A DNA stretch of 64,000 bases, from contig NZ_QEKV01000002.1 of the NCBI RefSeq assembly GCF_003096635.1, forward strand, positions 95,388 to 159,387, read 5' to 3'. The notes beneath the pieces are model-generated. The model was given only the letters and a program-made list of their open reading frames with translations. It did not search any database and was not told where the DNA came from. How positions within the stretch are numbered: the first letter of the stretch is position 1; each line of letters starts with the position of its first letter. Shown here one piece after another: positions 1-64,000 of the stretch. Both the position numbers and the translations under genes were made by a program. This DNA comes from Ezakiella coagulans. Its GTDB lineage: Bacteria > Bacillota > Clostridia > Tissierellales > Peptoniphilaceae.

Positions 1-311
1 ATCTTGTCCCTGAAAAATTATCAAAGGAAAGAATAAACTATATCTATGCAAGTGAAGCAGATATATTAAATGTAGCTTTGTTTGGAATGACAGCAAAAGA
101 ATGGCGTGAAAGTAATCCGGAGTTAAAAGGAAATATGAGAGACTATGCTGATATATCACAATTAGTGTGTTTATCAAATCTTGAGAACTTAAATGCTGTT
201 TTTATAAATGAGGGAATGGATGCAACTGAAAGGATAGAAAAATTAAATGCAATTGCTATTGAACAAATGAGGATTCTAACAGAAAGTGAACGTATAAAAA
301 AGTTAAAATAA
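1..311 (+). CDS. KilA-N domain protein, C-terminal part (5' end outside window)
   Basis: The reading frame is open from base 3 and ends with TAA at 309-311, so the start lies upstream of the window. The roughly 102 visible residues match what I recall as the C-terminal region of bacterial KilA-N domain proteins: an AEADILN-like segment (here ASEADILNVALFG), then TAKEWRE, NPELKGNMRDYA and a SNLENLNAVFINEG block. KilA-N is a DNA-binding domain common in phages and mobile elements; the DNA-binding part itself is not visible here. A hairpin terminator follows directly. The gene sits beside a truncated ABC ATPase, so it probably arrived with an insertion. Family assignment is from remembered sequence similarity and is fairly confident; function is unknown. 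Confidence 0.75.
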   Translation, partial: LVPEKLSKERINYIYASEADILNVALFGMTAKEWRESNPELKGNMRDYADISQLVCLSNLENLNAVFINEGMDATERIEKLNAIAIEQMRILTESERIKKLK

Positions 312-324
312 AAGTTTTGTATAT

Positions 325-358
325 AAATTAGGCGATAGAAATATCGTCTAATTTTATG
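325..358 (+). terminator. Rho-independent terminator after the KilA-N gene
   Basis: AAATTAGGCGATA (325-337) pairs with TATCGTCTAATTT (342-354) around a GAAA loop, followed by a short T-rich stretch. It closes the KilA-N gene 14 bases after its stop codon. Confidence 0.7.
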
Positions 359-380
359 TAACAATTGCTTGACATTGTAG

Positions 381-893
381 GGAAAGTCGACAATTCTTAA
401 AATTGTCGGAGGAATGCTCGAAACGGATGAAAAATTAAAAATTCACGACACTCTTTCAAGCGGCGATTTTATCAGGAGCGGCAATTGGGCATATTTTCCG
501 CAGTCGCCGAACACTTTTGACGGCAGAATCGGAGAGCTCTTTAAGATGATAAATCCGAATATTTCGCAAGAAAGAATGTGGAATCTTTTGGAAAAGGTGG
601 GACTTAAAAACTATTTCGACTCAAAAGACGGTCTCGAAACATATGTAAAAAATTCCGAATCAACTTTTTCGGGCGGCGAGCACAGGAGACTTTGTCTCGC
701 GCTTTTCCTCGGATATGATGCGGAGGTCATGCTTTTTGACGAGCCGACGGCATCGCTCGACAAGAAGAGTGCCGATTTGATTATAAATATAATTGCGGAT
801 TTGAGAAAGCATAATAAAACGTGTTTGATTTCAACGCACGACGTCGATTTGAAAAATATCGGCGACGAAGTTATCGATGTTACAAAAAGATAG
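381..893 (+). pseudogene. ABC transporter ATP-binding domain fragment, truncated inside Walker A
   Basis: In frame, the sequence from 381 reads GKSTILKIVGGML..., that is, the last residues of a Walker A P-loop; the codon just upstream (378-380) is TAG. The remaining 170 residues contain a Q-loop region (FPQSPNTFDG), the signature FSGGEHRRLCLA, Walker B with catalytic Glu (VMLFDEPTASLD) and the H-loop (ISTHD). This looks like the C-terminal nucleotide-binding part of an ABC exporter half. The first part of the P-loop, the first beta strand and any membrane domain are missing. An ATG at 414 could start a 159-residue product, but it could not bind ATP. I read this as the remnant of a gene cut by an insertion that includes the KilA-N gene. 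The body is well preserved, suggesting a recent event. Confidence 0.8.
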
Positions 894-897
894 ACAG

Positions 898-923
898 GGA
901 AGCGATGCAAGCTTCCTTTTTTA
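898..923 (+). terminator. Terminator of the broken ABC gene
   Basis: GGAAGC (898-903) and GCTTCC (911-916) form a stem followed by six T. It lies just after the ABC fragment's stop codon. Confidence 0.7.
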
Positions 924-931
924 TTGCAAAC

Positions 932-961
932 AAAAACGCCTATTCAAATGAATAAGCGTTT
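932..961 (-). terminator. Terminator of the M3 oligopeptidase gene
   Basis: AAACGCCTATTC (934-945) pairs with GAATAAGCGTTT (950-961). Read on the - strand, the stem ends in a T run, and it sits 16 bases after the oligopeptidase stop codon, so it serves that gene. Confidence 0.6.
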
Positions 962-976
962 GTAAAAATCTGTCTA

Positions 977-2689
977 TTAGAATTTGCTGTCGTCAACTGA
1001 ATTGAGATATTCCTTGATCGGTCCGACAACTTTTTTAATTGTTCCCGGAACAAACGGGTTTTCGAGTTTTGCAACTTCGAGAAGACCTGTGAAAGGTTTT
1101 TTGCCGCCTGTTTTACATAGTCTCAAATAATCGCTCCAAGCATTTTCGTGGTTTTCTCTGTCTTTTTCCCAGAATTGGAATGCACAAACTTGTGCGAGTG
1201 TGTAGTCGATATAGTAGAACGGACTTCCGAAAATATGTCCTTGTCTCAGCCAGAATCCGCCGTCTTCAAGAACTTTTATGCCGTCGTAGTCTCTGTGTGG
1301 CAAGTATTTCTTTTCGAGTTCACGGAATTTCGCTCTTCTTTCCTTCGGTGAAACTTCAGGATTTTCATAGACGAAGTGTTGGAATTCGTCGATTAAAGCA
1401 CCGTATGGAAGGAAGAGAACTGCACCTTGAAGGTGTTGGAATTTGAATTTATCTTCTTCATTTTCAAAGAAAAGATTCATCCACGGCCATGTTAAAAATT
1501 CCATACTCATTGAGTGGATTTCAGCACTTTCCATTCCCGGCCACAAGTATTCGCTCACTTCGAAGTCACGGCTGTTGTAGACTTGGAATGCGTGTCCTGC
1601 TTCGTGTGTAAGGACTTCGACGTCTCCGGTTGTGCCGTTGAAGTTTGCAAAGATGAACGGACATCTCCATTTTGACAAATATGTGCAGTATCCGCCGCCC
1701 GCTTTGCCCGGCTTTGCATCGAGGTCAAAGAGGTGACGGTCGAGCATGAAATTGAAAAATTCGTCGGTTTCAGGACTTAGTTCAGCGTACATTTTCTTTG
1801 CACGTTCAACACACCATGCTCTGTCGCCGTGCGGTTTTGCGTTTCCGTTTTCGAATTGCAGTCCTTCGTCGTAGAATTTCAAATTGTCGATGCCAATTCT
1901 CTTGGATTGACGTTTTCTAAGCTCAGTTGCGAGAGGAACGACGTCATTGATGATTTGCTTTCTATAGCTTGCAACCTCGTCTTTGCCGTAGTCGACGCGG
2001 CCCATTCTCTTGTACCCGAGGTCGACATAGTTTTCGTAGCCGAGTTTCTTTGCCATTTTATCTCTTACTTTGACCATCTTGTCATAAATTTCGTCGAACT
2101 TATCGAGATTTTCTTCGAAAAATTCTGCAACGAGTTTTGTAGCTTTCTTTCTCGTTTCTCTATCCTTGTCTTGAGTGTGTTTGCCAAGTTGTGTCAAATT
2201 GAGCTTTTCGCCTTCCCATTCTTTTTGGCAGGATGCGATAAGTTTTTGATATTCTATTGAAAGTTTTGATTCTTCAACCAAATCTTCCATGATTTCAGGT
2301 TTGAATGTTAATAAATCGTTTTCGTATTTTTTGATTAAATATGAGCCGAAACGTTCTTCGAGGGCAGCTTTAAATTTGCTGTCCAAAAATGCTTTTTCAT
2401 ATTTTACGGTCGCTTCTTCAATCTTCGGTCCTTCTTCAGAAAAGTGATTCATTTCGTCGTCATAGAACTTGTCAGTTGTGTCGATTGAGTTTCTTATGGA
2501 AACCAATGTACCGTATGAATCGAGGTCGTCCAAGACTTTTGAAACGTTGAAATATGTTTCAATCGCTTCGTCTTTATTTGCAGCCTTTTCAAGCTTTTCA
2601 GTTTCCTCACCGATAATCTTTACAATTTTGTCAAAGTCCGGTCTTTCGTATTTAAACTCTTCGAATGTTAAGTTTGTTTCTTTAGTCAT
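977..2689 (-). CDS. M3 family oligoendopeptidase (PepF-like)
   Basis: This 570-residue protein is a cytosolic zinc metallopeptidase that would degrade short peptides. The zinc-binding HExxH motif is visible as HEAGHAFQ at about residues 360-367, and a likely third ligand is the Glu in the following GMESAEIHSMSMEF block. Length and layout fit the M3B oligoendopeptidase F group. There is no signal peptide. The ATG at 2689 is preceded on the - strand by an AGGAGG Shine-Dalgarno site, and a TATAAT hexamer lies further upstream. The gene is divergent from rsmI and has its own terminator, so it is monocistronic. The family is clear; whether it is PepF proper or a related M3 clade cannot be told from sequence alone. 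Confidence 0.9.
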   Translation of the reverse strand: MTKETNLTFEEFKYERPDFDKIVKIIGEETEKLEKAANKDEAIETYFNVSKVLDDLDSYGTLVSIRNSIDTTDKFYDDEMNHFSEEGPKIEEATVKYEKAFLDSKFKAALEERFGSYLIKKYENDLLTFKPEIMEDLVEESKLSIEYQKLIASCQKEWEGEKLNLTQLGKHTQDKDRETRKKATKLVAEFFEENLDKFDEIYDKMVKVRDKMAKKLGYENYVDLGYKRMGRVDYGKDEVASYRKQIINDVVPLATELRKRQSKRIGIDNLKFYDEGLQFENGNAKPHGDRAWCVERAKKMYAELSPETDEFFNFMLDRHLFDLDAKPGKAGGGYCTYLSKWRCPFIFANFNGTTGDVEVLTHEAGHAFQVYNSRDFEVSEYLWPGMESAEIHSMSMEFLTWPWMNLFFENEEDKFKFQHLQGAVLFLPYGALIDEFQHFVYENPEVSPKERRAKFRELEKKYLPHRDYDGIKVLEDGGFWLRQGHIFGSPFYYIDYTLAQVCAFQFWEKDRENHENAWSDYLRLCKTGGKKPFTGLLEVAKLENPFVPGTIKKVVGPIKEYLNSVDDSKF

Positions 2690-2795
2690 AAAAATACCTC
2701 CTAAAAATATTATAACATAAAATTATTTTTATTTGTACAAAAATAGTGATTTAAATTACTATAATAAATTTCGAGAAATGGATTCCGAAATGTGG

Positions 2796-2801
2796 TATAA
2801 T
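2796..2801 (+). promoter_or_regulatory. Probable -10 box of the rsmI-nurA-herA operon
   Basis: TATAAT stands 19 bases before the GTG start of rsmI, with a GGTGGAGGG ribosome-binding stretch in between. No strong -35 is visible at the usual distance, so the assignment is moderate. Confidence 0.5.
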
Positions 2802-2820
2802 AAAAGGTGGAGGGATTTAA

Positions 2821-3636
2821 GTGGAAGGAATGCTTTACATAGTTCCGACTCCGGTCGGAAATCTCAAGGATATAACTTACAGGGCGATTGAAGTTTTGAA
2901 GTCGAGCGATTATATTTATTGCGAAGACACAAGGACGAGCGCAGTGTTTTTGAATTTTTACGACATAAAAACCGAAAGGCGCTCTTTTCACAAGTTCAAT
3001 GAGCGCTCGAAAGTCGACGAGATAATTGACCTCGTTTATTCAGGCAAGACGATTTCCGTCATAAGTGATGCGGGAACTCCGGGCATCAGCGACCCATGCG
3101 GTATTTTGGTTTCGGAAATCGACGCAAAGTTCGTTCGAACTCTTCCGGGTGCAACTGCATTTGTGCCGGCACTTGTGAACTCCGGACTTTCAACGGACGA
3201 ATTTACATTCATTGGATTCCTTCCGCCGAAGAAAAACGAGCGCATGAAAAAGCTCGAAAGTCTTTTAGATATGACTCAAACTCTCATTTTTTATGAATCG
3301 CCGCACAGAGCGGAGGAAACACTTCTCGATATGCAAACGGTTTTTAAAACGAGAAATGCAGCTCTCGTCCGGGAGATTTCAAAAATTTATGAGGAGACTG
3401 TGCGCTTCAACTTTTCAGAGATTCCGTTTGACAAAATCACGTTCAAAGGAGAGATGGTGATTTTGGTTGAAGGGGGAGAGGAAAAGGCAATCGACATTTG
3501 GCCGAGAGTCCGGGAAATAATGGAGAGCGGAATGAGTGCAAAGAGCATTTTGAAACAGATTAAAGAAGAGTACAAAAATGAAGAAATCAAGAGAAATGAA
3601 ATCTATGATTTTGTTTTAAAAAATTCAAAGGAATAG
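2821..3636 (+). CDS. rsmI: 16S rRNA (cytidine1402-2'-O)-methyltransferase
   Basis: RsmI uses S-adenosylmethionine to methylate the ribose of C1402 in the 16S rRNA decoding centre. The 271 residues carry the family marks: an N-terminal LYIVPTPVGNLKDIT block, YCEDTRTS at about residue 37, the SAM-site segment SDAGTPGISDP near residues 83-93, PGATAFVPAL, and FIGFLPPKK near residue 130. Length is normal. The GTG at 2821 is favoured because GGAGGG lies five bases upstream; an ATG three codons later is possible. The gene begins a tight same-strand run with nurA (5-base gap), herA and a glycosyltransferase. Confidence 0.93.
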   Translation: MEGMLYIVPTPVGNLKDITYRAIEVLKSSDYIYCEDTRTSAVFLNFYDIKTERRSFHKFNERSKVDEIIDLVYSGKTISVISDAGTPGISDPCGILVSEIDAKFVRTLPGATAFVPALVNSGLSTDEFTFIGFLPPKKNERMKKLESLLDMTQTLIFYESPHRAEETLLDMQTVFKTRNAALVREISKIYEETVRFNFSEIPFDKITFKGEMVILVEGGEEKAIDIWPRVREIMESGMSAKSILKQIKEEYKNEEIKRNEIYDFVLKNSKE

Positions 3637-3641
3637 GTGTT

Positions 3642-4538
3642 ATGGAAATAGAAGAAATTTTTAAATCTTTTAATGACAGGCTTTTGGATAAACACAAAAA
3701 GTTGAAAAATGAAGTTACAAAGGAAAAGCTCTTGACATTGGGCGAGTTTTATATGTCGCGACACCTGACAGATGAAGAGATGAATAGTTTTCTTCCGAAA
3801 GGTATTGCAGCGGTCGATGGCTCAAACAATTCGTACGGTGGAGCGGATCCGAACATTATCCATTTTCTTCGTGCATGCTATATTCCGGATATGAAACGCG
3901 ACCGTGTTGAAGAAGTGCGAATTTTAAGTCCGCTTGTTGACGTTGAGGTCTCACCTAAGTCCGAGCTTTCAAAACTCGAGCTTATAGCGGCAATGAAGGG
4001 CCTCGAGAAATATGATTCGAAGGCACTTTTGATGGATGGAGGACTTATAAGATATATTTTGGATGCGGAAGACGAGTACAACGAGCTACTTGAACTCGTG
4101 AAAGAGAGAGATACGCTTTTTATGGGCGTGATTGAGGACATGAAGAGCCGTTCGATTTCGAAGGCTTTGGATGTTGATGGCTTCGATAGGGAGCTACTTT
4201 TTGGTAAACTCGCTCCGGGAGAAGCATTTTTTCTTCATGACGAGTTAAACCTAAAAAAAGAGAGTTCGATAAGCACAATTTATTTGCGTCCGGGAAACGA
4301 CCCGATGGCGATTTCGATTGATTTTCCAAACTTTTTGGGCGATAAAAGGGAACTTATAACAAATCTTGTTCGAACGCTTACACCGGACATGAGTCGCGGC
4401 ATTCCGTTTATTTTGGACATTGTGGATAAATATGCGAAAGTGACCGACAAAGACATGCAATATTTTATAAAGAAATATATTTCAGAGGACGTTAAAAGGC
4501 TTTATTTGGATGAGGCAAGACAAAAGAGGTGGATGTAA
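3642..4538 (+). CDS. nurA: NurA-type DNA repair nuclease
   Basis: The 298-residue protein has the NurA-domain layout: an early acidic motif in a hydrophobic strand, AAVDGSNNSYGG near residue 57, a second Asp in KALLMDGGLIRYI near residue 128, and a late FILDIVDKYAKVTD segment. In archaea NurA is a manganese-dependent 5'-3' exonuclease and endonuclease that works with the HerA translocase in DNA end resection. The next gene is a HerA-type ATPase overlapping by one base (TAATG), which strongly supports the call. The ATG start follows a weak ribosome site five bases after rsmI. Function in this bacterium (repair or phage defence) is inference; the pairing is visible in the sequence. Confidence 0.82.
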   Translation: MEIEEIFKSFNDRLLDKHKKLKNEVTKEKLLTLGEFYMSRHLTDEEMNSFLPKGIAAVDGSNNSYGGADPNIIHFLRACYIPDMKRDRVEEVRILSPLVDVEVSPKSELSKLELIAAMKGLEKYDSKALLMDGGLIRYILDAEDEYNELLELVKERDTLFMGVIEDMKSRSISKALDVDGFDRELLFGKLAPGEAFFLHDELNLKKESSISTIYLRPGNDPMAISIDFPNFLGDKRELITNLVRTLTPDMSRGIPFILDIVDKYAKVTDKDMQYFIKKYISEDVKRLYLDEARQKRWM

Positions 4539-6346
4539 TGAAAGTTATTGGAATGACTACAAGCAGCGAGGCATATATCGTTGAGAGGGAAAATCCGATA
4601 AGGATAAATGAATATCTTAAGATTCGCGACAAAAATCAGGGGGATTTGATTTGCGAAACGACGAAGACGCACGCATACAACAGATTTATGCCGCTGAAGC
4701 CGGACAGCGATATGGCGGACACGCACGTGCTTGAGGTTTTAAAGGACCTTGGGTACGACATTGACAACGAAAAGATTTATATCGCGAAGGTGCGCCTTTT
4801 GAGCGAAGCGCCTTATCCAATTGAGACTGGATCCGAAGTTGTCGTGCCGGAGTTTGATGAAATAAAGGACATCCTTATAAGGACCGACGACAAAAAGGGA
4901 CTCGTGCTCGGCGCAATAAAGAACACCGACGAGCTTTACAAATACGCCGACGAAAAATACAAGGACCTCTTCACGATGTTTGAGGACAAAGAGGAGAGGG
5001 AGCAATACGAGCTTCCGGCGATTTTCGATTTGTGGTCGATGAAGGACTATCCGCACATCGGCATCTTCGGGGGTTCAGGTTCCGGAAAAAGCTACGGAAT
5101 CAGGGTATTTATCGAAGAACTTATGCGCCTTAATATCCCGACAATCGTGAGCGATCCGCACAACGAAATGAGTTTTGAATCGGACGACGACAGATTCAAG
5201 GACAAGTACACAATTTTCAATGTGGGCGTCGACGCCGGAATCGAGTTTAAGGACCTTTCGAGTTTCGATTTAACTTATCTTTTGAAATCCGCCGGTGATC
5301 TGAGCGATGCACAGTCGTCGTTTATTGAAATGGCACTCGAAAAAAATGAAAGTGCTGACAGTTTCAACACGAAAATCGAGTCGCTTATCGAGCTTTTGGA
5401 AATCGGAACGTCTGCGGACATCGAAAAATATATTGCAGACAATCCGGGACCTGAAGGAAACAGAATAAGCACTTTGTACAAGAACTACAAACGTTTTGTG
5501 CGCTCGTCAAATCTGTCGGTCATAAAAGCCATAAGATGGCGTTTTAAAAGAATTGAATCGACCGGCATTTTCAACTTCACGAGCCGCGACATCATAAATG
5601 CACTGAAGCAATCGAAGACTGTTGTCATCAGGGGTGAGATGCGAATTTTGCTCGTTTATATGAGTTATATTTTAAGGTCGCTCTATTACATGAGACGCAC
5701 CTACAAAGACGAGCACGACGGTAGTGCTGAGCATTTCTTTCCGCCGTTTGTGTCGGTTATAGACGAAGCACACAACTTCGCACCGAAGGGCGACCCGAGA
5801 CCTTCCAAGGCGATTATACGTGAAATCGCACAGGAAGGACGTAAGTACGGAGTTTTTCTAGCACTTGCGACGCAAAGACCGTCGATTCTAGACGACACGA
5901 CGACCGCACAGCTGAATTCGAAATTTATTTTCAGGACCACGAGACAGACTGACATTCAAACGATTAAAGAAGAAACGGACATCTCGCCGGACGAATCGGC
6001 AAGACTTCCTTATCTCAGAAGTGGTAATGTGTTTTTCTCGAGTGCCGTCATGGGAAGGACGATGTTCATAAGAATAAGAAAAGCAATCAGCCATCAGCCG
6101 AAGAGCGAAAACCCGTTCGATGAATTGGGCATGATGAAGGAGTCGATGGACGAGGAAATCGTTGAAATTTTGGACAGATTCCTTCCGGTAAAAGTGCTCG
6201 ATTTAAACATCGTTATGACCGAGCTCAGTAAAGTCGGAAAGGGCATGGACAGCAAGGAACTCATTGCATTTTTGGACAGAAAATCCGGAGAGGGCTACTA
6301 TAAAAAGACGGAAACACCGTTTGGAGATAAATATGAAAAAGCTTAA
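4538..6346 (+). CDS. herA: HerA-type DNA translocase ATPase (DUF87)
   Basis: This 602-residue protein is a predicted hexameric HerA/FtsK-superfamily ATPase that pumps DNA for its nuclease partner. The N-terminal 110 residues resemble the HAS-barrel. The Walker A GGSGSGKS is near residues 178-186 and Walker B SVIDEAHNFAPKG near 407; an ALATQRPS sensor follows near 440, then the RTTRQTDIQ segment expected to contribute an arginine finger. A start at ATG 4538 is chosen over the upstream GTG 4529 because GAGGTGG lies six bases before it and it makes the classic TAATG junction with nurA. The 3' end overlaps the next gene by 14 bases. Confidence is high for the family and good for the NurA partnership. 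Confidence 0.88.
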   Translation: MKVIGMTTSSEAYIVERENPIRINEYLKIRDKNQGDLICETTKTHAYNRFMPLKPDSDMADTHVLEVLKDLGYDIDNEKIYIAKVRLLSEAPYPIETGSEVVVPEFDEIKDILIRTDDKKGLVLGAIKNTDELYKYADEKYKDLFTMFEDKEEREQYELPAIFDLWSMKDYPHIGIFGGSGSGKSYGIRVFIEELMRLNIPTIVSDPHNEMSFESDDDRFKDKYTIFNVGVDAGIEFKDLSSFDLTYLLKSAGDLSDAQSSFIEMALEKNESADSFNTKIESLIELLEIGTSADIEKYIADNPGPEGNRISTLYKNYKRFVRSSNLSVIKAIRWRFKRIESTGIFNFTSRDIINALKQSKTVVIRGEMRILLVYMSYILRSLYYMRRTYKDEHDGSAEHFFPPFVSVIDEAHNFAPKGDPRPSKAIIREIAQEGRKYGVFLALATQRPSILDDTTTAQLNSKFIFRTTRQTDIQTIKEETDISPDESARLPYLRSGNVFFSSAVMGRTMFIRIRKAISHQPKSENPFDELGMMKESMDEEIVEILDRFLPVKVLDLNIVMTELSKVGKGMDSKELIAFLDRKSGEGYYKKTETPFGDKYEKA

Positions 6347-7772
6347 AATTTTATTTGTAACAACAGAAGCACTGCCGTTTGTTAGAACTTCAAATATGGC
6401 GGACTTCACATACAATTTAACGAGAAAACTTAAAGAACTGAACACAGACGTAAGGCTCGTCATGCCACTTTTCAAATCAATCAAGACCGACTACAACTCG
6501 AGTCTTCGATTTGTGAAGAGCTTTGTGGTCGATTTGGGATACAAGGTCCACACCGCAACAATTTTGAGTCTCGATGTTGAGGGAGTTTTGTTTTATTTTG
6601 TCGATTCCGACGTGTATTTTGACAGACCGAGAATTTACGGCGAGAGAGACGACGCGGAGAGATTTATTTTCTTTAACAAAGCGGTGAACCTCATGATGAA
6701 GGAAATAGACTTTAAACCTGACATCATAGACGTGAACAACTATGCGTCGAGTCTTATTCCGGCTTGTATAAAAACAAAGAGACAAGTTGACAGTTTTTAT
6801 CACGGCATAAAGACGGTGCTTTCGATTCACAACATCAGAAATCAGGGCATATATCCGGCGAAGGACATGGACTCGATTGCGAGCCTACCGCTCGAGCTTA
6901 TGGAGGACCGCGAGTACAAATATTTCAAGGCGGTAAACTTCTTGAAAGCGGGAATCGACTCTGCAGATTATATAACGCTTCCGGCACCGTCACTTAAAGA
7001 GGAAATTGTGAGCCCATACTATGGCAGCAACCTCGACAATCTCTTGACTGCAAATTCGTTTAAGGTGATGGGGATTTTGGACGGAATAGACCACAGGCGT
7101 TATGATCCGGAAAAGGATCCTGCAATTTTCCAAAACTTCGGCGCAGACACACTTGAGGAAAGAGCGATAAATAAACAGGGCGTTATGAGCTACTACTCGC
7201 TATCAGGTTTTGAAAGACCTTTAATCTCGGTCATCGGTCGGCTTATTACAAGAAAGGGCGTGGACTTTGTCTACGAAAACATCGACTATATGGTCGAGGC
7301 GGGCTTTAATATAATCATTATGGGTACGGGCGAGCCGGCGTATGAGGATAAACTTTTGGAAAAAGAGCAGGAGTATCCACAGAACATTTCGGTTAAACTC
7401 TATGTAAATGAAAAAGAAGCGATTCGCGTTATGGCGGGAAGCGATTTCTTTCTCATGCCATCACGCACCGAAATACAGGCACTTAACCAGTTGATTGCAC
7501 AAAGATATGGTGCAATTCCAATTGTTAGAGCTACCGGGACTCTGAAAGACGGTATAAGAGAATATAACAAATTTACAAAAAAAGGCGACGGAATAATTTT
7601 TCAGAACATGAGAGAAAAGGACTTCAGAGGAGCGATTGATGAAGCGAAGAAGCTTTATGAAGACGAACCCGAAACACTTGAAATAATGCGAAGAAACGCA
7701 CTTATGAAAGACAGCAGTTGGGAAAAAACGGCGGAGGAATATTTGAGGTTGTTTCAAGATATTTCAGAATAA
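6333..7772 (+). CDS. GT5 glycogen/starch synthase-like glycosyltransferase, divergent
   Basis: The 479-residue length and the block order match GlgA: N-terminal KILFVTTEALPF, a central GILDGIDHRRYDPEKDP, GRLITRKGVDF, and C-terminal PSRTEIQALNQLIAQRYG followed by PIVRATGTLKDGI. Two features are unusual. The sugar-nucleotide-binding KTGGL loop of GlgA is replaced by RTSNM, and the EPCGL active-site segment reads EIQAL, keeping the Glu but not the Cys. The enzyme may therefore use another donor or have weak glycogen synthase activity. ATG 6333 is chosen, behind GGAG inside the herA 3' end; the longer frame has no good start. No other glg gene is in the window. It is the last gene of the rsmI-nurA-herA run and is followed by a strong terminator. 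Confidence 0.78.
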   Translation: MKKLKILFVTTEALPFVRTSNMADFTYNLTRKLKELNTDVRLVMPLFKSIKTDYNSSLRFVKSFVVDLGYKVHTATILSLDVEGVLFYFVDSDVYFDRPRIYGERDDAERFIFFNKAVNLMMKEIDFKPDIIDVNNYASSLIPACIKTKRQVDSFYHGIKTVLSIHNIRNQGIYPAKDMDSIASLPLELMEDREYKYFKAVNFLKAGIDSADYITLPAPSLKEEIVSPYYGSNLDNLLTANSFKVMGILDGIDHRRYDPEKDPAIFQNFGADTLEERAINKQGVMSYYSLSGFERPLISVIGRLITRKGVDFVYENIDYMVEAGFNIIIMGTGEPAYEDKLLEKEQEYPQNISVKLYVNEKEAIRVMAGSDFFLMPSRTEIQALNQLIAQRYGAIPIVRATGTLKDGIREYNKFTKKGDGIIFQNMREKDFRGAIDEAKKLYEDEPETLEIMRRNALMKDSSWEKTAEEYLRLFQDISE

Positions 7773-7780
7773 AAATGAGG

Positions 7781-7821
7781 ATATCTATGGAGGGGAAAAG
7801 ACCCTTCATAGATATTTTTTT
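7781..7821 (+). terminator. Strong terminator of the rsmI-nurA-herA-GT5 run
   Basis: ATATCTATGGAGGGG (7781-7795) pairs with CCCTTCATAGATAT (7802-7815) and is followed by a run of seven T. Confidence 0.85.
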
Positions 7822-7829
7822 GGGGATTT

Positions 7830-7953
7830 ATTTGCGGGCCTTTTCGCGATAAACGCTTGATTCAATATTTCAGTCGCTGCGACGTACTTGCCAGTACGCC
7901 TCACTCCTAAAATATTTCATCTAAGCGTTTCTCATCGAAAATTCCGGGCAAAT
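7830..7953. repeat. Palindromic repeat A, copy 1
   Basis: A 124-bp imperfect palindrome. The outer arms are ATTTGC/GCAAAT, then CGATAAACGCTT against AAGCGTTTCTCATCG, then AATATT against AATATT-like arms, and a tip CGTACT-TGCC-AGTACG. Related copies lie at 28211-28336, 28371-28479 and 41113-41237, with a right-half fragment at 41369-41413. Stem positions change in compensating fashion between copies. Confidence 0.85.
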
Positions 7954-8049
7954 AACGTCGGGGGTTGGGGGTGGAGAATTGGTAAAGTCTTTTGGGTTCG
8001 AGATTTTATAAATGCAGCGTTGTTGGTGGTAATACATATTCTATATACA
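7954..8049. other. Island 1 spacer with a G-run tract
   Basis: No gene is visible. It holds the G-rich tract GGGGGTTGGGGGTGG (about 7960-7974), then AT-rich sequence. A short C-rich counterpart occurs in the second repeat island. Confidence 0.4.
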
Positions 8050-8117
8050 CAAAAATGGGCGCCAGGACACACAGTGCCTGGCGCTACAACGCGTACATGG
8101 ACATTTACAATTATATA
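8050..8117. repeat. Hairpin repeat C, copy 1
   Basis: GCGCCAGG (8059-8066) pairs with CCTGGCGC (8077-8084). The tail CTACAACGCGTACATGG followed by ACATTTA is shared with copies at 8370-8460 and 42030-42095. Confidence 0.75.
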
Positions 8118-8147
8118 TACAGAATAATTTATGTATAAATACATACA

Positions 8148-8176
8148 CGCCGCAAGTAGCGGCGACCAGTTTTTTT
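8148..8176 (+). terminator. GC hairpin with T run, terminator-like
   Basis: CGCCGC (8148-8153), loop AAGTA and GCGGCG (8159-8164) are followed within six bases by seven T. There is no gene immediately upstream, so it may belong to the repeat structures and not to an operon. Confidence 0.5.
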
Positions 8177-8297
8177 ATCCATCGAACAGAAATCTATGAT
8201 TTCGTCGTGAGATGAGATAAAAAGGTGTATCGCCGCCAATAACGAAAATGGACAGAAAATATTCTGTGAAACCTACAATGATGGATGAATTTAAAAA

Positions 8298-8460
8298 TCG
8301 TTTTAGGTTTTTGGTTCGATATTCTCTTCACACACCGTTGTTGTTTTGTTTCTTAAAAAATTAAATGCCAAATATGGCGCCGGGGCATCGTTACTCCTAA
8401 CGTCGTAACGTATGCCATCACGCTACAACGCATACATGGACATTTATAATTGTAAAATTA
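8298..8460. repeat. Hairpin repeat C, copy 2 with long shared upstream block
   Basis: The hairpin pairs GGCAT (8384-8388) with ATGCC (8412-8416) and GTTAC with GTAAC. The block 8298-8430 is similar along its length to 41770-41893 in the third island, including a GATATTCTCTTCAC segment and ATGGCGCCGGG. Tail CTACAACGCATACATGG as in copy 1. Confidence 0.7.
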
Positions 8461-8566
8461 CAAACACGTATCGCCGCCAAAATAAAAGTGAATAAAATTT
8501 TTAAATCAATTCATAAATTCGTTTTAAAATTTCGCCAAAATAATTTTCTTTTTCAAAGCCGCACTC

Positions 8567-8595
8567 TTTACAATTTTTACGGTTTATGGTATAAT
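8567..8595 (+). promoter_or_regulatory. Promoter of rpmH
   Basis: TTTACA (8567-8572) and TATAAT (8590-8595) are separated by exactly 17 bases, upstream of a strong GGAGGTG ribosome-binding site. Confidence 0.8.
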
Positions 8596-8631
8596 CTCTT
8601 GTGTAAAACTATATGATAAGGAGGTGTGGTT

Positions 8632-8766
8632 ATGAAGAGAACTTACCAACCTAAAAACAGACAAAGAAAAAAGGTACACGGTTTTAGAGAAAGAATGAGA
8701 ACTAAAAACGGCAGAAATGTACTAAAGAGAAGAAGAAACAGAGGCAGAAAGGTCTTAAGCGCATAA
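8632..8766 (+). CDS. rpmH: 50S ribosomal protein L34
   Basis: A 44-residue, very basic protein beginning [14 protein letters not shown] and continuing HGFRERM, the universal L34 signature. It binds 23S rRNA in the large subunit. The ATG at 8632 lies eight bases after AAGGAGGTG. It is followed two bases later by rnpA, the standard bacterial arrangement. The usual upstream neighbour dnaA is not present; a repeat island is found instead. Confidence 0.97.
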
Positions 8767-8768
8767 TA

Positions 8769-9101
8769 ATGCTTAAACCACAGAATCGACTTAGGCGCGA
8801 TTTGGATTTCAAGGTTATTTTTAATCGCGGTGTAAAAAAATACAATAGAAATTTTTCACTTTATTATTTGCCGATGAACAGAGGCAAAAAAGTTGGGATT
8901 ATCGTTTCTAAAAAGCATGGAAATGCTGTGAAAAGAAATCTTTTGAAGAGGAGAATTCGCGCAATTATGTATCCTTTGGTGCCGCAACTTAAATACGGCA
9001 ACTTGATTCTCGTGCCGAAAGTCAATGCAGATGAGCTGGATTTTAAAGATCTGAAGAAAAATATTATTCACATACTGAATTTGGGGGATTTGTTAAAGTG
9101 A
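8769..9101 (+). CDS. rnpA: Ribonuclease P protein component
   Basis: RnpA is the protein subunit of RNase P, which trims the 5' leader of tRNA precursors together with the catalytic RNA. The 110 residues start with LKPQNRLRRDLDF and contain the signature VSKKHGNAVKRNLLKRRIR at residues 58-76, whose RNR-type basic helix contacts RNA. Its stop overlaps the GTG start of yidD. It lies between rpmH and yidD as expected. The RNase P RNA gene is not recognised in this window. Confidence 0.95.
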   Translation: MLKPQNRLRRDLDFKVIFNRGVKKYNRNFSLYYLPMNRGKKVGIIVSKKHGNAVKRNLLKRRIRAIMYPLVPQLKYGNLILVPKVNADELDFKDLKKNIIHILNLGDLLK

Positions 9102-9313
9102 GACGGATTGCACTTGGAGTTATTTGGTTTTATCAAAAGTTTATATCCAAATATATTCTCACGGGCAGCCACTGTCGCTTTACCCCCACATGTAGTGAAT
9201 ATGCCAAACAGGCATTCACAAAATACGGATTTATGAAGGCTCTATACTTAACTATAAGGCGAGTTGGAAAATGTCATCCTTATCATAAGGGTGGATATGA
9301 TCCGCTTCCATAA
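9098..9313 (+). CDS. yidD: Membrane protein insertion efficiency factor YidD
   Basis: YidD is a small membrane-associated protein thought to help YidC insert proteins. The 71 residues contain the whole family core: YQKFISKYI, GSHCRFTPTCSEYA with its conserved Cys residues, and GKCHPYHKGGYDPLP at the C-terminus. The start is GTG at 9098, overlapping the rnpA stop by four bases, which implies translational coupling. Confidence 0.95.
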   Translation: MRRIALGVIWFYQKFISKYILTGSHCRFTPTCSEYAKQAFTKYGFMKALYLTIRRVGKCHPYHKGGYDPLP

Positions 9314-9333
9314 AAATTGAAAGGAAATATATA

Positions 9334-10047
9334 TTGTTAAGCTTTTTAGGTAATATACTGGGCTATGTTATGCGATTTATTTATGACACTCTTTCGCATA
9401 TAGGAACTGAACCTGAAAATTTCAGTTATTTTGCGATGAGTATAATTGTAGCCACTCTATTTATAAAATTAATTACATTGCCGCTAAATTTGAAGGCTGC
9501 GAGACAAATGAAGAAGACTCAGGAGTTACAGCCGCAAGCAAAAGAAATTCAAATTAAGTTTAAGCATGACCCGCAAACAGCAAATATAAAAATTCAACAA
9601 CTTTACAGAGAAAACGGAGCGTCAATGACCGGCGGATGTTTGCCGATTTTAATTCAGATGCCTGTTATACTTGCTTTCTTTAGAGTTATGCAAAATCCGG
9701 GACTTTATGTTTTTAATCAACCGGGACATTTTGAATCAATCAGTAAGACATTCCTTTGGATTAAGGATTTGACTCTTGCAGATCCGCATTGGTATGGTCT
9801 TCCGCTTCTTGTAGGATTGACGACATTTCTTCAATCTTTCACAACTCCAAAAGTAGGAACACCTGAGCAACAAGAACAAATGGCATCGATGAATACGATG
9901 AACTATATCATGCCGATAATGTTTTTCTGGTTCGCTTTAAAATATCCTGGTGGTCTTGCATTGTACTGGATTACAAACACTTTGTTTACAGCAATACAAC
10001 AATTAATCACAAACAGAGCTCTCATTTTTAAAAAGAAAGGAGAATAA
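9334..10047 (+). CDS. yidC: Membrane protein insertase YidC/SpoIIIJ
   Basis: YidC inserts and folds membrane proteins, alone or with Sec. The 237-residue protein is the short Gram-positive Oxa1 type without the large periplasmic domain. It shows an N-terminal membrane segment, the cytoplasmic basic hairpin (AARQMKKTQELQPQ), TGGCLPILIQMPV, and a final pair of membrane segments with PIMFFWFALKYPGGLALYW. The start codon is TTG at 9334 behind AAAGGAAA; there is no better in-frame ATG. No lipobox is seen at the N-terminus. The stop overlaps the jag start by one base. Confidence 0.95.
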   Translation: MLSFLGNILGYVMRFIYDTLSHIGTEPENFSYFAMSIIVATLFIKLITLPLNLKAARQMKKTQELQPQAKEIQIKFKHDPQTANIKIQQLYRENGASMTGGCLPILIQMPVILAFFRVMQNPGLYVFNQPGHFESISKTFLWIKDLTLADPHWYGLPLLVGLTTFLQSFTTPKVGTPEQQEQMASMNTMNYIMPIMFFWFALKYPGGLALYWITNTLFTAIQQLITNRALIFKKKGE

Positions 10048-11216
10048 TGATGGATAAAATAACTCTTGAAAAGAAGACAGTTGAAGAAGCAATTTTAGAA
10101 GGCTTGAAACTTCTCGGTGCAAAGAGAGAAGATGTAATTATTCATGTCGAAGAAGAAGGCCAAAAAGGATTTTTAGGTCTTATCGGAGGCAAGGATGCAA
10201 AGGTTACCATTGTTAAAAAAGGCACTCCTGATGCAGCTTTATATGAAGACAATGAAAGTGATTCTTTAACAAAAAATGCTGCAACAAATTTTATAAATGA
10301 TGCAAAAGAAAGCGTTACCGAAAAATATGAAAATTCAGATTTTAAGGAAAACGTAGATGAAGCCAAAGAAAAGGTTTCAGATTTTGCAGACGATGCAAAG
10401 AAAAAAATAGAGAGTTTCACGGAAGATACGAAAGCAAAAGTCATGGAAGTAACTGAAGTTGTTCGCAATGAAGTTTCAAATTTCAAGGACGATGTTAAGG
10501 ATTCTTTTGAAGATACAAAGGAAAAAGTTTCAGATTTTGCTGAAGATGCAAAAGAAAAGATTTCTGAAACAACAGAATCGGTAAAAGAAAAAGTTTCCGA
10601 AGTTAAAGAAGAAGCGCACGAAGATGTTGCAAAGTTTAAAGATGATGCTAAAGAGTCACTTGAAGATACAAGAGAAAAAGTCAACGATAAGATTGACGAT
10701 ATAAAAGGTGAAAATATAAACTCTACATTCCCGCAATTTGAAACAAAGGATGAAGCTGCAGAAGCTTCTAGAATTTTCCTTGAAGACATGATGCACAAGA
10801 TGGGTTATGCCGGAGTTGTTGAGGTTATTCCACCGATTGAAGAAGATGAAAACTATGTTTTGGATATTATTCCGGACGATTTCAAGATGAATTCAAGGTT
10901 TATCGGTAAAAAAGGAGATACTCTCTCCTCAATCGGTTATCTTGTAAATGTTTTCCTTAGAAATAGATTCCAAGGTGATATGATGATTGAGGTCGACTGC
11001 GGGGATTATATTTATGAAAAACAAGAAGATTTGAAGAGTTTCGCAAGAATGGGTGCAGAAAGAGCACTCAATGAAGGCGAATATAAATTTAGACCGATGA
11101 ACGCATACGACAGACGATTGGTCCACAGAGAAATCAATAAGATCGAGGGCGTCACAACACATTCTGAAGGTGAAGAACCGAGACGTCGAATAGTCGTTCA
11201 ACGTGACCCGCAATAA
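10047..11216 (+). CDS. jag: Jag/KhpB RNA-binding protein with an inserted LEA-like repeat region
   Basis: Residues 1-57 are the Jag-N domain (TVEEAILEGLKLLGAKREDV, then EEEGQKGFLGLIGGKDAKV). Residues about 240-325 are a KH domain with the GKKG loop (SRFIGKKGDTLSSIG), and 330-385 an R3H domain (RRLVHREINKIEG, then GEEPRRRIVV). KhpB binds RNA and influences cell elongation and division in related bacteria. The unusual part is a charged linker at about 85-235, made of 11-residue units such as EKVSDFADDAK and KKIESFTEDTK, resembling LEA proteins. Typical Jag linkers are far shorter or differently composed. ATG 10047 follows AAAGGAG. The stop codon lies in the loop of a terminator-like hairpin. 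Confidence 0.92.
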   Translation: MMDKITLEKKTVEEAILEGLKLLGAKREDVIIHVEEEGQKGFLGLIGGKDAKVTIVKKGTPDAALYEDNESDSLTKNAATNFINDAKESVTEKYENSDFKENVDEAKEKVSDFADDAKKKIESFTEDTKAKVMEVTEVVRNEVSNFKDDVKDSFEDTKEKVSDFAEDAKEKISETTESVKEKVSEVKEEAHEDVAKFKDDAKESLEDTREKVNDKIDDIKGENINSTFPQFETKDEAAEASRIFLEDMMHKMGYAGVVEVIPPIEEDENYVLDIIPDDFKMNSRFIGKKGDTLSSIGYLVNVFLRNRFQGDMMIEVDCGDYIYEKQEDLKSFARMGAERALNEGEYKFRPMNAYDRRLVHREINKIEGVTTHSEGEEPRRRIVVQRDPQ

Positions 11217-11229
11217 AGGCGGGTTTTTT
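11207..11229 (+). terminator. Terminator-like hairpin at the jag-mnmE junction
   Basis: CCCGC (11207-11211) and GCGGG (11219-11223) flank a 7-base loop containing the jag stop codon, followed by six T. The 3' arm is also the only Shine-Dalgarno-like sequence for mnmE at 11233, so the hairpin may both attenuate transcription and limit mnmE translation. Confidence 0.6.
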
Positions 11230-11232
11230 GTT

Positions 11233-12555
11233 ATGAGAACTATTGCTGCAATAAGTACTCCGCCGGGAAAAGGCGGAATAGGAATAGTGAGAATGAGTGG
11301 AGAGTTTTCTCTAGAAATTTTAAAGAAAATTTTTACAAAAAAAGAGATTCGTCCACGTTTTATGCACTATGGAAAAATAATTTATGAAAACCGCGTTGTA
11401 GATGAAGTTATGGCATGTTATTTCAATAAGCCGTACACATACACATGCGAGGATATGGTTGAAATTTATTGTCACGGCGGCTATGTGAGCTGTCTTTATA
11501 TTTTGGAAATTCTTCTAAAGCTCGGTGCTGTTCCTGCGGAAGCGGGGGAGTTTACAAAACTCGCATTTTTGAACGGAAGGATTGACCTTTTGGAAGCGGA
11601 GGCTGTCGAAGGAATTATCGAGGCCGAATCAAAAGAGGAACAGCTTATGTACGCCGATGTTTTGGGAGGAAAACTCACCGAAAAACTTGAATCAGTTTTG
11701 AACGATGTGGTTAATCTTATAAGTGAATGCGAAGCAAAGATCGATTATCCTGAACTTGGCGACGTCGACGATATGAAGGAAAAGCTCGAGAAAATTCACG
11801 GAGGACTTATTTCATTTTTGGACGACGAAAAGAGGACGACATATATTAGAGACGGTTTGAAACTTGCGATTATCGGGCGACCGAATGTCGGAAAGAGCAG
11901 TCTTTTAAATGCACTCACAAACAAGGAGAGGGCGATTGTGACGGAGATTGCAGGAACAACGAGAGACACTATTGAGGAGACCATAAATTACGAAGGACTC
12001 ACGATAAGACTCATCGACACAGCCGGGATAAGATCGACCGACGAGGTCATCGAAAGAGAGGGCATAAAGCTTTCAAAGAAGGCTGCGGAGGATGCTGACT
12101 TTGTCGTTGTCGTTTTGGACGGCTCTACACCGCTTCAAGCTGACGATTTTGAAATAATGGAACTTGTGAAGGACAAGGAAAAGGTTTTTCTTATAAATAA
12201 AGAGGACAAGGGTTTAAAAATCGATTTGAAGAGCGTTGAAAAATACGGAGAATACATTATTTCTTCGATTAAAAACGACAGTGGTGTTAGGGAACTTTTA
12301 GATGCAATCAAAAAGAGAATCGTGCACGAAATCGATTTTAACGTTACAAGCATTTTTAATATCAGGCATGTCGATTTGATTGAAAGGGCGATTTCAGAAA
12401 TCGAAACCGCGATAAGAGACATCGACGTTATGCCTTTTGAAATTGTAGAGGTGAGCCTTCGTGAGGCACACGAATATATTTCGATGATTTTGGGACGAGA
12501 TACGTCCGAGGATATTATCGACCGAGTATTTAGAGATTTTTGCGTTGGGAAGTGA
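11233..12555 (+). CDS. mnmE: tRNA uridine-5-carboxymethylaminomethyl modification GTPase MnmE
   Basis: MnmE with MnmG builds the cmnm5U34 wobble modification. The 440 residues show the N-terminal formyl-THF-binding domain (TIAAISTPPGKGGIGIVRMSG), a helical region, and the G domain with GRPNVGKSS near 216, the switch AGTTRDT and DTAG in LIDTAGIRS. The C-terminal FCVGK is the family's CxGK motif. ATG 11233 gives the canonical N-terminus; an upstream GTG would run back into jag. The gene overlaps the mnmG frame slightly or abuts it. Confidence 0.96.
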   Translation: MRTIAAISTPPGKGGIGIVRMSGEFSLEILKKIFTKKEIRPRFMHYGKIIYENRVVDEVMACYFNKPYTYTCEDMVEIYCHGGYVSCLYILEILLKLGAVPAEAGEFTKLAFLNGRIDLLEAEAVEGIIEAESKEEQLMYADVLGGKLTEKLESVLNDVVNLISECEAKIDYPELGDVDDMKEKLEKIHGGLISFLDDEKRTTYIRDGLKLAIIGRPNVGKSSLLNALTNKERAIVTEIAGTTRDTIEETINYEGLTIRLIDTAGIRSTDEVIEREGIKLSKKAAEDADFVVVVLDGSTPLQADDFEIMELVKDKEKVFLINKEDKGLKIDLKSVEKYGEYIISSIKNDSGVRELLDAIKKRIVHEIDFNVTSIFNIRHVDLIERAISEIETAIRDIDVMPFEIVEVSLREAHEYISMILGRDTSEDIIDRVFRDFCVGK

Positions 12556-12560
12556 TTTTA

Positions 12561-14456
12561 TTGACTTATTTAAAAGATGAATATGATATTGTAGTTGTTG
12601 GGGCGGGACACGCCGGAAGTGAGGCGGCAATCGCAGCTGCAAATATGGGGCTAAAAACTTTAATAATCACAATGAATCTTGACGGTATTGCCGCTCTTTC
12701 GTGCAATCCGAACATAGGAGGAACCGGGAAGGGGCATCTCGTAAGAGAACTCGATGCACTTGGCGGATATATGGCTCTTAACATCGACAAGGTTTATCTG
12801 CAATCGAGAATTCTTAACACTTCAAAGGGACCGGCCGTTCATTCACTACGTGTGCAAGCGGACAAAATAAGATACCACGAAGAGATGAAAAAGAAACTCG
12901 AGTCCACGGAAAATTTAACACTCCGCCAAATGGAAGCAACAGACGTCGTTATTGAAGACGGTGAAGTGAATGGCGTTGTCGTTCGTGACGGCAGGACTAT
13001 AAAAGCGAAAGCGGTTGTCATTGCAACCGGAACTTATCTTCGTGGAAAAGTTTTTATAGGCGATTTGAACTACAACAGCGGACCAGACGGTCGTTTTCCG
13101 TCTATGCTTTTGTCTGAAGGATTAAAAAAACACGGCATCACTTTAAGACGTTTAAAAACGGGAACTCCGGCAAGAGTAAACAGAGACAGTTTGGACTTTT
13201 CGGAGATGGAAGTGCAACATGGCGACGAGATTGTAACGCCGTTTTCGTTTATGAACGATGAAGAGGATATAAGACGTGAACAAGTGGACTGTTATCTCAC
13301 GCACACAAATGAAAAGATGCACGAATATATTAGAGAAAACATGGACAGAAGTGCACTATACGGCGGACTTATTGAAGGCACTGGACCGAGATACTGCCCG
13401 TCGATTGAAGATAAGGTGAAAAGATTTCCGGACAGGAGCGACCACCAAGTTTTCATAGAGCCTGAGAGTGCAAGCACTAAGGAAATGTATGTTCAGGGAA
13501 TTTCGACGTCAATGCCGGAAGATGTGCAGGAAAATATGTATAAAATGGTTCGTGGAATGGAAAATTGTGAGATTATGCGTCCGGGTTACGCCATTGAATA
13601 CGATGCGATTTTTGCAACGGATTTGAAGTCGACACTTGAAAGTAAGACCATAAAAAATCTTTTCTTCGCCGGACAAATAAACGGAAGCTCAGGCTACGAA
13701 GAAGCTGCAAGTCAGGGATTGATTGCGGGCATAAATGCGGCAAATAATGTCCTTGGTCACGAGCCGTTTGTGATAAGAAGAGACGAAGGTTACATTGGAG
13801 TTTTGATTGATGACCTCGTAACGAAAATTTCTTATGAACCGTATAGAATGATGACGGCAAGGGCTGAGTACCGCTTGAGTTTGAGACAGGACAATGCGGA
13901 TTTGAGGCTCACAAAAAAAGGATACGATGTAGGGCTTGCAACAGAAGAAAGGCTCGAAAGAACTATAAAAAAAGAAGAACTTTTAAATGCTGCAGAAAAT
14001 GAAATGAAGGGCATTGTGCTCACTCCAAAAGACGATATAAATGAAAAAGTTTCATCGTTTACAACGCCTATAAAAACTGCAACGACGCTTTTGGACCTTT
14101 TAAAAAGACCGGAAGTTCGTATCGATGTTCTTTTAGAAAAGTTTCCGATTGAAACGGAGCTAAACAGAGAGCTGCGACTACTTCTTGAGACGGAAGTGAA
14201 GTATAGCGGATATATTAAAAAGACTGAAGAGCGAATAAACAAGCACCACAAAGAAGAAAACAGAATTCTCGGTAATGACTTCGACTATGACAGTGTACCC
14301 GGTTTAAAAAAGGAAGCACTTCAAAAACTTAAACAGATAAAACCTGAGACAATTGCACAAGCTTCCAGAATAAGCGGAGTGTCGCCAAGTGATATCAACG
14401 TTATTATGATTCACATGGAAATCGAAAAGAGGAAAAAGGAGAAGAGAAGTGAATGA
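12561..14456 (+). CDS. mnmG: tRNA uridine-5-carboxymethylaminomethyl modification enzyme MnmG
   Basis: An FAD-dependent partner of MnmE in tRNA wobble uridine modification. At about 631 residues the length is standard. The N-terminal dinucleotide fold VVVGAGHAGSEAA is followed by SCNPNIGGTGKGHLVRELDALGG, TGTYLRGKVFIGD and, near 370, FAGQINGSSGYEEAASQGL. The start is taken as TTG 12561, eight bases after GGGAAG; the alternative TTG at 12540 lies inside mnmE and lacks a ribosome site. The stop overlaps rsmG by eight bases. Confidence 0.95.
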   Translation: MTYLKDEYDIVVVGAGHAGSEAAIAAANMGLKTLIITMNLDGIAALSCNPNIGGTGKGHLVRELDALGGYMALNIDKVYLQSRILNTSKGPAVHSLRVQADKIRYHEEMKKKLESTENLTLRQMEATDVVIEDGEVNGVVVRDGRTIKAKAVVIATGTYLRGKVFIGDLNYNSGPDGRFPSMLLSEGLKKHGITLRRLKTGTPARVNRDSLDFSEMEVQHGDEIVTPFSFMNDEEDIRREQVDCYLTHTNEKMHEYIRENMDRSALYGGLIEGTGPRYCPSIEDKVKRFPDRSDHQVFIEPESASTKEMYVQGISTSMPEDVQENMYKMVRGMENCEIMRPGYAIEYDAIFATDLKSTLESKTIKNLFFAGQINGSSGYEEAASQGLIAGINAANNVLGHEPFVIRRDEGYIGVLIDDLVTKISYEPYRMMTARAEYRLSLRQDNADLRLTKKGYDVGLATEERLERTIKKEELLNAAENEMKGIVLTPKDDINEKVSSFTTPIKTATTLLDLLKRPEVRIDVLLEKFPIETELNRELRLLLETEVKYSGYIKKTEERINKHHKEENRILGNDFDYDSVPGLKKEALQKLKQIKPETIAQASRISGVSPSDINVIMIHMEIEKRKKEKRSE

Positions 14457-15135
14457 TATAAACTTCACCGAAAAAGAAAGAGAACAAATCGACCGTTATT
14501 TGGATATGCTCATTTCAAAAAACAAAGTTCTAAATCTCACGCGAATCACGGACTATGACGAGATGTGGGTGAAACATGTTTTGGACAGTGCAAGCGTACT
14601 TCCTGTGTTGGATGAAATAGGCACGAAAAAACTTGTCGACGTTGGAACGGGAGCGGGATTTCCGGGTGTTATAATAAAAATTATGAGGCCGGACATCGAA
14701 GTCGTTTTGCTCGACAGCCTTAAAAAAAGACTGGTCTTTCTTGATGAGGTTATAGAAGAACTTGGCTTAAAGGGTATCAAAACTGCTCATGAGAGAGCGG
14801 AAGAGGCGTGCAATCCGAACAGAAAAGACGGATACAGAGAAATGTTCGATACATCGATTGCACGTGCAGTCGCAAGGCTAAACACTTTGATTGAATACAA
14901 TTTGCCGTTTGTAAAACCGGGCGGTCACATGATTGCGATGAAGGGGCCGGGAGTAAATGAAGAACTGGATGAGATAAAAAACGGTCTAAACACTCTTGGC
15001 GGTAAAGTCAAAAAAACATACAATTTTTCCCTTGAAAACGGAGATGAAAGAAATATTGTCGTGATCGAAAAAATTAAAGCAACTCCGAAGAAGTATCCGA
15101 GAATGGGGAACAAACCGAAAACGCAACCGCTTTAA
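14449..15135 (+). CDS. rsmG: 16S rRNA (guanine527-N7)-methyltransferase
   Basis: RsmG methylates G527 of 16S rRNA. The 228-residue protein has an N-terminal helical part with LNLTRITDYDEMWVKHVLDS, the SAM-binding loop VDVGTGAGFPGV near 63-74, and SIARAVARLNTLIEYNLPFVKPGG near 140. The GTG start at 14449 overlaps mnmG and follows GGAGAAGAGAAG. The parA/parB genes that often follow in Firmicutes are absent. Confidence 0.95.
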   Translation: MNDINFTEKEREQIDRYLDMLISKNKVLNLTRITDYDEMWVKHVLDSASVLPVLDEIGTKKLVDVGTGAGFPGVIIKIMRPDIEVVLLDSLKKRLVFLDEVIEELGLKGIKTAHERAEEACNPNRKDGYREMFDTSIARAVARLNTLIEYNLPFVKPGGHMIAMKGPGVNEELDEIKNGLNTLGGKVKKTYNFSLENGDERNIVVIEKIKATPKKYPRMGNKPKTQPL

Positions 15136-15219
15136 TTTCTTGTATGTGATTAGAATCAATTTGGTTTTAAATACACCTTAAGATTTCTAAAATGTCTTAT
15201 TTATGTTAAAATTATGCGT

Positions 15220-15225
15220 TATAAT
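15220..15225 (+). promoter_or_regulatory. Probable -10 of the arcC promoter with a leader inverted repeat
   Basis: TATAAT at 15220 lies 53 bases before the arcC start. TTGGCT (15230-15235) and AGCCAA (15250-15255) form an inverted repeat at the expected transcription start, followed by a T-rich stretch; it may be an operator, an attenuator or the terminator of rsmG. Confidence 0.45.
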
Positions 15226-15277
15226 GTAGTTGGCTTAGATGATTATCCGAGCCAATTATTTTTTTAAGGAGATAATT

Positions 15278-16204
15278 ATGTCCAGAATTTTAATTTCTCT
15301 TGGAGGCAACGCTCTAGGAACTTTATATAATGATTTAAAACAATCAGTTGAAATTATTGCAGGACCGATTTGTGACCTTGTGAAACATGGCCATGAAGTT
15401 GTAATTTGTCATGGAAACGGACCACAAGTGGGATATATTAAAAGCAATATCGACAGAGGTGCAAAGGAAGACAAGACTGAGAACTTGCCGCTCTTTTCAT
15501 GTGTTTCAATGAGCCAAAGTTTCATCGGTGCTGAACTTCAAAATGCAATCGACAACAAGCTTAAAGAAATGGGACTTAAAAACGAAGTTGCAACTGTAGT
15601 GACAAGAGTTATTGTGGATAAAGATGATCCGCACTTCAAAAATCCGACGAAGCCAATCGGTGCATTCTATACAAAAGAAGAATCTGAACAACTTGAAAAA
15701 GCTGGAAAGACAATGATTGAAGATTCAGGACGTGGATATAGAGAAGTTGTTGCAAGTCCTATTCCTATTGAAATTGTGGAAAAGAATATATGTAAAACTT
15801 TATCAAATGCAGGCACAATTTTGATTGCAGGCGGCGGCGGAGGAATTCCGACAATAAGAACTGAAGAAGGACTAAAATCAATAGATGCTGTAATTGACAA
15901 GGACAGAACATCTGTTCTTCTTGCAAGCGATACAGATTGCGACAGCCTTGTAATTTTGACCGGTGTTGAAAAAGTTTCAATAAACTTCAACAAACCGAAC
16001 CAAAAAGATTTGTCACAAATGACACTCGCTGAGTGCGAAAAATATATTGCTGAAGGACAATTCCCTGAAGGTTCAATGCTTCCAAAAATTGAAGCTGCAA
16101 TGGACTTTGTAAAGAGCGGAAAAGGTAGAAAGACTTTAATCACAAGTTTGGATAAACTTGTCGAAGGCATGAACGGTAAAACGGGAACGTTTATAGTTGA
16201 ATAA
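15278..16204 (+). CDS. arcC: Carbamate kinase
   Basis: Carbamate kinase makes ATP from carbamoyl phosphate, the last step of arginine deiminase and related pathways. The 308 residues have the amino-acid-kinase fold marks: ILISLGGNALG at the N-terminus, VICHGNGPQVG near 45, AGGGGGIP near 185, and ASDTDCDSLVILTGVEKV near 215. ATG 15278 follows AAGGAG by five bases; the longer frame from 15239 would begin inside the leader repeat. Neither arcA nor arcB is nearby, so the source of carbamoyl phosphate is not shown. A good terminator follows. Confidence 0.95.
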   Translation: MSRILISLGGNALGTLYNDLKQSVEIIAGPICDLVKHGHEVVICHGNGPQVGYIKSNIDRGAKEDKTENLPLFSCVSMSQSFIGAELQNAIDNKLKEMGLKNEVATVVTRVIVDKDDPHFKNPTKPIGAFYTKEESEQLEKAGKTMIEDSGRGYREVVASPIPIEIVEKNICKTLSNAGTILIAGGGGGIPTIRTEEGLKSIDAVIDKDRTSVLLASDTDCDSLVILTGVEKVSINFNKPNQKDLSQMTLAECEKYIAEGQFPEGSMLPKIEAAMDFVKSGKGRKTLITSLDKLVEGMNGKTGTFIVE

Positions 16205-16209
16205 AATTG

Positions 16210-16233
16210 ACCGGAAGAAATTCCGGTTTTTTT
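16210..16233 (+). terminator. Terminator of arcC
   Basis: ACCGGAA (16210-16216) and TTCCGGT (16221-16227) close a four-base loop and run into a T tract. Confidence 0.85.
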
Positions 16234-16323
16234 GTGCAAATTTTTAGAATTTTAAAATATAAAACATAAACAATACTTTTATTTAAAACGATTTTCGTGT
16301 ATAATAAAGAAAAGGAGGGTTTT

Positions 16324-16596
16324 ATGGAAAACAATAACAACGGGATTTTATCCCTAATTTTAGGAATTTTTTCAATAATTTGCTCCATTTCGGGTTCGAT
16401 GCTCACACTTCTCGGTATTCCAGTAGGAATTGTTGGAATTGTGGTTGCAAAGAAATCACTTGATTATGAACCCGGCAACTCACTTGGGAGGGCGGGGCTT
16501 ATAACCTCAATTATAGGAATAGTTTTGTGTAGCGTCATTTTTATTGCCTGCACAGCTTGTATCGGTATTTTGGTAACCGGATACGACATGTTATAG
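16324..16596 (+). CDS. Small DUF4190-like membrane protein
   Basis: This 90-residue protein has two hydrophobic regions: LSLILGIFSIICSISG followed by GIPVGIVGIVVA, and GLITSIIGIVLCSVIFIACTA. The layout, with a short polar segment KKSLDYEPGNSLGRAGL between them, resembles DUF4190 proteins, which are of unknown function. ATG 16324 sits behind AAAGGAGGG, which decides the start over a more upstream ATG. It precedes hisS by 12 bases and is probably co-transcribed. Confidence 0.75.
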   Translation: MENNNNGILSLILGIFSIICSISGSMLTLLGIPVGIVGIVVAKKSLDYEPGNSLGRAGLITSIIGIVLCSVIFIACTACIGILVTGYDML

Positions 16597-16608
16597 ATAA
16601 GGAGAATT

Positions 16609-17931
16609 ATGAACAAGAATTTTGAAACTCTTAAGGGGACATACGAATATTTGCCCGCAGAACAAACTTTGAGAGAGGAAATTAAAAGAAAACTCACAGA
16701 AATTTTTAGAATTTATGGATTTTCACCGGCTGAAACTCCGATTTTATGTATGTATGATTTGTTAGCTTCGAAATATTCGGCAGATGCAGATATATTAAAC
16801 GAAACATATAAATTATCCGACCAAGGGGAAAGAGCTCTTGGTCTTAGATACGACCTTACAATTTGCTTTTCAAAATTAATTGCGACAAACGGATCTATTG
16901 TCATGCCGTTTAAGAGATATGAAATCGGCAAAGTGTTTCGTGATGGTCCGGTAAAGCTCGGACGAAATCGTGAATTCACGCAATGCGATGTCGACATAGT
17001 GGGTGTAAAATCAATCATGCAAGATGCTGAATTTATGAACCTTACACACGATGGATTTAAAAATTTGGGACTTGACATTGAAATAAGATACAACAACAGA
17101 AAACTTTTGACGGGACTTATTCAAAAGATTTTCGGAAAATTGGATGCTGACACTACCAGAAAGGCAATCATGCTCATCGACAAGCTCGACAAACTCACAA
17201 ATGACGAGCTTAAAGCAGAGTTTAAGAAAATTGATTTCGACGGCGAAAAAGTTGATGAACTTCTTCAAGTTCTATCACTTTCTTTTGATAAAATCAAAGA
17301 AAAATACGAAGCTGACGCGGAAGGAATTTTGAAAGAGGGAATCGATGAGCTAAGCGAACTTATTCTTTATACAAAAAACACAGTCGCAAGCGAAGACATG
17401 GTCTTCAGTCCGTATCTTGCACGCGGGATTGACATTTACACAGGAACCGTTTGGGAAATTTTCCTAAAAAATAGAAATGTTAATGGACACGACTTCAATG
17501 TAAGTTTGGGTGGTGGCGGAAGATATGACCACATCATAACGGAATTTGTCGGAACAGGTGAAGAATATCCGGCTATCGGTATGAGCTTCGGGCTCGATGT
17601 AATCTATGAAATTTTAAATAAAATGCACGAAGGCGAAGTAAAATCATGTGTTGATTTATTTATAATTCCAATCGGTACGGGTGTAGACAGTTTCAAACTT
17701 GCAAGCGGGCTTAGAAACGAAGGATTAAAAGTTGAAATTGAAAAAATGGATCGTCGTGTAAAGAAATCGATGAACTATGCAAACAAGGAAAATATTCCTT
17801 TTGTAGTTGTAATCGGTGAAGACGAAGTGAAAAATGGAAAAATTAAATTAAAAGACATGCAGTCCGGAGATGAACATGAGTTCGGTATCGGCGACTACGT
17901 AAGCATGAAAAAAATTATAGAAAATAAATAG
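16609..17931 (+). CDS. hisS: Histidyl-tRNA synthetase
   Basis: A class II aminoacyl-tRNA synthetase that charges tRNA-His. Motif 2 is visible as RYEIGKVFRDGPVK followed by REFTQCDVDIVG (about residues 103-132). The histidine-specific block ARGIDIYTGTVWE lies near 270, and motif 3 GMSFGLDVIYEIL near 325. The C-terminal 95 residues form the anticodon-binding domain. At 440 residues the length is usual. A HisZ regulatory subunit is unlikely because the anticodon domain is present and no his operon is nearby. Start ATG 16609 follows AAGGAG. Confidence 0.9.
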   Translation: MNKNFETLKGTYEYLPAEQTLREEIKRKLTEIFRIYGFSPAETPILCMYDLLASKYSADADILNETYKLSDQGERALGLRYDLTICFSKLIATNGSIVMPFKRYEIGKVFRDGPVKLGRNREFTQCDVDIVGVKSIMQDAEFMNLTHDGFKNLGLDIEIRYNNRKLLTGLIQKIFGKLDADTTRKAIMLIDKLDKLTNDELKAEFKKIDFDGEKVDELLQVLSLSFDKIKEKYEADAEGILKEGIDELSELILYTKNTVASEDMVFSPYLARGIDIYTGTVWEIFLKNRNVNGHDFNVSLGGGGRYDHIITEFVGTGEEYPAIGMSFGLDVIYEILNKMHEGEVKSCVDLFIIPIGTGVDSFKLASGLRNEGLKVEIEKMDRRVKKSMNYANKENIPFVVVIGEDEVKNGKIKLKDMQSGDEHEFGIGDYVSMKKIIENK

Positions 17932-17932
17932 A

Positions 17933-17969
17933 AAAATCGCTCTTTTTTGAGCGATTTTATTTTTTTTTT
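17933..17969 (+). terminator. Terminator of hisS
   Basis: AAAATCGCTC (17933-17942) and GAGCGATTTT (17949-17958) form a 10-bp stem followed by a long T run. Confidence 0.9.
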
Positions 17970-17999
17970 ATGTTGACTTTTTAATTTGTTTGTAATATT

Positions 18000-18220
18000 A
18001 TATTAGTGAAGAGATATTTAGCGATTACGCACAAGGAATCCGGTTAGAATCCGGAACAGCTACCTCTACTGTATTTAAGTAAGATTCGATTACATGCCAC
18101 TTAACGGGAAGGCGATCGAATTTGAAGCTTATAAGTCAGGATACTTGAAATGTCTCAAAATATTTTCGGGTTAGGAAGGTATGACTGTTTATGGAACCCG
18201 CGAATATACGCGGTTTTTTT
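18000..18220 (+). ncRNA. Cobalamin riboswitch with terminator platform
   Basis: Conserved parts of the B12 riboswitch are readable: GGAATCCGGTTAGAATCCGG followed by AACAGCTACC, then GCCACT, GGGAAGGC, and the B12 box AAGTCAGGATAC at about 18135-18147. The terminator CCGCG (18198-18202)/CGCGG (18209-18213) with seven T forms the expression platform. Binding of adenosylcobalamin should stop transcription before the cbiMNQO cobalt transporter. Confidence 0.93.
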
Positions 18221-18247
18221 ATGCCTACTTTTCTTATCCTTACAGCC

Positions 18248-18323
18248 AAATCGCAATTTGCCGCATAGTCACTTCTAATAATATCGTCAATTTGGAACAC
18301 ATATTTGCAGCAAATTGTGATTT
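18248..18323 (+). promoter_or_regulatory. Long leader hairpin between riboswitch and cbiM
   Basis: The 17-base arms AAATCGCAATTTGCCGC (18248-18264) and GCAGCAAATTGTGATTT (18307-18323) pair with one wobble and one mismatch. CAATTTG at 18288-18294 could compete for the same CAAATTG at 18311-18317. The structure ends about 12 bases before the cbiM ribosome site. Confidence 0.55.
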
Positions 18324-18343
18324 TAAGAGTTCAAGGAGGAATT

Positions 18344-19069
18344 ATGAACAAAAAAGAAAAAAGATGGCTGTTTAGTCTCGTATTATTTATGGGACTAATG
18401 CAAGCCTCGACCTCTTATGCCATGCACATTGCTGAAGGTTTTTTGCCTAAAACACAAGCTCTTATATGGTTTATTATTTCGGCACCTTTCATTGTTGTCG
18501 GTATGAGAAGTCTAATCAAAGTTACACGTGAACAACCGGAAAGAAAACTACTTTTGGCATTGTCAGGAGCATTCGTATTTTTGCTATCAAGTCTTAAATT
18601 ACCGGCAATGACAGGTTCCTGCACACACCCTACAGGTGTTGGTCTCGGAACAATCTTATTCGGACCGCTCCCAATGTTTATCTTGGGAACAATCACACTT
18701 ATTTTCCAAGCAACACTTCTTGCACATGGAGGACTCACAACACTCGGAGCAAACGCATTTTCAATGGCAATTTGCGGACCTATTTGTGCTTGGGTACTTT
18801 GGAAAGCATTAAGAAAAGCTAAAGTGAATGAATTCGTTGCAGTATTTATTGCAGCAACAATCGGTGACTTGTTCACATACCTAATTACATCAATTCAACT
18901 TGGAATCGCATTCCCTGGAGATTCGTTTGTGGTTGCTGTTGGAAAATACATGGGTGTATTCATGCTCACACAAGTTCCTATCGCAATCATGGAAGGTATC
19001 TTGACCGTTCTTGTATACAACGGTGTAAAAAATGTTGAAGGAGGTCTATTAAATGAAACAAACAACTAA
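18344..19069 (+). CDS. cbiM: Cobalt ECF transporter substrate-binding subunit CbiM
   Basis: CbiM is the membrane S-component that binds Co2+. The 241-residue protein has an N-terminal signal-like segment, then MHIAEGFLP, whose Met-His after processing is the metal site. Further hydrophobic segments follow, with the typical KLPAMTGSCTHPTGVGLG and GGLTTLGANAFSMAICGP blocks. ATG 18344 follows AAGGAGGA; the TTG-initiated extension is discounted. The gene overlaps cbiN by 17 bases and is controlled by the upstream B12 riboswitch. Confidence 0.95.
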   Translation: MNKKEKRWLFSLVLFMGLMQASTSYAMHIAEGFLPKTQALIWFIISAPFIVVGMRSLIKVTREQPERKLLLALSGAFVFLLSSLKLPAMTGSCTHPTGVGLGTILFGPLPMFILGTITLIFQATLLAHGGLTTLGANAFSMAICGPICAWVLWKALRKAKVNEFVAVFIAATIGDLFTYLITSIQLGIAFPGDSFVVAVGKYMGVFMLTQVPIAIMEGILTVLVYNGVKNVEGGLLNETNN

Positions 19070-19343
19070 ATGGTTATTAATAGTCCTTATGATCGCACTT
19101 GTTGTTATTCCGCTATTATTCATCGAAGGTGAATATGGTGGAGCAGACGACGCTGCAGGCGAAGTTATTGAAGAAAGCAACCCTGACTATGAACCATGGT
19201 TCAACTCAATCTTCGAACCGAAGTCAGGTGAAATTGAATCACTCCTATTTGCACTTCAAGCTGCAATCGGAGCAATAGTAATCGGATACTTTTTCGGATA
19301 CTACAAAGGTAAAAAATCTGTTAAAGCACCGGCTAGAAAATAA
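19053..19343 (+). CDS. cbiN: Cobalt transporter accessory subunit CbiN
   Basis: CbiN is a small two-segment membrane protein needed for CbiM function. The 96 residues show an N-terminal membrane segment (WLLIVLMIALVVIPLLF), an acidic extracytoplasmic loop with the family motif FEPKSGEIESLLFALQAAIGA, and a second membrane segment ending in a basic tail. It overlaps cbiM by 17 bases and cbiQ by one, in keeping with translational coupling. Confidence 0.93.
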   Translation: MKQTTKWLLIVLMIALVVIPLLFIEGEYGGADDAAGEVIEESNPDYEPWFNSIFEPKSGEIESLLFALQAAIGAIVIGYFFGYYKGKKSVKAPARK

Positions 19344-20023
19344 TGAACACAATTGACAGTCTTGCAACAAACAACAGACTGACAAAAACAAATCCCGTTT
19401 TAAAGGCAGGGCTTGGAATATTCTTCCTTGCCCTTGCCTTTTTTATCGATAGGTGGGAAATCCATCTTGCGATAGTAATTTTAACGTTAATTGTCGTTCG
19501 CTTTGTTGCAAAAATAAATCTAAAAAAATTTATAAAACTTTATAAAATTCCGGCGGCATTTATAGTGCTCGGAGTAATTTCTATATTGATTGGATTCGGC
19601 TATAATACCGAAAACTACACACACTATATAAAAATCGGAAACATCTATGCCGGATTTCAAAAAAGCATGATAAATGATGCGAAACTCATACTCTCAAGGA
19701 GCCTTGCAGCAATCAGCGCAACATTTTTTATAAGTGTCACAACTCCGATAACACAACTTGCACAAGTATTGAAAAAAATGCACGCTCCGCAAGAATTTAT
19801 CGAGCAAATGATACTTATGTATAGATTCATTCAAATCTTCTCGATTGAACTTGAAGCAATGCACTCGGCAGGCGAGCTGAAACACGGTTTTGAAAGTCCG
19901 AAAACATGGCTAAGATCCATTTCTGAAATCACAAAAATGCTATTCTTCAGAGTCATGAGAAGTTATACAGACTTTAAGAACGCACTCGACCTTAAACTAT
20001 TTGACGGAAACTTTTATTTTTAG
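19343..20023 (+). CDS. cbiQ: Cobalt ECF transporter transmembrane subunit CbiQ
   Basis: CbiQ is the T-component that couples CbiM to the ATPase. The 226 residues have several membrane segments and the ECF T-protein coupling region (ITQLAQVLKKMHAPQEFIEQMILMYRF broken over about residues 133-160), followed by the amphipathic C-terminal stretch with FRSYTDFKNALDLK-like composition. The ATG overlaps the cbiN stop. It is shorter than some CbiQ proteins but has the complete core. Confidence 0.9.
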   Translation: MNTIDSLATNNRLTKTNPVLKAGLGIFFLALAFFIDRWEIHLAIVILTLIVVRFVAKINLKKFIKLYKIPAAFIVLGVISILIGFGYNTENYTHYIKIGNIYAGFQKSMINDAKLILSRSLAAISATFFISVTTPITQLAQVLKKMHAPQEFIEQMILMYRFIQIFSIELEAMHSAGELKHGFESPKTWLRSISEITKMLFFRVMRSYTDFKNALDLKLFDGNFYF

Positions 20024-20032
20024 GAGAAAAAA

Positions 20033-20800
20033 ATGCTTGAAGTAAAAAATCTTATAACAAAAATTGATGAAAAAACAATACTGAAAAGTATAAATATGAA
20101 AGTAGAAAAAGGCGAAGTGATTGGCCTTATCGGACAAAACGGCTCCGGTAAATCCACACTCTTTAATTCCGTCTTAGGTCTTGTAAAATTTAATTCAGGG
20201 GAAGTCGATATCGACGGAGAAAAAGCGGACTATTCAAAGAACGGCAAAAGAAAACTTAGACGTGACGTGACCCTTGTCATGCAAGATCCGGACAGACAAA
20301 TATTCTATTCGACCGTCCGCGACGACCTCATGTTTCCTTTAAGAAACCTAAAAGTGCCGGAAGAAGAGGCGAAACAAAGAGTTGAAAATGTAATGAAAAC
20401 CATAAACATGGAATATCTTGCGGACAGATTCGTTCAAAACCTTTCATACGGCGAGAAAAAAAGAGTCACAATCGCCGGCGCAATGCTTCTCGAGCCGAAA
20501 TATCTCTTTATGGACGAGCCGACGGCAGGACTCGACCCGCGTCTCACCCGTCAAATGAAAGAAATACTCTCCGACCTCAAAAAAACGTGCGGCATAGTTG
20601 TGTCGAGCCACGATATGGACTTCATCTACGGAGTCTCCGACTACATCTATGTCATAAAAAACGGAGAAATCGTCCTCGAAGGAGAAAAGGACACAGTTTA
20701 TGAAAATGAACAAATCATCATGGACGCCGGACTTGATATACCCGGCGGCTTCAGAATAAAAAAACTTATGGAAAAATATGGAATAAAAGATGAGATATAA
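20033..20800 (+). CDS. cbiO: Cobalt ECF transporter ATP-binding protein CbiO
   Basis: The 255-residue ATPase energises cobalt uptake. It shows Walker A GQNGSGKST near residue 36, a Q-loop in MQDPDRQIF, the ECF-type signature LSYGEKKRVTIAGA, Walker B YLFMDEPTAGLDP and the switch His in VVSSHDMDF. It follows cbiQ by nine bases behind AGGAG and closes the cbiMNQO operon. A hairpin terminator lies downstream. Confidence 0.95.
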   Translation: MLEVKNLITKIDEKTILKSINMKVEKGEVIGLIGQNGSGKSTLFNSVLGLVKFNSGEVDIDGEKADYSKNGKRKLRRDVTLVMQDPDRQIFYSTVRDDLMFPLRNLKVPEEEAKQRVENVMKTINMEYLADRFVQNLSYGEKKRVTIAGAMLLEPKYLFMDEPTAGLDPRLTRQMKEILSDLKKTCGIVVSSHDMDFIYGVSDYIYVIKNGEIVLEGEKDTVYENEQIIMDAGLDIPGGFRIKKLMEKYGIKDEI

Positions 20801-20822
20801 GTGAATACTCTAAAAATATATT

Positions 20823-20849
20823 AAGCGGATGCGGTGCATTCGCTTTTTA
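20823..20849 (+). terminator. Terminator of cbiMNQO
   Basis: AGCGGATGC (20824-20832) pairs with GCATTCGCT, closing a three-base loop and running into five T. Confidence 0.8.
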
Positions 20850-20896
20850 TATAAATTCAAACAAAAAGGGTATATATAAATCAAGGAGGGAGTTTT

Positions 20897-21273
20897 ATGG
20901 GATTTAATTTAATTATGGTTATTGCGGTGAGTTTTGTTCCGCTTATTATGATTATTTTCGGAAATATGTTTCTAAAACTCCACCGAAAAAGCCGAATTGG
21001 GCTTTCGGATACAGGACGAAGTTTTCGGTGAAGAGCCAGGAGACGTGGGATTTTTCACAAAATCTCATCGGCAAGTATTGGAAGGCTTTGGGGCTTGTTC
21101 TACTTCCGCTTTCAAATGCGACGCTCGCGATTATGAACGGCTGCAACATCGATACGATTGGAAAAGTTGTGGGCGTGATAGAAATTGTTCAATGCACATT
21201 TATGATTGGAGCAACATTTGCAGTTTCGTCGAAGCTTAAAAAAGTCTTCGATGCGAACGGTGTGAGAAAATAA
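20897..21273 (+). pseudogene. SdpI-family membrane protein with a frameshift
   Basis: An ATG at 20897 behind AAGGAGGGAG starts a hydrophobic segment (FNLIMVIAVSFVPLIMIIFG), after which the frame runs into a stop at 21028-21030. From about 20962 another frame continues as KYVSKTPPKKPNWAFGYRTK, then SQETWDFSQNLIGKYW, and ends at 21273. Together they make one SdpI/YhfL-like immunity-type protein of about 126 residues. One extra A in the AAA run at 20962-20964 would restore the frame and give FGKYVSKTPPKK. Either the gene is inactivated, it uses slippage, or the base is a sequencing error. An internal GTG at 21028 could make an 81-residue C-terminal product. Confidence 0.8.
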
Positions 21274-21284
21274 ATATGTAAATT

Positions 21285-21326
21285 ACCGGCAGGATGTCAG
21301 TTGTGACATTTTGCCGGATTTTTTTA
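21285..21326 (+). terminator. Terminator after the SdpI-like gene
   Basis: Outer arms ACCGGCA/TGCCGG enclose a second perfect stem ATGTCA-GTTG-TGACAT, followed by a T tract. Confidence 0.8.
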
Positions 21327-21394
21327 ATTTTGGGGTATAAATCATTTAGGTTAAATTAAGTTTTTATATTTATAATATTATCGGGGGTGTTTAT

Positions 21395-22075
21395 ATGCGA
21401 ATTTTACTTGCTGAGGATGAAGTTTCTCTTTCAAAGGCGCTTAAAGTTATTTTGGAGAGAAACAATTATTCCGTGGACCAGGTTTATGACGGGGAGGAGG
21501 CACTCTCTTTTTTGTCTGCGGACAATTATGATTGTTTGATTTTGGATTTGATGATGCCGAAAGTCGACGGTATCACTGTTTTAAAGACTATGCGAAAGGA
21601 AGGCAATATGCTTCCCGTTATTATTTTGACGGCAAAGTCGGAGGTCGACGACAAGGTTTTGGGTCTCGATTCGGGAGCGAACGATTATCTCACAAAGCCG
21701 TTTAACAGTCGCGAGCTTTTGGCGAGAATCCGCGCAATCACGAGGTCCAAGGAAAACAACGAGGGCGATTCTATTTTAAAGATGGGAAACACGATTCTTA
21801 TGCGCGATACATTTATTTTAAAGACCGACTCCGGCGAAACTCGTCTTCAAAGCAAGGAGTTTCAAATATTGGAGCTTTTGATGCAAAACAAAAACAAGCT
21901 CATTTCGACGGAAAGGCTTATGGAAAAGATTTGGGGTTTCGACAGCGAGGCGGAGATAAATGTGGTTTGGGTTTATATTTCAAATCTTCGTAAAAAGTTG
22001 GTATCGCTCGATTCGAATGTGGAAATAAAGGCAACGAGAAACGCCGGATATACTCTCGAGGAAAGAAATGATTAA
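21395..22075 (+). CDS. OmpR-family response regulator
   Basis: The 226-residue protein has a receiver domain (acidic pair ED at residues 7-8, phospho-acceptor Asp51 in LILDLMMPKVDG, conserved Lys in LTKPF) and a C-terminal winged-helix DNA-binding domain (IWGFDSEAEINVVWVYISNLRKKL). The start ATG 21395 follows CGGGGGTG. It overlaps the sensor kinase by eight bases. A membrane-anchored HtrA-like protease follows the pair, an arrangement reminiscent of CiaRH-htrA in streptococci, so envelope stress is a plausible signal (inference). Confidence 0.93.
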   Translation: MRILLAEDEVSLSKALKVILERNNYSVDQVYDGEEALSFLSADNYDCLILDLMMPKVDGITVLKTMRKEGNMLPVIILTAKSEVDDKVLGLDSGANDYLTKPFNSRELLARIRAITRSKENNEGDSILKMGNTILMRDTFILKTDSGETRLQSKEFQILELLMQNKNKLISTERLMEKIWGFDSEAEINVVWVYISNLRKKLVSLDSNVEIKATRNAGYTLEERND

Positions 22076-23294
22076 GAAATTAAGGAAAAGATTTATAGTT
22101 GCATCGATGCTGTCGCTGTTCATAGTTCTTGCGGTCATCATGTCAATCGTTTCATTTATAAGTTACAAAAAAATTGTGAAGCGTGCGGACGAAACTCTCG
22201 ACATTTTGGCGGACAACAACGGCAGATTTCCGAGCGGAAGTTATATGGAGGAGTATGGACTAAACCCGAATGAGTCGATTGAGCTTCCGTACGAGTCGAG
22301 ATTTTTTTCGGTGCTCGTCGGCGAGAGGGAGATTGTAATTTCGGTGGACACCGGAAAGATTGCCGCAGTTAATACAAAGGAAGCGGTAAAGTATGCGATT
22401 GATGTTTTAAAGAGCGGGAAAAGTCGCGGCTATCAAGGGGACTACAGATATAGAGCGGTTGCGGAAGAGTCGGGAGTGCGAATTATTTTTCTCGATATGG
22501 GGCGCGTGCTCGAAAATTTCAGGTCTTTTGTTTCAATCGGAATTTTGATTTCAATTGTCGGGCTCATAATCGTATATGTGCTCATTGTGCTCACGTCAAA
22601 ACGCATAACAAAGCCGGTTTTGGAAAGCTACGAAAAGCAAAAACGCTTCATTACCGACGCGGGGCACGAAATAAAAACACCGCTCGCAATCATAAATGCG
22701 GATGCGGAAGTGCTTCAAATGGACCTCGGTGAAAATGAGTGGCTCTCTGACATAAAAACGCAAACGACAAGGCTAACGGAACTAAGCAGCAGCCTCACTA
22801 TGCTTGCTAGAATGGACGAGGGTGCCGACAGTTTGAATATGAGCGAGTTTAACATTTCGGAACTCGTTTCTGAAATGACGGAGTCCTACAAAGCACGTGC
22901 GATTCTCGAGGAGAAAAATTTGAATGCGGAAATTAATCCGGACATTATTTTTTGTGGCGACAAGAAAATGGTCGAAAAACTTTTGTCGGTCATTTTAGAC
23001 AATGCTTTTAAATATTCGAGCACGAACGGCAATATAGATGTGAAATGCGAAAAAGCGAGAACACAGGTTATTATCGAAGTCACAAACGGCACCGACTACA
23101 TTTCGCGTGAGAACACAAAACATCTATTTGAAAGATTTTATAGAACCGATGAGTCGAGAAGCAGCAAGACCGGCGGATATGGTCTTGGGCTTTCGATTGC
23201 AAGGGCGATTGTAAATTCGCACGGCGGCGAGATAAGTGCAACGACTGATGATGAAAAGTCTTTAAAAATTCAAATAAAACTTCCGATAAAATAA
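22068..23294 (+). CDS. Sensor histidine kinase
   Basis: This 408-residue membrane kinase has two membrane segments (about 13-33 and 160-185) enclosing an extracytoplasmic sensor region of about 125 residues. Then come the H-box FITDAGHEIKTPLAI with the phospho-accepting His near residue 201, an N-box (VILDNAFKYSS), and G-boxes (GGYGLGLSIARAIVNSHGG). It partners the response regulator just upstream, with overlapping reading frames. The signal cannot be told from sequence. Confidence 0.92.
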   Translation: MIKKLRKRFIVASMLSLFIVLAVIMSIVSFISYKKIVKRADETLDILADNNGRFPSGSYMEEYGLNPNESIELPYESRFFSVLVGEREIVISVDTGKIAAVNTKEAVKYAIDVLKSGKSRGYQGDYRYRAVAEESGVRIIFLDMGRVLENFRSFVSIGILISIVGLIIVYVLIVLTSKRITKPVLESYEKQKRFITDAGHEIKTPLAIINADAEVLQMDLGENEWLSDIKTQTTRLTELSSSLTMLARMDEGADSLNMSEFNISELVSEMTESYKARAILEEKNLNAEINPDIIFCGDKKMVEKLLSVILDNAFKYSSTNGNIDVKCEKARTQVIIEVTNGTDYISRENTKHLFERFYRTDESRSSKTGGYGLGLSIARAIVNSHGGEISATTDDEKSLKIQIKLPIK

Positions 23295-23380
23295 ATTTTA
23301 AGTATAATTAAGTTAGATTTTAAGTTTTGATTAGGTTTCTCTCTTTATAATTTAGATATAAAGTTAAGGGAGGAATCAAA

Positions 23381-24352
23381 ATGGACTTTAATGAAAAGGA
23401 TAACAGACGTGAATATTTAGAATATGAGACAATGAATGGATATATGTATGAGCCGGAAGCAAGGATGGAGAAGCCGAAAAAATCTTCGCCTATAAAAAAG
23501 TTTTTTGTGTCAGCGGTTGCCGCAGTGATGCTTGGAAGTTTTGCAAGCGGCTCGTTCTATGGAACGAAGATGCTTTTCTTCGAAAAAAAAGCACCGACTG
23601 CAGTGGAAACGCAAAATGTTATGACCGTTGCAAATAAAGCACCGGTGGTGAACGACGTTTCGGCGATGTCAAAGGAAGCTTTGAAGTCGATAGTTTCAAT
23701 AACGAATGTCGCTGTTCAACAAGTGCCGGACTTTTTCAGCTTTTTCCAAGGTGGCGGGGTTGAGAGAGAAGTGAAGATGAGCGGTTCAGGAGTGATTCTC
23801 GAAAAGACGAAAGATTATCTTTATATGATCACGAACCATCACGTAATCGACGGTGCGAAAGATTTGTCGGTCACATTCTCCGATGACAAGACATATAAAG
23901 CCGAAGTTGTGAAGTACGATGAAAACAACGACATTGCAATTATTCGCGTGAGAATAAAGGATTTGAGCGAGTCGACTTTGTCGGAAATAAAACCGATAAA
24001 AATCGGTGATTCGAATTCGCTTGAAATCGGAGAAAGCGTCGTTGCAATCGGCAACGCCTTGGGATACGGTCAATCCGTCACAACCGGCGTCGTCAGCGCT
24101 GTGAACAGAAACTTTGCACCGAAGGAAAGTCTCGACACAAAGACATATATTCAAACGGATGCAGCAATTAATCCTGGCAACAGCGGCGGGGCACTTCTTA
24201 ATATGAAGGGTGAACTCGTCGGCATAAATACCGCAAAGATTGCATCCTCGAGCATTGAAGGCATGGGTTATGCAATTCCGATGGCACGCGTTTTGGAACT
24301 TATAAAGGGTGCAAACATAGAAGAGTTTCAAGAAAATGCATTAAATTTATAG
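23381..24352 (+). CDS. HtrA/DegP-like trypsin-type serine protease lacking a PDZ domain
   Basis: The 323-residue protein has a cytoplasmic N-terminus of about 40 residues and one membrane anchor (KKFFVSAVAAVMLGSFASG). The protease domain carries the triad His in ITNHHVIDGA, Asp in NNDIAIIRV and Ser in INPGNSGGALLN. It ends soon after the protease core (VLELIKGANIEEFQENALNL), with none of the C-terminal PDZ found in typical HtrA and in the second copy at 56351-57622. The missing domain is natural and not caused by the window or a frameshift. ATG 23381 follows GGGAGGA. The gene lies 86 bases behind a two-component system that may control it. Confidence 0.9.
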   Translation: MDFNEKDNRREYLEYETMNGYMYEPEARMEKPKKSSPIKKFFVSAVAAVMLGSFASGSFYGTKMLFFEKKAPTAVETQNVMTVANKAPVVNDVSAMSKEALKSIVSITNVAVQQVPDFFSFFQGGGVEREVKMSGSGVILEKTKDYLYMITNHHVIDGAKDLSVTFSDDKTYKAEVVKYDENNDIAIIRVRIKDLSESTLSEIKPIKIGDSNSLEIGESVVAIGNALGYGQSVTTGVVSAVNRNFAPKESLDTKTYIQTDAAINPGNSGGALLNMKGELVGINTAKIASSSIEGMGYAIPMARVLELIKGANIEEFQENALNL

Positions 24353-24358
24353 AATTTT

Positions 24359-24392
24359 AAAAATCTCGAATTTATTTTCGGGATTTTTTTTA
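24359..24392 (+). terminator. Terminator of the PDZ-less protease gene
   Basis: AAATCTCGAA (24361-24370) pairs with TTCGGGATTT (24377-24386, one G-U) followed by a long T run. Confidence 0.8.
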
Positions 24393-24473
24393 TTGGATAT
24401 TAATAATTATAAAATGGAAAATTTAAAATTATAAAAAAATAAAAGAAAAAAATAAAAATATAGAAAAAAACAC

Positions 24474-24502
24474 TTGCATAAATTTTATAATAGTGATATA
24501 AT
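24474..24502 (+). promoter_or_regulatory. Promoter of the first ABC exporter pair
   Basis: TTGCAT (24474-24479) and TATAAT (24497-24502) are spaced by 17 bases. The predicted leader before the ATG at 24652 is about 140 nt, unusually long for this window, and I recognise no riboswitch in it. Confidence 0.75.
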
Positions 24503-24651
24503 AAAAATAAATTCAGAATATGGTTTTTAACTAAACCGAAAAAGGATCCAAAAAACTTTGAATATATTCGAATTAAACTCACATTGACGGGAAACAGTAC
24601 TTAATTTCGTCGCAAACTACTTAAAATTTACTCGCAAGAAAGGGAAAAATT

Positions 24652-26436
24652 ATGGAACAAAATGGCAAAAAACTAGGGGACAAAGCGATAAGGCGCGCAT
24701 ACAAAGAAATTTTTAAAGCCGCACCCGTCGCTCTTGTATGTTATCTCCTGATGATAGCACTTTCCGGCTTGGCACCGACTGCAATTGCAATTGTAACCGG
24801 ATATGTAGTCGACGCAGCGATAAGCGCTGTTAAAGGAGCTGGAGAAATATCAGCGGTGATCGACAAGGCGATAATTCTTTGCGCTCTTGCAACTTTCAAT
24901 TTCGTTTCGAAACCTATAATCGAATGGCTCATGTCGGTTGTTATGGTAAATCTCGACGGCAATTTGAACGAAATGATTGTTGAAAAACATTCAAGACTCG
25001 CATATTGGCGCCTCGAAGACAAAGCGTCGCTCGACTTAATAAAACAGGTCGAAAAGAAAACATTGGATCAATTTAAAACCGCGCTTCAAGCGATGAATCA
25101 TTTGGGCATAGTTTCAATCTCGGCAATCTCCGCACTCATAACAATCACGGTTTATGTTTGGTGGGTTGTGCCGGTAGTGATTGTTGTAATCTATCCGCTC
25201 ATCTGGCTCGCAAAGAAGGGCGCAAAGGAAACATACGAAGAAGACAAAGCACTCAATGAAAAATATAGATATGTCGAAATGCTTGACGAAGTTCTGCTTG
25301 GAAAAGATTCGGCAAAAGAGAGATATCTCTTCGACTATTCGGACCACTACAACGAAATCGACTACAAAACTTATCGCGAAGTCACGAACGCAAAGTTTAA
25401 AGTTATGAAAAAATGGTTCAAACGAAGCAAGACTTTCTCGTCGATTTTCTCGCTCATCGTGCTCGTTGTGGCACTCGTACTTCTTAAACCTGTAAAAGCG
25501 GGCACATTGACTTTCGGTATTTACACCTCGGTCATCGCACTTGTAAGCACACTTATAAACCAAGTCGGATGGACAATTCCGAATGCAATGGACGCATTTA
25601 CAAGTACAAGCCTTTTCTTCAAAGACTTCTTCACATTCATGGATTTCGACGAAGAAGAGTCTGGGCTCATAAGACCGGAAAAAGTTCCGGAATTCGAATC
25701 GCTCGAATTTAAAGATGTGCGCTTCACATATCCGGGAACGGACAGAGAAATACTTAAATCAATGACTTTTAAAATCGAAAAGGGTCGCCACTACTCTCTT
25801 GTCGGCGAAAACGGAAGTGGAAAGTCGACCGTCATAAAACTCATGCTCGGTCTTTATGACCAATATGAAGGCACGATTTTAATAAACGGAGTAGATGCAA
25901 GGACGATGCCTTTAAACGTTCGCCGTTCGATTTTCTCCGCAATATTTCAGGACTATGTAATTTTCGGAACGACTATAAAAAACAATATCGCAATGGGTTA
26001 TGCGGACAGAGAGGCAAAAGTGGAGGAAGTGATTGACGACCTCGATTTGAGAGAAATGGTCAATAAAATGCCGGAGGGAATCGAGACGGAAATCGGAAAG
26101 CTCGACGACAGAGGACTCGACCTTTCGGGCGGTCAACGCCAAAGAATTGCTCTCGCGCGTGCGATTGTGTCGGATTCGCCGGTTGTGATTTTGGACGAAC
26201 CGACAGCGGCGATGGACCCTAAAACAGAGTCGAAACTCTATGAAAAAATGGGAAAACTGACAAAGGGCAGAACCGTTATTTTCATCTCGCACAGACTCGG
26301 CTCGACATCTTTGAGCGATGAAATATTCCTGTTCAAAGCGGGAAAAGTTTTTGAGCACGGCACACATGACGAAATGATGGCGCTTAAAGGTGACTATTAT
26401 GAAATGTACAATTCACAAAAGGAGTGGTATTCATGA
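24652..26436 (+). CDS. ABC exporter half-transporter, first pair, subunit 1
   Basis: A 594-residue fused membrane/ATPase half-transporter. About six membrane segments occupy residues 20-320. The ATPase has Walker A GENGSGKST near 386, signature LSGGQRQRIALARA, Walker B VVILDEPTAAMDP with catalytic Glu, and the H-loop IFISHRLGS. ATG 24652 follows AAGGG. It overlaps the next exporter gene by four bases, so the two most likely form a heterodimer. Substrate (peptide, lipid or drug) is not indicated: no precursor peptide, peptidase domain or modification gene is visible nearby. Confidence 0.92.
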   Translation: MEQNGKKLGDKAIRRAYKEIFKAAPVALVCYLLMIALSGLAPTAIAIVTGYVVDAAISAVKGAGEISAVIDKAIILCALATFNFVSKPIIEWLMSVVMVNLDGNLNEMIVEKHSRLAYWRLEDKASLDLIKQVEKKTLDQFKTALQAMNHLGIVSISAISALITITVYVWWVVPVVIVVIYPLIWLAKKGAKETYEEDKALNEKYRYVEMLDEVLLGKDSAKERYLFDYSDHYNEIDYKTYREVTNAKFKVMKKWFKRSKTFSSIFSLIVLVVALVLLKPVKAGTLTFGIYTSVIALVSTLINQVGWTIPNAMDAFTSTSLFFKDFFTFMDFDEEESGLIRPEKVPEFESLEFKDVRFTYPGTDREILKSMTFKIEKGRHYSLVGENGSGKSTVIKLMLGLYDQYEGTILINGVDARTMPLNVRRSIFSAIFQDYVIFGTTIKNNIAMGYADREAKVEEVIDDLDLREMVNKMPEGIETEIGKLDDRGLDLSGGQRQRIALARAIVSDSPVVILDEPTAAMDPKTESKLYEKMGKLTKGRTVIFISHRLGSTSLSDEIFLFKAGKVFEHGTHDEMMALKGDYYEMYNSQKEWYS

Positions 26437-28202
26437 AATCAATCTCGAAATTTTTCAAAACAATACACGATTTGATGCCGTTTGCGATAAAACCGGCGGT
26501 CAAACAAAATAGGGGCGAATTCATTTTGATGGTCGTGTCCTCGCTCATCCAATCGACACTTCTTGGACTGAACGTGATTATCCAGGCATATTTCTTTCAA
26601 ACGATCAATGAATATATAAACGGCGGAATGCTCTCGACAGCAATACTCGGCGCTGTGCTTTTCGTGTCGCTCTTGATTTTCGGACAAGTTATTAACGCCG
26701 TTGTAAATTACTCGATAAATAAATTTATATCACTCGCCGGAAAAACTGCTGAAAACGGAATAATGTCAAAAGTGAAGAAATTAAAACCGATTTATTTTGA
26801 GGACCCGGAAAATCTTTTGAAACTATCGAGAGCGCGTGCCGGAGGACCGGATGCAATGCTTTTCACGGGGCTTGCTGCGATGGTTGTGTCGGGATATTTG
26901 CCGTATTTTATAATCATGATATGGTATATGTCCTCGAAAAATGCATCGCTTGCACTCATATTTCCAATACTCTTTTTGCCGGCTTTAATCGGTTACATTT
27001 TTAAGATGAAGATTGTTGTGAAACTGAAAAATGAAGAAACGAAAATTACACGTGTGCGCGATGAATATAGAAGCTACATCATCGGCTCGGCAGCGAAGGA
27101 AATGCGCATGGGCGGATTTTACAACTTCCTCCACAACAAATATAAAACCGGATGGGACGAAGTGAAAAAAGTTCAAAAAAGAGCAAACAGAAAGACATTT
27201 TGGATTGAATTTACACTGAAAATAATAACCGCCGCCGCATATTCGAGCGTTATCTATCTCATTTTAAGAGCAACGCTCATGGGCGACACTAATGCAGGCT
27301 TTCTTGCAGCGACAATTACCTCTATGGAATTTATGTTCGGCATAATGGAGGAACTTCTGCAAAATTCAATTGCACCGCTCGCCGAAAGATATGGCGGAAT
27401 AGATTTCTACGTCAACATGATGCGTGAAGAAGAAGCCGATAACGGAACGGATATGACGCCGATTGAAAGTGTAAAAATCAGAAATCTTTCGTTTAAATAT
27501 CCGAACTCTGAAAGATATGCTGTGAAAGATGTGGACCTCGACCTCGAAAAAGACAAACTCATTGCAGTTGTCGGGGAAAACGGAAGCGGAAAAAGTACAC
27601 TTCTAAAACTTGTGCTCGGACTTTTCGACACCTCCGAAGGCGAAGTGAAATACTTTGACGAAAAGGGCGGGGAAATCGAAAATCCGAACCTTCGCGAAAA
27701 AACTTCCGCAATCTTTCAGGACTTCTACAGATACAAAATGCAACTCGATGAAAATATTGAAATTTCGGACTTGAATAAAAATGATGACTTCGGATTGGCT
27801 CTTGAAAAAGCGGGACTGAACTCGAATCTTCCGATATTTCCGAATGGCGGCAACACCGTGCTTTCGCGTGAATTTAACGGAACGGACCTCTCCGGTGGAC
27901 AATGGCAAAGAGTCGCAATTGCCCGCGGAGTATATCGCGACCGCGACATCATCGCCTTCGACGAACCGACCGCTGCAATCGACCCTCTCGAAGAATCGGC
28001 ACTCTACAACAAACTTCGCGAAATCTCAGCCGGAAAAATCTCGCTCTTGATCACCCACAGAATCGGCTCCGCTCGTATCGCCGACGAAATCATTGTCATG
28101 AACAACGGGGAAGTGAGTGAGAGAGGGACACATGAAGAACTTATGAGATTAAAGGGAGAGTACTACGGAATGGTCAATGAACAGTCTAAATGGTACAAGT
28201 AG
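26433..28202 (+). CDS. ABC exporter half-transporter, first pair, subunit 2
   Basis: A 589-residue half-transporter with N-terminal membrane domain and ATPase domain: Walker A GENGSGKST near 380, signature LSGGQWQRVAIARG, Walker B IIAFDEPTAAIDP and H-loop LITHRIGS. Both this and its partner keep the catalytic Glu, so neither is an obviously degenerate site. ATG 26433 forms the ATGA overlap with the previous gene, behind AAAGGAGTGG. Repeat A copies and a terminator follow in the 3' region. Confidence 0.92.
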   Translation: MKSISKFFKTIHDLMPFAIKPAVKQNRGEFILMVVSSLIQSTLLGLNVIIQAYFFQTINEYINGGMLSTAILGAVLFVSLLIFGQVINAVVNYSINKFISLAGKTAENGIMSKVKKLKPIYFEDPENLLKLSRARAGGPDAMLFTGLAAMVVSGYLPYFIIMIWYMSSKNASLALIFPILFLPALIGYIFKMKIVVKLKNEETKITRVRDEYRSYIIGSAAKEMRMGGFYNFLHNKYKTGWDEVKKVQKRANRKTFWIEFTLKIITAAAYSSVIYLILRATLMGDTNAGFLAATITSMEFMFGIMEELLQNSIAPLAERYGGIDFYVNMMREEEADNGTDMTPIESVKIRNLSFKYPNSERYAVKDVDLDLEKDKLIAVVGENGSGKSTLLKLVLGLFDTSEGEVKYFDEKGGEIENPNLREKTSAIFQDFYRYKMQLDENIEISDLNKNDDFGLALEKAGLNSNLPIFPNGGNTVLSREFNGTDLSGGQWQRVAIARGVYRDRDIIAFDEPTAAIDPLEESALYNKLREISAGKISLLITHRIGSARIADEIIVMNNGEVSERGTHEELMRLKGEYYGMVNEQSKWYK

Positions 28203-28210
28203 GAATATTT

Positions 28211-28336
28211 AATTTGCGGTCTATTTTGCGATAAACGGTTGATTTCGTGTTTTAGTCGCTGCGACGTACTTGTCAGTACGCCTCACTCCTAAAACACTCT
28301 ATCTAACCGTTTCTCATCAAAATATCATCGCAAATT
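28211..28336. repeat. Palindromic repeat A, copy 2
   Basis: A 126-bp imperfect palindrome beginning AATTTGC and ending GCAAATT. Compared with copy 1 the arm CGCTT/AAGCG has become CGGTT/AACCG and the AATATT arms have become GTGTTTT/AAAACAC, so base changes on one side are matched on the other. Confidence 0.85.
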
Positions 28337-28370
28337 ACGGTGTTTATGTATGTGGAATTGGTTTGAATAT

Positions 28371-28479
28371 GCGATAAACGGATGATATTGTGTTTTAGTC
28401 GCTCAGACGTATTTATCAATACGCCTCACTCCTAAAATATTTCATCTAAGCGTTTCTCATCGAAAATTCCTCGCAAATT
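28371..28479. repeat. Palindromic repeat A, copy 3 (mixed type)
   Basis: The left half resembles copy 2 (AAACGG, GTGTTTTAG) while the right half resembles copy 1 (AAATATTTCAT, AAGCGTTTCTC), so the stem is partly mismatched. The tip CGTATT-TATC-AATACG keeps full pairing with changed bases relative to copy 1. Confidence 0.75.
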
Positions 28480-28492
28480 GGTGTGCATATAT

Positions 28493-28517
28493 GAACCGGC
28501 AAACACCGGTTCTTTTT
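28493..28517 (+). terminator. Terminator closing the exporter 3' region
   Basis: GAACCGG (28493-28499) and CCGGTTC (28506-28512) with six T. The same GAACCGG hairpin follows repeat A copies at 41462-41488. Confidence 0.8.
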
Positions 28518-28551
28518 TGTGATTATAAATTGTATGATGTTGCAAACACCT

Positions 28552-28641
28552 GCGCAATCAAAAATTGAGTTTACGGCGCATGTCATCAAAATTTCTCGCA
28601 AATTGGAGTAGATGTTTGCGGTAGTTTTTGCGAGAAATTTT
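28552..28641. repeat. Repeat B copy 1 and a perfect 15-bp hairpin
   Basis: CGCAATCAAAAATTGAGTTT followed by ACGGCGCAT (28552-28580) recurs at 41287-41315. It runs into AAAATTTCTCGCAAA (28588-28602), which is perfectly complementary to TTTGCGAGAAATTTT (28627-28641) across a 24-base loop. Confidence 0.7.
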
Positions 28642-28750
28642 TTAAAATGTATGATATTACAAGCAGCGATTGCGAAATGATACAATTGTATGAATATATC
28701 ATCGTGGATAAAATGGCGTGTGCTATTTTTGATTATATATTTTAAATATA

Positions 28751-28840
28751 CATCTTTAGCTGTATGTTGTTATAACAACGAAATTTATATATTCTATTCT
28801 ATTATACATTCATCTTTGACTGTATGTTGTTATAACAACG
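28751..28840. repeat. Two 30-bp direct repeats each with a perfect palindrome
   Basis: Units at 28751-28780 and 28811-28840 differ in only two bases and are exactly 60 bp apart. Each ends in GTTGTTATAACAAC, a perfect 14-bp palindrome (28766-28779 and 28826-28839). They lie 75-165 bases upstream of the promoter of the nucleosidase-like gene and look like paired regulator-binding sites. Confidence 0.75.
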
Positions 28841-28914
28841 TACGTAAAAAATCGTGGCACACACAGGAACAAACGATTATAAAAAAAACACACCCCCACC
28901 CCCACCTCTCATAT

Positions 28915-28943
28915 TTGAAATTCTCACCCAAACCATGTATAAT
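28915..28943 (+). promoter_or_regulatory. Promoter of the nucleosidase-like gene
   Basis: TTGAAA (28915-28920) and TATAAT (28938-28943) are 17 bases apart. A C-rich tract CCCCCACCCCCACC lies just upstream (about 28892-28906). Confidence 0.75.
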
Positions 28944-28968
28944 TTAAGTAATTGGAGGGATGAGATAT

Positions 28969-29640
28969 ATGAATATCGGGATTTTAGTGGCGGTTGAATT
29001 TGACGCTTTTTACAATATATACGGTGAGCCGATTGAGAAGTTCAAGCACGGGTATTTGGAGGTTTTTAAGTATCATATTCACGGCAAGGATGTTTATGTT
29101 GCTGCATCGAATGCGGGGCAGATTAGGGCTTCGATTGCGATGACGGTTCTTGTTGAGGTTTATCACTGCGAGATTATTTTAAATTACGGCGTGGTTGGAG
29201 CGCTACGCGAGCAAGAGGTTGAGGAGCTTGCAGTTGTGCAAAATGTTGTGCACTATGATTGGGACGTGAGCGAAGTCGATGTAATCGAAAAGGGCAGGTA
29301 TTCGATGTTTGATTCGACGATGATTCCGGTTTCTAAGAGACTTGTGGATTTGGCGGTTAAGCTCGACCCGGATCTCGAGAAGGTAAATCTTGCATCGGGC
29401 GACAAGTTTGTCGACAGACGCGCCGACAGAGAGAAGCTTTATAAGGAGTGGAACTGCGACATTGTCGATATGGAAGGCGCATCGATTGCACTCTGCAGTT
29501 ATCTTTTCGGGGTGGAATGCCTTATGATTAAGGCGGTGAGCGACACTCTCGAGACGGAAGGTCAAGGTTTTTATGAAAATTTTGAGAGAGCAAGCAGAGT
29601 TGCGGTGAAACTTATCGACGATTTAATTTTGAATTTGTAG
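28969..29640 (+). CDS. MTA/SAH nucleosidase-like phosphorylase-superfamily protein
   Basis: The 223 residues follow the methylthioadenosine/S-adenosylhomocysteine nucleosidase plan: NIGILVAVEFDAF with the early catalytic-type Glu, ASNAGQIRASIAMTVL in place of the GVGKVNAA-type loop, NYGVVGALRE, DMEGASIALCSYLFGV with the substrate-binding Glu, and IKAVSDTLE with the catalytic Asp. Divergence in the glycine-rich loop means the base or sugar specificity is uncertain; a related nucleoside phosphorylase role is possible. ATG 28969 lies nine bases after GGAGGG, whereas the ATG at 28960 overlaps that site. It has its own promoter and terminator between two exporter pairs. Confidence 0.78.
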   Translation: MNIGILVAVEFDAFYNIYGEPIEKFKHGYLEVFKYHIHGKDVYVAASNAGQIRASIAMTVLVEVYHCEIILNYGVVGALREQEVEELAVVQNVVHYDWDVSEVDVIEKGRYSMFDSTMIPVSKRLVDLAVKLDPDLEKVNLASGDKFVDRRADREKLYKEWNCDIVDMEGASIALCSYLFGVECLMIKAVSDTLETEGQGFYENFERASRVAVKLIDDLILNL

Positions 29641-29645
29641 ATGTA

Positions 29646-29675
29646 AAAGCAATCAAAAGGGTTGCTTTTTTTATT
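29646..29675 (+). terminator. Terminator of the nucleosidase-like gene
   Basis: AAAGCAA (29646-29652) pairs with TTGCTTT and is followed by a T run. Confidence 0.8.
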
Positions 29676-29737
29676 GCAAGTAGTATAATTTAGTTAAAGG
29701 TATTTTATATTATATTAAAGCTTTAGGGGGGGCAAGC

Positions 29738-31447
29738 GTGAAAGCTATTTTTAATACATATCGCTTGGTGCGAAGAAATGCAGGAGCAATTTATGCTCTG
29801 ATTATATTAGAAAGTATAATAAGTGCACTTACAGATCCGCTTATTATTTATGCAACAAAGCTTTCGGTCGATTCGATTGTAGGGTTTGTAAGCGGCGGTG
29901 CAGATGTAAAACCGGTTATATTTTTGGTTTTATTGTTTGCGTGGAAAGAGTTGTCGAAGTTTTTTAGAAATATTTTGGACATAAAGCTTGAGCAAAGGCT
30001 CGAATTAAATTTAAACAAATCGCTTATGAACAAGCTTTCTTTAATTTCGGTTGATGAAATAGAAAAGTCGGAGTTTCAAGATAAGTTAAATCAAATCAAG
30101 GACAGACCGCATCTTGCACTTATAGAGCTCTTCAATTCTTCTATTTTAATTTTGTCGACAGTTATTAAGGTTGTCGGTATTGCGTTTGTGTTTTTTAATA
30201 TTTCCGGAATTCTTGGAATATCTTATTTGATTGCTGCCATTTTTGATATTTTATTTACTTTTATGGCAGTTAACAAGATGAATAAGATGTTTGAAAACAC
30301 CTCAAGAAATGAACGCGAGATGGAAAATGTAATAGATATTTTGAAAAATAAGGATGCTTTATACGAAATCAAAGTGTTTAAGATGAAAAATTTATTTTTA
30401 AACAGGTTTGAAAAGTATTCGTCTGCGGTTTTTAAGGAAAGGCTCGACACGACTTTGAAGAGTCAAAATTATCTTCTTTTAAGTTCTGTTGTTAATATTG
30501 TTTGGATGGGGCTTGTGATTTTATTTATAGTTTCGAAGCTCCTTGCAAAAGCGATTGGTGCAGGCGACCTTACGGCGATTGTAACATCTGCATCCAGTAC
30601 TTTGGATATGGCTGAGGATTTTGTTTATGAGGCTTCAAATGTTTCGAACAATGGATATATCGCGAATACATTGTTTTATATTTTGAGTTACGATGAAAGA
30701 AAGGTTGAAAAGAGTTCTAAATATGGGGATGAGATAGAGTTTTCGCACGTGAGTTTTAAATATCCGGGGACTCAAAAGACAGTTCTTCACGATTTGAGTT
30801 TTAAAATAAACAAGGATAAAGTGACTGCAATTGTCGGAGAGAACGGAGCAGGGAAAAGCACTATAATAAAATTGGTGGCAGGTCTATACGAGCCGACAGA
30901 GGGTTCTGTGAGAATTTCAAATATGAATCCATATTCGATGTCAAATGAGGATATTTCAAATGAACTTTCGATAGTTTTTCAAGATTTTAAAAATTATGAA
31001 ATCAGTTTACGCGACAATATTCTTTTCGGCAAAGCCGGAGATATAGCTGAAGATTTGAGACTTTTGGAGCTTGATAAGTACAGCGAAGACACAAATATAG
31101 GAAAGCTTGAAGAAGACGGAGTGTATCTTTCGGGAGGAGAGAACCAAAAGCTTGCACTTGCAAGGGCTATTCAAAAGAAATCGGATTTTCTTATATTTGA
31201 CGAGCCGACAGCCTCGATGGACCCGATGGTTGAAGCTAAGATGTATGACAATATTTTGAAGGTTTTAAAGAGTCGCGGTGCAATAATTATCACTCACAGA
31301 TTGGTTCTTTCGAAACTGGCGGACGATATAATTGTGCTTAATGAAGGAAGAATTATAGAGCGCGGAAGTCACGACGAACTTATGAACAGGGGCGGAATTT
31401 ATAAACAGATGTATGACGAACAGTCGGGTTGGTACAAGGAGAATTAA
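29738..31447 (+). CDS. ABC exporter half-transporter, second pair, subunit 1
   Basis: A 569-residue fused exporter subunit: membrane domain in about the first 300 residues, then Walker A GENGAGKST near 368, a Q-loop VFQDFKN, signature LSGGENQKLALARA, Walker B FLIFDEPTASMDP and H-loop IITHRL. The start is GTG at 29738 behind a GGGGGG stretch. It precedes its partner by one base. It is related to but clearly distinct from the pair at 24652-28202, so this is not a recent tandem duplication. Substrate unknown. Confidence 0.92.
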   Translation: MKAIFNTYRLVRRNAGAIYALIILESIISALTDPLIIYATKLSVDSIVGFVSGGADVKPVIFLVLLFAWKELSKFFRNILDIKLEQRLELNLNKSLMNKLSLISVDEIEKSEFQDKLNQIKDRPHLALIELFNSSILILSTVIKVVGIAFVFFNISGILGISYLIAAIFDILFTFMAVNKMNKMFENTSRNEREMENVIDILKNKDALYEIKVFKMKNLFLNRFEKYSSAVFKERLDTTLKSQNYLLLSSVVNIVWMGLVILFIVSKLLAKAIGAGDLTAIVTSASSTLDMAEDFVYEASNVSNNGYIANTLFYILSYDERKVEKSSKYGDEIEFSHVSFKYPGTQKTVLHDLSFKINKDKVTAIVGENGAGKSTIIKLVAGLYEPTEGSVRISNMNPYSMSNEDISNELSIVFQDFKNYEISLRDNILFGKAGDIAEDLRLLELDKYSEDTNIGKLEEDGVYLSGGENQKLALARAIQKKSDFLIFDEPTASMDPMVEAKMYDNILKVLKSRGAIIITHRLVLSKLADDIIVLNEGRIIERGSHDELMNRGGIYKQMYDEQSGWYKEN

Positions 31448-31448
31448 A

Positions 31449-33164
31449 ATGTTTGAAGTATTAAAAAAGATATCCAAAATTACCCCTTTCGGAACTGCAT
31501 ATGTATTTCTATATCACATTGTTTCAGGAGTTTTGGTTGCACTGAAACTCAATTTTACGATGAATATTATTGAGTCGGGATATCAATATATCGTTCGATG
31601 CGAAGATATTAATTCAGTAATAAAATATGGAATTTATCTTTTGGCTTTAATTTTCACTGAAAGGGTGATGGAGTATTTTTATGCTGTTTTCATGAACGGA
31701 TTTTTATACGAAAAGTCCGACAACAAATTTAAATATGAAGTCGCACACAAGCTTACTGAAATCGAGATGATAAAATTTGAGGACAGGGAATTTTTGTCAA
31801 ATTTGGAAAGGGCTTCAAATGCGGTTGACGATGAAAGGATGAGCACATGTGTACATTTGATGGCGAGAATTTCGGGAGAGGTTGTAGAAGTTGTTTTAAT
31901 TCTTTTAACGCTTCTTTCATACAGCAGATATTTGGTATATCTTGCACTTCTGACAGTTGTTCCGTATTTTGTGACTAGAATAATTAGAGGAAAGGCATTT
32001 TATAAGTTAAAGAATATAGAGATATATAACGAAAGAAAACTAAATTATTTATATAGTATATTTACAGATGCAAAAATCAACAGAGAGATAAAGCTAAACG
32101 ACAGTTCGGATTTTTTTGTGAACAGATATGAAAATATTTTTGCGGATGTGGGCGACAAATATTATAATGAGAGATTAAAGGATGCAAAGTCACTTTTGTT
32201 TTGTGATATATTGAGCGTGATTTCTTATTCAGTTGCGGTAATATTAACTATAAAACTTGCATTCAGTCGCGACATTGCCATCGGGATGATGGGAGCGGCG
32301 CTTATTGCTTTTAGAAATATGCAGTCAAGCACAAAGGAAATGATTACCTCGATCGGCAATATGCCGAAAAACTTGATGTTTGCAAATGATTTTATAAATT
32401 TTATGAACACGGAAGAAGAAAAGAGGAATTTCAACGTTGAGTTCGGGAATGTAAAAATGGAAGATGTTTCATTTATTTATCCGAATTCGGAAAACGGAAT
32501 AAAAAATATAAATGCTGAAATCAAAGAAGGAGAGTCGGTTGCAATTGTCGGTTACAACGGTTCCGGGAAAACGACATTTACAAAGGTCATAAGCGGGATT
32601 TATAAATCGGATGGTGAAATAGTTGTTGGGAATTCAAATATGAACTTTTCGGGAATTTCTTTTGATGATTATACGATTGTTCCGCAAATCAGAACAGAAA
32701 CAAACCTGACTGTCGGAGAACATATTTCATCGAAAGAGCATTTCGATTCTGAAAAAGTCTTTGAAAAACTTAGATTCGTTGGACTTTCAAAGTTATGCAA
32801 AGATGAAATATTAAACACAAGAATAGGGAAAGAATTTGACGGAATTGAACTTTCGGGTGGAGAAAGAGAAAGACTTGATATTGCGCGGGCGTTATATGAG
32901 GATAAAAAGTTAATCATTATGGACGAGCCGACCTCAGCGCTTGATCCGATGGAGGAAAGTGCGATTTTAAAAAAATTTTTGGAAATATCAAAAAATATAA
33001 CGTCTATAATTGTTACTCACAGACTTGGCATTACAAAGTTTGTGGACAAGGTTATAGTATTTAAAGACGGTGAGATTATCGCAAACGGAACACACGAAGA
33101 CTTGATGGAAAAGTGCGAACACTATAGAAATATGTATAACGAACAAAGTCGTTTTTATTTATAA
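31449..33164 (+). CDS. ABC exporter half-transporter, second pair, subunit 2
   Basis: A 571-residue half-transporter with membrane segments in the first 300 residues and an ATPase domain: Walker A GYNGSGKTT near 370, signature LSGGERERLDIARAL, Walker [14 protein letters not shown] and H-loop IVTHRLG. ATG 31449 follows AAGGAGAATT directly after the partner's stop; a longer frame from 31413 lies inside the upstream gene and is not favoured. The pair presumably forms a heterodimeric exporter. Confidence 0.92.
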   Translation: MFEVLKKISKITPFGTAYVFLYHIVSGVLVALKLNFTMNIIESGYQYIVRCEDINSVIKYGIYLLALIFTERVMEYFYAVFMNGFLYEKSDNKFKYEVAHKLTEIEMIKFEDREFLSNLERASNAVDDERMSTCVHLMARISGEVVEVVLILLTLLSYSRYLVYLALLTVVPYFVTRIIRGKAFYKLKNIEIYNERKLNYLYSIFTDAKINREIKLNDSSDFFVNRYENIFADVGDKYYNERLKDAKSLLFCDILSVISYSVAVILTIKLAFSRDIAIGMMGAALIAFRNMQSSTKEMITSIGNMPKNLMFANDFINFMNTEEEKRNFNVEFGNVKMEDVSFIYPNSENGIKNINAEIKEGESVAIVGYNGSGKTTFTKVISGIYKSDGEIVVGNSNMNFSGISFDDYTIVPQIRTETNLTVGEHISSKEHFDSEKVFEKLRFVGLSKLCKDEILNTRIGKEFDGIELSGGERERLDIARALYEDKKLIIMDEPTSALDPMEESAILKKFLEISKNITSIIVTHRLGITKFVDKVIVFKDGEIIANGTHEDLMEKCEHYRNMYNEQSRFYL

Positions 33165-33167
33165 AAA

Positions 33168-33197
33168 GTTTACAGAATCCCTTTATGTGTGGTATAA
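33168..33197 (+). promoter_or_regulatory. Probable promoter of the 33220-36050 pair
   Basis: TTTACA and TATAAT are spaced by about 18 bases just after the exporter stop codon and upstream of the gene at 33220. Confidence 0.55.
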
Positions 33198-33219
33198 TAT
33201 AGTAAAGTGGGTGCTTTTT

Positions 33220-33855
33220 ATGTGGAAAAAATTTCTCGTGGTGACAATTGTTTTGTTAATTGCTTTATTTATTTTTTCAAAGGAGTCGGTTTCTTTTGAT
33301 GTGGTTGACGACGACGGAAAGCCGGTCACACTCACTCTTCGAAAGAGACGATTTCAGAAGTTTTACAACGAGGTCACTTTGAGCGACGACGAGAATGTTA
33401 AGACACATGTTTTTAAGGACAAGTACACTTTAAATATTTGGAAGTGGAAGACGGGGCGAGTGAACGATGAGAACAACGAGGATGTTATTTTCGGGGTTTA
33501 CAATATTGCACCGCACCACAGAATTATGACGAATCGCGTTTTTATTTATACGGTGAAAGATTTGGAGCTACAGCCGAAGTTTCGCGCGTCGAGGCTCACT
33601 TATCCGATTTCGGATTTCACGCTTTATGACATCGATGGCGACGGTTATGACGAGGTTGTGGCGATTGAAAAGTATAAGGGCGAATCATATATAAGCGCGT
33701 ACAAGGAATATGATTTAAAAATTGAGAGAGTTTATTTCGGCAAGTTTTCGTTTGAAATTTCTCACTTTCTTGAGGACGGGGAAAATTTGTCGGTTGAAAC
33801 GGAGAAAGGCACATTTAATGTAGGACTGAAAAATAAGGAGGTTTATTTAAAATGA
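33220..33855 (+). CDS. Membrane-anchored or secreted protein with a DxDxDG motif
   Basis: I do not recognise a named family. The 211-residue protein has an N-terminal membrane segment (FLVVTIVLLIALFIFS) after two basic residues, then an extracytoplasmic region. A calcium-loop-like DIDGDGYDEVVAIE near residue 135 resembles FG-GAP/VCBS-type repeats, suggesting a beta-rich surface domain. ATG 33220 is chosen over the in-frame start at 33187, which would sit over the promoter. Its stop overlaps the ATG of the following DUF3160 lipoprotein, so the two are probably made together and may act together at the cell surface. Confidence 0.7.
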   Translation: MWKKFLVVTIVLLIALFIFSKESVSFDVVDDDGKPVTLTLRKRRFQKFYNEVTLSDDENVKTHVFKDKYTLNIWKWKTGRVNDENNEDVIFGVYNIAPHHRIMTNRVFIYTVKDLELQPKFRASRLTYPISDFTLYDIDGDGYDEVVAIEKYKGESYISAYKEYDLKIERVYFGKFSFEISHFLEDGENLSVETEKGTFNVGLKNKEVYLK

Positions 33856-36050
33856 GGAAGAAGTTATTACTTTTGACGGCGTTTATGCTCACGCTCACAG
33901 CATGCAAAACGGGCGTAAAAGACGGCGATACAAAGACGCCCGACGACAAGGAGATTGTGTCCGAGGTCGATAAGGATGAACAAAAAGATGAACAAAAAGA
34001 AAAGGAAAAGATTGCGGATCTTTTAAGTTTTATTATGAATAAGGAAGACGCGGCTCCGATTTATCCGGAGTTTAAGGATGCGGAATACACTGTAACTTCA
34101 AAGCCGTATGACTTTTCGGAGTTTTTTAAGAGCCTTGAAACAAGCAACGACGATGACATAAAGTGGCTTTTAAAAAATGAGCGCATGAAAAATTCATTAA
34201 AAGAAAATGGATTCGGCGTGATATACGGACTTTATGAGCAACCGTTTGCAATTTATGATCAAAATCAATACACTTATTCGAATTCGTTTATCACGACCGA
34301 TTCGGCAATGCATCTTTTTCACGTGATTTATCTCGGAATGATGGAAGAGCTTGAAACCGGAACGCTTCGTGACAAGCTTACAAATCTTTCAATAAGGATG
34401 TATGAAAACAGTCTTAAAAATTACAATGAAGGAAGCGAAGAAACAAAGCCGTATGCATTGAAAAATGCAGCTCTCTTTTATACGGGACTGAAGATTTTAA
34501 ACGACGGAGCGGGGATTGATGCTCCGGCGGAAGTGAAGGAACTCGCATCAAAAGAACTGCAAAATATTGAGGGAGAAGCTGCTGCGGTTTCCAATATTAC
34601 CGGAAACGAAGTTGACTACTCTCAATTTAAACCGCGCGGAAATTACACTAAGTCGGAAGAGCTGAAGACATATTTCAAGGCGAATATGCTTTATTCCCAA
34701 AACAAGTTTGTCGTTCGAGATAACACGGGAGCGGTGAACAAGGAAAATTTGAAATCGACAATAGTCATGACTGACGGAGTTTTGAAGGACAAGAAGAGTT
34801 ATGATTTGTGGCTTCAAATATATAATCCTATATCTTTTTTGGTTGAAAACAGCGAAGATTTGACACCGATAGGGCTTTATGAAATGATTTCGAAGCATGC
34901 ATCGTCGTTCGATTTGAACGAGATGTTAAAAGACGATGTGATAGAAGGAGTTTCAAAGGAAATTCAAGCTATGGAAGGTCCGTCAATTAAACCGCAGGAC
35001 GGTGTGACATTCGGATTTTTACCGCAAAGGGCGGTCATCGACAATGTGTGGCTCCAAAATCTTTTGGAAAACACTCCGGACAGCAGAAGACCGCTCGCAT
35101 CGGGACTCGATGTGATGGCTGTTATGGGAAATGAAACTGCGGAAAAAAGAGTTACAACCGATGAAAAGAACCTTTTGTGGCCGGACTTTTTGGACAAGTT
35201 TGAAGAGACAAAGGCTGCCGCATCAAATATGGGCGACAAAGAAAAATCGAACATTTACCGTGCATGGCTCTGGATGCTACGTGCAAATAACCAAGACTAC
35301 AAGGACGGTTATCCTTTCTTTATGCAAAGCGATTTGTGGAAGATTAAAGATTTGAATTCGTCGCTTGCATCGTGGGCACAACTGAAACACGACACGATTC
35401 TCTATGCAAAGCAATTCGGTGCGGAAATGGGTGGATTTGACGAAAGAAAGACCTATAACTATGTCGAGCCGAACATTGACCTCTACAATCGTTTGATTTG
35501 GATTACGGATTTTACGCTCGAAAATTCAGACAAATACAATTTGTTGGATGAGAGCAGAAAAGAGGTATTAAAGTCGTACAAAGACATGCTTCAGTTCTTC
35601 ATAGAGGTCAGCAAGAAAGAACTGAATGATGAAAATATAACCGACGAAGAAAACGAAAGAATGGCGACAATTGCGGGCGAAATGGAAAATATTTTCATCG
35701 CATTCGACAAGGCACCGGAAGAAGAATTTAGCGTTCCGGCATCTGAGAGAAACATGACGAATGTTGCTGACATTCAAGACGTCGGTAAAAATTCCGTTGG
35801 CATTCCTGTGGGCCACAAGCTCGAAGTGGGCTCCGGCAGATTCTCGACAATCTACACGATTTATAGATTTAACGGTGAGTACAAAATCGGAAGCGGCGCT
35901 ATAATGAACTATTATGAGTTCTTGAGTCCGACGAGACTTACTGATGAGGAAATGAGCGAAAAAATTGAAAAGACATTTTTCGGTGATAATGCGAAGGACG
36001 CAGAGGTGAACCCATTCTTTAAAGATCTTTTCATTCCGGCTGCTTATTAA
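33852..36050 (+). CDS. DUF3160 lipoprotein
   Basis: A 732-residue protein with a lipoprotein signal (LLLLTAFMLTLTAC, lipidated Cys at residue 18), then a charged Lys/Asp/Glu linker. A large domain matches what I know of DUF3160, including TDSAMHLFHVIYLGMMEELE, RRPLASGLDVMAVMGNETAE, GYPFFMQSDLWKIKDLNSSL and QLKHDTILYAKQFGAEMGG. The function of this family is unknown. The ATG overlaps the stop of the upstream membrane protein. A strong terminator follows. Confidence 0.85.
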   Translation: MRKKLLLLTAFMLTLTACKTGVKDGDTKTPDDKEIVSEVDKDEQKDEQKEKEKIADLLSFIMNKEDAAPIYPEFKDAEYTVTSKPYDFSEFFKSLETSNDDDIKWLLKNERMKNSLKENGFGVIYGLYEQPFAIYDQNQYTYSNSFITTDSAMHLFHVIYLGMMEELETGTLRDKLTNLSIRMYENSLKNYNEGSEETKPYALKNAALFYTGLKILNDGAGIDAPAEVKELASKELQNIEGEAAAVSNITGNEVDYSQFKPRGNYTKSEELKTYFKANMLYSQNKFVVRDNTGAVNKENLKSTIVMTDGVLKDKKSYDLWLQIYNPISFLVENSEDLTPIGLYEMISKHASSFDLNEMLKDDVIEGVSKEIQAMEGPSIKPQDGVTFGFLPQRAVIDNVWLQNLLENTPDSRRPLASGLDVMAVMGNETAEKRVTTDEKNLLWPDFLDKFEETKAAASNMGDKEKSNIYRAWLWMLRANNQDYKDGYPFFMQSDLWKIKDLNSSLASWAQLKHDTILYAKQFGAEMGGFDERKTYNYVEPNIDLYNRLIWITDFTLENSDKYNLLDESRKEVLKSYKDMLQFFIEVSKKELNDENITDEENERMATIAGEMENIFIAFDKAPEEEFSVPASERNMTNVADIQDVGKNSVGIPVGHKLEVGSGRFSTIYTIYRFNGEYKIGSGAIMNYYEFLSPTRLTDEEMSEKIEKTFFGDNAKDAEVNPFFKDLFIPAAY

Positions 36051-36063
36051 TAAATTGAATTTT

Positions 36064-36103
36064 AAAGTCCCCGGGCGTTCGAAAGAAGTCCGGGGATTTA
36101 TTT
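36064..36103 (+). terminator. Terminator of the DUF3160 gene
   Basis: AAGTCCCCGG (36065-36074) and CCGGGGATTT (36090-36099) form a GC-rich stem followed by T-rich sequence. Confidence 0.8.
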
Positions 36104-36231
36104 ATGTAAAAAGTTGATGAAAGTTGATGAGCGTTCAAAAATATTTTTTAAAAAGGAGTTTTTTAACTTTTTTGTTGAACAAAAACTCAAAAAATGGTAT
36201 ATAATAGTTCTAACGAAGGGAGTTATCTTAA

Positions 36232-36801
36232 ATGAAAAAGATTATGGCTATTATGCTTGCGGCAATATTAATAATCTCTTTTGCCGGGTGCCGAAACGTG
36301 GAAAATAAATCGACAGAGACATCGAAAGATGCCGATGAGCCAAATAAAGAGTTGATTAAAAAGACAATTACCCGTCTTTATGATCAGGTGGAACTTTTTT
36401 ATGAAGCAAAGGGCGATTACAATTTGTTTTTTTCAAATTCTCATGACTTTATAACACAAAAGAAGTCGGGAGAAAATAAATTCCAAAAATATATTTCGGA
36501 TCTCGACAAATATTTTGATTCCGATTTGCTTACAAATCTTATAAACAAGGGACAAATTCCGAGCGATGAATACGCAAAGGCGGGATACAACAAAGCTGAA
36601 GTCACGATAAATTCAATCGACAAGGAAGATTCACAATATGTAGTGAAATATTCTGTGAAATACACAGGAGTAAATGAAGGTACTGTCGACTATGAGGTGA
36701 AGGTAGAAGTTGAGAACGGCAAGATTAAGAAACTCGATGCTCCGAAGGGCATAGGAATTCCGAATTTAAAAACAGTAAAAAAAATGAGCCAAGCATTCTA
36801 G
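36232..36801 (+). CDS. Lipoprotein of unknown function
   Basis: The 189-residue protein has a clear lipoprotein signal peptide (KKIMAIMLAAILIISFAGC, Cys at residue 20), a short Thr/Ser/Asp linker, a helical part, and a C-terminal stretch with alternating strands (AEVTINSIDKEDSQYVVKYS, then VDYEVKVEVENGKIKKLD). That end resembles an NTF2-like or small beta domain, but I cannot assign a family. ATG 36232 follows GAAGGGAG. A TATAAT lies at about 36198. It converges on pdxS, sharing a hairpin between them. Confidence 0.75.
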   Translation: MKKIMAIMLAAILIISFAGCRNVENKSTETSKDADEPNKELIKKTITRLYDQVELFYEAKGDYNLFFSNSHDFITQKKSGENKFQKYISDLDKYFDSDLLTNLINKGQIPSDEYAKAGYNKAEVTINSIDKEDSQYVVKYSVKYTGVNEGTVDYEVKVEVENGKIKKLDAPKGIGIPNLKTVKKMSQAF

Positions 36802-36822
36802 TGTGCCGGCTCTTATTTTTTA
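36786..36822. terminator. Shared terminator between the lipoprotein gene and pdxS
   Basis: GAGCC (36786-36790) and GGCTC (36808-36812) close a long loop and run into a T stretch on the + strand. The pdxS stop lies right beside it. Confidence 0.5.
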
Positions 36823-37671
36823 TCTCATAGCCATAATAACGTCGATTTCGTCTTCGTTTAATCCAACCATCGCTTCTCCAAGTCCGGTTTGTGCTTCAAG
36901 CACTTTTTTCGGATTGTCAAAGTTTTCAACAGCCATAACTATTCTCTTTGCACGTACTTCCGGGTCACTCGATTTAAAAATACCGGAGCCGACGAACACG
37001 CCTTCCGCTCCGAGCTGTCTCATGAGTGCAGCATCAGCAGGAGTTGCGACTCCGCCTGCACTGAAGTTTAAAACAGGAAGCTTGCCGTTTTCATTTACAT
37101 ATTTTACAAGTTCATACGAAACACCTATTTCCTTTGCAAAGTTGAAAAGCTCGTCTTCTCTCATGTTGTGTACTTTTCTGATATCGGACATGATTGCTCT
37201 CATGTGGCTGACCGCTTGAACAACGTCGCCGGTTCCGGCTTCGCCTTTTGTACGAATCATCATCGCACCTTCTTCGATACGCCTTAGAGCTTCGCCGAGA
37301 TTTCTTGCTCCACACACAAATGGGGTTTTAAATTTGGTTTTGTCAACGTGGTAGACATCGTCAGCAGGGCTTAAAACTTCTGACTCGTCAATGAAATCTA
37401 TTCCAAGTTCTTCAAGAATTTGTGCTTCGACAAAGTGTCCGATTCTAACCTTAGCCATAACCGGAATTTTTACGGTGTCCATAATTTCTTTTATCATCTT
37501 CGGGTCGCTCATTCTTGAAACACCGCCCGCAGCTCTTATGTCTGCAGGGATTCTTTCAAGTGCCATAACTGCCACTGCTCCGGCATTTTCTGCAATTTTT
37601 GCTTGTTCAGGGTTTGTGACATCCATGATGACACCGCCTTTTAAACTTTCAAGTAATTTTTTTAATTCCAT
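36820..37671 (-). CDS. pdxS: Pyridoxal 5'-phosphate synthase lyase subunit
   Basis: PdxS condenses ribose 5-phosphate, glyceraldehyde 3-phosphate and ammonia to PLP. The 283 residues keep the active-site Asp in [12 protein letters not shown], the first Schiff-base Lys in [13 protein letters not shown], and [14 protein letters not shown] with [14 protein letters not shown] around the phosphate site. The start is ATG 37671 on the - strand behind GGAGG. The usual partner pdxT (glutaminase) is not beside it, so ammonia may be used directly or pdxT lies elsewhere. A MocR/PdxR-type regulator is divergent. Confidence 0.93.
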
Positions 37672-37796
37672 AATAACCTCCAATAAGTTTTAAATAGATT
37701 ATAACATCAAATCTATTACCATTGAAGACACAATTTTAAAAATAAATATGGATATAAAATATAAAATGTGCTATAATGAAATCGGAGGATATACTT

Positions 37797-39137
37797 ATGA
37801 AACTATATGAAAGTGTATATAAAAAAATCGAAGAAGATATAAAAAGTGGCTTTTATAAAGAGGGTGAAAAACTGCCTTCGATAATTGGATTTACAAAGAA
37901 ATACGGGGTCAGCAAGAACACTGTTTTAAAGTCGATGGAACTTTTGGAGTATGACGGGCTTATTCATGCGAAGAAGAAAAGTGGATTTTATGTGACGGAT
38001 AATTTGTACCCAAAGATTCAGGTTACAAATTTGCATAAACGAGAGTTCCAAAGAAGCGATGATTTTGAATATGATCTTTCGCCAAATGCTGTTTCATACG
38101 ATCAATTCCCAATAGCAATTGTAAAAAGGCTGATGACTGAAGTTTTAAACAGTGACTACAGAACACTTTTTAGCCCGACCGAACCACAAGGATTGCTCGA
38201 GCTTCGCGAATCAATTGCATATATATTAAATCGAATAAAGGATATAAAAGTTGCACCGAAAAACATAATTTTGAGTTCCGGGATGGAATATTTATATCAA
38301 ATAATTCTCGAACTTCTTCCGAATGATTCAATTTTTGCAATTGAAAATCCGGGATATGACATCGTGCCGACACTTTTAAATGCAAGAAAGTTTCCGTACA
38401 TTGACATCGATTCGAAAAATGTTAAAAACGGCATAAATACACTTATAAATTCAAATGCAAATGTCCTTTGCACGACCTCTATGCACCAATTTCCAATAGG
38501 AAGAACAATGAGTTCGACAGAAAAAGAGGCAATAATAAATTGGATGAGATCTTCAAAGAATAACTACATTATTGAAGACGACTATGACAGTGAATTCCGC
38601 TATGCTCCGGTCAGAAGTGATAGAATTTACACCATGTCGGGAGCGGAAAGAACCATTTATATCGGGAGTTTTTCAAAGTCTATCGCACCGTCAATTAGAT
38701 GTAGCTATATGATTCTTCCGGAAGAACTTATGGAAAAATACAATGAGACATTGCCGTTTATGGCGTGTCCGATTCCTTCGATTTGGCAAAAGTTTTTGAC
38801 CGAATTTATAGATAAACACTATATTCGTCACGTCAACAAAATGATAAAGCTATACAAAGGCAGACGCGAGAAGATGATTGAACTCCTTGAAGCGTCAGGA
38901 AAAGTTAAGAAAATAATTGCTGAACCTGTCGGTACAAATATATTGGTTGAGATTAAAACATATAAGAGCGATATGGAAATCGTGAAGGCTGCACAAGAAA
39001 AAGGAGTGCTTGTATTTCCGTTAAGTCGATATCTTCGAGGCAGTAAACCGACCGGAACATATCTTTCACTTGGATTTGCGGCACTTGATGACGAAAAGAT
39101 GGAAAAGGCGATTTCGATACTTTTGAGCTGTTGTTAG
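37797..39137 (+). CDS. pdxR: PdxR/MocR-type transcriptional regulator
   Basis: The 446-residue protein has an N-terminal GntR winged helix (residues about 1-70, with EEDIKSGFYKEGEKLPS and KKYGVSKNTVLKSMELL) fused to a fold-type I aminotransferase-like domain. The expected PLP-binding Lys is in IGSFSKSIAPSIRC near residue 293, and EDDYDSEFRY is the PLP-ring Asp region. Such proteins sense PLP and activate pdx genes, and pdxS is transcribed divergently 126 bases away. ATG 37797 follows GGAGG. The role is a strong inference from context; the family is clear. Confidence 0.87.
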   Translation: MKLYESVYKKIEEDIKSGFYKEGEKLPSIIGFTKKYGVSKNTVLKSMELLEYDGLIHAKKKSGFYVTDNLYPKIQVTNLHKREFQRSDDFEYDLSPNAVSYDQFPIAIVKRLMTEVLNSDYRTLFSPTEPQGLLELRESIAYILNRIKDIKVAPKNIILSSGMEYLYQIILELLPNDSIFAIENPGYDIVPTLLNARKFPYIDIDSKNVKNGINTLINSNANVLCTTSMHQFPIGRTMSSTEKEAIINWMRSSKNNYIIEDDYDSEFRYAPVRSDRIYTMSGAERTIYIGSFSKSIAPSIRCSYMILPEELMEKYNETLPFMACPIPSIWQKFLTEFIDKHYIRHVNKMIKLYKGRREKMIELLEASGKVKKIIAEPVGTNILVEIKTYKSDMEIVKAAQEKGVLVFPLSRYLRGSKPTGTYLSLGFAALDDEKMEKAISILLSCC

Positions 39138-39263
39138 AGAAATATTTAAACATTGACACGTGTTCTCGCGTGTCTTTTTATTTTTGTTGTAACTCGATTC
39201 ATAAATTTTCAAAATTACATAAACATAACGTAATTCCAAGAGATATTTTAATTAACATAATTT

Positions 39264-39292
39264 CATTGAATACATGTAAAATTTATGTTATA
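39264..39292 (+). promoter_or_regulatory. Promoter of the LTA-synthase-like gene
   Basis: TTGAAT and TATAAT are separated by 17 bases, ending about 20 bases before the ATG at 39314. Confidence 0.7.
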
Positions 39293-39313
39293 ATTCATCT
39301 GAAAGAGGTTATT

Positions 39314-41104
39314 ATGAAATCGAAATTTAAAAATTTGACAACTTCATTTTTGCTAATTTTAATATTGTCATTTCTATTGGCGGGCGTTTCGTTTTTCTTT
39401 GTAGACGTGGACTATGATTTCAATGACATAAAGCCGTTTTTGGAAAACACAAAACTATTTGTTTTGAATTTTCTGCCGATTTTAATCACTATGCTCGTGC
39501 TTTTCTCGGTCACGGGAAAGCTGAGTGCAAGCTTTTTGATTACGACTATAGCAGTGTTTGCAATCGGAATTACGAATACGACAAAGCTGGTCTATAGAGA
39601 TGAACCGTTCAGATTTGCTGACATCTTTCTTGCAGGTGAAGCAAGGGATATGGTTGAGGCAAATTTTAAAATACAGACACCGGATTGGCTTGGAAGTGCT
39701 GCAGTAATTGTACTTGCAGTGTTTTTTGTGCTACTATATTTGGATAAGGACATGAAAAAAGTGTTTACTAGAAATATGTTTTTGCATCTAGTTACACTCA
39801 ATTTATTTCTCGGTTTCATAATGTCACAAGCGATTTTCAGTAAAGAAAATTATGATTCTACATCGATTGAGGGCTATAACAAATGGCTTGAAAGTGAGAT
39901 TGTAAAGTCAAAGGGCATGATTTATCCGTTCACATATTCAATAAAAAATATGTTTGAAACGGCACCGAAAGATTATTCGAAAAAAGCGGTCCACGAGATT
40001 TTAAAAGATTATAAGGGTGCGCCGATTCCAAAGGATAAACGTGTTAATATAATCGCAGTTATGCTAGAAAGTTTCAACGACCTTTCGAGATTTGAAGGAG
40101 TGAATTTCAAGGAAAATCCTTATGAATACTATAATCTCGTGAAAAATGAGAGCATTCACGGAAATCTCGTCGTGAACATTTTCGGAGGCGGCACGATTAA
40201 TACGGAGCGTTCGTTTATTTCGAGCATGTATAAACCACCGAGATATGAAAATCCGCAAAACTCGATCGTAAGATATTTGAAGGAAAACGGATACTATGCT
40301 GAGGCATTTCATCCTAACACCGGAAAGTTCTACAATCGTGCGGAAACAAATAAAAATGTCGGCTTTGACAACTTTTGGTGCGATGAAAATATGTTCGAAG
40401 GTGTTGTGAAAAAAGGTGAGATACTTCCGGATGAAATCTTGAAAGACTATATAATAAAAGGTTTTGAAGACAACAAAAAATCTGGAAAGCCATATTTCGG
40501 ATTCACGGTTACAATGCAAAATCACGGTCCGTATTATTTTTATGAACCGCACAAATACTACTATGACAATGTTTATAATGTCGAAGAAAAATATTACTAC
40601 ACCACGAACAACTATCTTAGAGGTGTTGAGAAAACTTCAAAATTTATGTACGATATGACTAAGCATTTTAAAAATGAAAGTGCTCCGACAGTTCTTGTAT
40701 TTTTCGGCGACCACAATCCGGCTCTCGGTCCGAACGATGAAGGATTTAAATCGCTCGGCATAGACATGGATTCGGATAATATCGAAAGTTTCCTAAGAAA
40801 ATATGAAACGCCGTATATAATTTGGGCTAACGGTTCTGCAAAGGAAATTCTTGGAAATGACTTCGTTGGAGAAGGACCGGATATTTCCGCAATGAACCTC
40901 GCACCATATCTATTTAAGGAACTTTCATTCCCGGGCGACGACGTCTTGCAATTTAAAAAAGAAATGATGGAAACCGTTCCGGTCTATACAAATTCATTTG
41001 TAAAAGTTTGCAGCGAGTATTCTGCAACAGATGAGATGGATGAGGAGTTGGATAGGGAGATAAAGTTTGTGGACTATTACTACAGAAACACAATTAAGAA
41101 GTAA
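39314..41104 (+). CDS. LTA synthase-like membrane sulfatase
   Basis: A 596-residue protein with about five N-terminal membrane segments (residues 10-185) and a C-terminal extracytoplasmic sulfatase/phosphatase domain. The catalytic region NIFGGGTINTERSFIS carries the expected nucleophile Thr, and metal ligands are likely the Glu in VMLESFND and the Asp-His in VFFGDHNP. LTA synthases transfer glycerol phosphate from phosphatidylglycerol to build surface polymers; related family members have other phosphotransfer roles. ATG 39314 follows GAAAGAGG and is strongly preferred over the upstream frame start. A repeat A palindrome lies in its 3' region. Confidence 0.85.
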   Translation: MKSKFKNLTTSFLLILILSFLLAGVSFFFVDVDYDFNDIKPFLENTKLFVLNFLPILITMLVLFSVTGKLSASFLITTIAVFAIGITNTTKLVYRDEPFRFADIFLAGEARDMVEANFKIQTPDWLGSAAVIVLAVFFVLLYLDKDMKKVFTRNMFLHLVTLNLFLGFIMSQAIFSKENYDSTSIEGYNKWLESEIVKSKGMIYPFTYSIKNMFETAPKDYSKKAVHEILKDYKGAPIPKDKRVNIIAVMLESFNDLSRFEGVNFKENPYEYYNLVKNESIHGNLVVNIFGGGTINTERSFISSMYKPPRYENPQNSIVRYLKENGYYAEAFHPNTGKFYNRAETNKNVGFDNFWCDENMFEGVVKKGEILPDEILKDYIIKGFEDNKKSGKPYFGFTVTMQNHGPYYFYEPHKYYYDNVYNVEEKYYYTTNNYLRGVEKTSKFMYDMTKHFKNESAPTVLVFFGDHNPALGPNDEGFKSLGIDMDSDNIESFLRKYETPYIIWANGSAKEILGNDFVGEGPDISAMNLAPYLFKELSFPGDDVLQFKKEMMETVPVYTNSFVKVCSEYSATDEMDEELDREIKFVDYYYRNTIKK

Positions 41105-41112
41105 GGGGGACT

Positions 41113-41237
41113 ATTTGCGGTTATTTTCGCGATAAACGCTTGATTCAATATTTTAGTCGCTGCGACGTACCTGTACGTACGTCTCACTCCTAAAATATTT
41201 CATGCTAAGCGTTTCTCATCGAAAATTCCTCGCAAAT
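41113..41237. repeat. Palindromic repeat A, copy 4
   Basis: A 125-bp palindrome almost identical to copy 1 in its arms (CGATAAACGCTTGATTCAA against AAGCGTTTCTCATCG) but with a different, longer tip GACGTAC/GTACGTC. It lies nine bases after the stop codon of the LTA-synthase-like gene. Confidence 0.85.
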
Positions 41238-41286
41238 AACGGTGTTTATTTACTATAGAAAATGATAAACGCCTCCCAAACATCGG

Positions 41287-41413
41287 CGCAATCAAAAATT
41301 GAGTTTACGGCGCATCTCATCAAAATATCCTCGCAAATAAAAGTGTTTACGGATGTAGAATTGGTTTGAAAACACTCGATCTAACCGTTTCTCATCGAAA
41401 ATTCCTCGCAAAT
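41287..41413. repeat. Repeat B copy 2 plus right-half fragment of repeat A
   Basis: CGCAATCAAAAATTGAGTTT (from 41287) repeats the 28552 unit. The spacer GAATTGGTTTGAA, also present before copy 3 at 28355-28367, leads into AAAACACTCGATCTAACCG (from 41369), which is the right half of a copy-2-type repeat A with its left half deleted. Confidence 0.7.
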
Positions 41414-41461
41414 TGTGTTGTGTATTTGCATAAAGTTAAGCAAATTTAGGTGAAAATAAAT

Positions 41462-41488
41462 GAACCGGTGTCTCCGGTTCTTTTTTTG
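41462..41488 (+). terminator. Terminator closing the 3' region of the LTA-synthase-like gene
   Basis: GAACCGG and CCGGTTC around a five-base loop, then seven T; the same hairpin sequence occurs at 28493. Confidence 0.8.
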
Positions 41489-41559
41489 TACACCGAAACT
41501 ATCTCCGTGTGAAAATAAATTACTGTAAATGATTTATTTTTGTATGAGATTACGTTGTT

Positions 41560-42095
41560 TGTAGCGTCGGACTACGTTCCGACGCATGGAGTAAACGCAC
41601 AATGATGTATGAATTCAAAAATTATTAAGGGATTTAAGTTTTATATTTTCTTGACACAACGTTGTTATTATTTTCATATATTTTACCGACACAAAAATGG
41701 GCGTCGGGAAGCGACCCGACGCTACTGTTTGGGAGACGTACAGAGCGAAGATATGTTTATAAATTATATGAGCTTTTGGTTGGATATTCTCTTCACTCAT
41801 CGTTATTGTTTGGTTTCTCCAAAAATCAAATGTCAAATATGGCGCCGGGACATCGTTACTCCTAACGTTGTTACGTATGTCAGGCGCTACGCCGCAAAAA
41901 TGGAGAATGGGTGGGAAAATTTTTGAAAACACACAGAGCGAAAATAAAATTGTAAACTATTAAATGATTTTGGTTTTATATTTTATTGACACAACGTTGT
42001 TGTTGGGTTTGTAAATGATATACGCTTGATATATGGCGTGAGGATTCGCAGAACCGTCACGCTACAACGCGTACACATACATAGACAATTATAAA
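41560..42095. repeat. Cluster of hairpin repeat C (copies 3 to 6)
   Basis: Copy 3 pairs GCGTCGGA (41564-41571) with TCCGACGC (41578-41585). Copy 4 pairs GCGTCGGG (41701-41708) with CCCGACGC (41715-41722). Copy 5 (41839-41890) pairs GACAT with ATGTC and GCGCC with GGCGC. Copy 6 pairs GCGTGA (42036-42041) with TCACGC (42057-42062) and ends in CTACAACGCGTACA. Two related blocks containing TTGACACAACGTTGTT lie at about 41640-41668 and 41973-42005. No convincing gene is present in this stretch. Confidence 0.7.
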
Positions 42096-42165
42096 AATAT
42101 AATAATTCTGTGAATGATAATGAAATAAATTATGTATATACACAAACATCTATACACCACCCCAC

Positions 42166-42192
42166 AAAAAAAAGAGCCTATCAAAGGCTCTA
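42166..42192 (-). terminator. Terminator of the leucyl aminopeptidase gene
   Basis: AGAGCC (42173-42178) pairs with GGCTCT (42186-42191); read on the - strand the stem runs into eight T. Confidence 0.8.
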
Positions 42193-42198
42193 TTTTTA

Positions 42199-43611
42199 TT
42201 ATTTATTTTCTTTTGCAATTCTATAGAGGGTTTTGACCATGTGGCCGGTGCCACCCTTCGGTTGTTCCATAAATGGTGCCGAGTTGAATGCAGGACCTGC
42301 GATGTCGACGTGGACCCATTTTGTATTTTCAATGAATGCTCCGACAAATTCTCCTGCGCTCGATGCACCGCCCCATCTACCGCCGCTATTTTTAATGTCA
42401 GCGATGTCAGATTTGTTGAGATCTTGGTAGTCTTTTCCATATGGAAGCGACCATGCTCTTTCGTTTTCGAGTTTTGCACATTTGAGTACGTGTTCAATTG
42501 ATTCTGCATCATTTCCAAGCACTCCCGATCTGTGTGCGCCCATTGCTACAATGCATGCACCGGTGAGGGTTGCGAGTTCAACCATGAGTTTCGGTGAGTA
42601 GTTCATTTCGGAGTAGGTGACTGCGTCGGCGAGAGTGAGTCTTCCTTCGGCGTCTGTGTTGTCGACTTCGATTGAGAGGCCACGAAGTGAGCCGATGATG
42701 TCGCCAGGTTTATATGCACCGCCGTCAAGCATGTTTTCGCAAGCTGCTACAACGCCGACGACGTTAACTTTAAGTTTTGCTTCGGCAATCGCTTTAATTG
42801 CACCGATAACTGCAGCTGAGCCGCCCATGTCGCTCTTCATTGTTTTCATGCCGTCGTTTGGCTTCAATGAGTATCCGCCAGAGTCGTAGGTGAGGCCTTT
42901 TCCGACGAATGAGATTGGTGCGCCTTCGCCTTTCATGTATTCCATTACTATGAGTTTCGGTTCTCTATTGGATCCTCTTGCGACTGAAAGGTATGCTTTC
43001 ATTCCGATTTTTTCTATTTCTTCTTTTCCAAAAACTTTTACGTCGACGCCGAGTTCTTTAAGTTTCATGGCTTCGTTTGCAAGTGTTTCAGGATATAAAT
43101 CGTTTGCAGGTGTATTTACAAGATTTCTTGCAAAAACTATTCCGCTCCATTTTGCCATAAGTTCTTCGATGTCGTCGTTATTTAAATCGCCTGTGCAGTC
43201 TTCGCATGCGGTTATTTCTTTAAGATTTATTTCGCATTTTGTTTTTTTGTAGTTGTCGTAATTGTAGGTTGAATTTAGAAGCCCTTCGATTATTGCAAGA
43301 GCAGTTTCTTTTCTTGTGAAATTTTTTAGTTCAGGCACACAAACTGTAACTTTTTCTAGTTTTAGTCTGTTTGCTTCTTTTCCGGCGTTGAGACCTGCGA
43401 CTTTAAGAGTGTCGATTGTGATGTCATCAGGCTTTCCAAGTCCTGTAAGAAGTACCGGATTTTCACATTTAAGATTTAAGAATGTCTCTCCGTTTTCTCT
43501 ATTAAAAAAGTTGTTGTCGACAAGGTATTTTAGATTGTCGCATTTGATTTCACTTTCCTTTGCAACAAATTTAATGATCTCGCCATTTTGCTTTCCAATA
43601 TTTATTTTCAT
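42199..43611 (-). CDS. pepA: Leucyl aminopeptidase (M17 family)
   Basis: A 470-residue two-metal cytosolic aminopeptidase. The C-terminal catalytic domain shows VGKGLTYDSGGYSLKP with the metal-binding Lys and Asp, MKSDMGGSAAV, and the signature NTDAEGRLTLADA with Asp, Glu and Arg. The N-terminal 170 residues are the less conserved M17 regulatory domain. ATG at 43611 follows AGGTG on the - strand. The gene is divergent from pstS and ends in a strong terminator. Confidence 0.93.
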   Translation of the reverse strand: MKINIGKQNGEIIKFVAKESEIKCDNLKYLVDNNFFNRENGETFLNLKCENPVLLTGLGKPDDITIDTLKVAGLNAGKEANRLKLEKVTVCVPELKNFTRKETALAIIEGLLNSTYNYDNYKKTKCEINLKEITACEDCTGDLNNDDIEELMAKWSGIVFARNLVNTPANDLYPETLANEAMKLKELGVDVKVFGKEEIEKIGMKAYLSVARGSNREPKLIVMEYMKGEGAPISFVGKGLTYDSGGYSLKPNDGMKTMKSDMGGSAAVIGAIKAIAEAKLKVNVVGVVAACENMLDGGAYKPGDIIGSLRGLSIEVDNTDAEGRLTLADAVTYSEMNYSPKLMVELATLTGACIVAMGAHRSGVLGNDAESIEHVLKCAKLENERAWSLPYGKDYQDLNKSDIADIKNSGGRWGGASSAGEFVGAFIENTKWVHVDIAGPAFNSAPFMEQPKGGTGHMVKTLYRIAKENK

Positions 43612-43662
43612 AAAGCACCTCCATATAAATTATAACAGTTTAGCATAGCAATAGTCAAATTA

Positions 43663-43790
43663 TTTTACAATTTATGTTATTTTAACATTATTATGATATA
43701 AATCACATTTTTAGCGGTAATAGAATATGAATTTTGTATTTTACAATTCATTTTACATAGTTTTTACAATATTAAACTCTCCATTTTACA
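43663..43790 (+). promoter_or_regulatory. Pho-box-like TTTTACA direct repeats before pstS
   Basis: TTTTACA occurs at 43663, 43739, 43751, 43762 and 43784. The three central copies are spaced 12 and 11 bases apart, matching the roughly 11-bp spacing of TT(A/C)ACA direct repeats bound by PhoP in Bacillus. They lie upstream of the pst-pho operon, which encodes its own PhoPR-like system. Confidence 0.65.
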
Positions 43791-43858
43791 ATTGATGGTT
43801 ATTATATAGTTGCAAGGGAAACCTAAGCAATATTTTAGGAAAAGGAAGAAGGATATTT

Positions 43859-44815
43859 ATGAAATTCTTAAAAACATTAGCAATTGTAGTAGCAGCACTT
43901 TTATTAATAGTAGGCTGCAAGAAGGATGACACAAAAAAGGAAACAACAGAAAAGACAACAACAGAAACTACTGAGACAAAAACAGAAGAAAAGACAGAAG
44001 ATAAAACCGAAGATAAAACCGAAGAAACAACTGCAGGTGGAGAAATCCACGTTGTAAGTCGTGAAGTAGGTTCAGGAACAAGAGGAGCTTTCACAGAAAT
44101 CACAAAGATTTTATCAAAAAATGATAAGGGTGAAGAAGTTGACAGCACATATGAAGAAGCAACAATCGTTAACTCAACAGAAGGAGTTATCACTGCTGTA
44201 AACGGCGATGCACTCGCAATCGGTTATATCAGTCTTGGTTCTTTAAACGATGAAGTTAAGGCAGTTAAGGTTGACGGAGTTGAAGCAACACCGGAAAATA
44301 TCAAAAAAGGCGATTATAAGATTGCAAGACCTTTCATGCTTGCTTATCACGAAGCAAATTTAAGCGATGTAGCAAAAGATTTTATTAAATTTATTATGAG
44401 TAAAGACGGTCAAGAAATTGTTAAGGAAGACGGTTGCATTCCTATGGAAACAACGGAAAGCTATAAGCCGGCAAATATTGAAGGAAGAATTGCTATAGCA
44501 GGTTCAACTTCTGTAACTCCGCTTATGGAAAAGTTGGTCGACAAGTATAAGGAATTAAATCCTGGATTCGAAGCAGATATTCAATCAAACGGTTCATCAG
44601 CAGGTATTCAAGCTGCAATCGAAGGCGTTGCCGAAATCGGTATGAGCAGCCGTAATTTAAAGCCTGAAGAACTTGAAAAGGTTGAAGCAATGCCAATCGC
44701 AATGGACGGTATCGCAGTTGTTGTAAACAACGACAATGCAACAGAAGACATTTCACTCGACAATATTCACAAAATTTTTGTAGGTGAAGTAAAGGACTGG
44801 AACGACGTTAAATAG
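43859..44815 (+). CDS. pstS: Phosphate-binding lipoprotein PstS with permuted domain order
   Basis: The 318-residue lipoprotein captures phosphate for the PstCAB transporter. The signal ends at IVGC (Cys20), followed by a Thr/Glu/Lys-rich linker of about 40 residues. The phosphate-binding blocks occur in reversed order: SREVGSGTRGAF, normally in the second half of PstS, is at residues 67-78, while IAGSTSVTPL with SNGSSAGIQAA and IGMSSRNL, normally N-terminal, begins near residue 214, and AMDGIAVVVNND follows near 281. This is the pattern of a circular permutation. I recall similar order in other clostridial proteins. Upstream lie Pho-box-like repeats; pstC follows 24 bases later. Confidence 0.9.
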   Translation: MKFLKTLAIVVAALLLIVGCKKDDTKKETTEKTTTETTETKTEEKTEDKTEDKTEETTAGGEIHVVSREVGSGTRGAFTEITKILSKNDKGEEVDSTYEEATIVNSTEGVITAVNGDALAIGYISLGSLNDEVKAVKVDGVEATPENIKKGDYKIARPFMLAYHEANLSDVAKDFIKFIMSKDGQEIVKEDGCIPMETTESYKPANIEGRIAIAGSTSVTPLMEKLVDKYKELNPGFEADIQSNGSSAGIQAAIEGVAEIGMSSRNLKPEELEKVEAMPIAMDGIAVVVNNDNATEDISLDNIHKIFVGEVKDWNDVK

Positions 44816-44839
44816 TTAACTTTGAAAGGAGCAATAGAG

Positions 44840-45706
44840 ATGGACGGCAAACTTAAAGAAAAATTAATGAAATATGTTTTTATGGCTGCATCAATCATCT
44901 CTATTGCAGCTTTTATAGTAATATGTTACTTCATTTTTAAAACGGGGCTTCCATTCATTTTAAGACACGGTTTCGATTTTGTCTTGGGAACTAAGTGGTC
45001 GCCGGCGACAAATCCTCCGTCATACGGAATTCTACCGATGATTTATGCATCATTTGTCGTCACATTTCTCGCAAGTTTAATAGGTGTTCCGATTGGAATT
45101 TTCGCGGCACTCTTTCTTGCGTTCGAAGCAGGTCCGAAGATGAAAAAACTTTTGACACCGATGTTAAATCTTATGGCGGGGATCCCGTCGATTATATACG
45201 GTTTCTTTGCACTCCAAACTATAGTTCCGTTTATTAGAGAATATATAGGAGGTCATGGAATTTCTATTTTGGCGGCAAGTATTCTTTTGGGCATTATGAT
45301 TTTGCCGACGATTATAGCAATTTCAGAAGCGGGGCTCGAAGCTGTGAACCGCAAGTACTACGAAGCAAGTGTAGCTCTCGGTGCAAGTCATGGAAGGTCG
45401 GTTATGAAGATCGTTCTTCCAGCTGCAAAGAACAGTATTTTGGCGGCGGTTATCCTCGGAATCGGAAGAGCTATCGGGGAAACTATGGCAACGATTCTTG
45501 TTGTCGGTAACCAAGCGCGAATTACGACGGACATTTTAAAAGGAATCAGAACACTTACGGCAAATGTTGTGCTTGAAATGGGATATGCGGCAGGAGAGCA
45601 CATGGAAGCGCTTTTTGCAACAGCATGTATCTTGTTCATTTTCATTCTTATAATAAACGGTATGTTCTTGATGTTTAAAGGTAGGAGCAGTAAAAATGAG
45701 GGTTAG
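44840..45706 (+). CDS. pstC: Phosphate ABC transporter permease PstC
   Basis: A 288-residue inner permease subunit with about six membrane segments. The N-terminal FKTGLPFILRHGFDFVLGTKW region and the cytoplasmic EAGLEAVNRKYYEASVALGAS coupling loop with GIGRAIGETMA are typical of PstC. ATG 44840 follows GAAAGGAGCAATAGAG; the TTG at 44822 lies too close to the pstS stop and has no ribosome site. It overlaps pstA by 11 bases. Confidence 0.94.
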   Translation: MDGKLKEKLMKYVFMAASIISIAAFIVICYFIFKTGLPFILRHGFDFVLGTKWSPATNPPSYGILPMIYASFVVTFLASLIGVPIGIFAALFLAFEAGPKMKKLLTPMLNLMAGIPSIIYGFFALQTIVPFIREYIGGHGISILAASILLGIMILPTIIAISEAGLEAVNRKYYEASVALGASHGRSVMKIVLPAAKNSILAAVILGIGRAIGETMATILVVGNQARITTDILKGIRTLTANVVLEMGYAAGEHMEALFATACILFIFILIINGMFLMFKGRSSKNEG

Positions 45707-46553
45707 TAATAGAACAAAAAATACTAGAAAGCTGCAAGAGATTTTATACAAATTTTTCGCATATCTATCGATGTTCATTGCGACGGCGGTGCTTGTGGGA
45801 ATTGTGCTTTTCATTTGCATCAAGGGTGTTCCGCATCTTAAATTGTCACTCTTTGCACTGAACTACACTTCGAAAAACGTTTCGATGTTTCCGGCTATAA
45901 TTTCGACTATTGTGGTCGTTGTTCTTTCGATTTTAATTGCGGGACCGATTGGGATTTTTACGGGAATTTATCTTTCGGAATACAGCAAGGGAGATTCGAA
46001 ATTTGTTAAGGTCATAAGAATTGTAACCGAGACACTAAGTGCAATTCCGTCAATTGTCTACGGACTTTTCGGATATCTGTTTTTTGGAATCGCTCTAAAG
46101 ATGGGGTGGAGTATTATTTCCGGAACGCTAACCGTTTCCATTATGATTTTGCCGCTCATCGTAAGGTCGACGGAAGAGGCTTTTCTTTCGACACCGGGGG
46201 TTTATAGGCTCGGAAGTTTTGCACTGGGAGCGGGAAGACTTAGAACAATTTTTAGAGTTATTCTTCCGGTCGCAATGCCTGGAATTTTGTCCGGTGTAAT
46301 TCTTGCAATAGGAAGGGTTATCGGAGAAACTGCGGCGCTTTTATATACTCTTGGAACTTCAACTAATCTTCCGAAGAGTTTGAAGGACCCGGGAATAACT
46401 TTGTCCCTTCACATGTACAAGCTTTCAACTGAAGCGAGATACACAAACGAAGCCTATGCAACGGCGGTCGTACTTTTAATAATTATATTTTCGCTAAATG
46501 CTCTATCGACATATTTGGCAAATAAAATCGGAGGAAATAATGATGACAGATAG
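45696..46553 (+). CDS. pstA: Phosphate ABC transporter permease PstA
   Basis: The 285-residue partner permease carries [17 protein letters not shown], the coupling loop [21 protein letters not shown] and [17 protein letters not shown], all PstA hallmarks, within about six membrane segments. The ATG overlaps pstC by 11 bases and its 3' end overlaps the start of pstB, so the subunits are translationally coupled. Confidence 0.94.
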
Positions 46554-47310
46554 TCAAGTAAATAAAATGGTTATAAAGGATTTGAATCTTTATTACGGCG
46601 ATTATCTTGCGGTTAAAGATTTGAATCTTGATGTAATACAAAATCAGGCACTTGCTTTTATCGGTCCTTCAGGCTGTGGAAAAAGTTCGACGCTGAAATG
46701 CTTAAACAGGATGAATGATTTGGTTGAGGGTTCGAGAATTGAGGGGCTTATAACATTGGACGGCGAGAATATTTACGACAGAAAGTTTGATGTTAATGAA
46801 CTAAGAAAGAGAGTCGGGATGGTTTTCCAAGCTCCGACTCCGTTTTCAATGAGCATCAGCGAAAATATTATGTACGGACCGAAGACACACGGTGTGAAGA
46901 AAAAGGCGGAACTCGAGGAAATAGTAGAAAGGTCTTTGAAACAAGCGAATCTTTGGGACGAAGTCAAGGACGATTTGAGAAAGAATGCACTTGAACTTTC
47001 GGGAGGCCAACAACAAAGACTTTGTATCGCAAGAGCACTTGCGGTTGAGCCGGAAGTAATTCTTATGGACGAACCTACATCCGCTCTCGACCCGATAAGT
47101 ACGGGAAAAATAGAGGAACTTGTCATGGATTTAAAAAAGAAGTACACGATTGTTATAGTCACACATAACATTGGACAGGCGAGCCGTGTAACGGACAGAA
47201 CGGCGTTTTTCTTAAACGGTGTTATGGTTGAAGTTGGAGATACAGCCGAACTCTTTATGAGTCCAAAGGATAAGAGAACTGAAGATTATATTACGGGGAG
47301 GTTCGGTTAG
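46540..47310 (+). CDS. pstB: Phosphate ABC transporter ATP-binding protein PstB
   Basis: The 256-residue ATPase has Walker [10 protein letters not shown] near residue 40, the Q-loop [13 protein letters not shown], signature [16 protein letters not shown], Walker [14 protein letters not shown] and switch His in [13 protein letters not shown] 46540 (or the next codon, ATG 46543) follows GGAGG. It overlaps pstA by 14 bases and precedes phoU by one base. Confidence 0.96.
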
Positions 47311-47311
47311 A

Positions 47312-47968
47312 ATGAGTATTGAAAAAGAATTATTTGATTTGAAAAATGAGCTTGTCAAGATGGCAACATTTGTTGAAAACAATATTAGAGACACATATAG
47401 GGGTCTAAAAGAAAAAGATTTGACGCTTTTAAAGCAAGTTGCGATGAACGATAAGAAGACTGACGATCTCGAAAAAGAAATAGAGGACAGAGCATTAAGA
47501 ATTCTTGTGACGCTATCTCCACGTGCCGGAGATTTTAGGGTTGTTACATCGGTTTTAAAGATGATTACTGACCTTGAAAGAATTGGTGATCAAACGGAAG
47601 ACATAGCGGAAATTTGTGAAGATATAAATTTTGAATCAATTGATTCACCACTTCCTCTTTTAAAAGAAATGTTTGAAACTGTAGAAAAAATGCTAAATAA
47701 TTCAATGGACGCATTTGTTTCGGGTAATATTGATTTAATTGAGGGTATAGATATAATGGATGATGTTGTTGATGATTTGTTTATAAAACTTAGACATAAA
47801 ATTGTCGACAAGATTAAACAAGGAAGCGACCCGGAAGTTCAACTCGACTTGATGCAGATTGGAAAATATGTAGAAAGAATAGGCGACCATGCTGAAAACA
47901 TTGCTGAATGGGTGATTTATGAACACACGGGCACGCATCCATATCTAAAAAAGGATGATGAACAATGA
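47312..47968 (+). CDS. phoU: Phosphate transport regulator PhoU
   Basis: PhoU links the transporter state to the PhoR kinase. The 218 residues form the two-repeat helical bundle: LLKQVAMNDKKTDDLEKEIE and LERIGDQTEDIAE in the first half, IDIMDDVVDDLF and VERIGDHAENIAEWV in the second, where the repeated ERIGD(Q/H)xE(D/N)I motifs are the metal-binding sites. The stop overlaps the ATG of the response regulator (ATGA). Confidence 0.95.
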   Translation: MSIEKELFDLKNELVKMATFVENNIRDTYRGLKEKDLTLLKQVAMNDKKTDDLEKEIEDRALRILVTLSPRAGDFRVVTSVLKMITDLERIGDQTEDIAEICEDINFESIDSPLPLLKEMFETVEKMLNNSMDAFVSGNIDLIEGIDIMDDVVDDLFIKLRHKIVDKIKQGSDPEVQLDLMQIGKYVERIGDHAENIAEWVIYEHTGTHPYLKKDDEQ

Positions 47969-48630
47969 TTTATATTGTCGAAGATGATGAAAGCATCAGA
48001 GAATTGGTTTTATATGCATTAAAAAATGAGGGATACAGCGGGAAGGGATGTCGTGATTTTGAAGAGTTCAAGGCGGCTCTCGAAGAAGATTCACCGTCGC
48101 TAGTTTTGCTTGATATAATGCTTCCCGGCAAAGACGGCATTTCGATTTTGAAGTGGATGAGGGAAGGAAAGTACAAGGAAGTTCCGGTCATAATGCTTAC
48201 GGCGAAGTCCGCAGAAATCGACAAGGTTAGAGGGCTCGATCTCGGGGCGGACGACTATGTGACAAAACCGTTTTCTGTACTTGAACTCATGGCAAGAATT
48301 AGAGCGAGAATCAGACGTGGAAATGACGTTGACTCGATGAATGAAATTACAATCAAGGATTTGACTATTATCCCTGAAAAAAGACGCGTGAATGTTGACG
48401 GCAAGGACGTGTCACTTGGGTTTAAAGAGTATGAGTTATTATATTATCTTGCACAAAACAAGGGCATCGTGCTTTCCCGCGACAAAATTATGGACGCAGT
48501 TTGGGGATATGATTACCTCGGCGAGTCGAGAACGGTAGATGTTCACATAGCATTTCTGAGACAAAAGCTCGGAAAGAGCGGTGTGATGATTAAAACCGTG
48601 CGAAATGTCGGATATATTTTGGAGGAATAA
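47965..48630 (+). CDS. phoP: PhoP/PhoB-like response regulator
   Basis: A 221-residue OmpR-family regulator with receiver domain (ED at residues 6-8, phospho-acceptor Asp50 in LVLLDIMLPGKDG, Lys in TKPF) and a C-terminal winged helix (MDAVWGYDYLGESRTVDVHIAFLR in two stretches). Its place after pstSCAB-phoU and before a PhoR-like kinase, with Pho-box-like repeats upstream of the operon, points to phosphate control. It overlaps phoU by four bases and the kinase by one. Confidence 0.93.
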   Translation: MIYIVEDDESIRELVLYALKNEGYSGKGCRDFEEFKAALEEDSPSLVLLDIMLPGKDGISILKWMREGKYKEVPVIMLTAKSAEIDKVRGLDLGADDYVTKPFSVLELMARIRARIRRGNDVDSMNEITIKDLTIIPEKRRVNVDGKDVSLGFKEYELLYYLAQNKGIVLSRDKIMDAVWGYDYLGESRTVDVHIAFLRQKLGKSGVMIKTVRNVGYILEE

Positions 48631-50315
48631 TGAAAAGGAGTTTATTTAAGAGATTTTCAATATTGGTTTTGTTAATGGTTATCTTAATAACTCTTGCAAC
48701 GACGCTAAATTTTTATGACGGCTACAAAGATTTTCACGAAAGAAAGCTTTTGGACATTTTAGACTTTCTTAAAAATATGAATCTCGAAGATGCTGAGCAT
48801 GAAAAGGAATTTGATGCGGCGAAGAAGTCGTTTCGCGGCATAAGAATCACTCTTGTGGACACCGACGGCAATGTTATCTACGACACCGACGAAGCGGCAT
48901 CAAAAATGGAGTCGCACAGCACGAGAAAAGAAATTGTTGAAGCGAAAGACCTTGGCAAGGGAAGCGATATAAGAAAATCGGACACTCTCGGTGAAAATTT
49001 CTACTATTTTGCAACGAGACTTTCGAACGGAAATATTTTGAGAGTTTCGGAAATGCAAAAAAATATTTTCTCATCGTTTAAAGACTCGATTATTCCGGTT
49101 GTATTTATTCTTTTCATCGGACTTATAATCGCATTTTTCTCGATTAACCACGTTTCAAACAAACTCGTTGAAAATCTAAAAGACCAATTTACGGCAATCT
49201 CACATGGAGAAAGTCTCGACTCGGAATTTCCGGAGCTCTATCCAATCAAGAGAATTGTGCGAGATCAACAGGACGAGCTGAATGAAAGGCTCGACGATCT
49301 CAAAGAATACAGAGATACTATTGAAATCATTTTTAGAAATATGCAGGACGGATTTTTGTTTATTGACAATGTGAACCGCGTTGAAATGATAAACAGCAAG
49401 GCAATTTTCCTATTGGGTAAGGAAAAGAACGAAGGCTACATGGACAAGTCCGTATTTTATCTCATAAGGGATGAAAAACTCATAGAAATTTTGGGAGAAA
49501 AGGATTCGAAGCGTGAGGAAAAAATAGAAGTCGAAATTGACGACAGAAAACTTTTAATCACAATCGACCCGGTTCTTGTAAGTGACAATCTCGTCGGCAG
49601 AATTATCGTCATTAGAGACGTGACTGAAGAAAGTATTCTCGAAAGAGAAAGACGAGAATTTACATCGAATGTAACGCATGAACTGAAAACTCCGCTCACT
49701 TCAATAAACGGTTATGCTGAAATGCTCACAAATAATATGGTGAAGAATGAGGACGTACCGAAAGTTGGAAATATGATTCTTAAAAGCGGCAACAGAATGC
49801 TTACACTTGTTGAAAAGATTTTGAGTCTTTCGAAAGTTGAGGAGCAAAAGAATAATAAAAAAGAAGAGATCAACGTGAAAGAGCTGATCAGCGATGTCGT
49901 GAATACAATAAATTCAAAGGCACAAAACAAAAACATCTCCATCACAACCGAACTCGACGAAGTTAGATACACCGGTGTGAGGGAAGTGCTTGAGGAAACT
50001 GTTTACAATCTTGTCGACAACGCCGTAAAATACGGAAAAGATGACGGCAAGGTTTGGGTAAAACTTGTTGCGAGAGACAAGGGCTTTAAGTTTATCGTCA
50101 AAGACGACGGCATCGGAATCGACGATTTAGACCGCGAAAAAATCTTCCAAAGATTTTACACTGCGGACAAGAGTAGAAACAGCGCAGATGCAAGCGGTAT
50201 CGGGCTTTCAATTGTAAAACACGGAGTCGAGGTTATGGGCGGAACTGTTATTCTTGAAAGTAAACTCGGCGTAGGTTCGACTTTTGAAGTGTTCATTCCG
50301 TACAACATAGTATGA
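48630..50315 (+). CDS. phoR: PhoR-like sensor histidine kinase
   Basis: A 561-residue kinase with two membrane segments (about residues 8-25 and 150-172) around an extracytoplasmic loop. A HAMP-like linker, a PAS domain near 225-325 (EIIFRNMQDGFLFIDNVNRV) and the H-box EFTSNVTHELKTPLTS with His near 350 follow, then N- and G-boxes (NLVDNAVKYG, ASGIGLSIVKHGVE). The PAS plus HisKA layout is that of PhoR. The ATG overlaps the regulator's stop (TAATG). A hairpin terminator follows at about 50348. Confidence 0.93.
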   Translation: MKRSLFKRFSILVLLMVILITLATTLNFYDGYKDFHERKLLDILDFLKNMNLEDAEHEKEFDAAKKSFRGIRITLVDTDGNVIYDTDEAASKMESHSTRKEIVEAKDLGKGSDIRKSDTLGENFYYFATRLSNGNILRVSEMQKNIFSSFKDSIIPVVFILFIGLIIAFFSINHVSNKLVENLKDQFTAISHGESLDSEFPELYPIKRIVRDQQDELNERLDDLKEYRDTIEIIFRNMQDGFLFIDNVNRVEMINSKAIFLLGKEKNEGYMDKSVFYLIRDEKLIEILGEKDSKREEKIEVEIDDRKLLITIDPVLVSDNLVGRIIVIRDVTEESILERERREFTSNVTHELKTPLTSINGYAEMLTNNMVKNEDVPKVGNMILKSGNRMLTLVEKILSLSKVEEQKNNKKEEINVKELISDVVNTINSKAQNKNISITTELDEVRYTGVREVLEETVYNLVDNAVKYGKDDGKVWVKLVARDKGFKFIVKDDGIGIDDLDREKIFQRFYTADKSRNSADASGIGLSIVKHGVEVMGGTVILESKLGVGSTFEVFIPYNIV

Positions 50316-50345
50316 TTCTATTTATAAAAATTTAAATACACAATT

Positions 50346-50378
50346 ATAAGCGGGTGAAAACTCGCTTTAATTTTTTTA
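50346..50378 (+). terminator. Terminator of the pst-pho operon
   Basis: AAGCGGG pairs with CTCGCTT (one mismatch or wobble) around a short A-rich loop and runs into T-rich sequence. Confidence 0.65.
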
Positions 50379-50388
50379 CATAAAACTA

Positions 50389-50437
50389 TTGACAAGTATA
50401 CTTGGCGATGTTATAATGATAATAACAAGTTTACTTG
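50389..50437 (+). promoter_or_regulatory. Promoter with two palindromic operators
   Basis: TTGACA (50389-50394) and TATAAT (50412-50417) are 17 bases apart. CAAGTATACTTG (50393-50404), a perfect palindrome, overlaps the -35, and CAAGTTTACTTG (50426-50437) lies just after the -10. Their centres are 33 bp apart, about three helical turns. The Xre-type regulator encoded in this operon is the obvious candidate to bind them. Confidence 0.8.
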
Positions 50438-50463
50438 GCAAAATAAAACGAAAGGAGAAAATT

Positions 50464-50790
50464 TTGGACAAGGATGAAATTTTAGCAAAGAGCAGAGAAG
50501 AGTATAAAAAGAACAACAAAGACGAGATGATGTTGGACATAATGTCGAAAGCGGGCAAGCTTTCGATGGAAGTCGGGATGGGCGTTGTTGCACTGATAAT
50601 AGTTGTTGAAGGGTTTTTCTTTAATTCGTTCAACTTTTCAGTGTGGACAGTATATTATGCGATTTTAGCGACGCAGAGCTTTGTCTATTACCACAGGTTA
50701 AAAGAAAAGAAACATCTATACATCGGAATTTTGCTTACGATTTTGGGAATCATAATGTGTGCGGCACATTTTATAAAACTTAGCAGGTAG
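50464..50790 (+). CDS. DUF6442-like small membrane protein
   Basis: A 108-residue protein starting at TTG 50464 behind AAAGGAG. The upstream ATG at 50389 would lie on the promoter. It begins LDKDEILAKSREEYKKNNKDE, a start typical of proteins found beside small Xre regulators, followed by three membrane segments. The family function is unknown. It is co-transcribed with the regulator six bases downstream, an arrangement common in Firmicutes. Confidence 0.72.
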   Translation: MDKDEILAKSREEYKKNNKDEMMLDIMSKAGKLSMEVGMGVVALIIVVEGFFFNSFNFSVWTVYYAILATQSFVYYHRLKEKKHLYIGILLTILGIIMCAAHFIKLSR

Positions 50791-50796
50791 TTTTTT

Positions 50797-51003
50797 ATGA
50801 AAGATGAATTAGTTTTAAAAAACCGCTTAAAGGAAATAAGAAAAGAAAAAGATTTGTCACAGCAAAACTTGGCGGACATGGTCGGGGTCTCCAGAAACAC
50901 TATCAGCTCAATCGAGACGGGACAGTTCAATCCGACGGCGAAACTTGCACTTATATTGAGCATAGCACTCGACAAAAAGTTCGAAGAGATTTTTTATTTT
51001 TGA
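50797..51003 (+). CDS. Xre-family (Cro/CI-type) transcriptional regulator
   Basis: A 68-residue single helix-turn-helix domain: NRLKEIRKEKDLSQQNLADMVGVSRNTISSIETG (in two stretches) is the complete HTH, followed by AKLALILSIALDKKFEEIF. There is no sensor domain. It follows the DUF6442-like gene and probably represses the operon through the two CAAGT-type palindromes at the promoter (inference). Confidence 0.88.
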   Translation: MKDELVLKNRLKEIRKEKDLSQQNLADMVGVSRNTISSIETGQFNPTAKLALILSIALDKKFEEIFYF

Positions 51004-51118
51004 TATAAAATTGTTTAAAACTGAATTTCGAGTTGTGCTATAATAAAAGAAATATTGATTTTACAAGCTTTTACACGTACTTAATCGAGATGTGTTAAAA
51101 TAAAAATAAGGAGGGCTT

Positions 51119-52012
51119 ATGATACTTGAATTTAAAAATTTGTACAAGTCTTATGACAAAAAAGAAGTATTAAAAGGTTTGTCATTCAAGGCGGAGAGCG
51201 GAAGACCGCTTGCGTTTCTCGGAAGAAACGGCGCCGGCAAAACGACAACAATAAGAATACTTATGGACGTAATAAAAAAGGACGGCGGCGAGATTACAAT
51301 CGACGGAGCACCTTTCAGAGCGAAGGATTTTAAAATTGGATATCTTCCTGAGGAAAGAGGAATGTATCAAAAGGTGAATATACTTGAGCAACTGATTTAT
51401 TTTGCGGAATTGAAGGGTTATAATCCGGAGGTTGCGAAGAAATCTGCGAGAGAACTTTTGGAAAGAGTGGGACTTGCGGACTATGAAAAGAGAAAACTCG
51501 AAGTGCTTTCAAAAGGAAACCAACAAAAGGTTCAAATTTCACAGGCACTTTTGGGAAATCCGGACATTATCATTATGGACGAACCTTTTTCAGGGCTCGA
51601 CCCGATAAACTCAAATCTCTTGAAAGAGCTCATTTTGGAAAAAGCAGGCGACAACAAACTCACACTTTTCTCGTCGCACCAAATGGGATATGTGGATGAA
51701 ATCTGTAAGGACATCGCTGTTTTGTCTGACGGAGTTTGCCAAGTGAACGACACCATTGAAAATGTTAAACGCGAACTTGCAGGAAACAAAGTTTATGTAA
51801 TTCCTTTTGAAACGGATTTGAATGAATATTCGGAAATTCTTTCGAAAATGGGATATGAATCGACTATTGAAAAGGAAAGAGTCGTTGTCGATTTGACCGG
51901 AAAAGAAAGGGAAAATTTTTTGCAAGACATTTCAAAGGCGGGACCGGTTGTCGACAGCTACGGACTTTACAAGCCGACACTCTCTGACATTTTCCTAAAA
52001 TATGCGAGGTAG
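51119..52012 (+). CDS. ABC-2 type transporter ATP-binding protein (NatA-like)
   Basis: The 297-residue ATPase has Walker A GRNGAGKTT near residue 37, a Q-loop YLPEERGMYQKV, the signature LSKGNQQKVQISQAL (variant of LSGGQ), Walker B IIIMDEPFSGLDP and switch His in FSSHQM. The C-terminal extension of about 80 residues with a small alpha/beta domain matches the NatA/YhaQ group. ATG 51119 follows AAGGAGGG. It is four bases from its permease partner; the two form an exporter whose substrate (sodium ions or antibiotics in relatives) is unknown. Confidence 0.9.
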   Translation: MILEFKNLYKSYDKKEVLKGLSFKAESGRPLAFLGRNGAGKTTTIRILMDVIKKDGGEITIDGAPFRAKDFKIGYLPEERGMYQKVNILEQLIYFAELKGYNPEVAKKSARELLERVGLADYEKRKLEVLSKGNQQKVQISQALLGNPDIIIMDEPFSGLDPINSNLLKELILEKAGDNKLTLFSSHQMGYVDEICKDIAVLSDGVCQVNDTIENVKRELAGNKVYVIPFETDLNEYSEILSKMGYESTIEKERVVVDLTGKERENFLQDISKAGPVVDSYGLYKPTLSDIFLKYAR

Positions 52013-52016
52013 AAAA

Positions 52017-53216
52017 ATGGGTAAAGTATTTAAATTTGAATTTTTAACGAGTATAAAGAAAAAATCTTTTATAATTTCGGTCGCGATAATGTTTGCAATT
52101 TCACTTCTCATAAGTTTTATTCCGAGTATTATCTCTAAGATTGCAGGAAGCGACGAAGACGATATCATCGGAATCTACTCAACCGAAAATTTTGTGAATA
52201 AAGAATCGGCAGAAGAAAAAACGGGAATGAAATTTGAAAATTTCGATTCTCCGGAAAAACTTGAAGAAGCTGTTAAAGCAGGCGATATTTACGCCGGATA
52301 TGTAATTGCAGGTGACAAGAGGGAGGTCGTAATAAAGACGAGCTCCGTTTCAAATATGGGCAAGCTAGAAGCGGTGAACGAATCGATGTCAGCTCTTGAA
52401 TCTAGCGATTATTTGAGAAATGCGGGAGTCGATGAGAAAATTGTTGAAAAAGCTATAAAAGGAACGAACTTCGAGCCGAAAATCCTCGAAGCTGACGGCG
52501 CAAAGAATTTCTGGCTTGTATATTTGATGCTCATGATTTTATACACGCTTATGATGATGTTTGGAAACCAAGTCGCAATGAGCGTTGCAAGAGAAAAGAG
52601 CGACAGAACTATGGAGCTTTTGATAACCTCGACAAAACCGAAAGACCTCATTAGAGGAAAAGTTTTTGCGACTGCGGTTATAGGCGTGCTTGTTGTTATG
52701 GTGCTTGTCGTCGGACTGTTCATCGGAACAAAATTTGGACCAAAAACGGAAGTTGATTCAACAATTGCACAAGTATTAAAAATAAACATTTCAATCGATC
52801 AATTTGTAGTATCTATGGCATTCTTTATTGTCGGATATATTATGTTCTTGTATCTTTTCGCATGTGCTGCAAGTCTTGTTTCTAAAATCGAAGACCTCGG
52901 AATGGCAATCCAACCGTTGTCGCTCATCTATGTTGCAGGATTTATGATTTCAATGTTCGGCATGAGCAATCCGGGTACAATTCTTAGAATTGCAAGCATA
53001 GTGCCATTTACGAGTCCTTTTGCGATGATCACGAGATACGGCGTGGACTTTGTTCCACAATGGGAATTATTCCTGTCGTTTGGACTTTTGGCTGTATTTA
53101 CAGTTCTTGTGGGTATGCTAGCTGTAAAGATTTACAGATACGGTGCCCTAAACTACGGCACAAAGCCGAAATTCTTTAAAAATATGGTGGCGGCTTTAAA
53201 AAAGAAAAATAATTAA
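52017..53216 (+). CDS. ABC-2 type transporter permease (NatB/YhaP-like)
   Basis: A 399-residue permease with an N-terminal membrane segment (FIISVAIMFAISLLISFIPS), a long extracytoplasmic loop (about residues 40-165) and a C-terminal bundle of five or six membrane segments including EKSDRTMELLITSTKPKDLIRGK, the ABC-2 coupling segment. ATG 52017 follows GAGGTAG at the end of the ATPase gene. It ends in a strong terminator at 53228. Confidence 0.9.
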   Translation: MGKVFKFEFLTSIKKKSFIISVAIMFAISLLISFIPSIISKIAGSDEDDIIGIYSTENFVNKESAEEKTGMKFENFDSPEKLEEAVKAGDIYAGYVIAGDKREVVIKTSSVSNMGKLEAVNESMSALESSDYLRNAGVDEKIVEKAIKGTNFEPKILEADGAKNFWLVYLMLMILYTLMMMFGNQVAMSVAREKSDRTMELLITSTKPKDLIRGKVFATAVIGVLVVMVLVVGLFIGTKFGPKTEVDSTIAQVLKINISIDQFVVSMAFFIVGYIMFLYLFACAASLVSKIEDLGMAIQPLSLIYVAGFMISMFGMSNPGTILRIASIVPFTSPFAMITRYGVDFVPQWELFLSFGLLAVFTVLVGMLAVKIYRYGALNYGTKPKFFKNMVAALKKKNN

Positions 53217-53227
53217 ATTAATATGAA

Positions 53228-53256
53228 GAGGCTTGAATTGAATAAGCCTCTTTTTT
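53228..53256 (+). terminator. Terminator of the ABC-2 operon
   Basis: GAGGCTT (53228-53234) and AAGCCTC (53244-53250) with six T. Confidence 0.88.
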
Positions 53257-53499
53257 AATGAAATTGTATTTGATTTTAATATTTAAAGAGAGAAAAAACT
53301 TTTTTAGTTGTTTTTAAAAGATTTTTCACTAATTTAAAAAAATTTTTTATATTAAATTCAAAAAAAGAAATGTAATTAAAGCTGCATTTATCAACGTTTT
53401 TAGAGTTGGAATTTATTTAAAATTAAAATTATTTAAAAAATTTTAAAAATTTTCTCAAAAAAGTGTTTAGAATCACTTTACTAGGGTATATATATACTA
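53257..53499 (+). promoter_or_regulatory. Very AT-rich stretch and promoter before the ncRNA candidate
   Basis: About 200 bases are almost entirely A and T with repeated A- and T-runs, as in UP-element-rich promoters. A TTTAGA (53466-53471) and TATATA (53489-53494) pair spaced by 17 bases would start transcription near 53500. No reading frame is convincing here. Confidence 0.5.
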
Positions 53500-54085
53500 C
53501 AAAGGAAGATGATGATAAAACTAGAGCACAGATCTAAAAAAATGCCGAGTGCAAAAATAGATATCGTCATTACCTTTATAAAAATATCGTGGCGAAAATT
53601 AACACGAGGGACGCAAAAGTTATTGAGTGAAAGATCACTTCCCGAATTTGAAAGGTCTGTCGAGCAGCCGGGGTAAAGGCCCGGACGAGATCAATTTATA
53701 TTAAATCATTGAGAGGGCAAGAAAATATAACAAGCGTCAAAAGAACCTAAAAAACAAAATAGACTTTATTTCAAACATTGAATATTCAGTGGCTTTTGGA
53801 ACAGCGATATGCTTGAAGTGATGAAATAAGTCAGGGCGAAGAATTTAAAACATTGCAAGGATCACCGAAAAGCGAGAAGAGAGTAAGGTACAATAGTGAA
53901 TTTAGAAAAACCGAAAATCAAATCGAGCGTAAGGGAAGACGTAACTAACTTGAACACGGTTGGAGCGTTAAAAAGTAAAATTTGTGTAGAAAGGAGAATA
54001 ACGAATACTGTGATTGAACCTAAACATTTTAAACGCCACGAGTAACTCCCGAGAGTTTATGATTAAACGAATCTCGGGAGTTTTT
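53500..54085 (+). ncRNA. Large structured RNA candidate, unassigned (ROOL/OLE size class)
   Basis: No long reading frame exists in this roughly 580-base stretch, yet it is purine-rich, less AT-rich than its flanks and full of pairable arms. AAAGGAAGATGATGATA (53501-53517) pairs with TATCGTCATTACCTTT. AGTGA-AAGA-TCACT lies near 53626, and CCGGG-GTAAAGG-CCCGG at 53668-53684. GACTTTATTTCA (53762-53773) pairs with TGAAATAAGTC (53822-53832), enclosing two smaller hairpins. A terminator stem of 11 bp ends it. It is not tmRNA, 6S, SRP RNA or a group I/II intron by the landmarks I know, and it lacks the RNase P type B GAGGAAAGTCC core. Size and ornate structure recall ROOL, GOLLD or OLE RNAs, but I cannot assign it. 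Confidence 0.68.
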
Positions 54086-54086
54086 G
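54044..54086 (+). terminator. Terminator of the ncRNA candidate
   Basis: AACTCCCGAGA (54044-54054) pairs perfectly with TCTCGGGAGTT (54072-54082), with an inner GTTT/AAAC stem, followed by T residues. Confidence 0.88.
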
Positions 54087-54224
54087 TGTGCAAATATTGA
54101 ATTAATAATGTTTTGATTATTTAGCAAGAAAAACTTTTGGTTCAAATTTTTCAAACCATTTCTATTTGTTGATAATAAATTTTATTTAAATTATAATAAT
54201 ACATATAATATGTGGGGTGATTCT

Positions 54225-55733
54225 GTGGATTTAAACTTATCAAAGACAAGTTATTGTGCAGCGGTTCAATGCCCGAAGATGGTGTGGCTAAGAAACCGAA
54301 AGCCGGAGGTATTTCCTGAGGGGGGAGCGGATGAGTCAGTGCTTGAAACCGGAAGGGAAGTCGGCGAGTTTGCAAAGAAATTATTTGACAATGTGAAAAC
54401 GGTTTCGTTTAATTTTAAACTAAAGATGATAGAAGAAACGACTGCACTCATTCACGAGGAATGCGAATATATTGCGGAGGCATCGTTTCTTTATGATGGG
54501 CTTTTTGCAAGCGTCGACATTTTGCACAATCTAAAAAACGGCGAGGTGGAAATTTACGAGGTGAAGAGTTCGACGTCGATAAAGGATATCTATCTCGACG
54601 ACGTCTCATTTCAACGATATATATTAAAAAAACTCGGATACAAGGTTAAGCGTGTGTGCATTGTTTATATAAATAATGCTTATGTTCGCGTTGGAGAAGT
54701 TGATTTGGGCGAGCTTTTTGTGGTGGAAGATGTGACAGACGAGGCGGAAGCACGCGAAGTGACTGTTGCGGAAAATGTTTTGAGGTTTTACGAGATTTTA
54801 AATTCTGAAGCGGAGCCTGGTATTGAAATTGGAGAACAATGTTTTGCGCCTTATAAGTGCGATTGTTTTAAATATTGCACGAAAAATCTTCCTTCGCCTA
54901 ATGTGTTTGATGTTGCGGGCGCAAGGACTTCCACAAAGTTTAAGTGTTTAAGAAACGGCATTGTATCGTTTGAGGATATATTGCGTGAGAACGCACTTTC
55001 AAAGTCGCAGATGAAGCAAGTTGAGCACGAGGTGAAAGAACTTTCAGATTATATCGAAGAAGATGCGATTCAGGAGTTTATGAAAACACTTTCATATCCG
55101 CTCTATTTTTTGGATTTTGAATCCTATCAACCTGCAATTCCGGCATATCAGAACTCGAAGCCATTCGAGCAAATTGTGTTTCAATATTCGCTTCACTACA
55201 TCGAAGAAGAGGGTGGAGATTTGAAGCACACTGAGTTTTTGGCGTATCCGGGCGAAGATCCGAGAAGAGCACTTGCGGAAAAACTTTGCAAGGACATCCC
55301 GAAAGACGTTTGTACAACCGCATACAATATGGCTTTTGAAAAGACGAGAATAAAATCACTTGCCGCACTTTATCCGGATTTGGCGGGGCATCTTATGAAT
55401 ATACACGACAATATCAAGGACCTGATGGTTCCGTTTCAAAAGAAGCAATATTACAAGAGGGCGATGCAAGGTTCGTACTCCATAAAATATGTATTGCCGG
55501 CACTCTTTCCGAATGAGCCGTCTCTTGATTATCACAATCTCGAAGGCGTACACAACGGAGTTGAGGCATCGGCAACCTTTAAGAGGATGGCGACGATGGA
55601 CGATGAGGAGCTCGAAAACTTCAGAACGCACCTTTTAAATTATTGCGGGCTTGACACATTTGCAATGGTTAAAGTTTGGGAAAGACTGAATGAAGCGATT
55701 GGCGTTTCGGTTAGGACTTATGAAAATAAATAA
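54225..55733 (+). CDS. DUF2779 protein (Cas4/RecB-like plus DnaQ-like nuclease domains)
   Basis: The roughly 502-residue protein starts LNLSKTSYCAAVQCPKMVWLRN, the usual N-terminus of this family. Its first half has a PD-(D/E)XK-like core (VEIYEVKSSTSIKDIYLDDVSFQ in two stretches) and Cys residues in CFAPYKCDCFKYC that could bind an Fe-S cluster as in Cas4. The second half (YFLDFESYQPAIP, YNMAFEKTRIKSL, YCGLDTFAMVKVW) resembles a DnaQ-type exonuclease fold. Biological role is unknown. GTG 54225 after GGGGTGA gives the family start; the ATG at 54210 overlaps that ribosome site. It stands alone, with no CRISPR locus nearby. Confidence 0.82.
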   Translation: MDLNLSKTSYCAAVQCPKMVWLRNRKPEVFPEGGADESVLETGREVGEFAKKLFDNVKTVSFNFKLKMIEETTALIHEECEYIAEASFLYDGLFASVDILHNLKNGEVEIYEVKSSTSIKDIYLDDVSFQRYILKKLGYKVKRVCIVYINNAYVRVGEVDLGELFVVEDVTDEAEAREVTVAENVLRFYEILNSEAEPGIEIGEQCFAPYKCDCFKYCTKNLPSPNVFDVAGARTSTKFKCLRNGIVSFEDILRENALSKSQMKQVEHEVKELSDYIEEDAIQEFMKTLSYPLYFLDFESYQPAIPAYQNSKPFEQIVFQYSLHYIEEEGGDLKHTEFLAYPGEDPRRALAEKLCKDIPKDVCTTAYNMAFEKTRIKSLAALYPDLAGHLMNIHDNIKDLMVPFQKKQYYKRAMQGSYSIKYVLPALFPNEPSLDYHNLEGVHNGVEASATFKRMATMDDEELENFRTHLLNYCGLDTFAMVKVWERLNEAIGVSVRTYENK

Positions 55734-55740
55734 AATAAAA

Positions 55741-55772
55741 AATCTATGGGACAAACCCCATAGATTTTTTTA
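55741..55772 (+). terminator. Terminator of the DUF2779 gene
   Basis: AATCTATGGG (55741-55750) and CCCATAGATT with seven T following. Confidence 0.88.
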
Positions 55773-55774
55773 GT

Positions 55775-55803
55775 AAAAAACGGCTTCAAATGAGCCGTTT
55801 TTA
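55775..55803 (-). terminator. Terminator of the zinc-ribbon gene
   Basis: AAAAACGGCT and AGCCGTTTTT are perfectly complementary; with A and T runs on each side it can act in both directions and lies just after the - strand gene's stop. Confidence 0.75.
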
Positions 55804-55828
55804 AATTTATGAATTTACATTATTTAAT

Positions 55829-56341
55829 TTATTTTTCAAGTTTTGTTCCGCATTTTGAACAGAATATTGAGCCTTCCGGATTTGCAGCACCACATTCAGG
55901 GCAAAATGCCAAGTTTTGGTTAGGAACGGCATTGCCGGTAGTCGAATTGTTAAAATTAGGATCGACCTTTGTTTCAGAAGTTATAGCAGACCTTAATATC
56001 TCAATTTCTTCGTTGTAACGTTGGATGATTCCTTCTCTTTTTTTGTCCAGTTCTTGCAGTTCTTCTTCGTTCTTTTTGATTTCGTTTACTGCAGTTTCAA
56101 TTTCAGCATTATTAAGTCCTGCATTTTTCAAATCAATATTTCTTTCGTAAATAATTCTGCCGATTGCTTCGAAGAAATTTCTGTTTTCAAGTTCGATTTT
56201 TGTGACTGATTCGTTTAAAGCGTCGACAAGAGAATCCCTCTTTTGTTCAGAATCTCTTATTTGTTTTCTGGCAGCATTTTCTCTTTGTGTTTCAGGGTCT
56301 TTTGAAAAGTTAAGTCCCAAGTCTTTTAAAAAATTATTCAT
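55829..56341 (-). CDS. Coiled-coil protein with C-terminal zinc ribbon
   Basis: The 170-residue protein has a long charged helical region (about residues 10-110, rich in Glu, Lys and Asn with heptad-like hydrophobics), a short linker, and a C-terminal zinc ribbon CPECGAANPEGSIFCSKCG whose four Cys form the metal site. No catalytic motif is seen. The ATG follows AGGAGG on the - strand. It lies nine bases after the htrA stop and is probably co-transcribed with that gene. I do not recognise a named family. Confidence 0.8.
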   Translation of the reverse strand: MNNFLKDLGLNFSKDPETQRENAARKQIRDSEQKRDSLVDALNESVTKIELENRNFFEAIGRIIYERNIDLKNAGLNNAEIETAVNEIKKNEEELQELDKKREGIIQRYNEEIEILRSAITSETKVDPNFNNSTTGNAVPNQNLAFCPECGAANPEGSIFCSKCGTKLEK

Positions 56342-56350
56342 ATTTCCTCC

Positions 56351-57622
56351 TTATAATTGTATATCCAAAGTTTTTTCCGAGCCGTTTCTCAAAATTGTGA
56401 GAGTCAAAGTGTCGCCCGTCTTATATTTTATAAGCGATGTTCTAAGGTCGTCGGTATTTTTTATATTCTTATCTCCAACTTTTGTAATAATATCGTTTTG
56501 CATGAGTCCGTTCTTTTGTGCGATGGAATTCGGCTCGATTTTAAGAATTATAACTCCGCTGTAGTTGTCTTTAATTCTAAAATATGCCTTGTAGTATTCA
56601 TAGTCGGCAATTTGTATGCCTAGGACTATAGGTTTTGCATCGCCTTTTTCGATGAGCGATGTGACAATTTCTTTTGCGGTATTTATTGGAATTGCAAAGC
56701 CAAGACCTTCAGTTCCTTCGCCGCCGATTTTTGCCGAGTTTATACCGATGACTTGTCCTTTTGAATTCAAAAGCGGTCCGCCGGAGTTTCCTTGGTTAAT
56801 AGCGGCGTCTGTTTGAATAAGATTTGAAATTGCCTTGCCGTCTCTCGTTGTCAAGGTTCTTCCTATGCCGGAAATATATCCTGCAGTGACTGATCTGTTG
56901 AAATTAAGTCCAAGCGGATTTCCGATTGCAATTGCTTTTTCACCGATGTTTAATTTTTCGCTGTCGCCAAGTTCTGCAGCGACAAGTCCGGTTTTGTTGA
57001 CTTTTATGACTGCAAGGTCCATGCTTGCGTCGTTCCACAAAAGTTCCGCCGGCACTGTCGAATTGTCATCAAGAAGCACATCGATGCTCTTTGCTTTGCC
57101 GTCGCCGACAACGTGACTGTTGGTCAAAATGTAGCCGTCTTTTGCGACTATAATTCCGGAGCCGACTCCTTGAAGTTCTTGTGCACCGAAAAAGCCTTCC
57201 ACAGTTTCAACTGTAGTAATGCCGACAACTGAAGGGAGAGCTTTCTTTGCAACTGCTTCAACAACACCTTCTTCACCGGTCGGATTTATTGAAATTGTCG
57301 GTGCATTTGAAGGAGCTTCTTTAACTTCGACAGCCGGTTTGTTTTCAACAAATACTTTCGCACCGAAGTAACCGCCACCGAAACCTAAAAGAGCACAAAG
57401 TATAAGCGATAAAATCTTTTGACCGATTTTGCGTTTCTTTTTCGGTTCGTTTGTATTGTAGCTTTCATATTTTCTGTCATTGTAAATATTTTCGTTATTT
57501 TCTCTATTATTGTAGGCTTCACGTCTATTTAGGAGATTTCTGATTCTTTCTTCACGTTCTCTTTGACGCCTTTCTCTATAACTTTCGTAGTCGTCATTTT
57601 CATTGTAAAAATCATCATTCAT
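56351..57622 (-). CDS. htrA: HtrA/DegP-like serine protease with PDZ domain
   Basis: The 423-residue membrane-anchored protease handles misfolded envelope proteins in related bacteria. A cytoplasmic, Arg/Asn/Glu-rich N-terminus of about 75 residues precedes one membrane segment (ILSLILCALLGFGGGYFGA). The triad is His in LTNSHVVGDG, Asp in DASMDLAVIKV and Ser in INQGNSGGPLLN. The C-terminal 95 residues form a PDZ domain (SGVIILKIEPNSIAQKNGL). It is a full-length paralogue of the PDZ-less protein at 23381. The ATG follows AAAGGAGTG on the - strand. Confidence 0.94.
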   Translation of the reverse strand: MNDDFYNENDDYESYRERRQREREERIRNLLNRREAYNNRENNENIYNDRKYESYNTNEPKKKRKIGQKILSLILCALLGFGGGYFGAKVFVENKPAVEVKEAPSNAPTISINPTGEEGVVEAVAKKALPSVVGITTVETVEGFFGAQELQGVGSGIIVAKDGYILTNSHVVGDGKAKSIDVLLDDNSTVPAELLWNDASMDLAVIKVNKTGLVAAELGDSEKLNIGEKAIAIGNPLGLNFNRSVTAGYISGIGRTLTTRDGKAISNLIQTDAAINQGNSGGPLLNSKGQVIGINSAKIGGEGTEGLGFAIPINTAKEIVTSLIEKGDAKPIVLGIQIADYEYYKAYFRIKDNYSGVIILKIEPNSIAQKNGLMQNDIITKVGDKNIKNTDDLRTSLIKYKTGDTLTLTILRNGSEKTLDIQL

Positions 57623-57681
57623 AATATCACTCCTTTCAAAGTAAATATAATATTATATTACCCAATTTAAAAAAATATTAT

Positions 57682-58452
57682 TTAATTTTTATTAAAATCT
57701 ATTTGTAGTTCAACAGGGCAATGGTCAGAGCCCATAATGTCCATCAAACATTTTGAATCTTCAATATAAGGAACAAGCGATTCGCTCACGATGAAATAGT
57801 CGATTCTCCAACCGACATTTCTGTCTCTTGCTCTAGTAATGTAGCTCCACCATGTGTAGACGTCGGTTTTGTCAGGGTAAAGATGTCTGAATGTATCGAC
57901 AAATCCTCGCTCAAGAAGGAAAGTCATATTTTCTCTTTCCTCTTGTGTAAAACCGGCGGACTTTTTATTTGTGTCCGGATTTTTTAAATCTATTTCTTTG
58001 TGTGCTACATTCAAATCACCCGTATAAATTACCGGTTTTTTCTCTTCCAATCCCTTTAAATAGTCACGCATTTTTCCTTCCCAAGTAACACGGTAAGGAA
58101 TTCTGCTCAAATCATTTTTTGAGTTCGGAGTGTAGCAATTAACAAAATAGAATTTTTCAAATTCGAGCTCAAGCACGCGTCCTTCGTTATCGAAGTCTTC
58201 GAAAAAATCAATGCCAGAACGTCTGACGTTTAATGGCTCGACTTTTGTAAAAACTGCTGTACCCGAATAACCTTTTTTCTCTGCTTGGTGCCAATATTGA
58301 AAATAGCCCGGCATATCTATTTCGACTTGATGGGCGTGACATTTTGTTTCCTGTATTGCAAAAATATCGGCATCGATGCTATTGAAAAAGTCCATGAAAC
58401 CTTTTTTTAAGGTAGCTCTAATGCCATTTACATTCCAACTGATTAACTTCAT
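57682..58452 (-). CDS. xth: Exodeoxyribonuclease III / AP endonuclease
   Basis: A 256-residue base-excision repair enzyme of the ExoIII family. All key blocks are visible: ISWNVNGIRA with the metal-site Asn, QETKCH with catalytic Glu, YTPNSKNDLSRIPYR, GDLNVAHKEID with the Asp/Asn pair, and the C-terminal SDHCPVELQI with catalytic Asp-His. The ATG at 58452 follows AAGGAG on the - strand. It stands divergent from the Fur-family regulator. Confidence 0.95.
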   Translation of the reverse strand: MKLISWNVNGIRATLKKGFMDFFNSIDADIFAIQETKCHAHQVEIDMPGYFQYWHQAEKKGYSGTAVFTKVEPLNVRRSGIDFFEDFDNEGRVLELEFEKFYFVNCYTPNSKNDLSRIPYRVTWEGKMRDYLKGLEEKKPVIYTGDLNVAHKEIDLKNPDTNKKSAGFTQEERENMTFLLERGFVDTFRHLYPDKTDVYTWWSYITRARDRNVGWRIDYFIVSESLVPYIEDSKCLMDIMGSDHCPVELQIDFNKN

Positions 58453-58567
58453 AAATTCTCCTTTTAATAAATAATATCTATTTGATTATTACCCGAAATC
58501 GCTGTTTTTAAACAAAATTTACTCTTACAAAAAGAGTGCGATATATGATGACGGCAGTAAAAAACTA

Positions 58568-58620
58568 TTGACAAAATAAGAATATAGTGATAATATATTT
58601 TTGGATAATGATTATCATAT
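58568..58620 (+). promoter_or_regulatory. Promoter and Fur-type operator of the zinc operon
   Basis: TTGACA (58568-58573) and TAATAT (about 58591) are spaced 17 bases. GATAATGATTATC (58604-58616) is a 6-1-6 palindrome matching the Fur-box core and lies at the expected transcription start. The regulator encoded next probably binds it. Confidence 0.8.
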
Positions 58621-58639
58621 TCAATTTAAGGAGGATATT

Positions 58640-59041
58640 ATGGCACGTATTTACAATACAGAACAAAGAAATAATATAGACCAGTTGCTTGAAAACGGCG
58701 ACGATTACAGTTGCGATGAAATTGTTTCAACGCTTCAAAAAGAAGGGAAAAAAGTTGGTGTTGCTACAGTTTATAGACATCTCAAAATGCTTGCAGAAAA
58801 AGGAATCATAAACACATATTATGTCGGAGGCAAAGTAAGATATAAGCTTGCACGCGAAGACAGAGATGTCGCAACATTAAAATGTACAAAGTGCGGAAGA
58901 AAGTTTGTGCTGGACTGTATCGACCTTTTAAATTTTAAGCACCACATTAAGTCACATCACAATTTTACGATTGACACGAATAGCCTTATTTTTTATGGAG
59001 TTTGCAGCGATTGCGAAGAAAAAGAGGAAGACGATGAATAA
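58640..59041 (+). CDS. Fur-family metal regulator, Zur-like by context
   Basis: The 133-residue protein has an N-terminal winged helix (GVATVYRHLKMLAEKGII, the family's recognition-helix region) and a C-terminal metal and dimer domain with KCTKCGRKF and CSDCEE, the two CxxC pairs for structural zinc, and the His-rich FKHHIKSHH. ATG 58640 follows AAGGAGG; the upstream ATG 58601 overlaps the operator. Because it leads znuACB directly, Zur is the likeliest role, though the operator resembles a classical Fur box. Confidence 0.87.
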   Translation: MARIYNTEQRNNIDQLLENGDDYSCDEIVSTLQKEGKKVGVATVYRHLKMLAEKGIINTYYVGGKVRYKLAREDRDVATLKCTKCGRKFVLDCIDLLNFKHHIKSHHNFTIDTNSLIFYGVCSDCEEKEEDDE

Positions 59042-59999
59042 AAAAGTATTATTTATATTATGTGTTTTTTCACTCTTTTTATTTGGGTGCAAAAAAACTG
59101 ATAAAGAAATTAAAGAAATAAATCAAGAAAATGGTAAATTAAAGATTGTTGCAACACTTTTCCCGGATTATAGTTTTGCAAAAGCTATTGCAACCGATGC
59201 GGACACAACTCTTCTGTTGCCGCCGGGAGTAGACAGTCACACATTTGAGCCGGGACCGGATGATATGAAGCTTTTAAAAGAAGCAGACCTTATCATTTAT
59301 ACCGGAGATTATATGGAAGAATGGTTTAAGAAAATAAGAGAAAGCCTTTCCCTCGACGACAGCAAGATTGTCGATGCATCGAAAGGAATTGAGCTTATAA
59401 AATCGGGTCAAGATGATCATGACGATCACGATGAAGAAGATCATGATGAGCATGAGCATCACCATCATCACTTATATGACCCGCACATTTGGACGAGCCC
59501 GAAACTTGCAAAAATTATGTGCAAAAATATTTATGACGGACTTATCAATGTGGACAAAGACAATGAATCGAAATACAAAGAAAATTTTGACGCATACACA
59601 AAGGAACTTGACAATATAGACGAGGCTTTCACTGAAGTTGTGAAAGAGTCAAAAGATGCAACAATGTATTTTTCAAGTCCTTTTGCACTCAAGTATTTCG
59701 CACGCGATTATAATATAAACGCCAGAAGTATTTATCAAACATGTGCATCGGACAGCGAGCCGTCTGCAAAGGATATGGCACTTATAATCGATGATATGAA
59801 GGAAAAGAATGCAAAAGTTATTTACTACGAGGAACTTACCGACCCGAAAATGGCAAGAGAAATTGCAAATGAAACGGGGGCTGAACCAGTGCTTTTTCAC
59901 TCATGTCACAATTTGAGCAGAGATGATTTTAAAAAAGGACTTACGTATATCGAGATTATGAAAAACAATGTTGAAGCGTTAAGGAAAGGAATACTCTAA
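59034..59999 (+). CDS. znuA: Zinc-binding lipoprotein ZnuA
   Basis: A 321-residue cluster A-I substrate-binding lipoprotein (signal LFILCVFSLFLFGC, Cys at residue 19). It has metal-site blocks LLPPGVDSHTFEPGPDD, and YDPHIWTSPK preceded by a His/Asp/Glu-rich loop at about residues 125-150 (for example HDEHEHHHHH). Such loops are typical of zinc-specific members and probably gather zinc. ATG 59034 overlaps the regulator gene by eight bases. Its stop overlaps znuC. Confidence 0.93.
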   Translation: MNKKVLFILCVFSLFLFGCKKTDKEIKEINQENGKLKIVATLFPDYSFAKAIATDADTTLLLPPGVDSHTFEPGPDDMKLLKEADLIIYTGDYMEEWFKKIRESLSLDDSKIVDASKGIELIKSGQDDHDDHDEEDHDEHEHHHHHLYDPHIWTSPKLAKIMCKNIYDGLINVDKDNESKYKENFDAYTKELDNIDEAFTEVVKESKDATMYFSSPFALKYFARDYNINARSIYQTCASDSEPSAKDMALIIDDMKEKNAKVIYYEELTDPKMAREIANETGAEPVLFHSCHNLSRDDFKKGLTYIEIMKNNVEALRKGIL

Positions 60000-60694
60000 T
60001 GCTTGAGGTAAAAAGTCTTTCGGCGAGCTACGGCGATGTTAAGGTTTTCTCGGACTTAAGTTTTGAGATAAAAAGGGGAGACTATCTCGTGATTGTCGGC
60101 GAAAACGGCTCGGGCAAGTCCACTCTTATGAAGGCTATTTTGGGACTTAAAAAACCGGACGGAGGCGAGGTTATAAGAAACGAGTTCACGGAAATCGGTT
60201 ATGTTCCGCAAGTAAACAGTGCACAGAAAAATTTCCCGGCACTTGTAAGAGAAGTTATTTTGAGTGGTTTAATCGAAAGAAAAAAGCTATTTTTCTCAAA
60301 AGAGGACAGAAGAAAGCTCGACGAAATATGTAAACTTCTAAACATCGAGGATTTAAAAAACAAGCCGATTTCAAATTTGTCAGGTGGGCAGGAAAAAAGG
60401 GTTATGCTGGCACGTGCGATGATAAGAGGGGCGGAGATTTTGTTCTTGGATGAGCCTACAACCGCTCTCGACCCAATTGCAACTGCTGAGTTTTATGATG
60501 AAATTGATAGATTGAACCATAACGGGAAAACCATTGTAATTATTTCGCACGATGTCAGAAATGTTATAAACTGTGCGAATATGGTTCTTCATCTCGGTGC
60601 AAATAACAGCGGCATACTATTTTTCGGACCAAAGAACGAGTATGTAAAGAGCGACCTTTTCAGAGTTTTAAATGGGGTGCATATTCATGAGTGA
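59999..60694 (+). CDS. znuC: Zinc ABC transporter ATP-binding protein ZnuC
   Basis: A 231-residue ATPase with Walker A GENGSGKST near residue 36, Q-loop GYVPQVNSAQ, signature LSGGQEKRVMLARAM, Walker B ILFLDEPTTALDP and switch His in IISHDVR. The ATG overlaps the znuA stop (TAATG), and the 3' end overlaps znuB by eight bases. Order regulator-znuA-znuC-znuB supports zinc uptake. Confidence 0.94.
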   Translation: MLEVKSLSASYGDVKVFSDLSFEIKRGDYLVIVGENGSGKSTLMKAILGLKKPDGGEVIRNEFTEIGYVPQVNSAQKNFPALVREVILSGLIERKKLFFSKEDRRKLDEICKLLNIEDLKNKPISNLSGGQEKRVMLARAMIRGAEILFLDEPTTALDPIATAEFYDEIDRLNHNGKTIVIISHDVRNVINCANMVLHLGANNSGILFFGPKNEYVKSDLFRVLNGVHIHE

Positions 60695-61502
60695 GTTATC
60701 AACAATGCTATCATATGCTTTTATACAGAAAGCACTCATAGTCGGAGTTTTGACTGGAGTTATCGCAGCGGTATTGGGTGTAAGCCTTGTGCTTAAAAAC
60801 TATTCTATGATCGGTGACGGACTCAGTCACGTTGGATTTGGAGCATTTGCAATTGCGATAAGTCTTGGCATGGCACCGCTATATTTTTCGATACCTGTGG
60901 TTATAGTTGCTGCATTTTTTACTCTTAAAATAAGCAACAACAAAAAAATAAATGCAGACGGAATGATTGCACTTCTTTCGTCGGGAGCACTATCGATTGG
61001 AGTTATGGCGACATCACTTACAAAAGGCATGAATGTTGACATTTATCAATTTATGTTCGGCTCGATTCTTGCAACGACATCCGCTGAAGTATATATTACT
61101 GTTGCTGTTTCAATTTTTGTAATTTTATATTATATTTTGTTTTATAACAAAATTTTTGCTGTGACATTCGACGAAACATTTTCAAGGGCAATTGGAATAA
61201 ATGTAAATTTCTATAGAGTTATTCTTTCAGTAATAACTGCGATTGTAATAGTTCTCGGCATGAGGGTTATCGGGGCACTTTTGATTTCAGGGCTAACGAT
61301 TTTTCCGGCACTCACATCATTTAGAATAGCAAAGAGTTTTAAGGGTTCTATTGTTGCAAGTGCTATTGTCGCATTTGTATCGGTTGTGATGGGTGTAATT
61401 ATAAGTTTTTTCTTGAGTACTCCGACCGGTGCAACTATTGTTGTTTCAAATCTTTTTATATACATTTTGGCGGTTATCTACGGCAAAGTTAGAAAAATTT
61501 GA
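60687..61502 (+). CDS. znuB: Zinc ABC transporter permease ZnuB
   Basis: A 271-residue ABC-3 family permease with about seven or eight membrane segments. It contains LKNYSMIGDGLSHVGFGAFA and GMRVIGALLISGLTIFPAL, the conserved coupling and channel blocks of the family. ATG 60687 is the typical start (SELSTMLSYAFIQKALIVG); the in-frame ATG at 60672 lies deeper in znuC. No terminator is obvious before the next promoter. Confidence 0.93.
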   Translation: MSELSTMLSYAFIQKALIVGVLTGVIAAVLGVSLVLKNYSMIGDGLSHVGFGAFAIAISLGMAPLYFSIPVVIVAAFFTLKISNNKKINADGMIALLSSGALSIGVMATSLTKGMNVDIYQFMFGSILATTSAEVYITVAVSIFVILYYILFYNKIFAVTFDETFSRAIGINVNFYRVILSVITAIVIVLGMRVIGALLISGLTIFPALTSFRIAKSFKGSIVASAIVAFVSVVMGVIISFFLSTPTGATIVVSNLFIYILAVIYGKVRKI

Positions 61503-61527
61503 ATTATTGTAAGAAAAGTGGTAAAAT
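61499..61527 (+). promoter_or_regulatory. Promoter of the M23 peptidase gene, close to the start codon
   Basis: TTGAAT (61499-61504) and TAAAAT (61522-61527) are 17 bases apart. Transcription would begin at about 61533-61535, right at the GTG/ATG start region, leaving little or no leader. Confidence 0.6.
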
Positions 61528-61533
61528 AACCAC

Positions 61534-62823
61534 GTGATGAATATGAAAAATAATGATAATAAAATTTTAATTTATGCAGGCTTGTTCCTGCTTTTATTTT
61601 CTTTATGTGCAGCAATTATTCAAAAACAGTCAAGTCGAATTTATATTTTTGACGAAAATGGAAAAATGTATGCGAAAGTTAGAAATGAAAATGAAATAAA
61701 AGCTGCATTTGAAGAGGCAAAAGAGTCAATAAATTTTGGAAAAATAATTTTATATGAAGATATAAAACAAATGAAAGGTTATGAGCTTTTCGGTAAGACT
61801 GTTGACAAATTCGAGCTCGAGGCTATGTTTGTGAACAAGCTTCCCAAATATGTAAACGCGTGGGGAGTTTTTAAAAACGGAGAATGTATAAGTGGCCTTT
61901 TGGATCGTGACGATGTGCTTGACATGCTGAGTCAGTTTAAGACTTTTTTTGTCAAGAAAATTACCGGCGGAACTGAAAGGGACACAAAGATTCTCGATGT
62001 TAAATTTATGGATGATGTCGAAGTGAAACACACGCTTGTGAGAGACGAGGATATTTTGACAAAGGCGGAGTTCTATTCGAAAATTTTAACGGCAACAAAG
62101 AAAAGCAAAATTATTTTCAAAGATGAAAAACTGGGGGATAGTTCAGGGCTTAAAAAAGCATCTGATTTCCCTGGGGTTTTTGTGACAAACAAGGAGCCAT
62201 TTTCGCTCGATTTAATTATAAAAGATAACAGAATCGAGAGAGTCGTGCTTCCACAAACCACAATTATAAACTTCGATGAAACTTTGGAGAAGGGGGAAGA
62301 GGTTGTCGAAAGAGAAGGTATTGACGGTGAATTATTAAGAAATTCGGAAAATGTCTTTATTAACGGACAGGTTGTAAAAACTAAAATTTTAAATGAAGAG
62401 GTCAGCGTTGAACCGTCATCTGAAATCAAACGTGTTGGCGATAGAGATGAAGCTTTGAAACCGAAATTCGGTTGGCCGAGTATCGGACGAGTAACAAGCG
62501 GATTTGGACCAAGATTTGACGGCTTCCACAGAGGACTTGATATTGCAAACTATCTCGGAGCGACTGTACGAGCATCGCAAAGAGGTAAGGTTGTGTTCGC
62601 AGGCTTTAGTGGAAGTTACGGAAATGTGGTTATAATTGATCATAAGGGCGGATATCAAACGCGTTATGCACATCTTTTAAAACCGCTAGTCAGTGTTTCA
62701 CAAATTGTAGACAAGAACGAAGCAATTGGACTTATGGGCTCGACCGGAAATTCGACAGGCAGCCATGTTCACTTTGAAATTCTAAAAAATGGACAATTGA
62801 TAGATCCGGAGGATGAATTATAA
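61534..62823 (+). CDS. M23 family peptidoglycan endopeptidase, membrane-anchored
   Basis: The 429-residue protein has an N-terminal membrane segment (about residues 10-28), a mixed extracytoplasmic region of 280 residues that includes a G5-like VVEREGIDGELL stretch, and a C-terminal lysostaphin-type domain. Zinc ligands are His and Asp in HRGLDIAN and the two His of SHVHFE, with RYAHL between. It probably trims cell-wall cross-links. The start could be GTG 61534, ATG 61537 or ATG 61543; none has a Shine-Dalgarno site and the promoter lies immediately upstream. The stop overlaps the next ATG (TAATG). Confidence 0.88.
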   Translation: MMNMKNNDNKILIYAGLFLLLFSLCAAIIQKQSSRIYIFDENGKMYAKVRNENEIKAAFEEAKESINFGKIILYEDIKQMKGYELFGKTVDKFELEAMFVNKLPKYVNAWGVFKNGECISGLLDRDDVLDMLSQFKTFFVKKITGGTERDTKILDVKFMDDVEVKHTLVRDEDILTKAEFYSKILTATKKSKIIFKDEKLGDSSGLKKASDFPGVFVTNKEPFSLDLIIKDNRIERVVLPQTTIINFDETLEKGEEVVEREGIDGELLRNSENVFINGQVVKTKILNEEVSVEPSSEIKRVGDRDEALKPKFGWPSIGRVTSGFGPRFDGFHRGLDIANYLGATVRASQRGKVVFAGFSGSYGNVVIIDHKGGYQTRYAHLLKPLVSVSQIVDKNEAIGLMGSTGNSTGSHVHFEILKNGQLIDPEDEL

Positions 62824-63593
62824 TGCTTGATGGAAAAACTGCGAGAAGAGCTTTAATAAAAAAATTTAGAAAACCGATTTACCGTGAGTTTATTAAGGCG
62901 ATAAAATCATATAAATTAATTGAATCCGGCGACAAAATCATGTGCTGCGTAAGCGGTGGCAAGGACTCAATCACGCTTTCACTTTTAATGGAGGAGCTAT
63001 ATGAGCACGGTGAGAGAAATTTCGAACTGTGCCATGTTATGATGAATCCGGGATTTGACAGCGACTATGTAAATCACATAAAGGGAATCTACGACAAACT
63101 TGAGATGGAATTAAAAGTGTTTGACACCGATATTTTCAAAATTACAAAGGAGATGGCGGCAGACAATCCATGCTTTTTGTGTGCAAGGATGAGACGTGGT
63201 GCTCTTTATGGACAGGCAGAAAAACTTGGCGCAAATAAAATTGCACTCGGTCACCACATGGACGACGTTGTGCAAACGACGCTTATGAATATGTTTATGC
63301 AAGGGTCGTATAGAAATATGATGCCGATTTTGGACAGTGCGAACCATCCGGGTATCAAACTCATAAGACCGCTCTATCTCGTCGGTGAGTCCGACATCAT
63401 AAAGTTTAGGGATTATATCGGGCTTGAATCGCTCGGTTGTAGATGCGTTTTGAGCGAAGGCAAGATTGAAACCACGAGAGACAGAATGCGTGAGCTTTTA
63501 AACAATTTGGAAAATGAAATACCGGGAGTCAAGAAAAACATTCAAAAATCAATTGAAAATGTTTACATTGATACCGTAATAAAAACAAGATAA
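62823..63593 (+). CDS. TtcA-like tRNA thiolation / PP-loop protein
   Basis: A 256-residue PP-loop ATP pyrophosphatase with the SGGKDS motif near residues 44-49, a CFLCARMRRG motif near 117, GHHMDDVVQTTLMN near 140 and a late GCRC Cys pair. TtcA proteins use ATP and an Fe-S cluster held by such Cys residues to make 2-thiocytidine at tRNA position 32. This is shorter than enteric TtcA and its tRNA target is not proven, so a general TtcA-family name is safer. The ATG overlaps the M23 gene stop by one base. Confidence 0.85.
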   Translation: MLDGKTARRALIKKFRKPIYREFIKAIKSYKLIESGDKIMCCVSGGKDSITLSLLMEELYEHGERNFELCHVMMNPGFDSDYVNHIKGIYDKLEMELKVFDTDIFKITKEMAADNPCFLCARMRRGALYGQAEKLGANKIALGHHMDDVVQTTLMNMFMQGSYRNMMPILDSANHPGIKLIRPLYLVGESDIIKFRDYIGLESLGCRCVLSEGKIETTRDRMRELLNNLENEIPGVKKNIQKSIENVYIDTVIKTR

Positions 63594-63599
63594 AAAATC

Positions 63600-63645
63600 A
63601 GTCCGCTTTTGTAAGCTTTAGAGTTTATGGAGGTGGACTTTTTAC
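63600..63645 (+). terminator. Possible terminator of the M23-TtcA run
   Basis: AGTCC at 63600 and GGACT near 63635 could pair across a long loop, followed by T residues. The stem is short. Confidence 0.4.
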
Positions 63646-63646
63646 A

Positions 63647-63676
63647 TAAAAAAACCGACATGTTTCCACGTCGGTC
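63647..63676 (-). terminator. Terminator of the hydroxyacid dehydrogenase gene
   Basis: ACCGAC (63654-63659) and GTCGGT (63670-63675) form a stem that on the - strand runs into seven T, just after that gene's stop. Confidence 0.8.
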
Positions 63677-63682
63677 GATATA

Positions 63683-64000
63683 TTAATTTACTTTATTCGG
63701 CGCTTCTTCACCGTTTAAAACGGCGATAATATTTTTTGCAGCCATCATTCCCATTTCGTCCCTTGCTTCGATAGAAGCGTTTCCAAGGTGCGGAGAGAGA
63801 ACTACATTGTCGAGTTTTAAAAGTGACTCCGTTACAGCAGGTTCAAATTCATAAACGTCAATTGCGGCACCCTTTACAACCTTGTCTTCGAGAGCCTTTG
63901 ACAGTGCTTTCTCGTCTATAATTGGCCCGCGTGATGTGTTTACAAGATATGCGGTCGGTTTCATCTTTTTAAATGTATCTTCGTTAAAGAGATGGTGCAG
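63683..64000 (-). CDS. D-isomer-specific 2-hydroxyacid dehydrogenase, C-terminal part (5' end outside window)
   Basis: The frame stays open to the window edge, so the start lies beyond 64000. About 105 residues are visible: LHHLFNEDTFKKMKPTAYLVNTSRGPIIDEKAL ends the NAD-binding domain (in two stretches), and AIDVYEFEPAV with the catalytic-type Glu and LSPHLGNAS with the catalytic His complete the active site. This fits glyoxylate/hydroxypyruvate reductase-type or related dehydrogenases; the substrate cannot be told from this fragment. It has its own terminator and converges on the TtcA-like gene. Confidence 0.88.
   Translation of the reverse strand: MHHLFNEDTFKKMKPTAYLVNTSRGPIIDEKALSKALEDKVVKGAAIDVYEFEPAVTESLLKLDNVVLSPHLGNASIEARDEMGMMAAKNIIAVLNGEEAPNKVN

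What the first reader, a model, noticed from the sequence alone, without database searches (positions are those of the whole stretch)
53500..54085. A roughly 580-nt structured non-coding RNA candidate
A long gene-free stretch has a promoter at its left edge, a strong terminator at its right edge, purine-rich composition and many pairable arms (for example 53762-53773 with 53822-53832, and 53668-53672 with 53680-53684). It lacks the landmarks of tmRNA, RNase P, 6S, SRP RNA and self-splicing introns that I can check by eye. Bacterial RNAs this large are few: OLE, ROOL, GOLLD and a handful of others. It is either a new example of one of these or a new class.
Basis: partly seen in the sequence, partly recalled or inferred. 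Interest (0 to 1): 0.8.

Follow-up and report, generated by a model that had tools for sequence, protein, structure and literature searches.

The report
Stress-induced folded RNA with micro-gene
A stretch that looked gene-free encodes a long folded RNA, apparently switched on by the bacterium's general stress factor, whose two ends are clamped together by a helix that at the same time spells out the second half of a tiny 11-codon gene; the design recurs across a family of human-associated anaerobes and is not in the RNA catalogue searched.

Summary
The candidate is real. At 53465-54085 lies a stand-alone transcription unit with a sigma-B-type promoter (GTTTAG-N13-GGGTAT), about 585 nt of RNA and a strong terminator. 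No Rfam family matches it. Relatives occur in 49 of 130 genomes of the window's family (Ezakiella, Anaerococcus, Lagierella and others), plus two genomes of a second family of the order. The interior drifts almost beyond recognition. Two features do not: a micro-ORF of 11-18 codons just before the terminator, starting M-[IMTV]-E-P-K, and a long helix joining the RNA's 5' end to that ORF's second half. Helix partners change together between species (9 of 14 pairs in Anaerococcus; 0 of 500 shuffles reach the structure's covariation score). None of 52 members has a stop in the ORF's next six codons. The helix starts about 23 nt after the start codon's first base, roughly where an initiating ribosome's front edge should sit. 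Most likely it is a sigma-B-regulon dual RNA whose folded state is coupled to translation of the micro-ORF. Transcription, translation and function are inferred, not shown. The family is new to the sources searched; the kind (dual-function RNA) is known.

The parts
53465..53489 (+). sigma-B-type promoter, GTTTAG (53465-53470), N13, GGGTAT (53484-53489)
   Evidence: published B. subtilis consensus GTTTAA-N15(+/-2)-GGGTAT (PMC9847131, passages)
53500..54085 (+). structured RNA; transcription start inferred near 53496-53500, 3' end at the terminator
53501..53577 (+). predicted 5' stem-loop (AAAGG 53501-53505 with CCTTT 53573-53577); both arm sequences are also present in G004
   Evidence: prediction only for the window (the Anaerococcus 5' hairpin covaries)
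53587..53594 (+). 5' arm of the closing helix, TCGTGGCG
53990..53996 (+). Shine-Dalgarno-like AAAGGAG (13 nt before the start codon: long)
54010..54045 (+). micro-ORF GTG...TAA, M-I-E-P-K-H-F-K-R-H-E (GTG read as M)
   Evidence: relaxed search
54034..54041 (+). 3' arm of the closing helix, CGCCACGA, inside codons 9-11 of the micro-ORF
54045..54085 (+). intrinsic terminator (stem ACTCCCGAGA/TCTCGGGAGT plus GTTTA/TAAAC, then TTTTT); its first base is the last base of the stop codon
   Evidence: not listed by the scan

Best explanation
It is a gene of the general-stress (sigma-B) regulon that makes a stable, folded RNA of about 585 nt with a conserved micro-ORF at its 3' end: a dual-function-type RNA. 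Shown by comparison: the sigma-B-type promoter, the terminator, the 5'-3' closing helix, and an ORF starting M-[IMTV]-E-P-K whose second half forms the 3' strand of that helix. Inferred: under stress sigma-B makes the RNA; a ribosome can start at the GTG because the helix begins only about 23 nt downstream, but translating the remaining 6-13 codons must tear the closing helix open and stops at the terminator's base. Translation of the micro-ORF thus switches the RNA between a closed, protected form (few ribosomes, stress) and an opened form (translation resumed) that is exposed to other partners or to decay. The RNA acts in trans or as a stability/ribosome switch, not as a leader for a downstream gene. 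Whether the short peptide has a job of its own is open.
For: Promoter: the pattern GTTTW..GGGTATATA..ACAA gives 19 hits in 16 of 130 family genomes with 0 reversed-pattern controls; 9 of the 19 are these RNAs, 8 precede protein genes (by eye a hibernation factor, two glutaredoxins, a nitroreductase, general-stress-like proteins and others), 2 are unclear. In the window's own genome a related pattern gives 24 hits against 7 controls; 20 have an ORF downstream, and the 10 of these that I picked by eye as stress-like and gave to Pfam are rubrerythrin, YtxH, a pyridine-nucleotide reductase, flavodoxin, CMD, an anti-sigma-type ATPase, a transglycosylase-associated protein, MsrA-MsrB, DnaJ and AhpC/TSA. 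A STAS - unassigned small protein - sigma-B/F/G gene row is present. Helix: the leader pairs with the ORF's 3' part better than all of 200 dinucleotide shuffles in 32 of 39 members and better than every leader from another genus in 33 of 39 (mean -25.5 against -13.6 kcal/mol). In 13 Anaerococcus RNAs 97.6% of cells pair, 18 pairs change on both sides against 7.8 shuffled, and 9 of 14 closing-helix pairs do so. ORF: a stop in the 6 codons after the motif in 0 of 52 members, against 13 and 26 of 52 in the other two frames; shuffling those 18 nt, one value per group, gives a product of 9e-5 over 18 groups. Of the nine RNAs found by promoter alone, seven keep M-[IM]-E-P-K with changes only at wobble or start positions and the I/M codon; G001/G005 differ. 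A relaxed pattern allowing any codon 2, GAN and AAN gave 27 hits (2 reversed controls), all GAA/GAG and all AAA. Out-of-sample: 3 of 3 newly found members have promoter, helix, ORF and terminator (helix 0, 0 and 9 of 100 shuffles). Independence: the next gene downstream lies on the same strand in 29 and the opposite strand in 22 of 53 loci, no neighbour is common to all genera, and in G004 the RNA points the opposite way relative to the homologous permease. Geometry: helix start median nt 23, middle half 22.75-24.25.
Against: No RNA-seq, ribosome profiling or mutant data. In the window member the helix is short (8 bp, 6 of 200 shuffles as good), and the Shine-Dalgarno lies 13 nt from GTG, which is long. 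Two Ezakiella genomes (G001/G005) carry a diverged start, MRPNK, and two others of the genus (G002, G003) gave no hit. 81 of 130 family genomes have no member by these searches, while 128 of 130 have a sigma-B/F/G match over the curated cut-off. Codons 6-8 drift, which argues against a strongly constrained peptide. Eleven of 50 members lacked the promoter pattern; L070-L072 (g16) have sigma-70-like promoters. Three pairs of genera share a neighbouring gene. The switch mechanism is deduced from geometry alone.
Confidence: 0.5

Rival explanations
1. A micropeptide mRNA: the 11-18 aa peptide is the product, and the long leader and helix only control its synthesis and protect the message.
For: No stop in the six codons after the motif in any of 52 members; conserved M-x-E-P-K and, in 25 of 52, W at position 9; Shine-Dalgarno-like sequence upstream of the start in the members listed.
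Against: After residue 5 the peptide drifts, and the conserved W codon lies at the start of the paired arm, so pairing can explain it. The leader (about 200-690 nt) is very long for a 12-residue peptide.
Confidence: 0.25
2. A purely structural or regulatory non-coding RNA; the ORF is a by-product of a conserved RNA motif and is not translated.
For: Covarying closing helix and a conserved internal hairpin in Anaerococcus; the start-codon region could be a protein- or RNA-binding motif; poor Shine-Dalgarno spacing in the window and in L108/L109.
Against: Frame-specific absence of stops; variation at wobble positions and codon 2 with GAR and AAA kept.
Confidence: 0.17
3. A leader or attenuator for the downstream gene: translation of the micro-ORF changes the terminator and so controls DUF2779 or other genes.
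For: A short ORF directly followed by a terminator is the layout of classic leader-peptide attenuators (recalled).
Against: The next gene lies on the opposite strand in 22 of 53 loci and no downstream gene is common to all genera; in the window a separate sigma-70-like match (11 of 12) lies between the RNA and the DUF2779 gene.
Confidence: 0.04
4. A member of a known large-RNA family (raiA/ModT, OLE, ROOL, GOLLD) too diverged for its model.
For: Similar length class; raiA RNA was not found in the 130 genomes, so a replacement is conceivable; modT deletion lowers the sigma-B regulon in C. difficile (PMC11706538, passages).
Against: cmscan of the window region at E<=10 and of 14 relatives at E<=1 shows none of them. 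In one search no control genome rang either, so absence of raiA is not proven.
Confidence: 0.03

Closest known systems
Dual-function RNAs (RNAIII/hld of S. aureus, SgrS/SgrT, VcdRP; class and VcdRP from PMC8672173, passages; RNAIII and SgrS details recalled)
   Same: One transcript of a few hundred nt that is both a structured RNA and carries a small conserved ORF; independent gene with its own terminator.
   Different: The ORF here is only 11-18 codons, sits at the extreme 3' end against the terminator, and its codons form one strand of the 5'-3' closing helix. No base-pairing target is known.
icaR mRNA of S. aureus (5'-3' UTR pairing; PMC3868564, abstract and outline)
   Same: The 3' end of a transcript pairs with its own 5' region over a long distance.
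   Different: In icaR the 3' UTR covers the Shine-Dalgarno and represses translation; here the helix lies about 23 nt downstream of the start codon, within the ORF, and leaves the start site open.
raiA motif RNA / ModT (RF03072; PMC11706538, start of abstract in listing and passages)
   Same: Abundant structured RNA of Bacillota, linked to sigma-B and stress physiology in C. difficile.
   Different: No RF03072 match in the window or the 130 family genomes (no positive control rang in 60); the term 'open reading frame' does not occur in that paper's main text.
OLE, ROOL and GOLLD RNAs (PMC12286853, start of abstract in listing)
   Same: Length class of several hundred nt (recalled), intergenic, large.

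Membership tests
Rfam large RNAs (OLE, ROOL, GOLLD, raiA, RNase P, 6S, SRP, tmRNA) | match to the family's covariance model | tested here: not met
   window; 14 relatives; ARAGORN, tmRNA; raiA in 130 genomes; no positive control rang
sigma-B regulon | promoter GTTTAA-N15(+/-2)-GGGTAT | tested here: met
   GTTTAG-N13-GGGTAT at 53465-53489; consensus from PMC9847131 (passages); a GTT[TA]..GGGTA match upstream in 39 of 50 members
sigma-B regulon | the genome encodes sigma-B and uses such promoters for stress genes | tested here: met
   128 of 130 family genomes over the SigBFG cut-off
sigma-B regulon | transcription lost in a sigB mutant | not testable with these tools
   needs an experiment
dual-function RNA | conserved small ORF in a structured transcript | tested here: met
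dual-function RNA | the ORF is translated | not testable with these tools
   comparative evidence only
dual-function RNA | the RNA itself regulates by base pairing or protein binding | not tested
   no target search was run; an experiment is needed
leader-peptide attenuator | conserved regulated gene downstream | tested here: not met
structured RNA family | compensatory base changes in homologues | tested here: met
   within Anaerococcus; 39 members, 11 genus labels; weak for the window's own genus

The most novel reading that the evidence does not exclude
A ribosome-gated RNA: a stress-induced RNA whose closing helix is written in the codons of a micro-ORF and placed at the front edge of an initiating ribosome, so that the passage of one ribosome is the switch. 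The RNA reads out whether translation initiation is running (or holds an initiated ribosome against a roadblock of, at the median, 14 uninterrupted pairs) and changes its fold, lifetime or partners accordingly.
Probability: 0.25. Interest if true: 0.85.

Novelty: new variant of a known kind. Interest (0 to 1): 0.68.

Why it matters
It would be an RNA family of human-associated anaerobes (Anaerococcus, Peptoniphilus, Ezakiella and relatives) that is missing from the Rfam copy searched, sitting in a stress regulon whose other members seen here code for proteins. The overlap of one strand of the defining helix with a reading frame is an unusual design with a direct test: keep the pairing and break the frame, or the reverse. 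It also shows why such RNAs escape searches: the interior drifts so fast that blastn gave one clear relative among 100 other genomes, while the two ends are recoverable with a promoter or micro-ORF pattern.

Tried and rejected
Membership in Rfam families: none; the weak hits (SpR08 E 6.2, mir-375 E 2.9; sau-5971 E 0.39, outside the RNA) look like chance.

Blastn as the homologue finder: only G004 gave long matches among 101 genomes. Of the weaker hits, the loci L003-L005 and L011-L031 were checked for a micro-ORF: only L003 and L015 (G010, G047) have one; their 5' match proved real.

Shared sequence motifs in the interior: the best 9-mer over 27 representatives stood 12.3 sequences above background, against 9.7 in one shuffled control; some Anaerococcus-specific words stand out, nothing clear is shared across genera.

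A second ORF upstream coupled to the micro-ORF: not general.

The idea that GUGAUNGAACC pairs with the 3' tail of 16S rRNA (tail sequence recalled): rejected because the fixed G would be a mismatch and several members have AUG, GUGAC or GUGGU instead.

Attenuator for a downstream gene: rejected.

Rows dropped before the counts. Micro-ORF hits with frames over 25-30 residues were dropped as parts of other genes: L051, L078, L106, L111, L113. L110 and L114 do have a stop within six codons (list of 55); they were dropped because another frame there reads as an FtsH-like and a threonyl-tRNA-synthetase-like protein (by eye). Kept in, the count would be 2 of 54. Identical sequences were counted once; its 18 groups are 17 genus labels plus Peptoniphilus duerdenii, assigned by me from the genome handles. 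The search pattern itself fixes the first five codons, so only later codons and the relaxed search speak for coding without bias.

Hits outside the order were judged chance: most have long frames; the seven with frames of 8-20 residues that I examined have no sigma-B-type promoter, and none has a hairpin-plus-T-run terminator, while P. duerdenii has both. Frames shorter than 8 were not examined.

Failures: for L103 a wrong promoter was picked (correct helix -33.7 kcal/mol), and L080's arm lies beyond my 140-nt window (-26.8). They are counted as failures in the k of n given. L073/L074 remain weak; L084 and L088 are each beaten by one foreign leader. An earlier count said 34 of 39 for and a SigBFG homologue in all 130 genomes; the outputs give 32 of 39, and 128 of 130 over the cut-off (the two exceptions, G003 and G021, have weaker matches).

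Structure of the window's own genus from two or three sequences: too few and too diverged (63.5% identity) to be convincing.

The class-level search (391 genomes) used a stricter pattern that also misses most known members, so it bounds spread only loosely.

Literature: searches were aimed at this RNA, its hosts or its class and listed no paper on it (only the listed titles and abstract starts were seen); searches were for comparison. The main text of the microbiome RNA survey PMC8040213 names none of the five taxa I looked for.

Full report
OBSERVATION. Between the ABC-2 permease ORF (52002-53216) and the DUF2779 ORF (54210-55733) lie 993 bases. The promoter is GTTTAG-N13-GGGTAT, which fits the sigma-B consensus GTTTAA-N15(+/-2)-GGGTAT (PMC9847131, passages). 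The + strand folds with z = -2.78 (0 of 100 shuffles), the - strand with z = -2.38 (1 of 100), so energy alone does not decide. Rfam gives nothing in the region at E<=10 except two chance-level hits, and ARAGORN finds no tRNA or tmRNA.

HOMOLOGUES. Blastn over 101 genomes found one clear relative, G004 in the same genus, matching at the two ends only (query 4-134 at 83%, 469-632 at 81%). G004's contig length (293,985) equals that of 'MAG: Ezakiella sp. isolate SUG955', which carries the same micro-ORF, so the window's genus is very probably Ezakiella (inference; taxonomy). A search for the promoter alone gave 19 hits in 16 of 130 family genomes, with 0 for the reversed control. Reading downstream, 9 of the 19 are long RNAs ending in a terminator, 8 are protein genes (a hibernation-factor-like gene, two glutaredoxins, a nitroreductase and others, named by eye), and 2 are unclear. 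The nine RNAs have a micro-ORF just before the terminator, in G001/G005 in a diverged form.

MICRO-ORF. The pattern AAGG-N8..18-RTGATNGARCCNAAA gave 53 hits in 45 of 130 family genomes, against 5 for the reversed control. Two genomes (G104, G048) are chance hits inside longer ORFs. Adding G030 and G058, G013 and G032 and the diverged G001/G005 form gives 49 of 130 genomes with a member, counted by micro-ORF; the helix was not weighed separately for every one. Outside the family the micro-ORF with its helix was confirmed in two genomes of one other family of the order (L108, L109); the wider scans gave no convincing member outside the order. In 52 distinct members (17 genus labels plus P. duerdenii) no stop falls in the six codons after M-x-E-P-K, while the other two frames have one in 13 and 26 of 52 (two dropped chance hits, L110 and L114, do have one). 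ORF lengths are 11-18 aa; start codons are 43 GTG and 9 ATG. Because that pattern fixed some letters, I repeated the search with codon 2 free, GAN and AAN: 27 hits (control 2), all with GAA or GAG and AAA, codon 2 being I, M, T or V. This is what coding predicts. In the window the ORF is 54010-54045, MIEPKHFKRHE.

CLOSING HELIX. The 3' half of the ORF is complementary to a stretch that begins about 20-100 nt after the -10 element. For 39 members with a recognised promoter the pairing beat all of 200 dinucleotide shuffles in 32, and at most 6 of 200 did as well in 37. It beat the leader of every other genus in 33 of 39, mean -25.5 against -13.6 kcal/mol. Of the six that did not, two are artefacts of my search window (L080, L103), two (L073, L074) are truly weak, and two (L084, L088) are beaten by one foreign leader. 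In the Anaerococcus alignment (13 sequences, A1; label inferred from identical loci) the closing helix has 98.9% of cells paired and 9 of 14 pairs with changes on both sides; the whole four-helix structure has covariation score 0.252 against 0.135 (0 of 500 shuffles), and sliding the partners by 1-3 columns drops pairing to 38-49%. The structure was derived from one of these sequences, which favours it over the slid versions. That alignment also shows a covarying 5' hairpin, a nearly invariant internal hairpin and the terminator. The window's own helix is short, TCGTGGCG/CGCCACGA (53587-53594 with 54034-54041): 6 of 200 shuffles do as well, none of 37 foreign leaders does. In the G005 relative the corresponding helix has a different sequence (CGTAGCAAC/GTTGCTACG). 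Three members found later by a different pattern all have promoter, helix, ORF and terminator (helix 0, 0 and 9 of 100 shuffles).

GEOMETRY. The longest paired run starts at nt 23 (median; middle half 22.75-24.25) counted from the first base of the start codon, with a median of 14 uninterrupted pairs. From general knowledge of ribosome footprints (recalled) this is just beyond the front edge of an initiating ribosome, so initiation is possible with the helix closed but elongation is not.

REGULON. The genome of the window has a gene row with a STAS protein, a small protein that had no Pfam match at 1e-4, and a sigma-B/F/G protein; the order resembles rsbV-rsbW-sigB (recalled). 128 of 130 family genomes have a match over the SigBFG cut-off. 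GTTTW..GGGTAT occurs 24 times in the genome against 7 for the control. Twenty of the 24 have an ORF downstream; I chose by eye ten that looked stress-related for Pfam, and they are rubrerythrin, YtxH, a pyridine-nucleotide reductase, flavodoxin, CMD, an anti-sigma-type ATPase, a transglycosylase-associated protein, MsrA-MsrB, DnaJ and AhpC/TSA; the other ten were not scanned and include chance hits. Eleven of 50 members lacked the promoter pattern; for some a near variant or a sigma-70-like promoter is visible.

INDEPENDENCE. Nearest neighbours are often alike within a genus; three pairs of genera (g31/g19, g5/g14, g29/g17) share one, and none is common to all. The next gene downstream is on the same strand in 29 and the opposite strand in 22 of 53 loci. 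In G004 the RNA lies on the opposite strand relative to the homologous ABC permease. Some genomes have several copies, for example three in G053. This speaks against a cis-acting leader.

MECHANISM. Shown by comparison: promoter type, terminator, reading frame, helix. Inferred: transcription by sigma-B, translation, and the coupling of the two. I favour a dual-function-type RNA whose closed or open state depends on translation of the micro-ORF, because the first five codons are conserved, later codons drift under a pairing constraint, and helix position relative to the start codon is held near constant. A micropeptide mRNA and an untranslated RNA are the main rivals.

NOVELTY. No Rfam model matches, and five searches of the open-access library aimed at this RNA, its hosts or its class listed no report. 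The kind, a structured RNA with a small ORF, is known; the placement of one helix strand inside the ORF is, as far as I could find, a new variant.

Noticed in passing
window 17981-18166 (+): Cobalamin riboswitch, 66.2 bits, the only Rfam match of the window at gathering score.
   Followed up: no
L043 and L044 (G059 and G014), match at 1501: Two further sigma-B-type promoters in the family drive transcripts that begin with a Shine-Dalgarno-like GAGGTGATTCC and a short ORF starting ATGGG; possibly another stress-induced small gene or RNA.
   Followed up: no
L054:1426-1944:-, about positions 210-264 of the transcript, and the other Anaerococcus members: A nearly invariant internal hairpin, AGAAAAAGUGGUGG...GCCAUCUGACAUUUUUCU, conserved in all 13 aligned Anaerococcus RNAs; a likely binding site. 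I did not recognise it in other genera.
   Followed up: partly
L104 1918 and upstream (G005; G001 alike): In these Ezakiella genomes the variant micro-ORF (MRPNKNDRCYE) is overlapped by the stop of an upstream frame of about 28 codons (ATGA overlap), read by eye.
   Followed up: partly
L090 1692 and 2877 (G053); L081 and L062 (G125): Diverged copies of the RNA within about 1-2 kb of each other.
   Followed up: no
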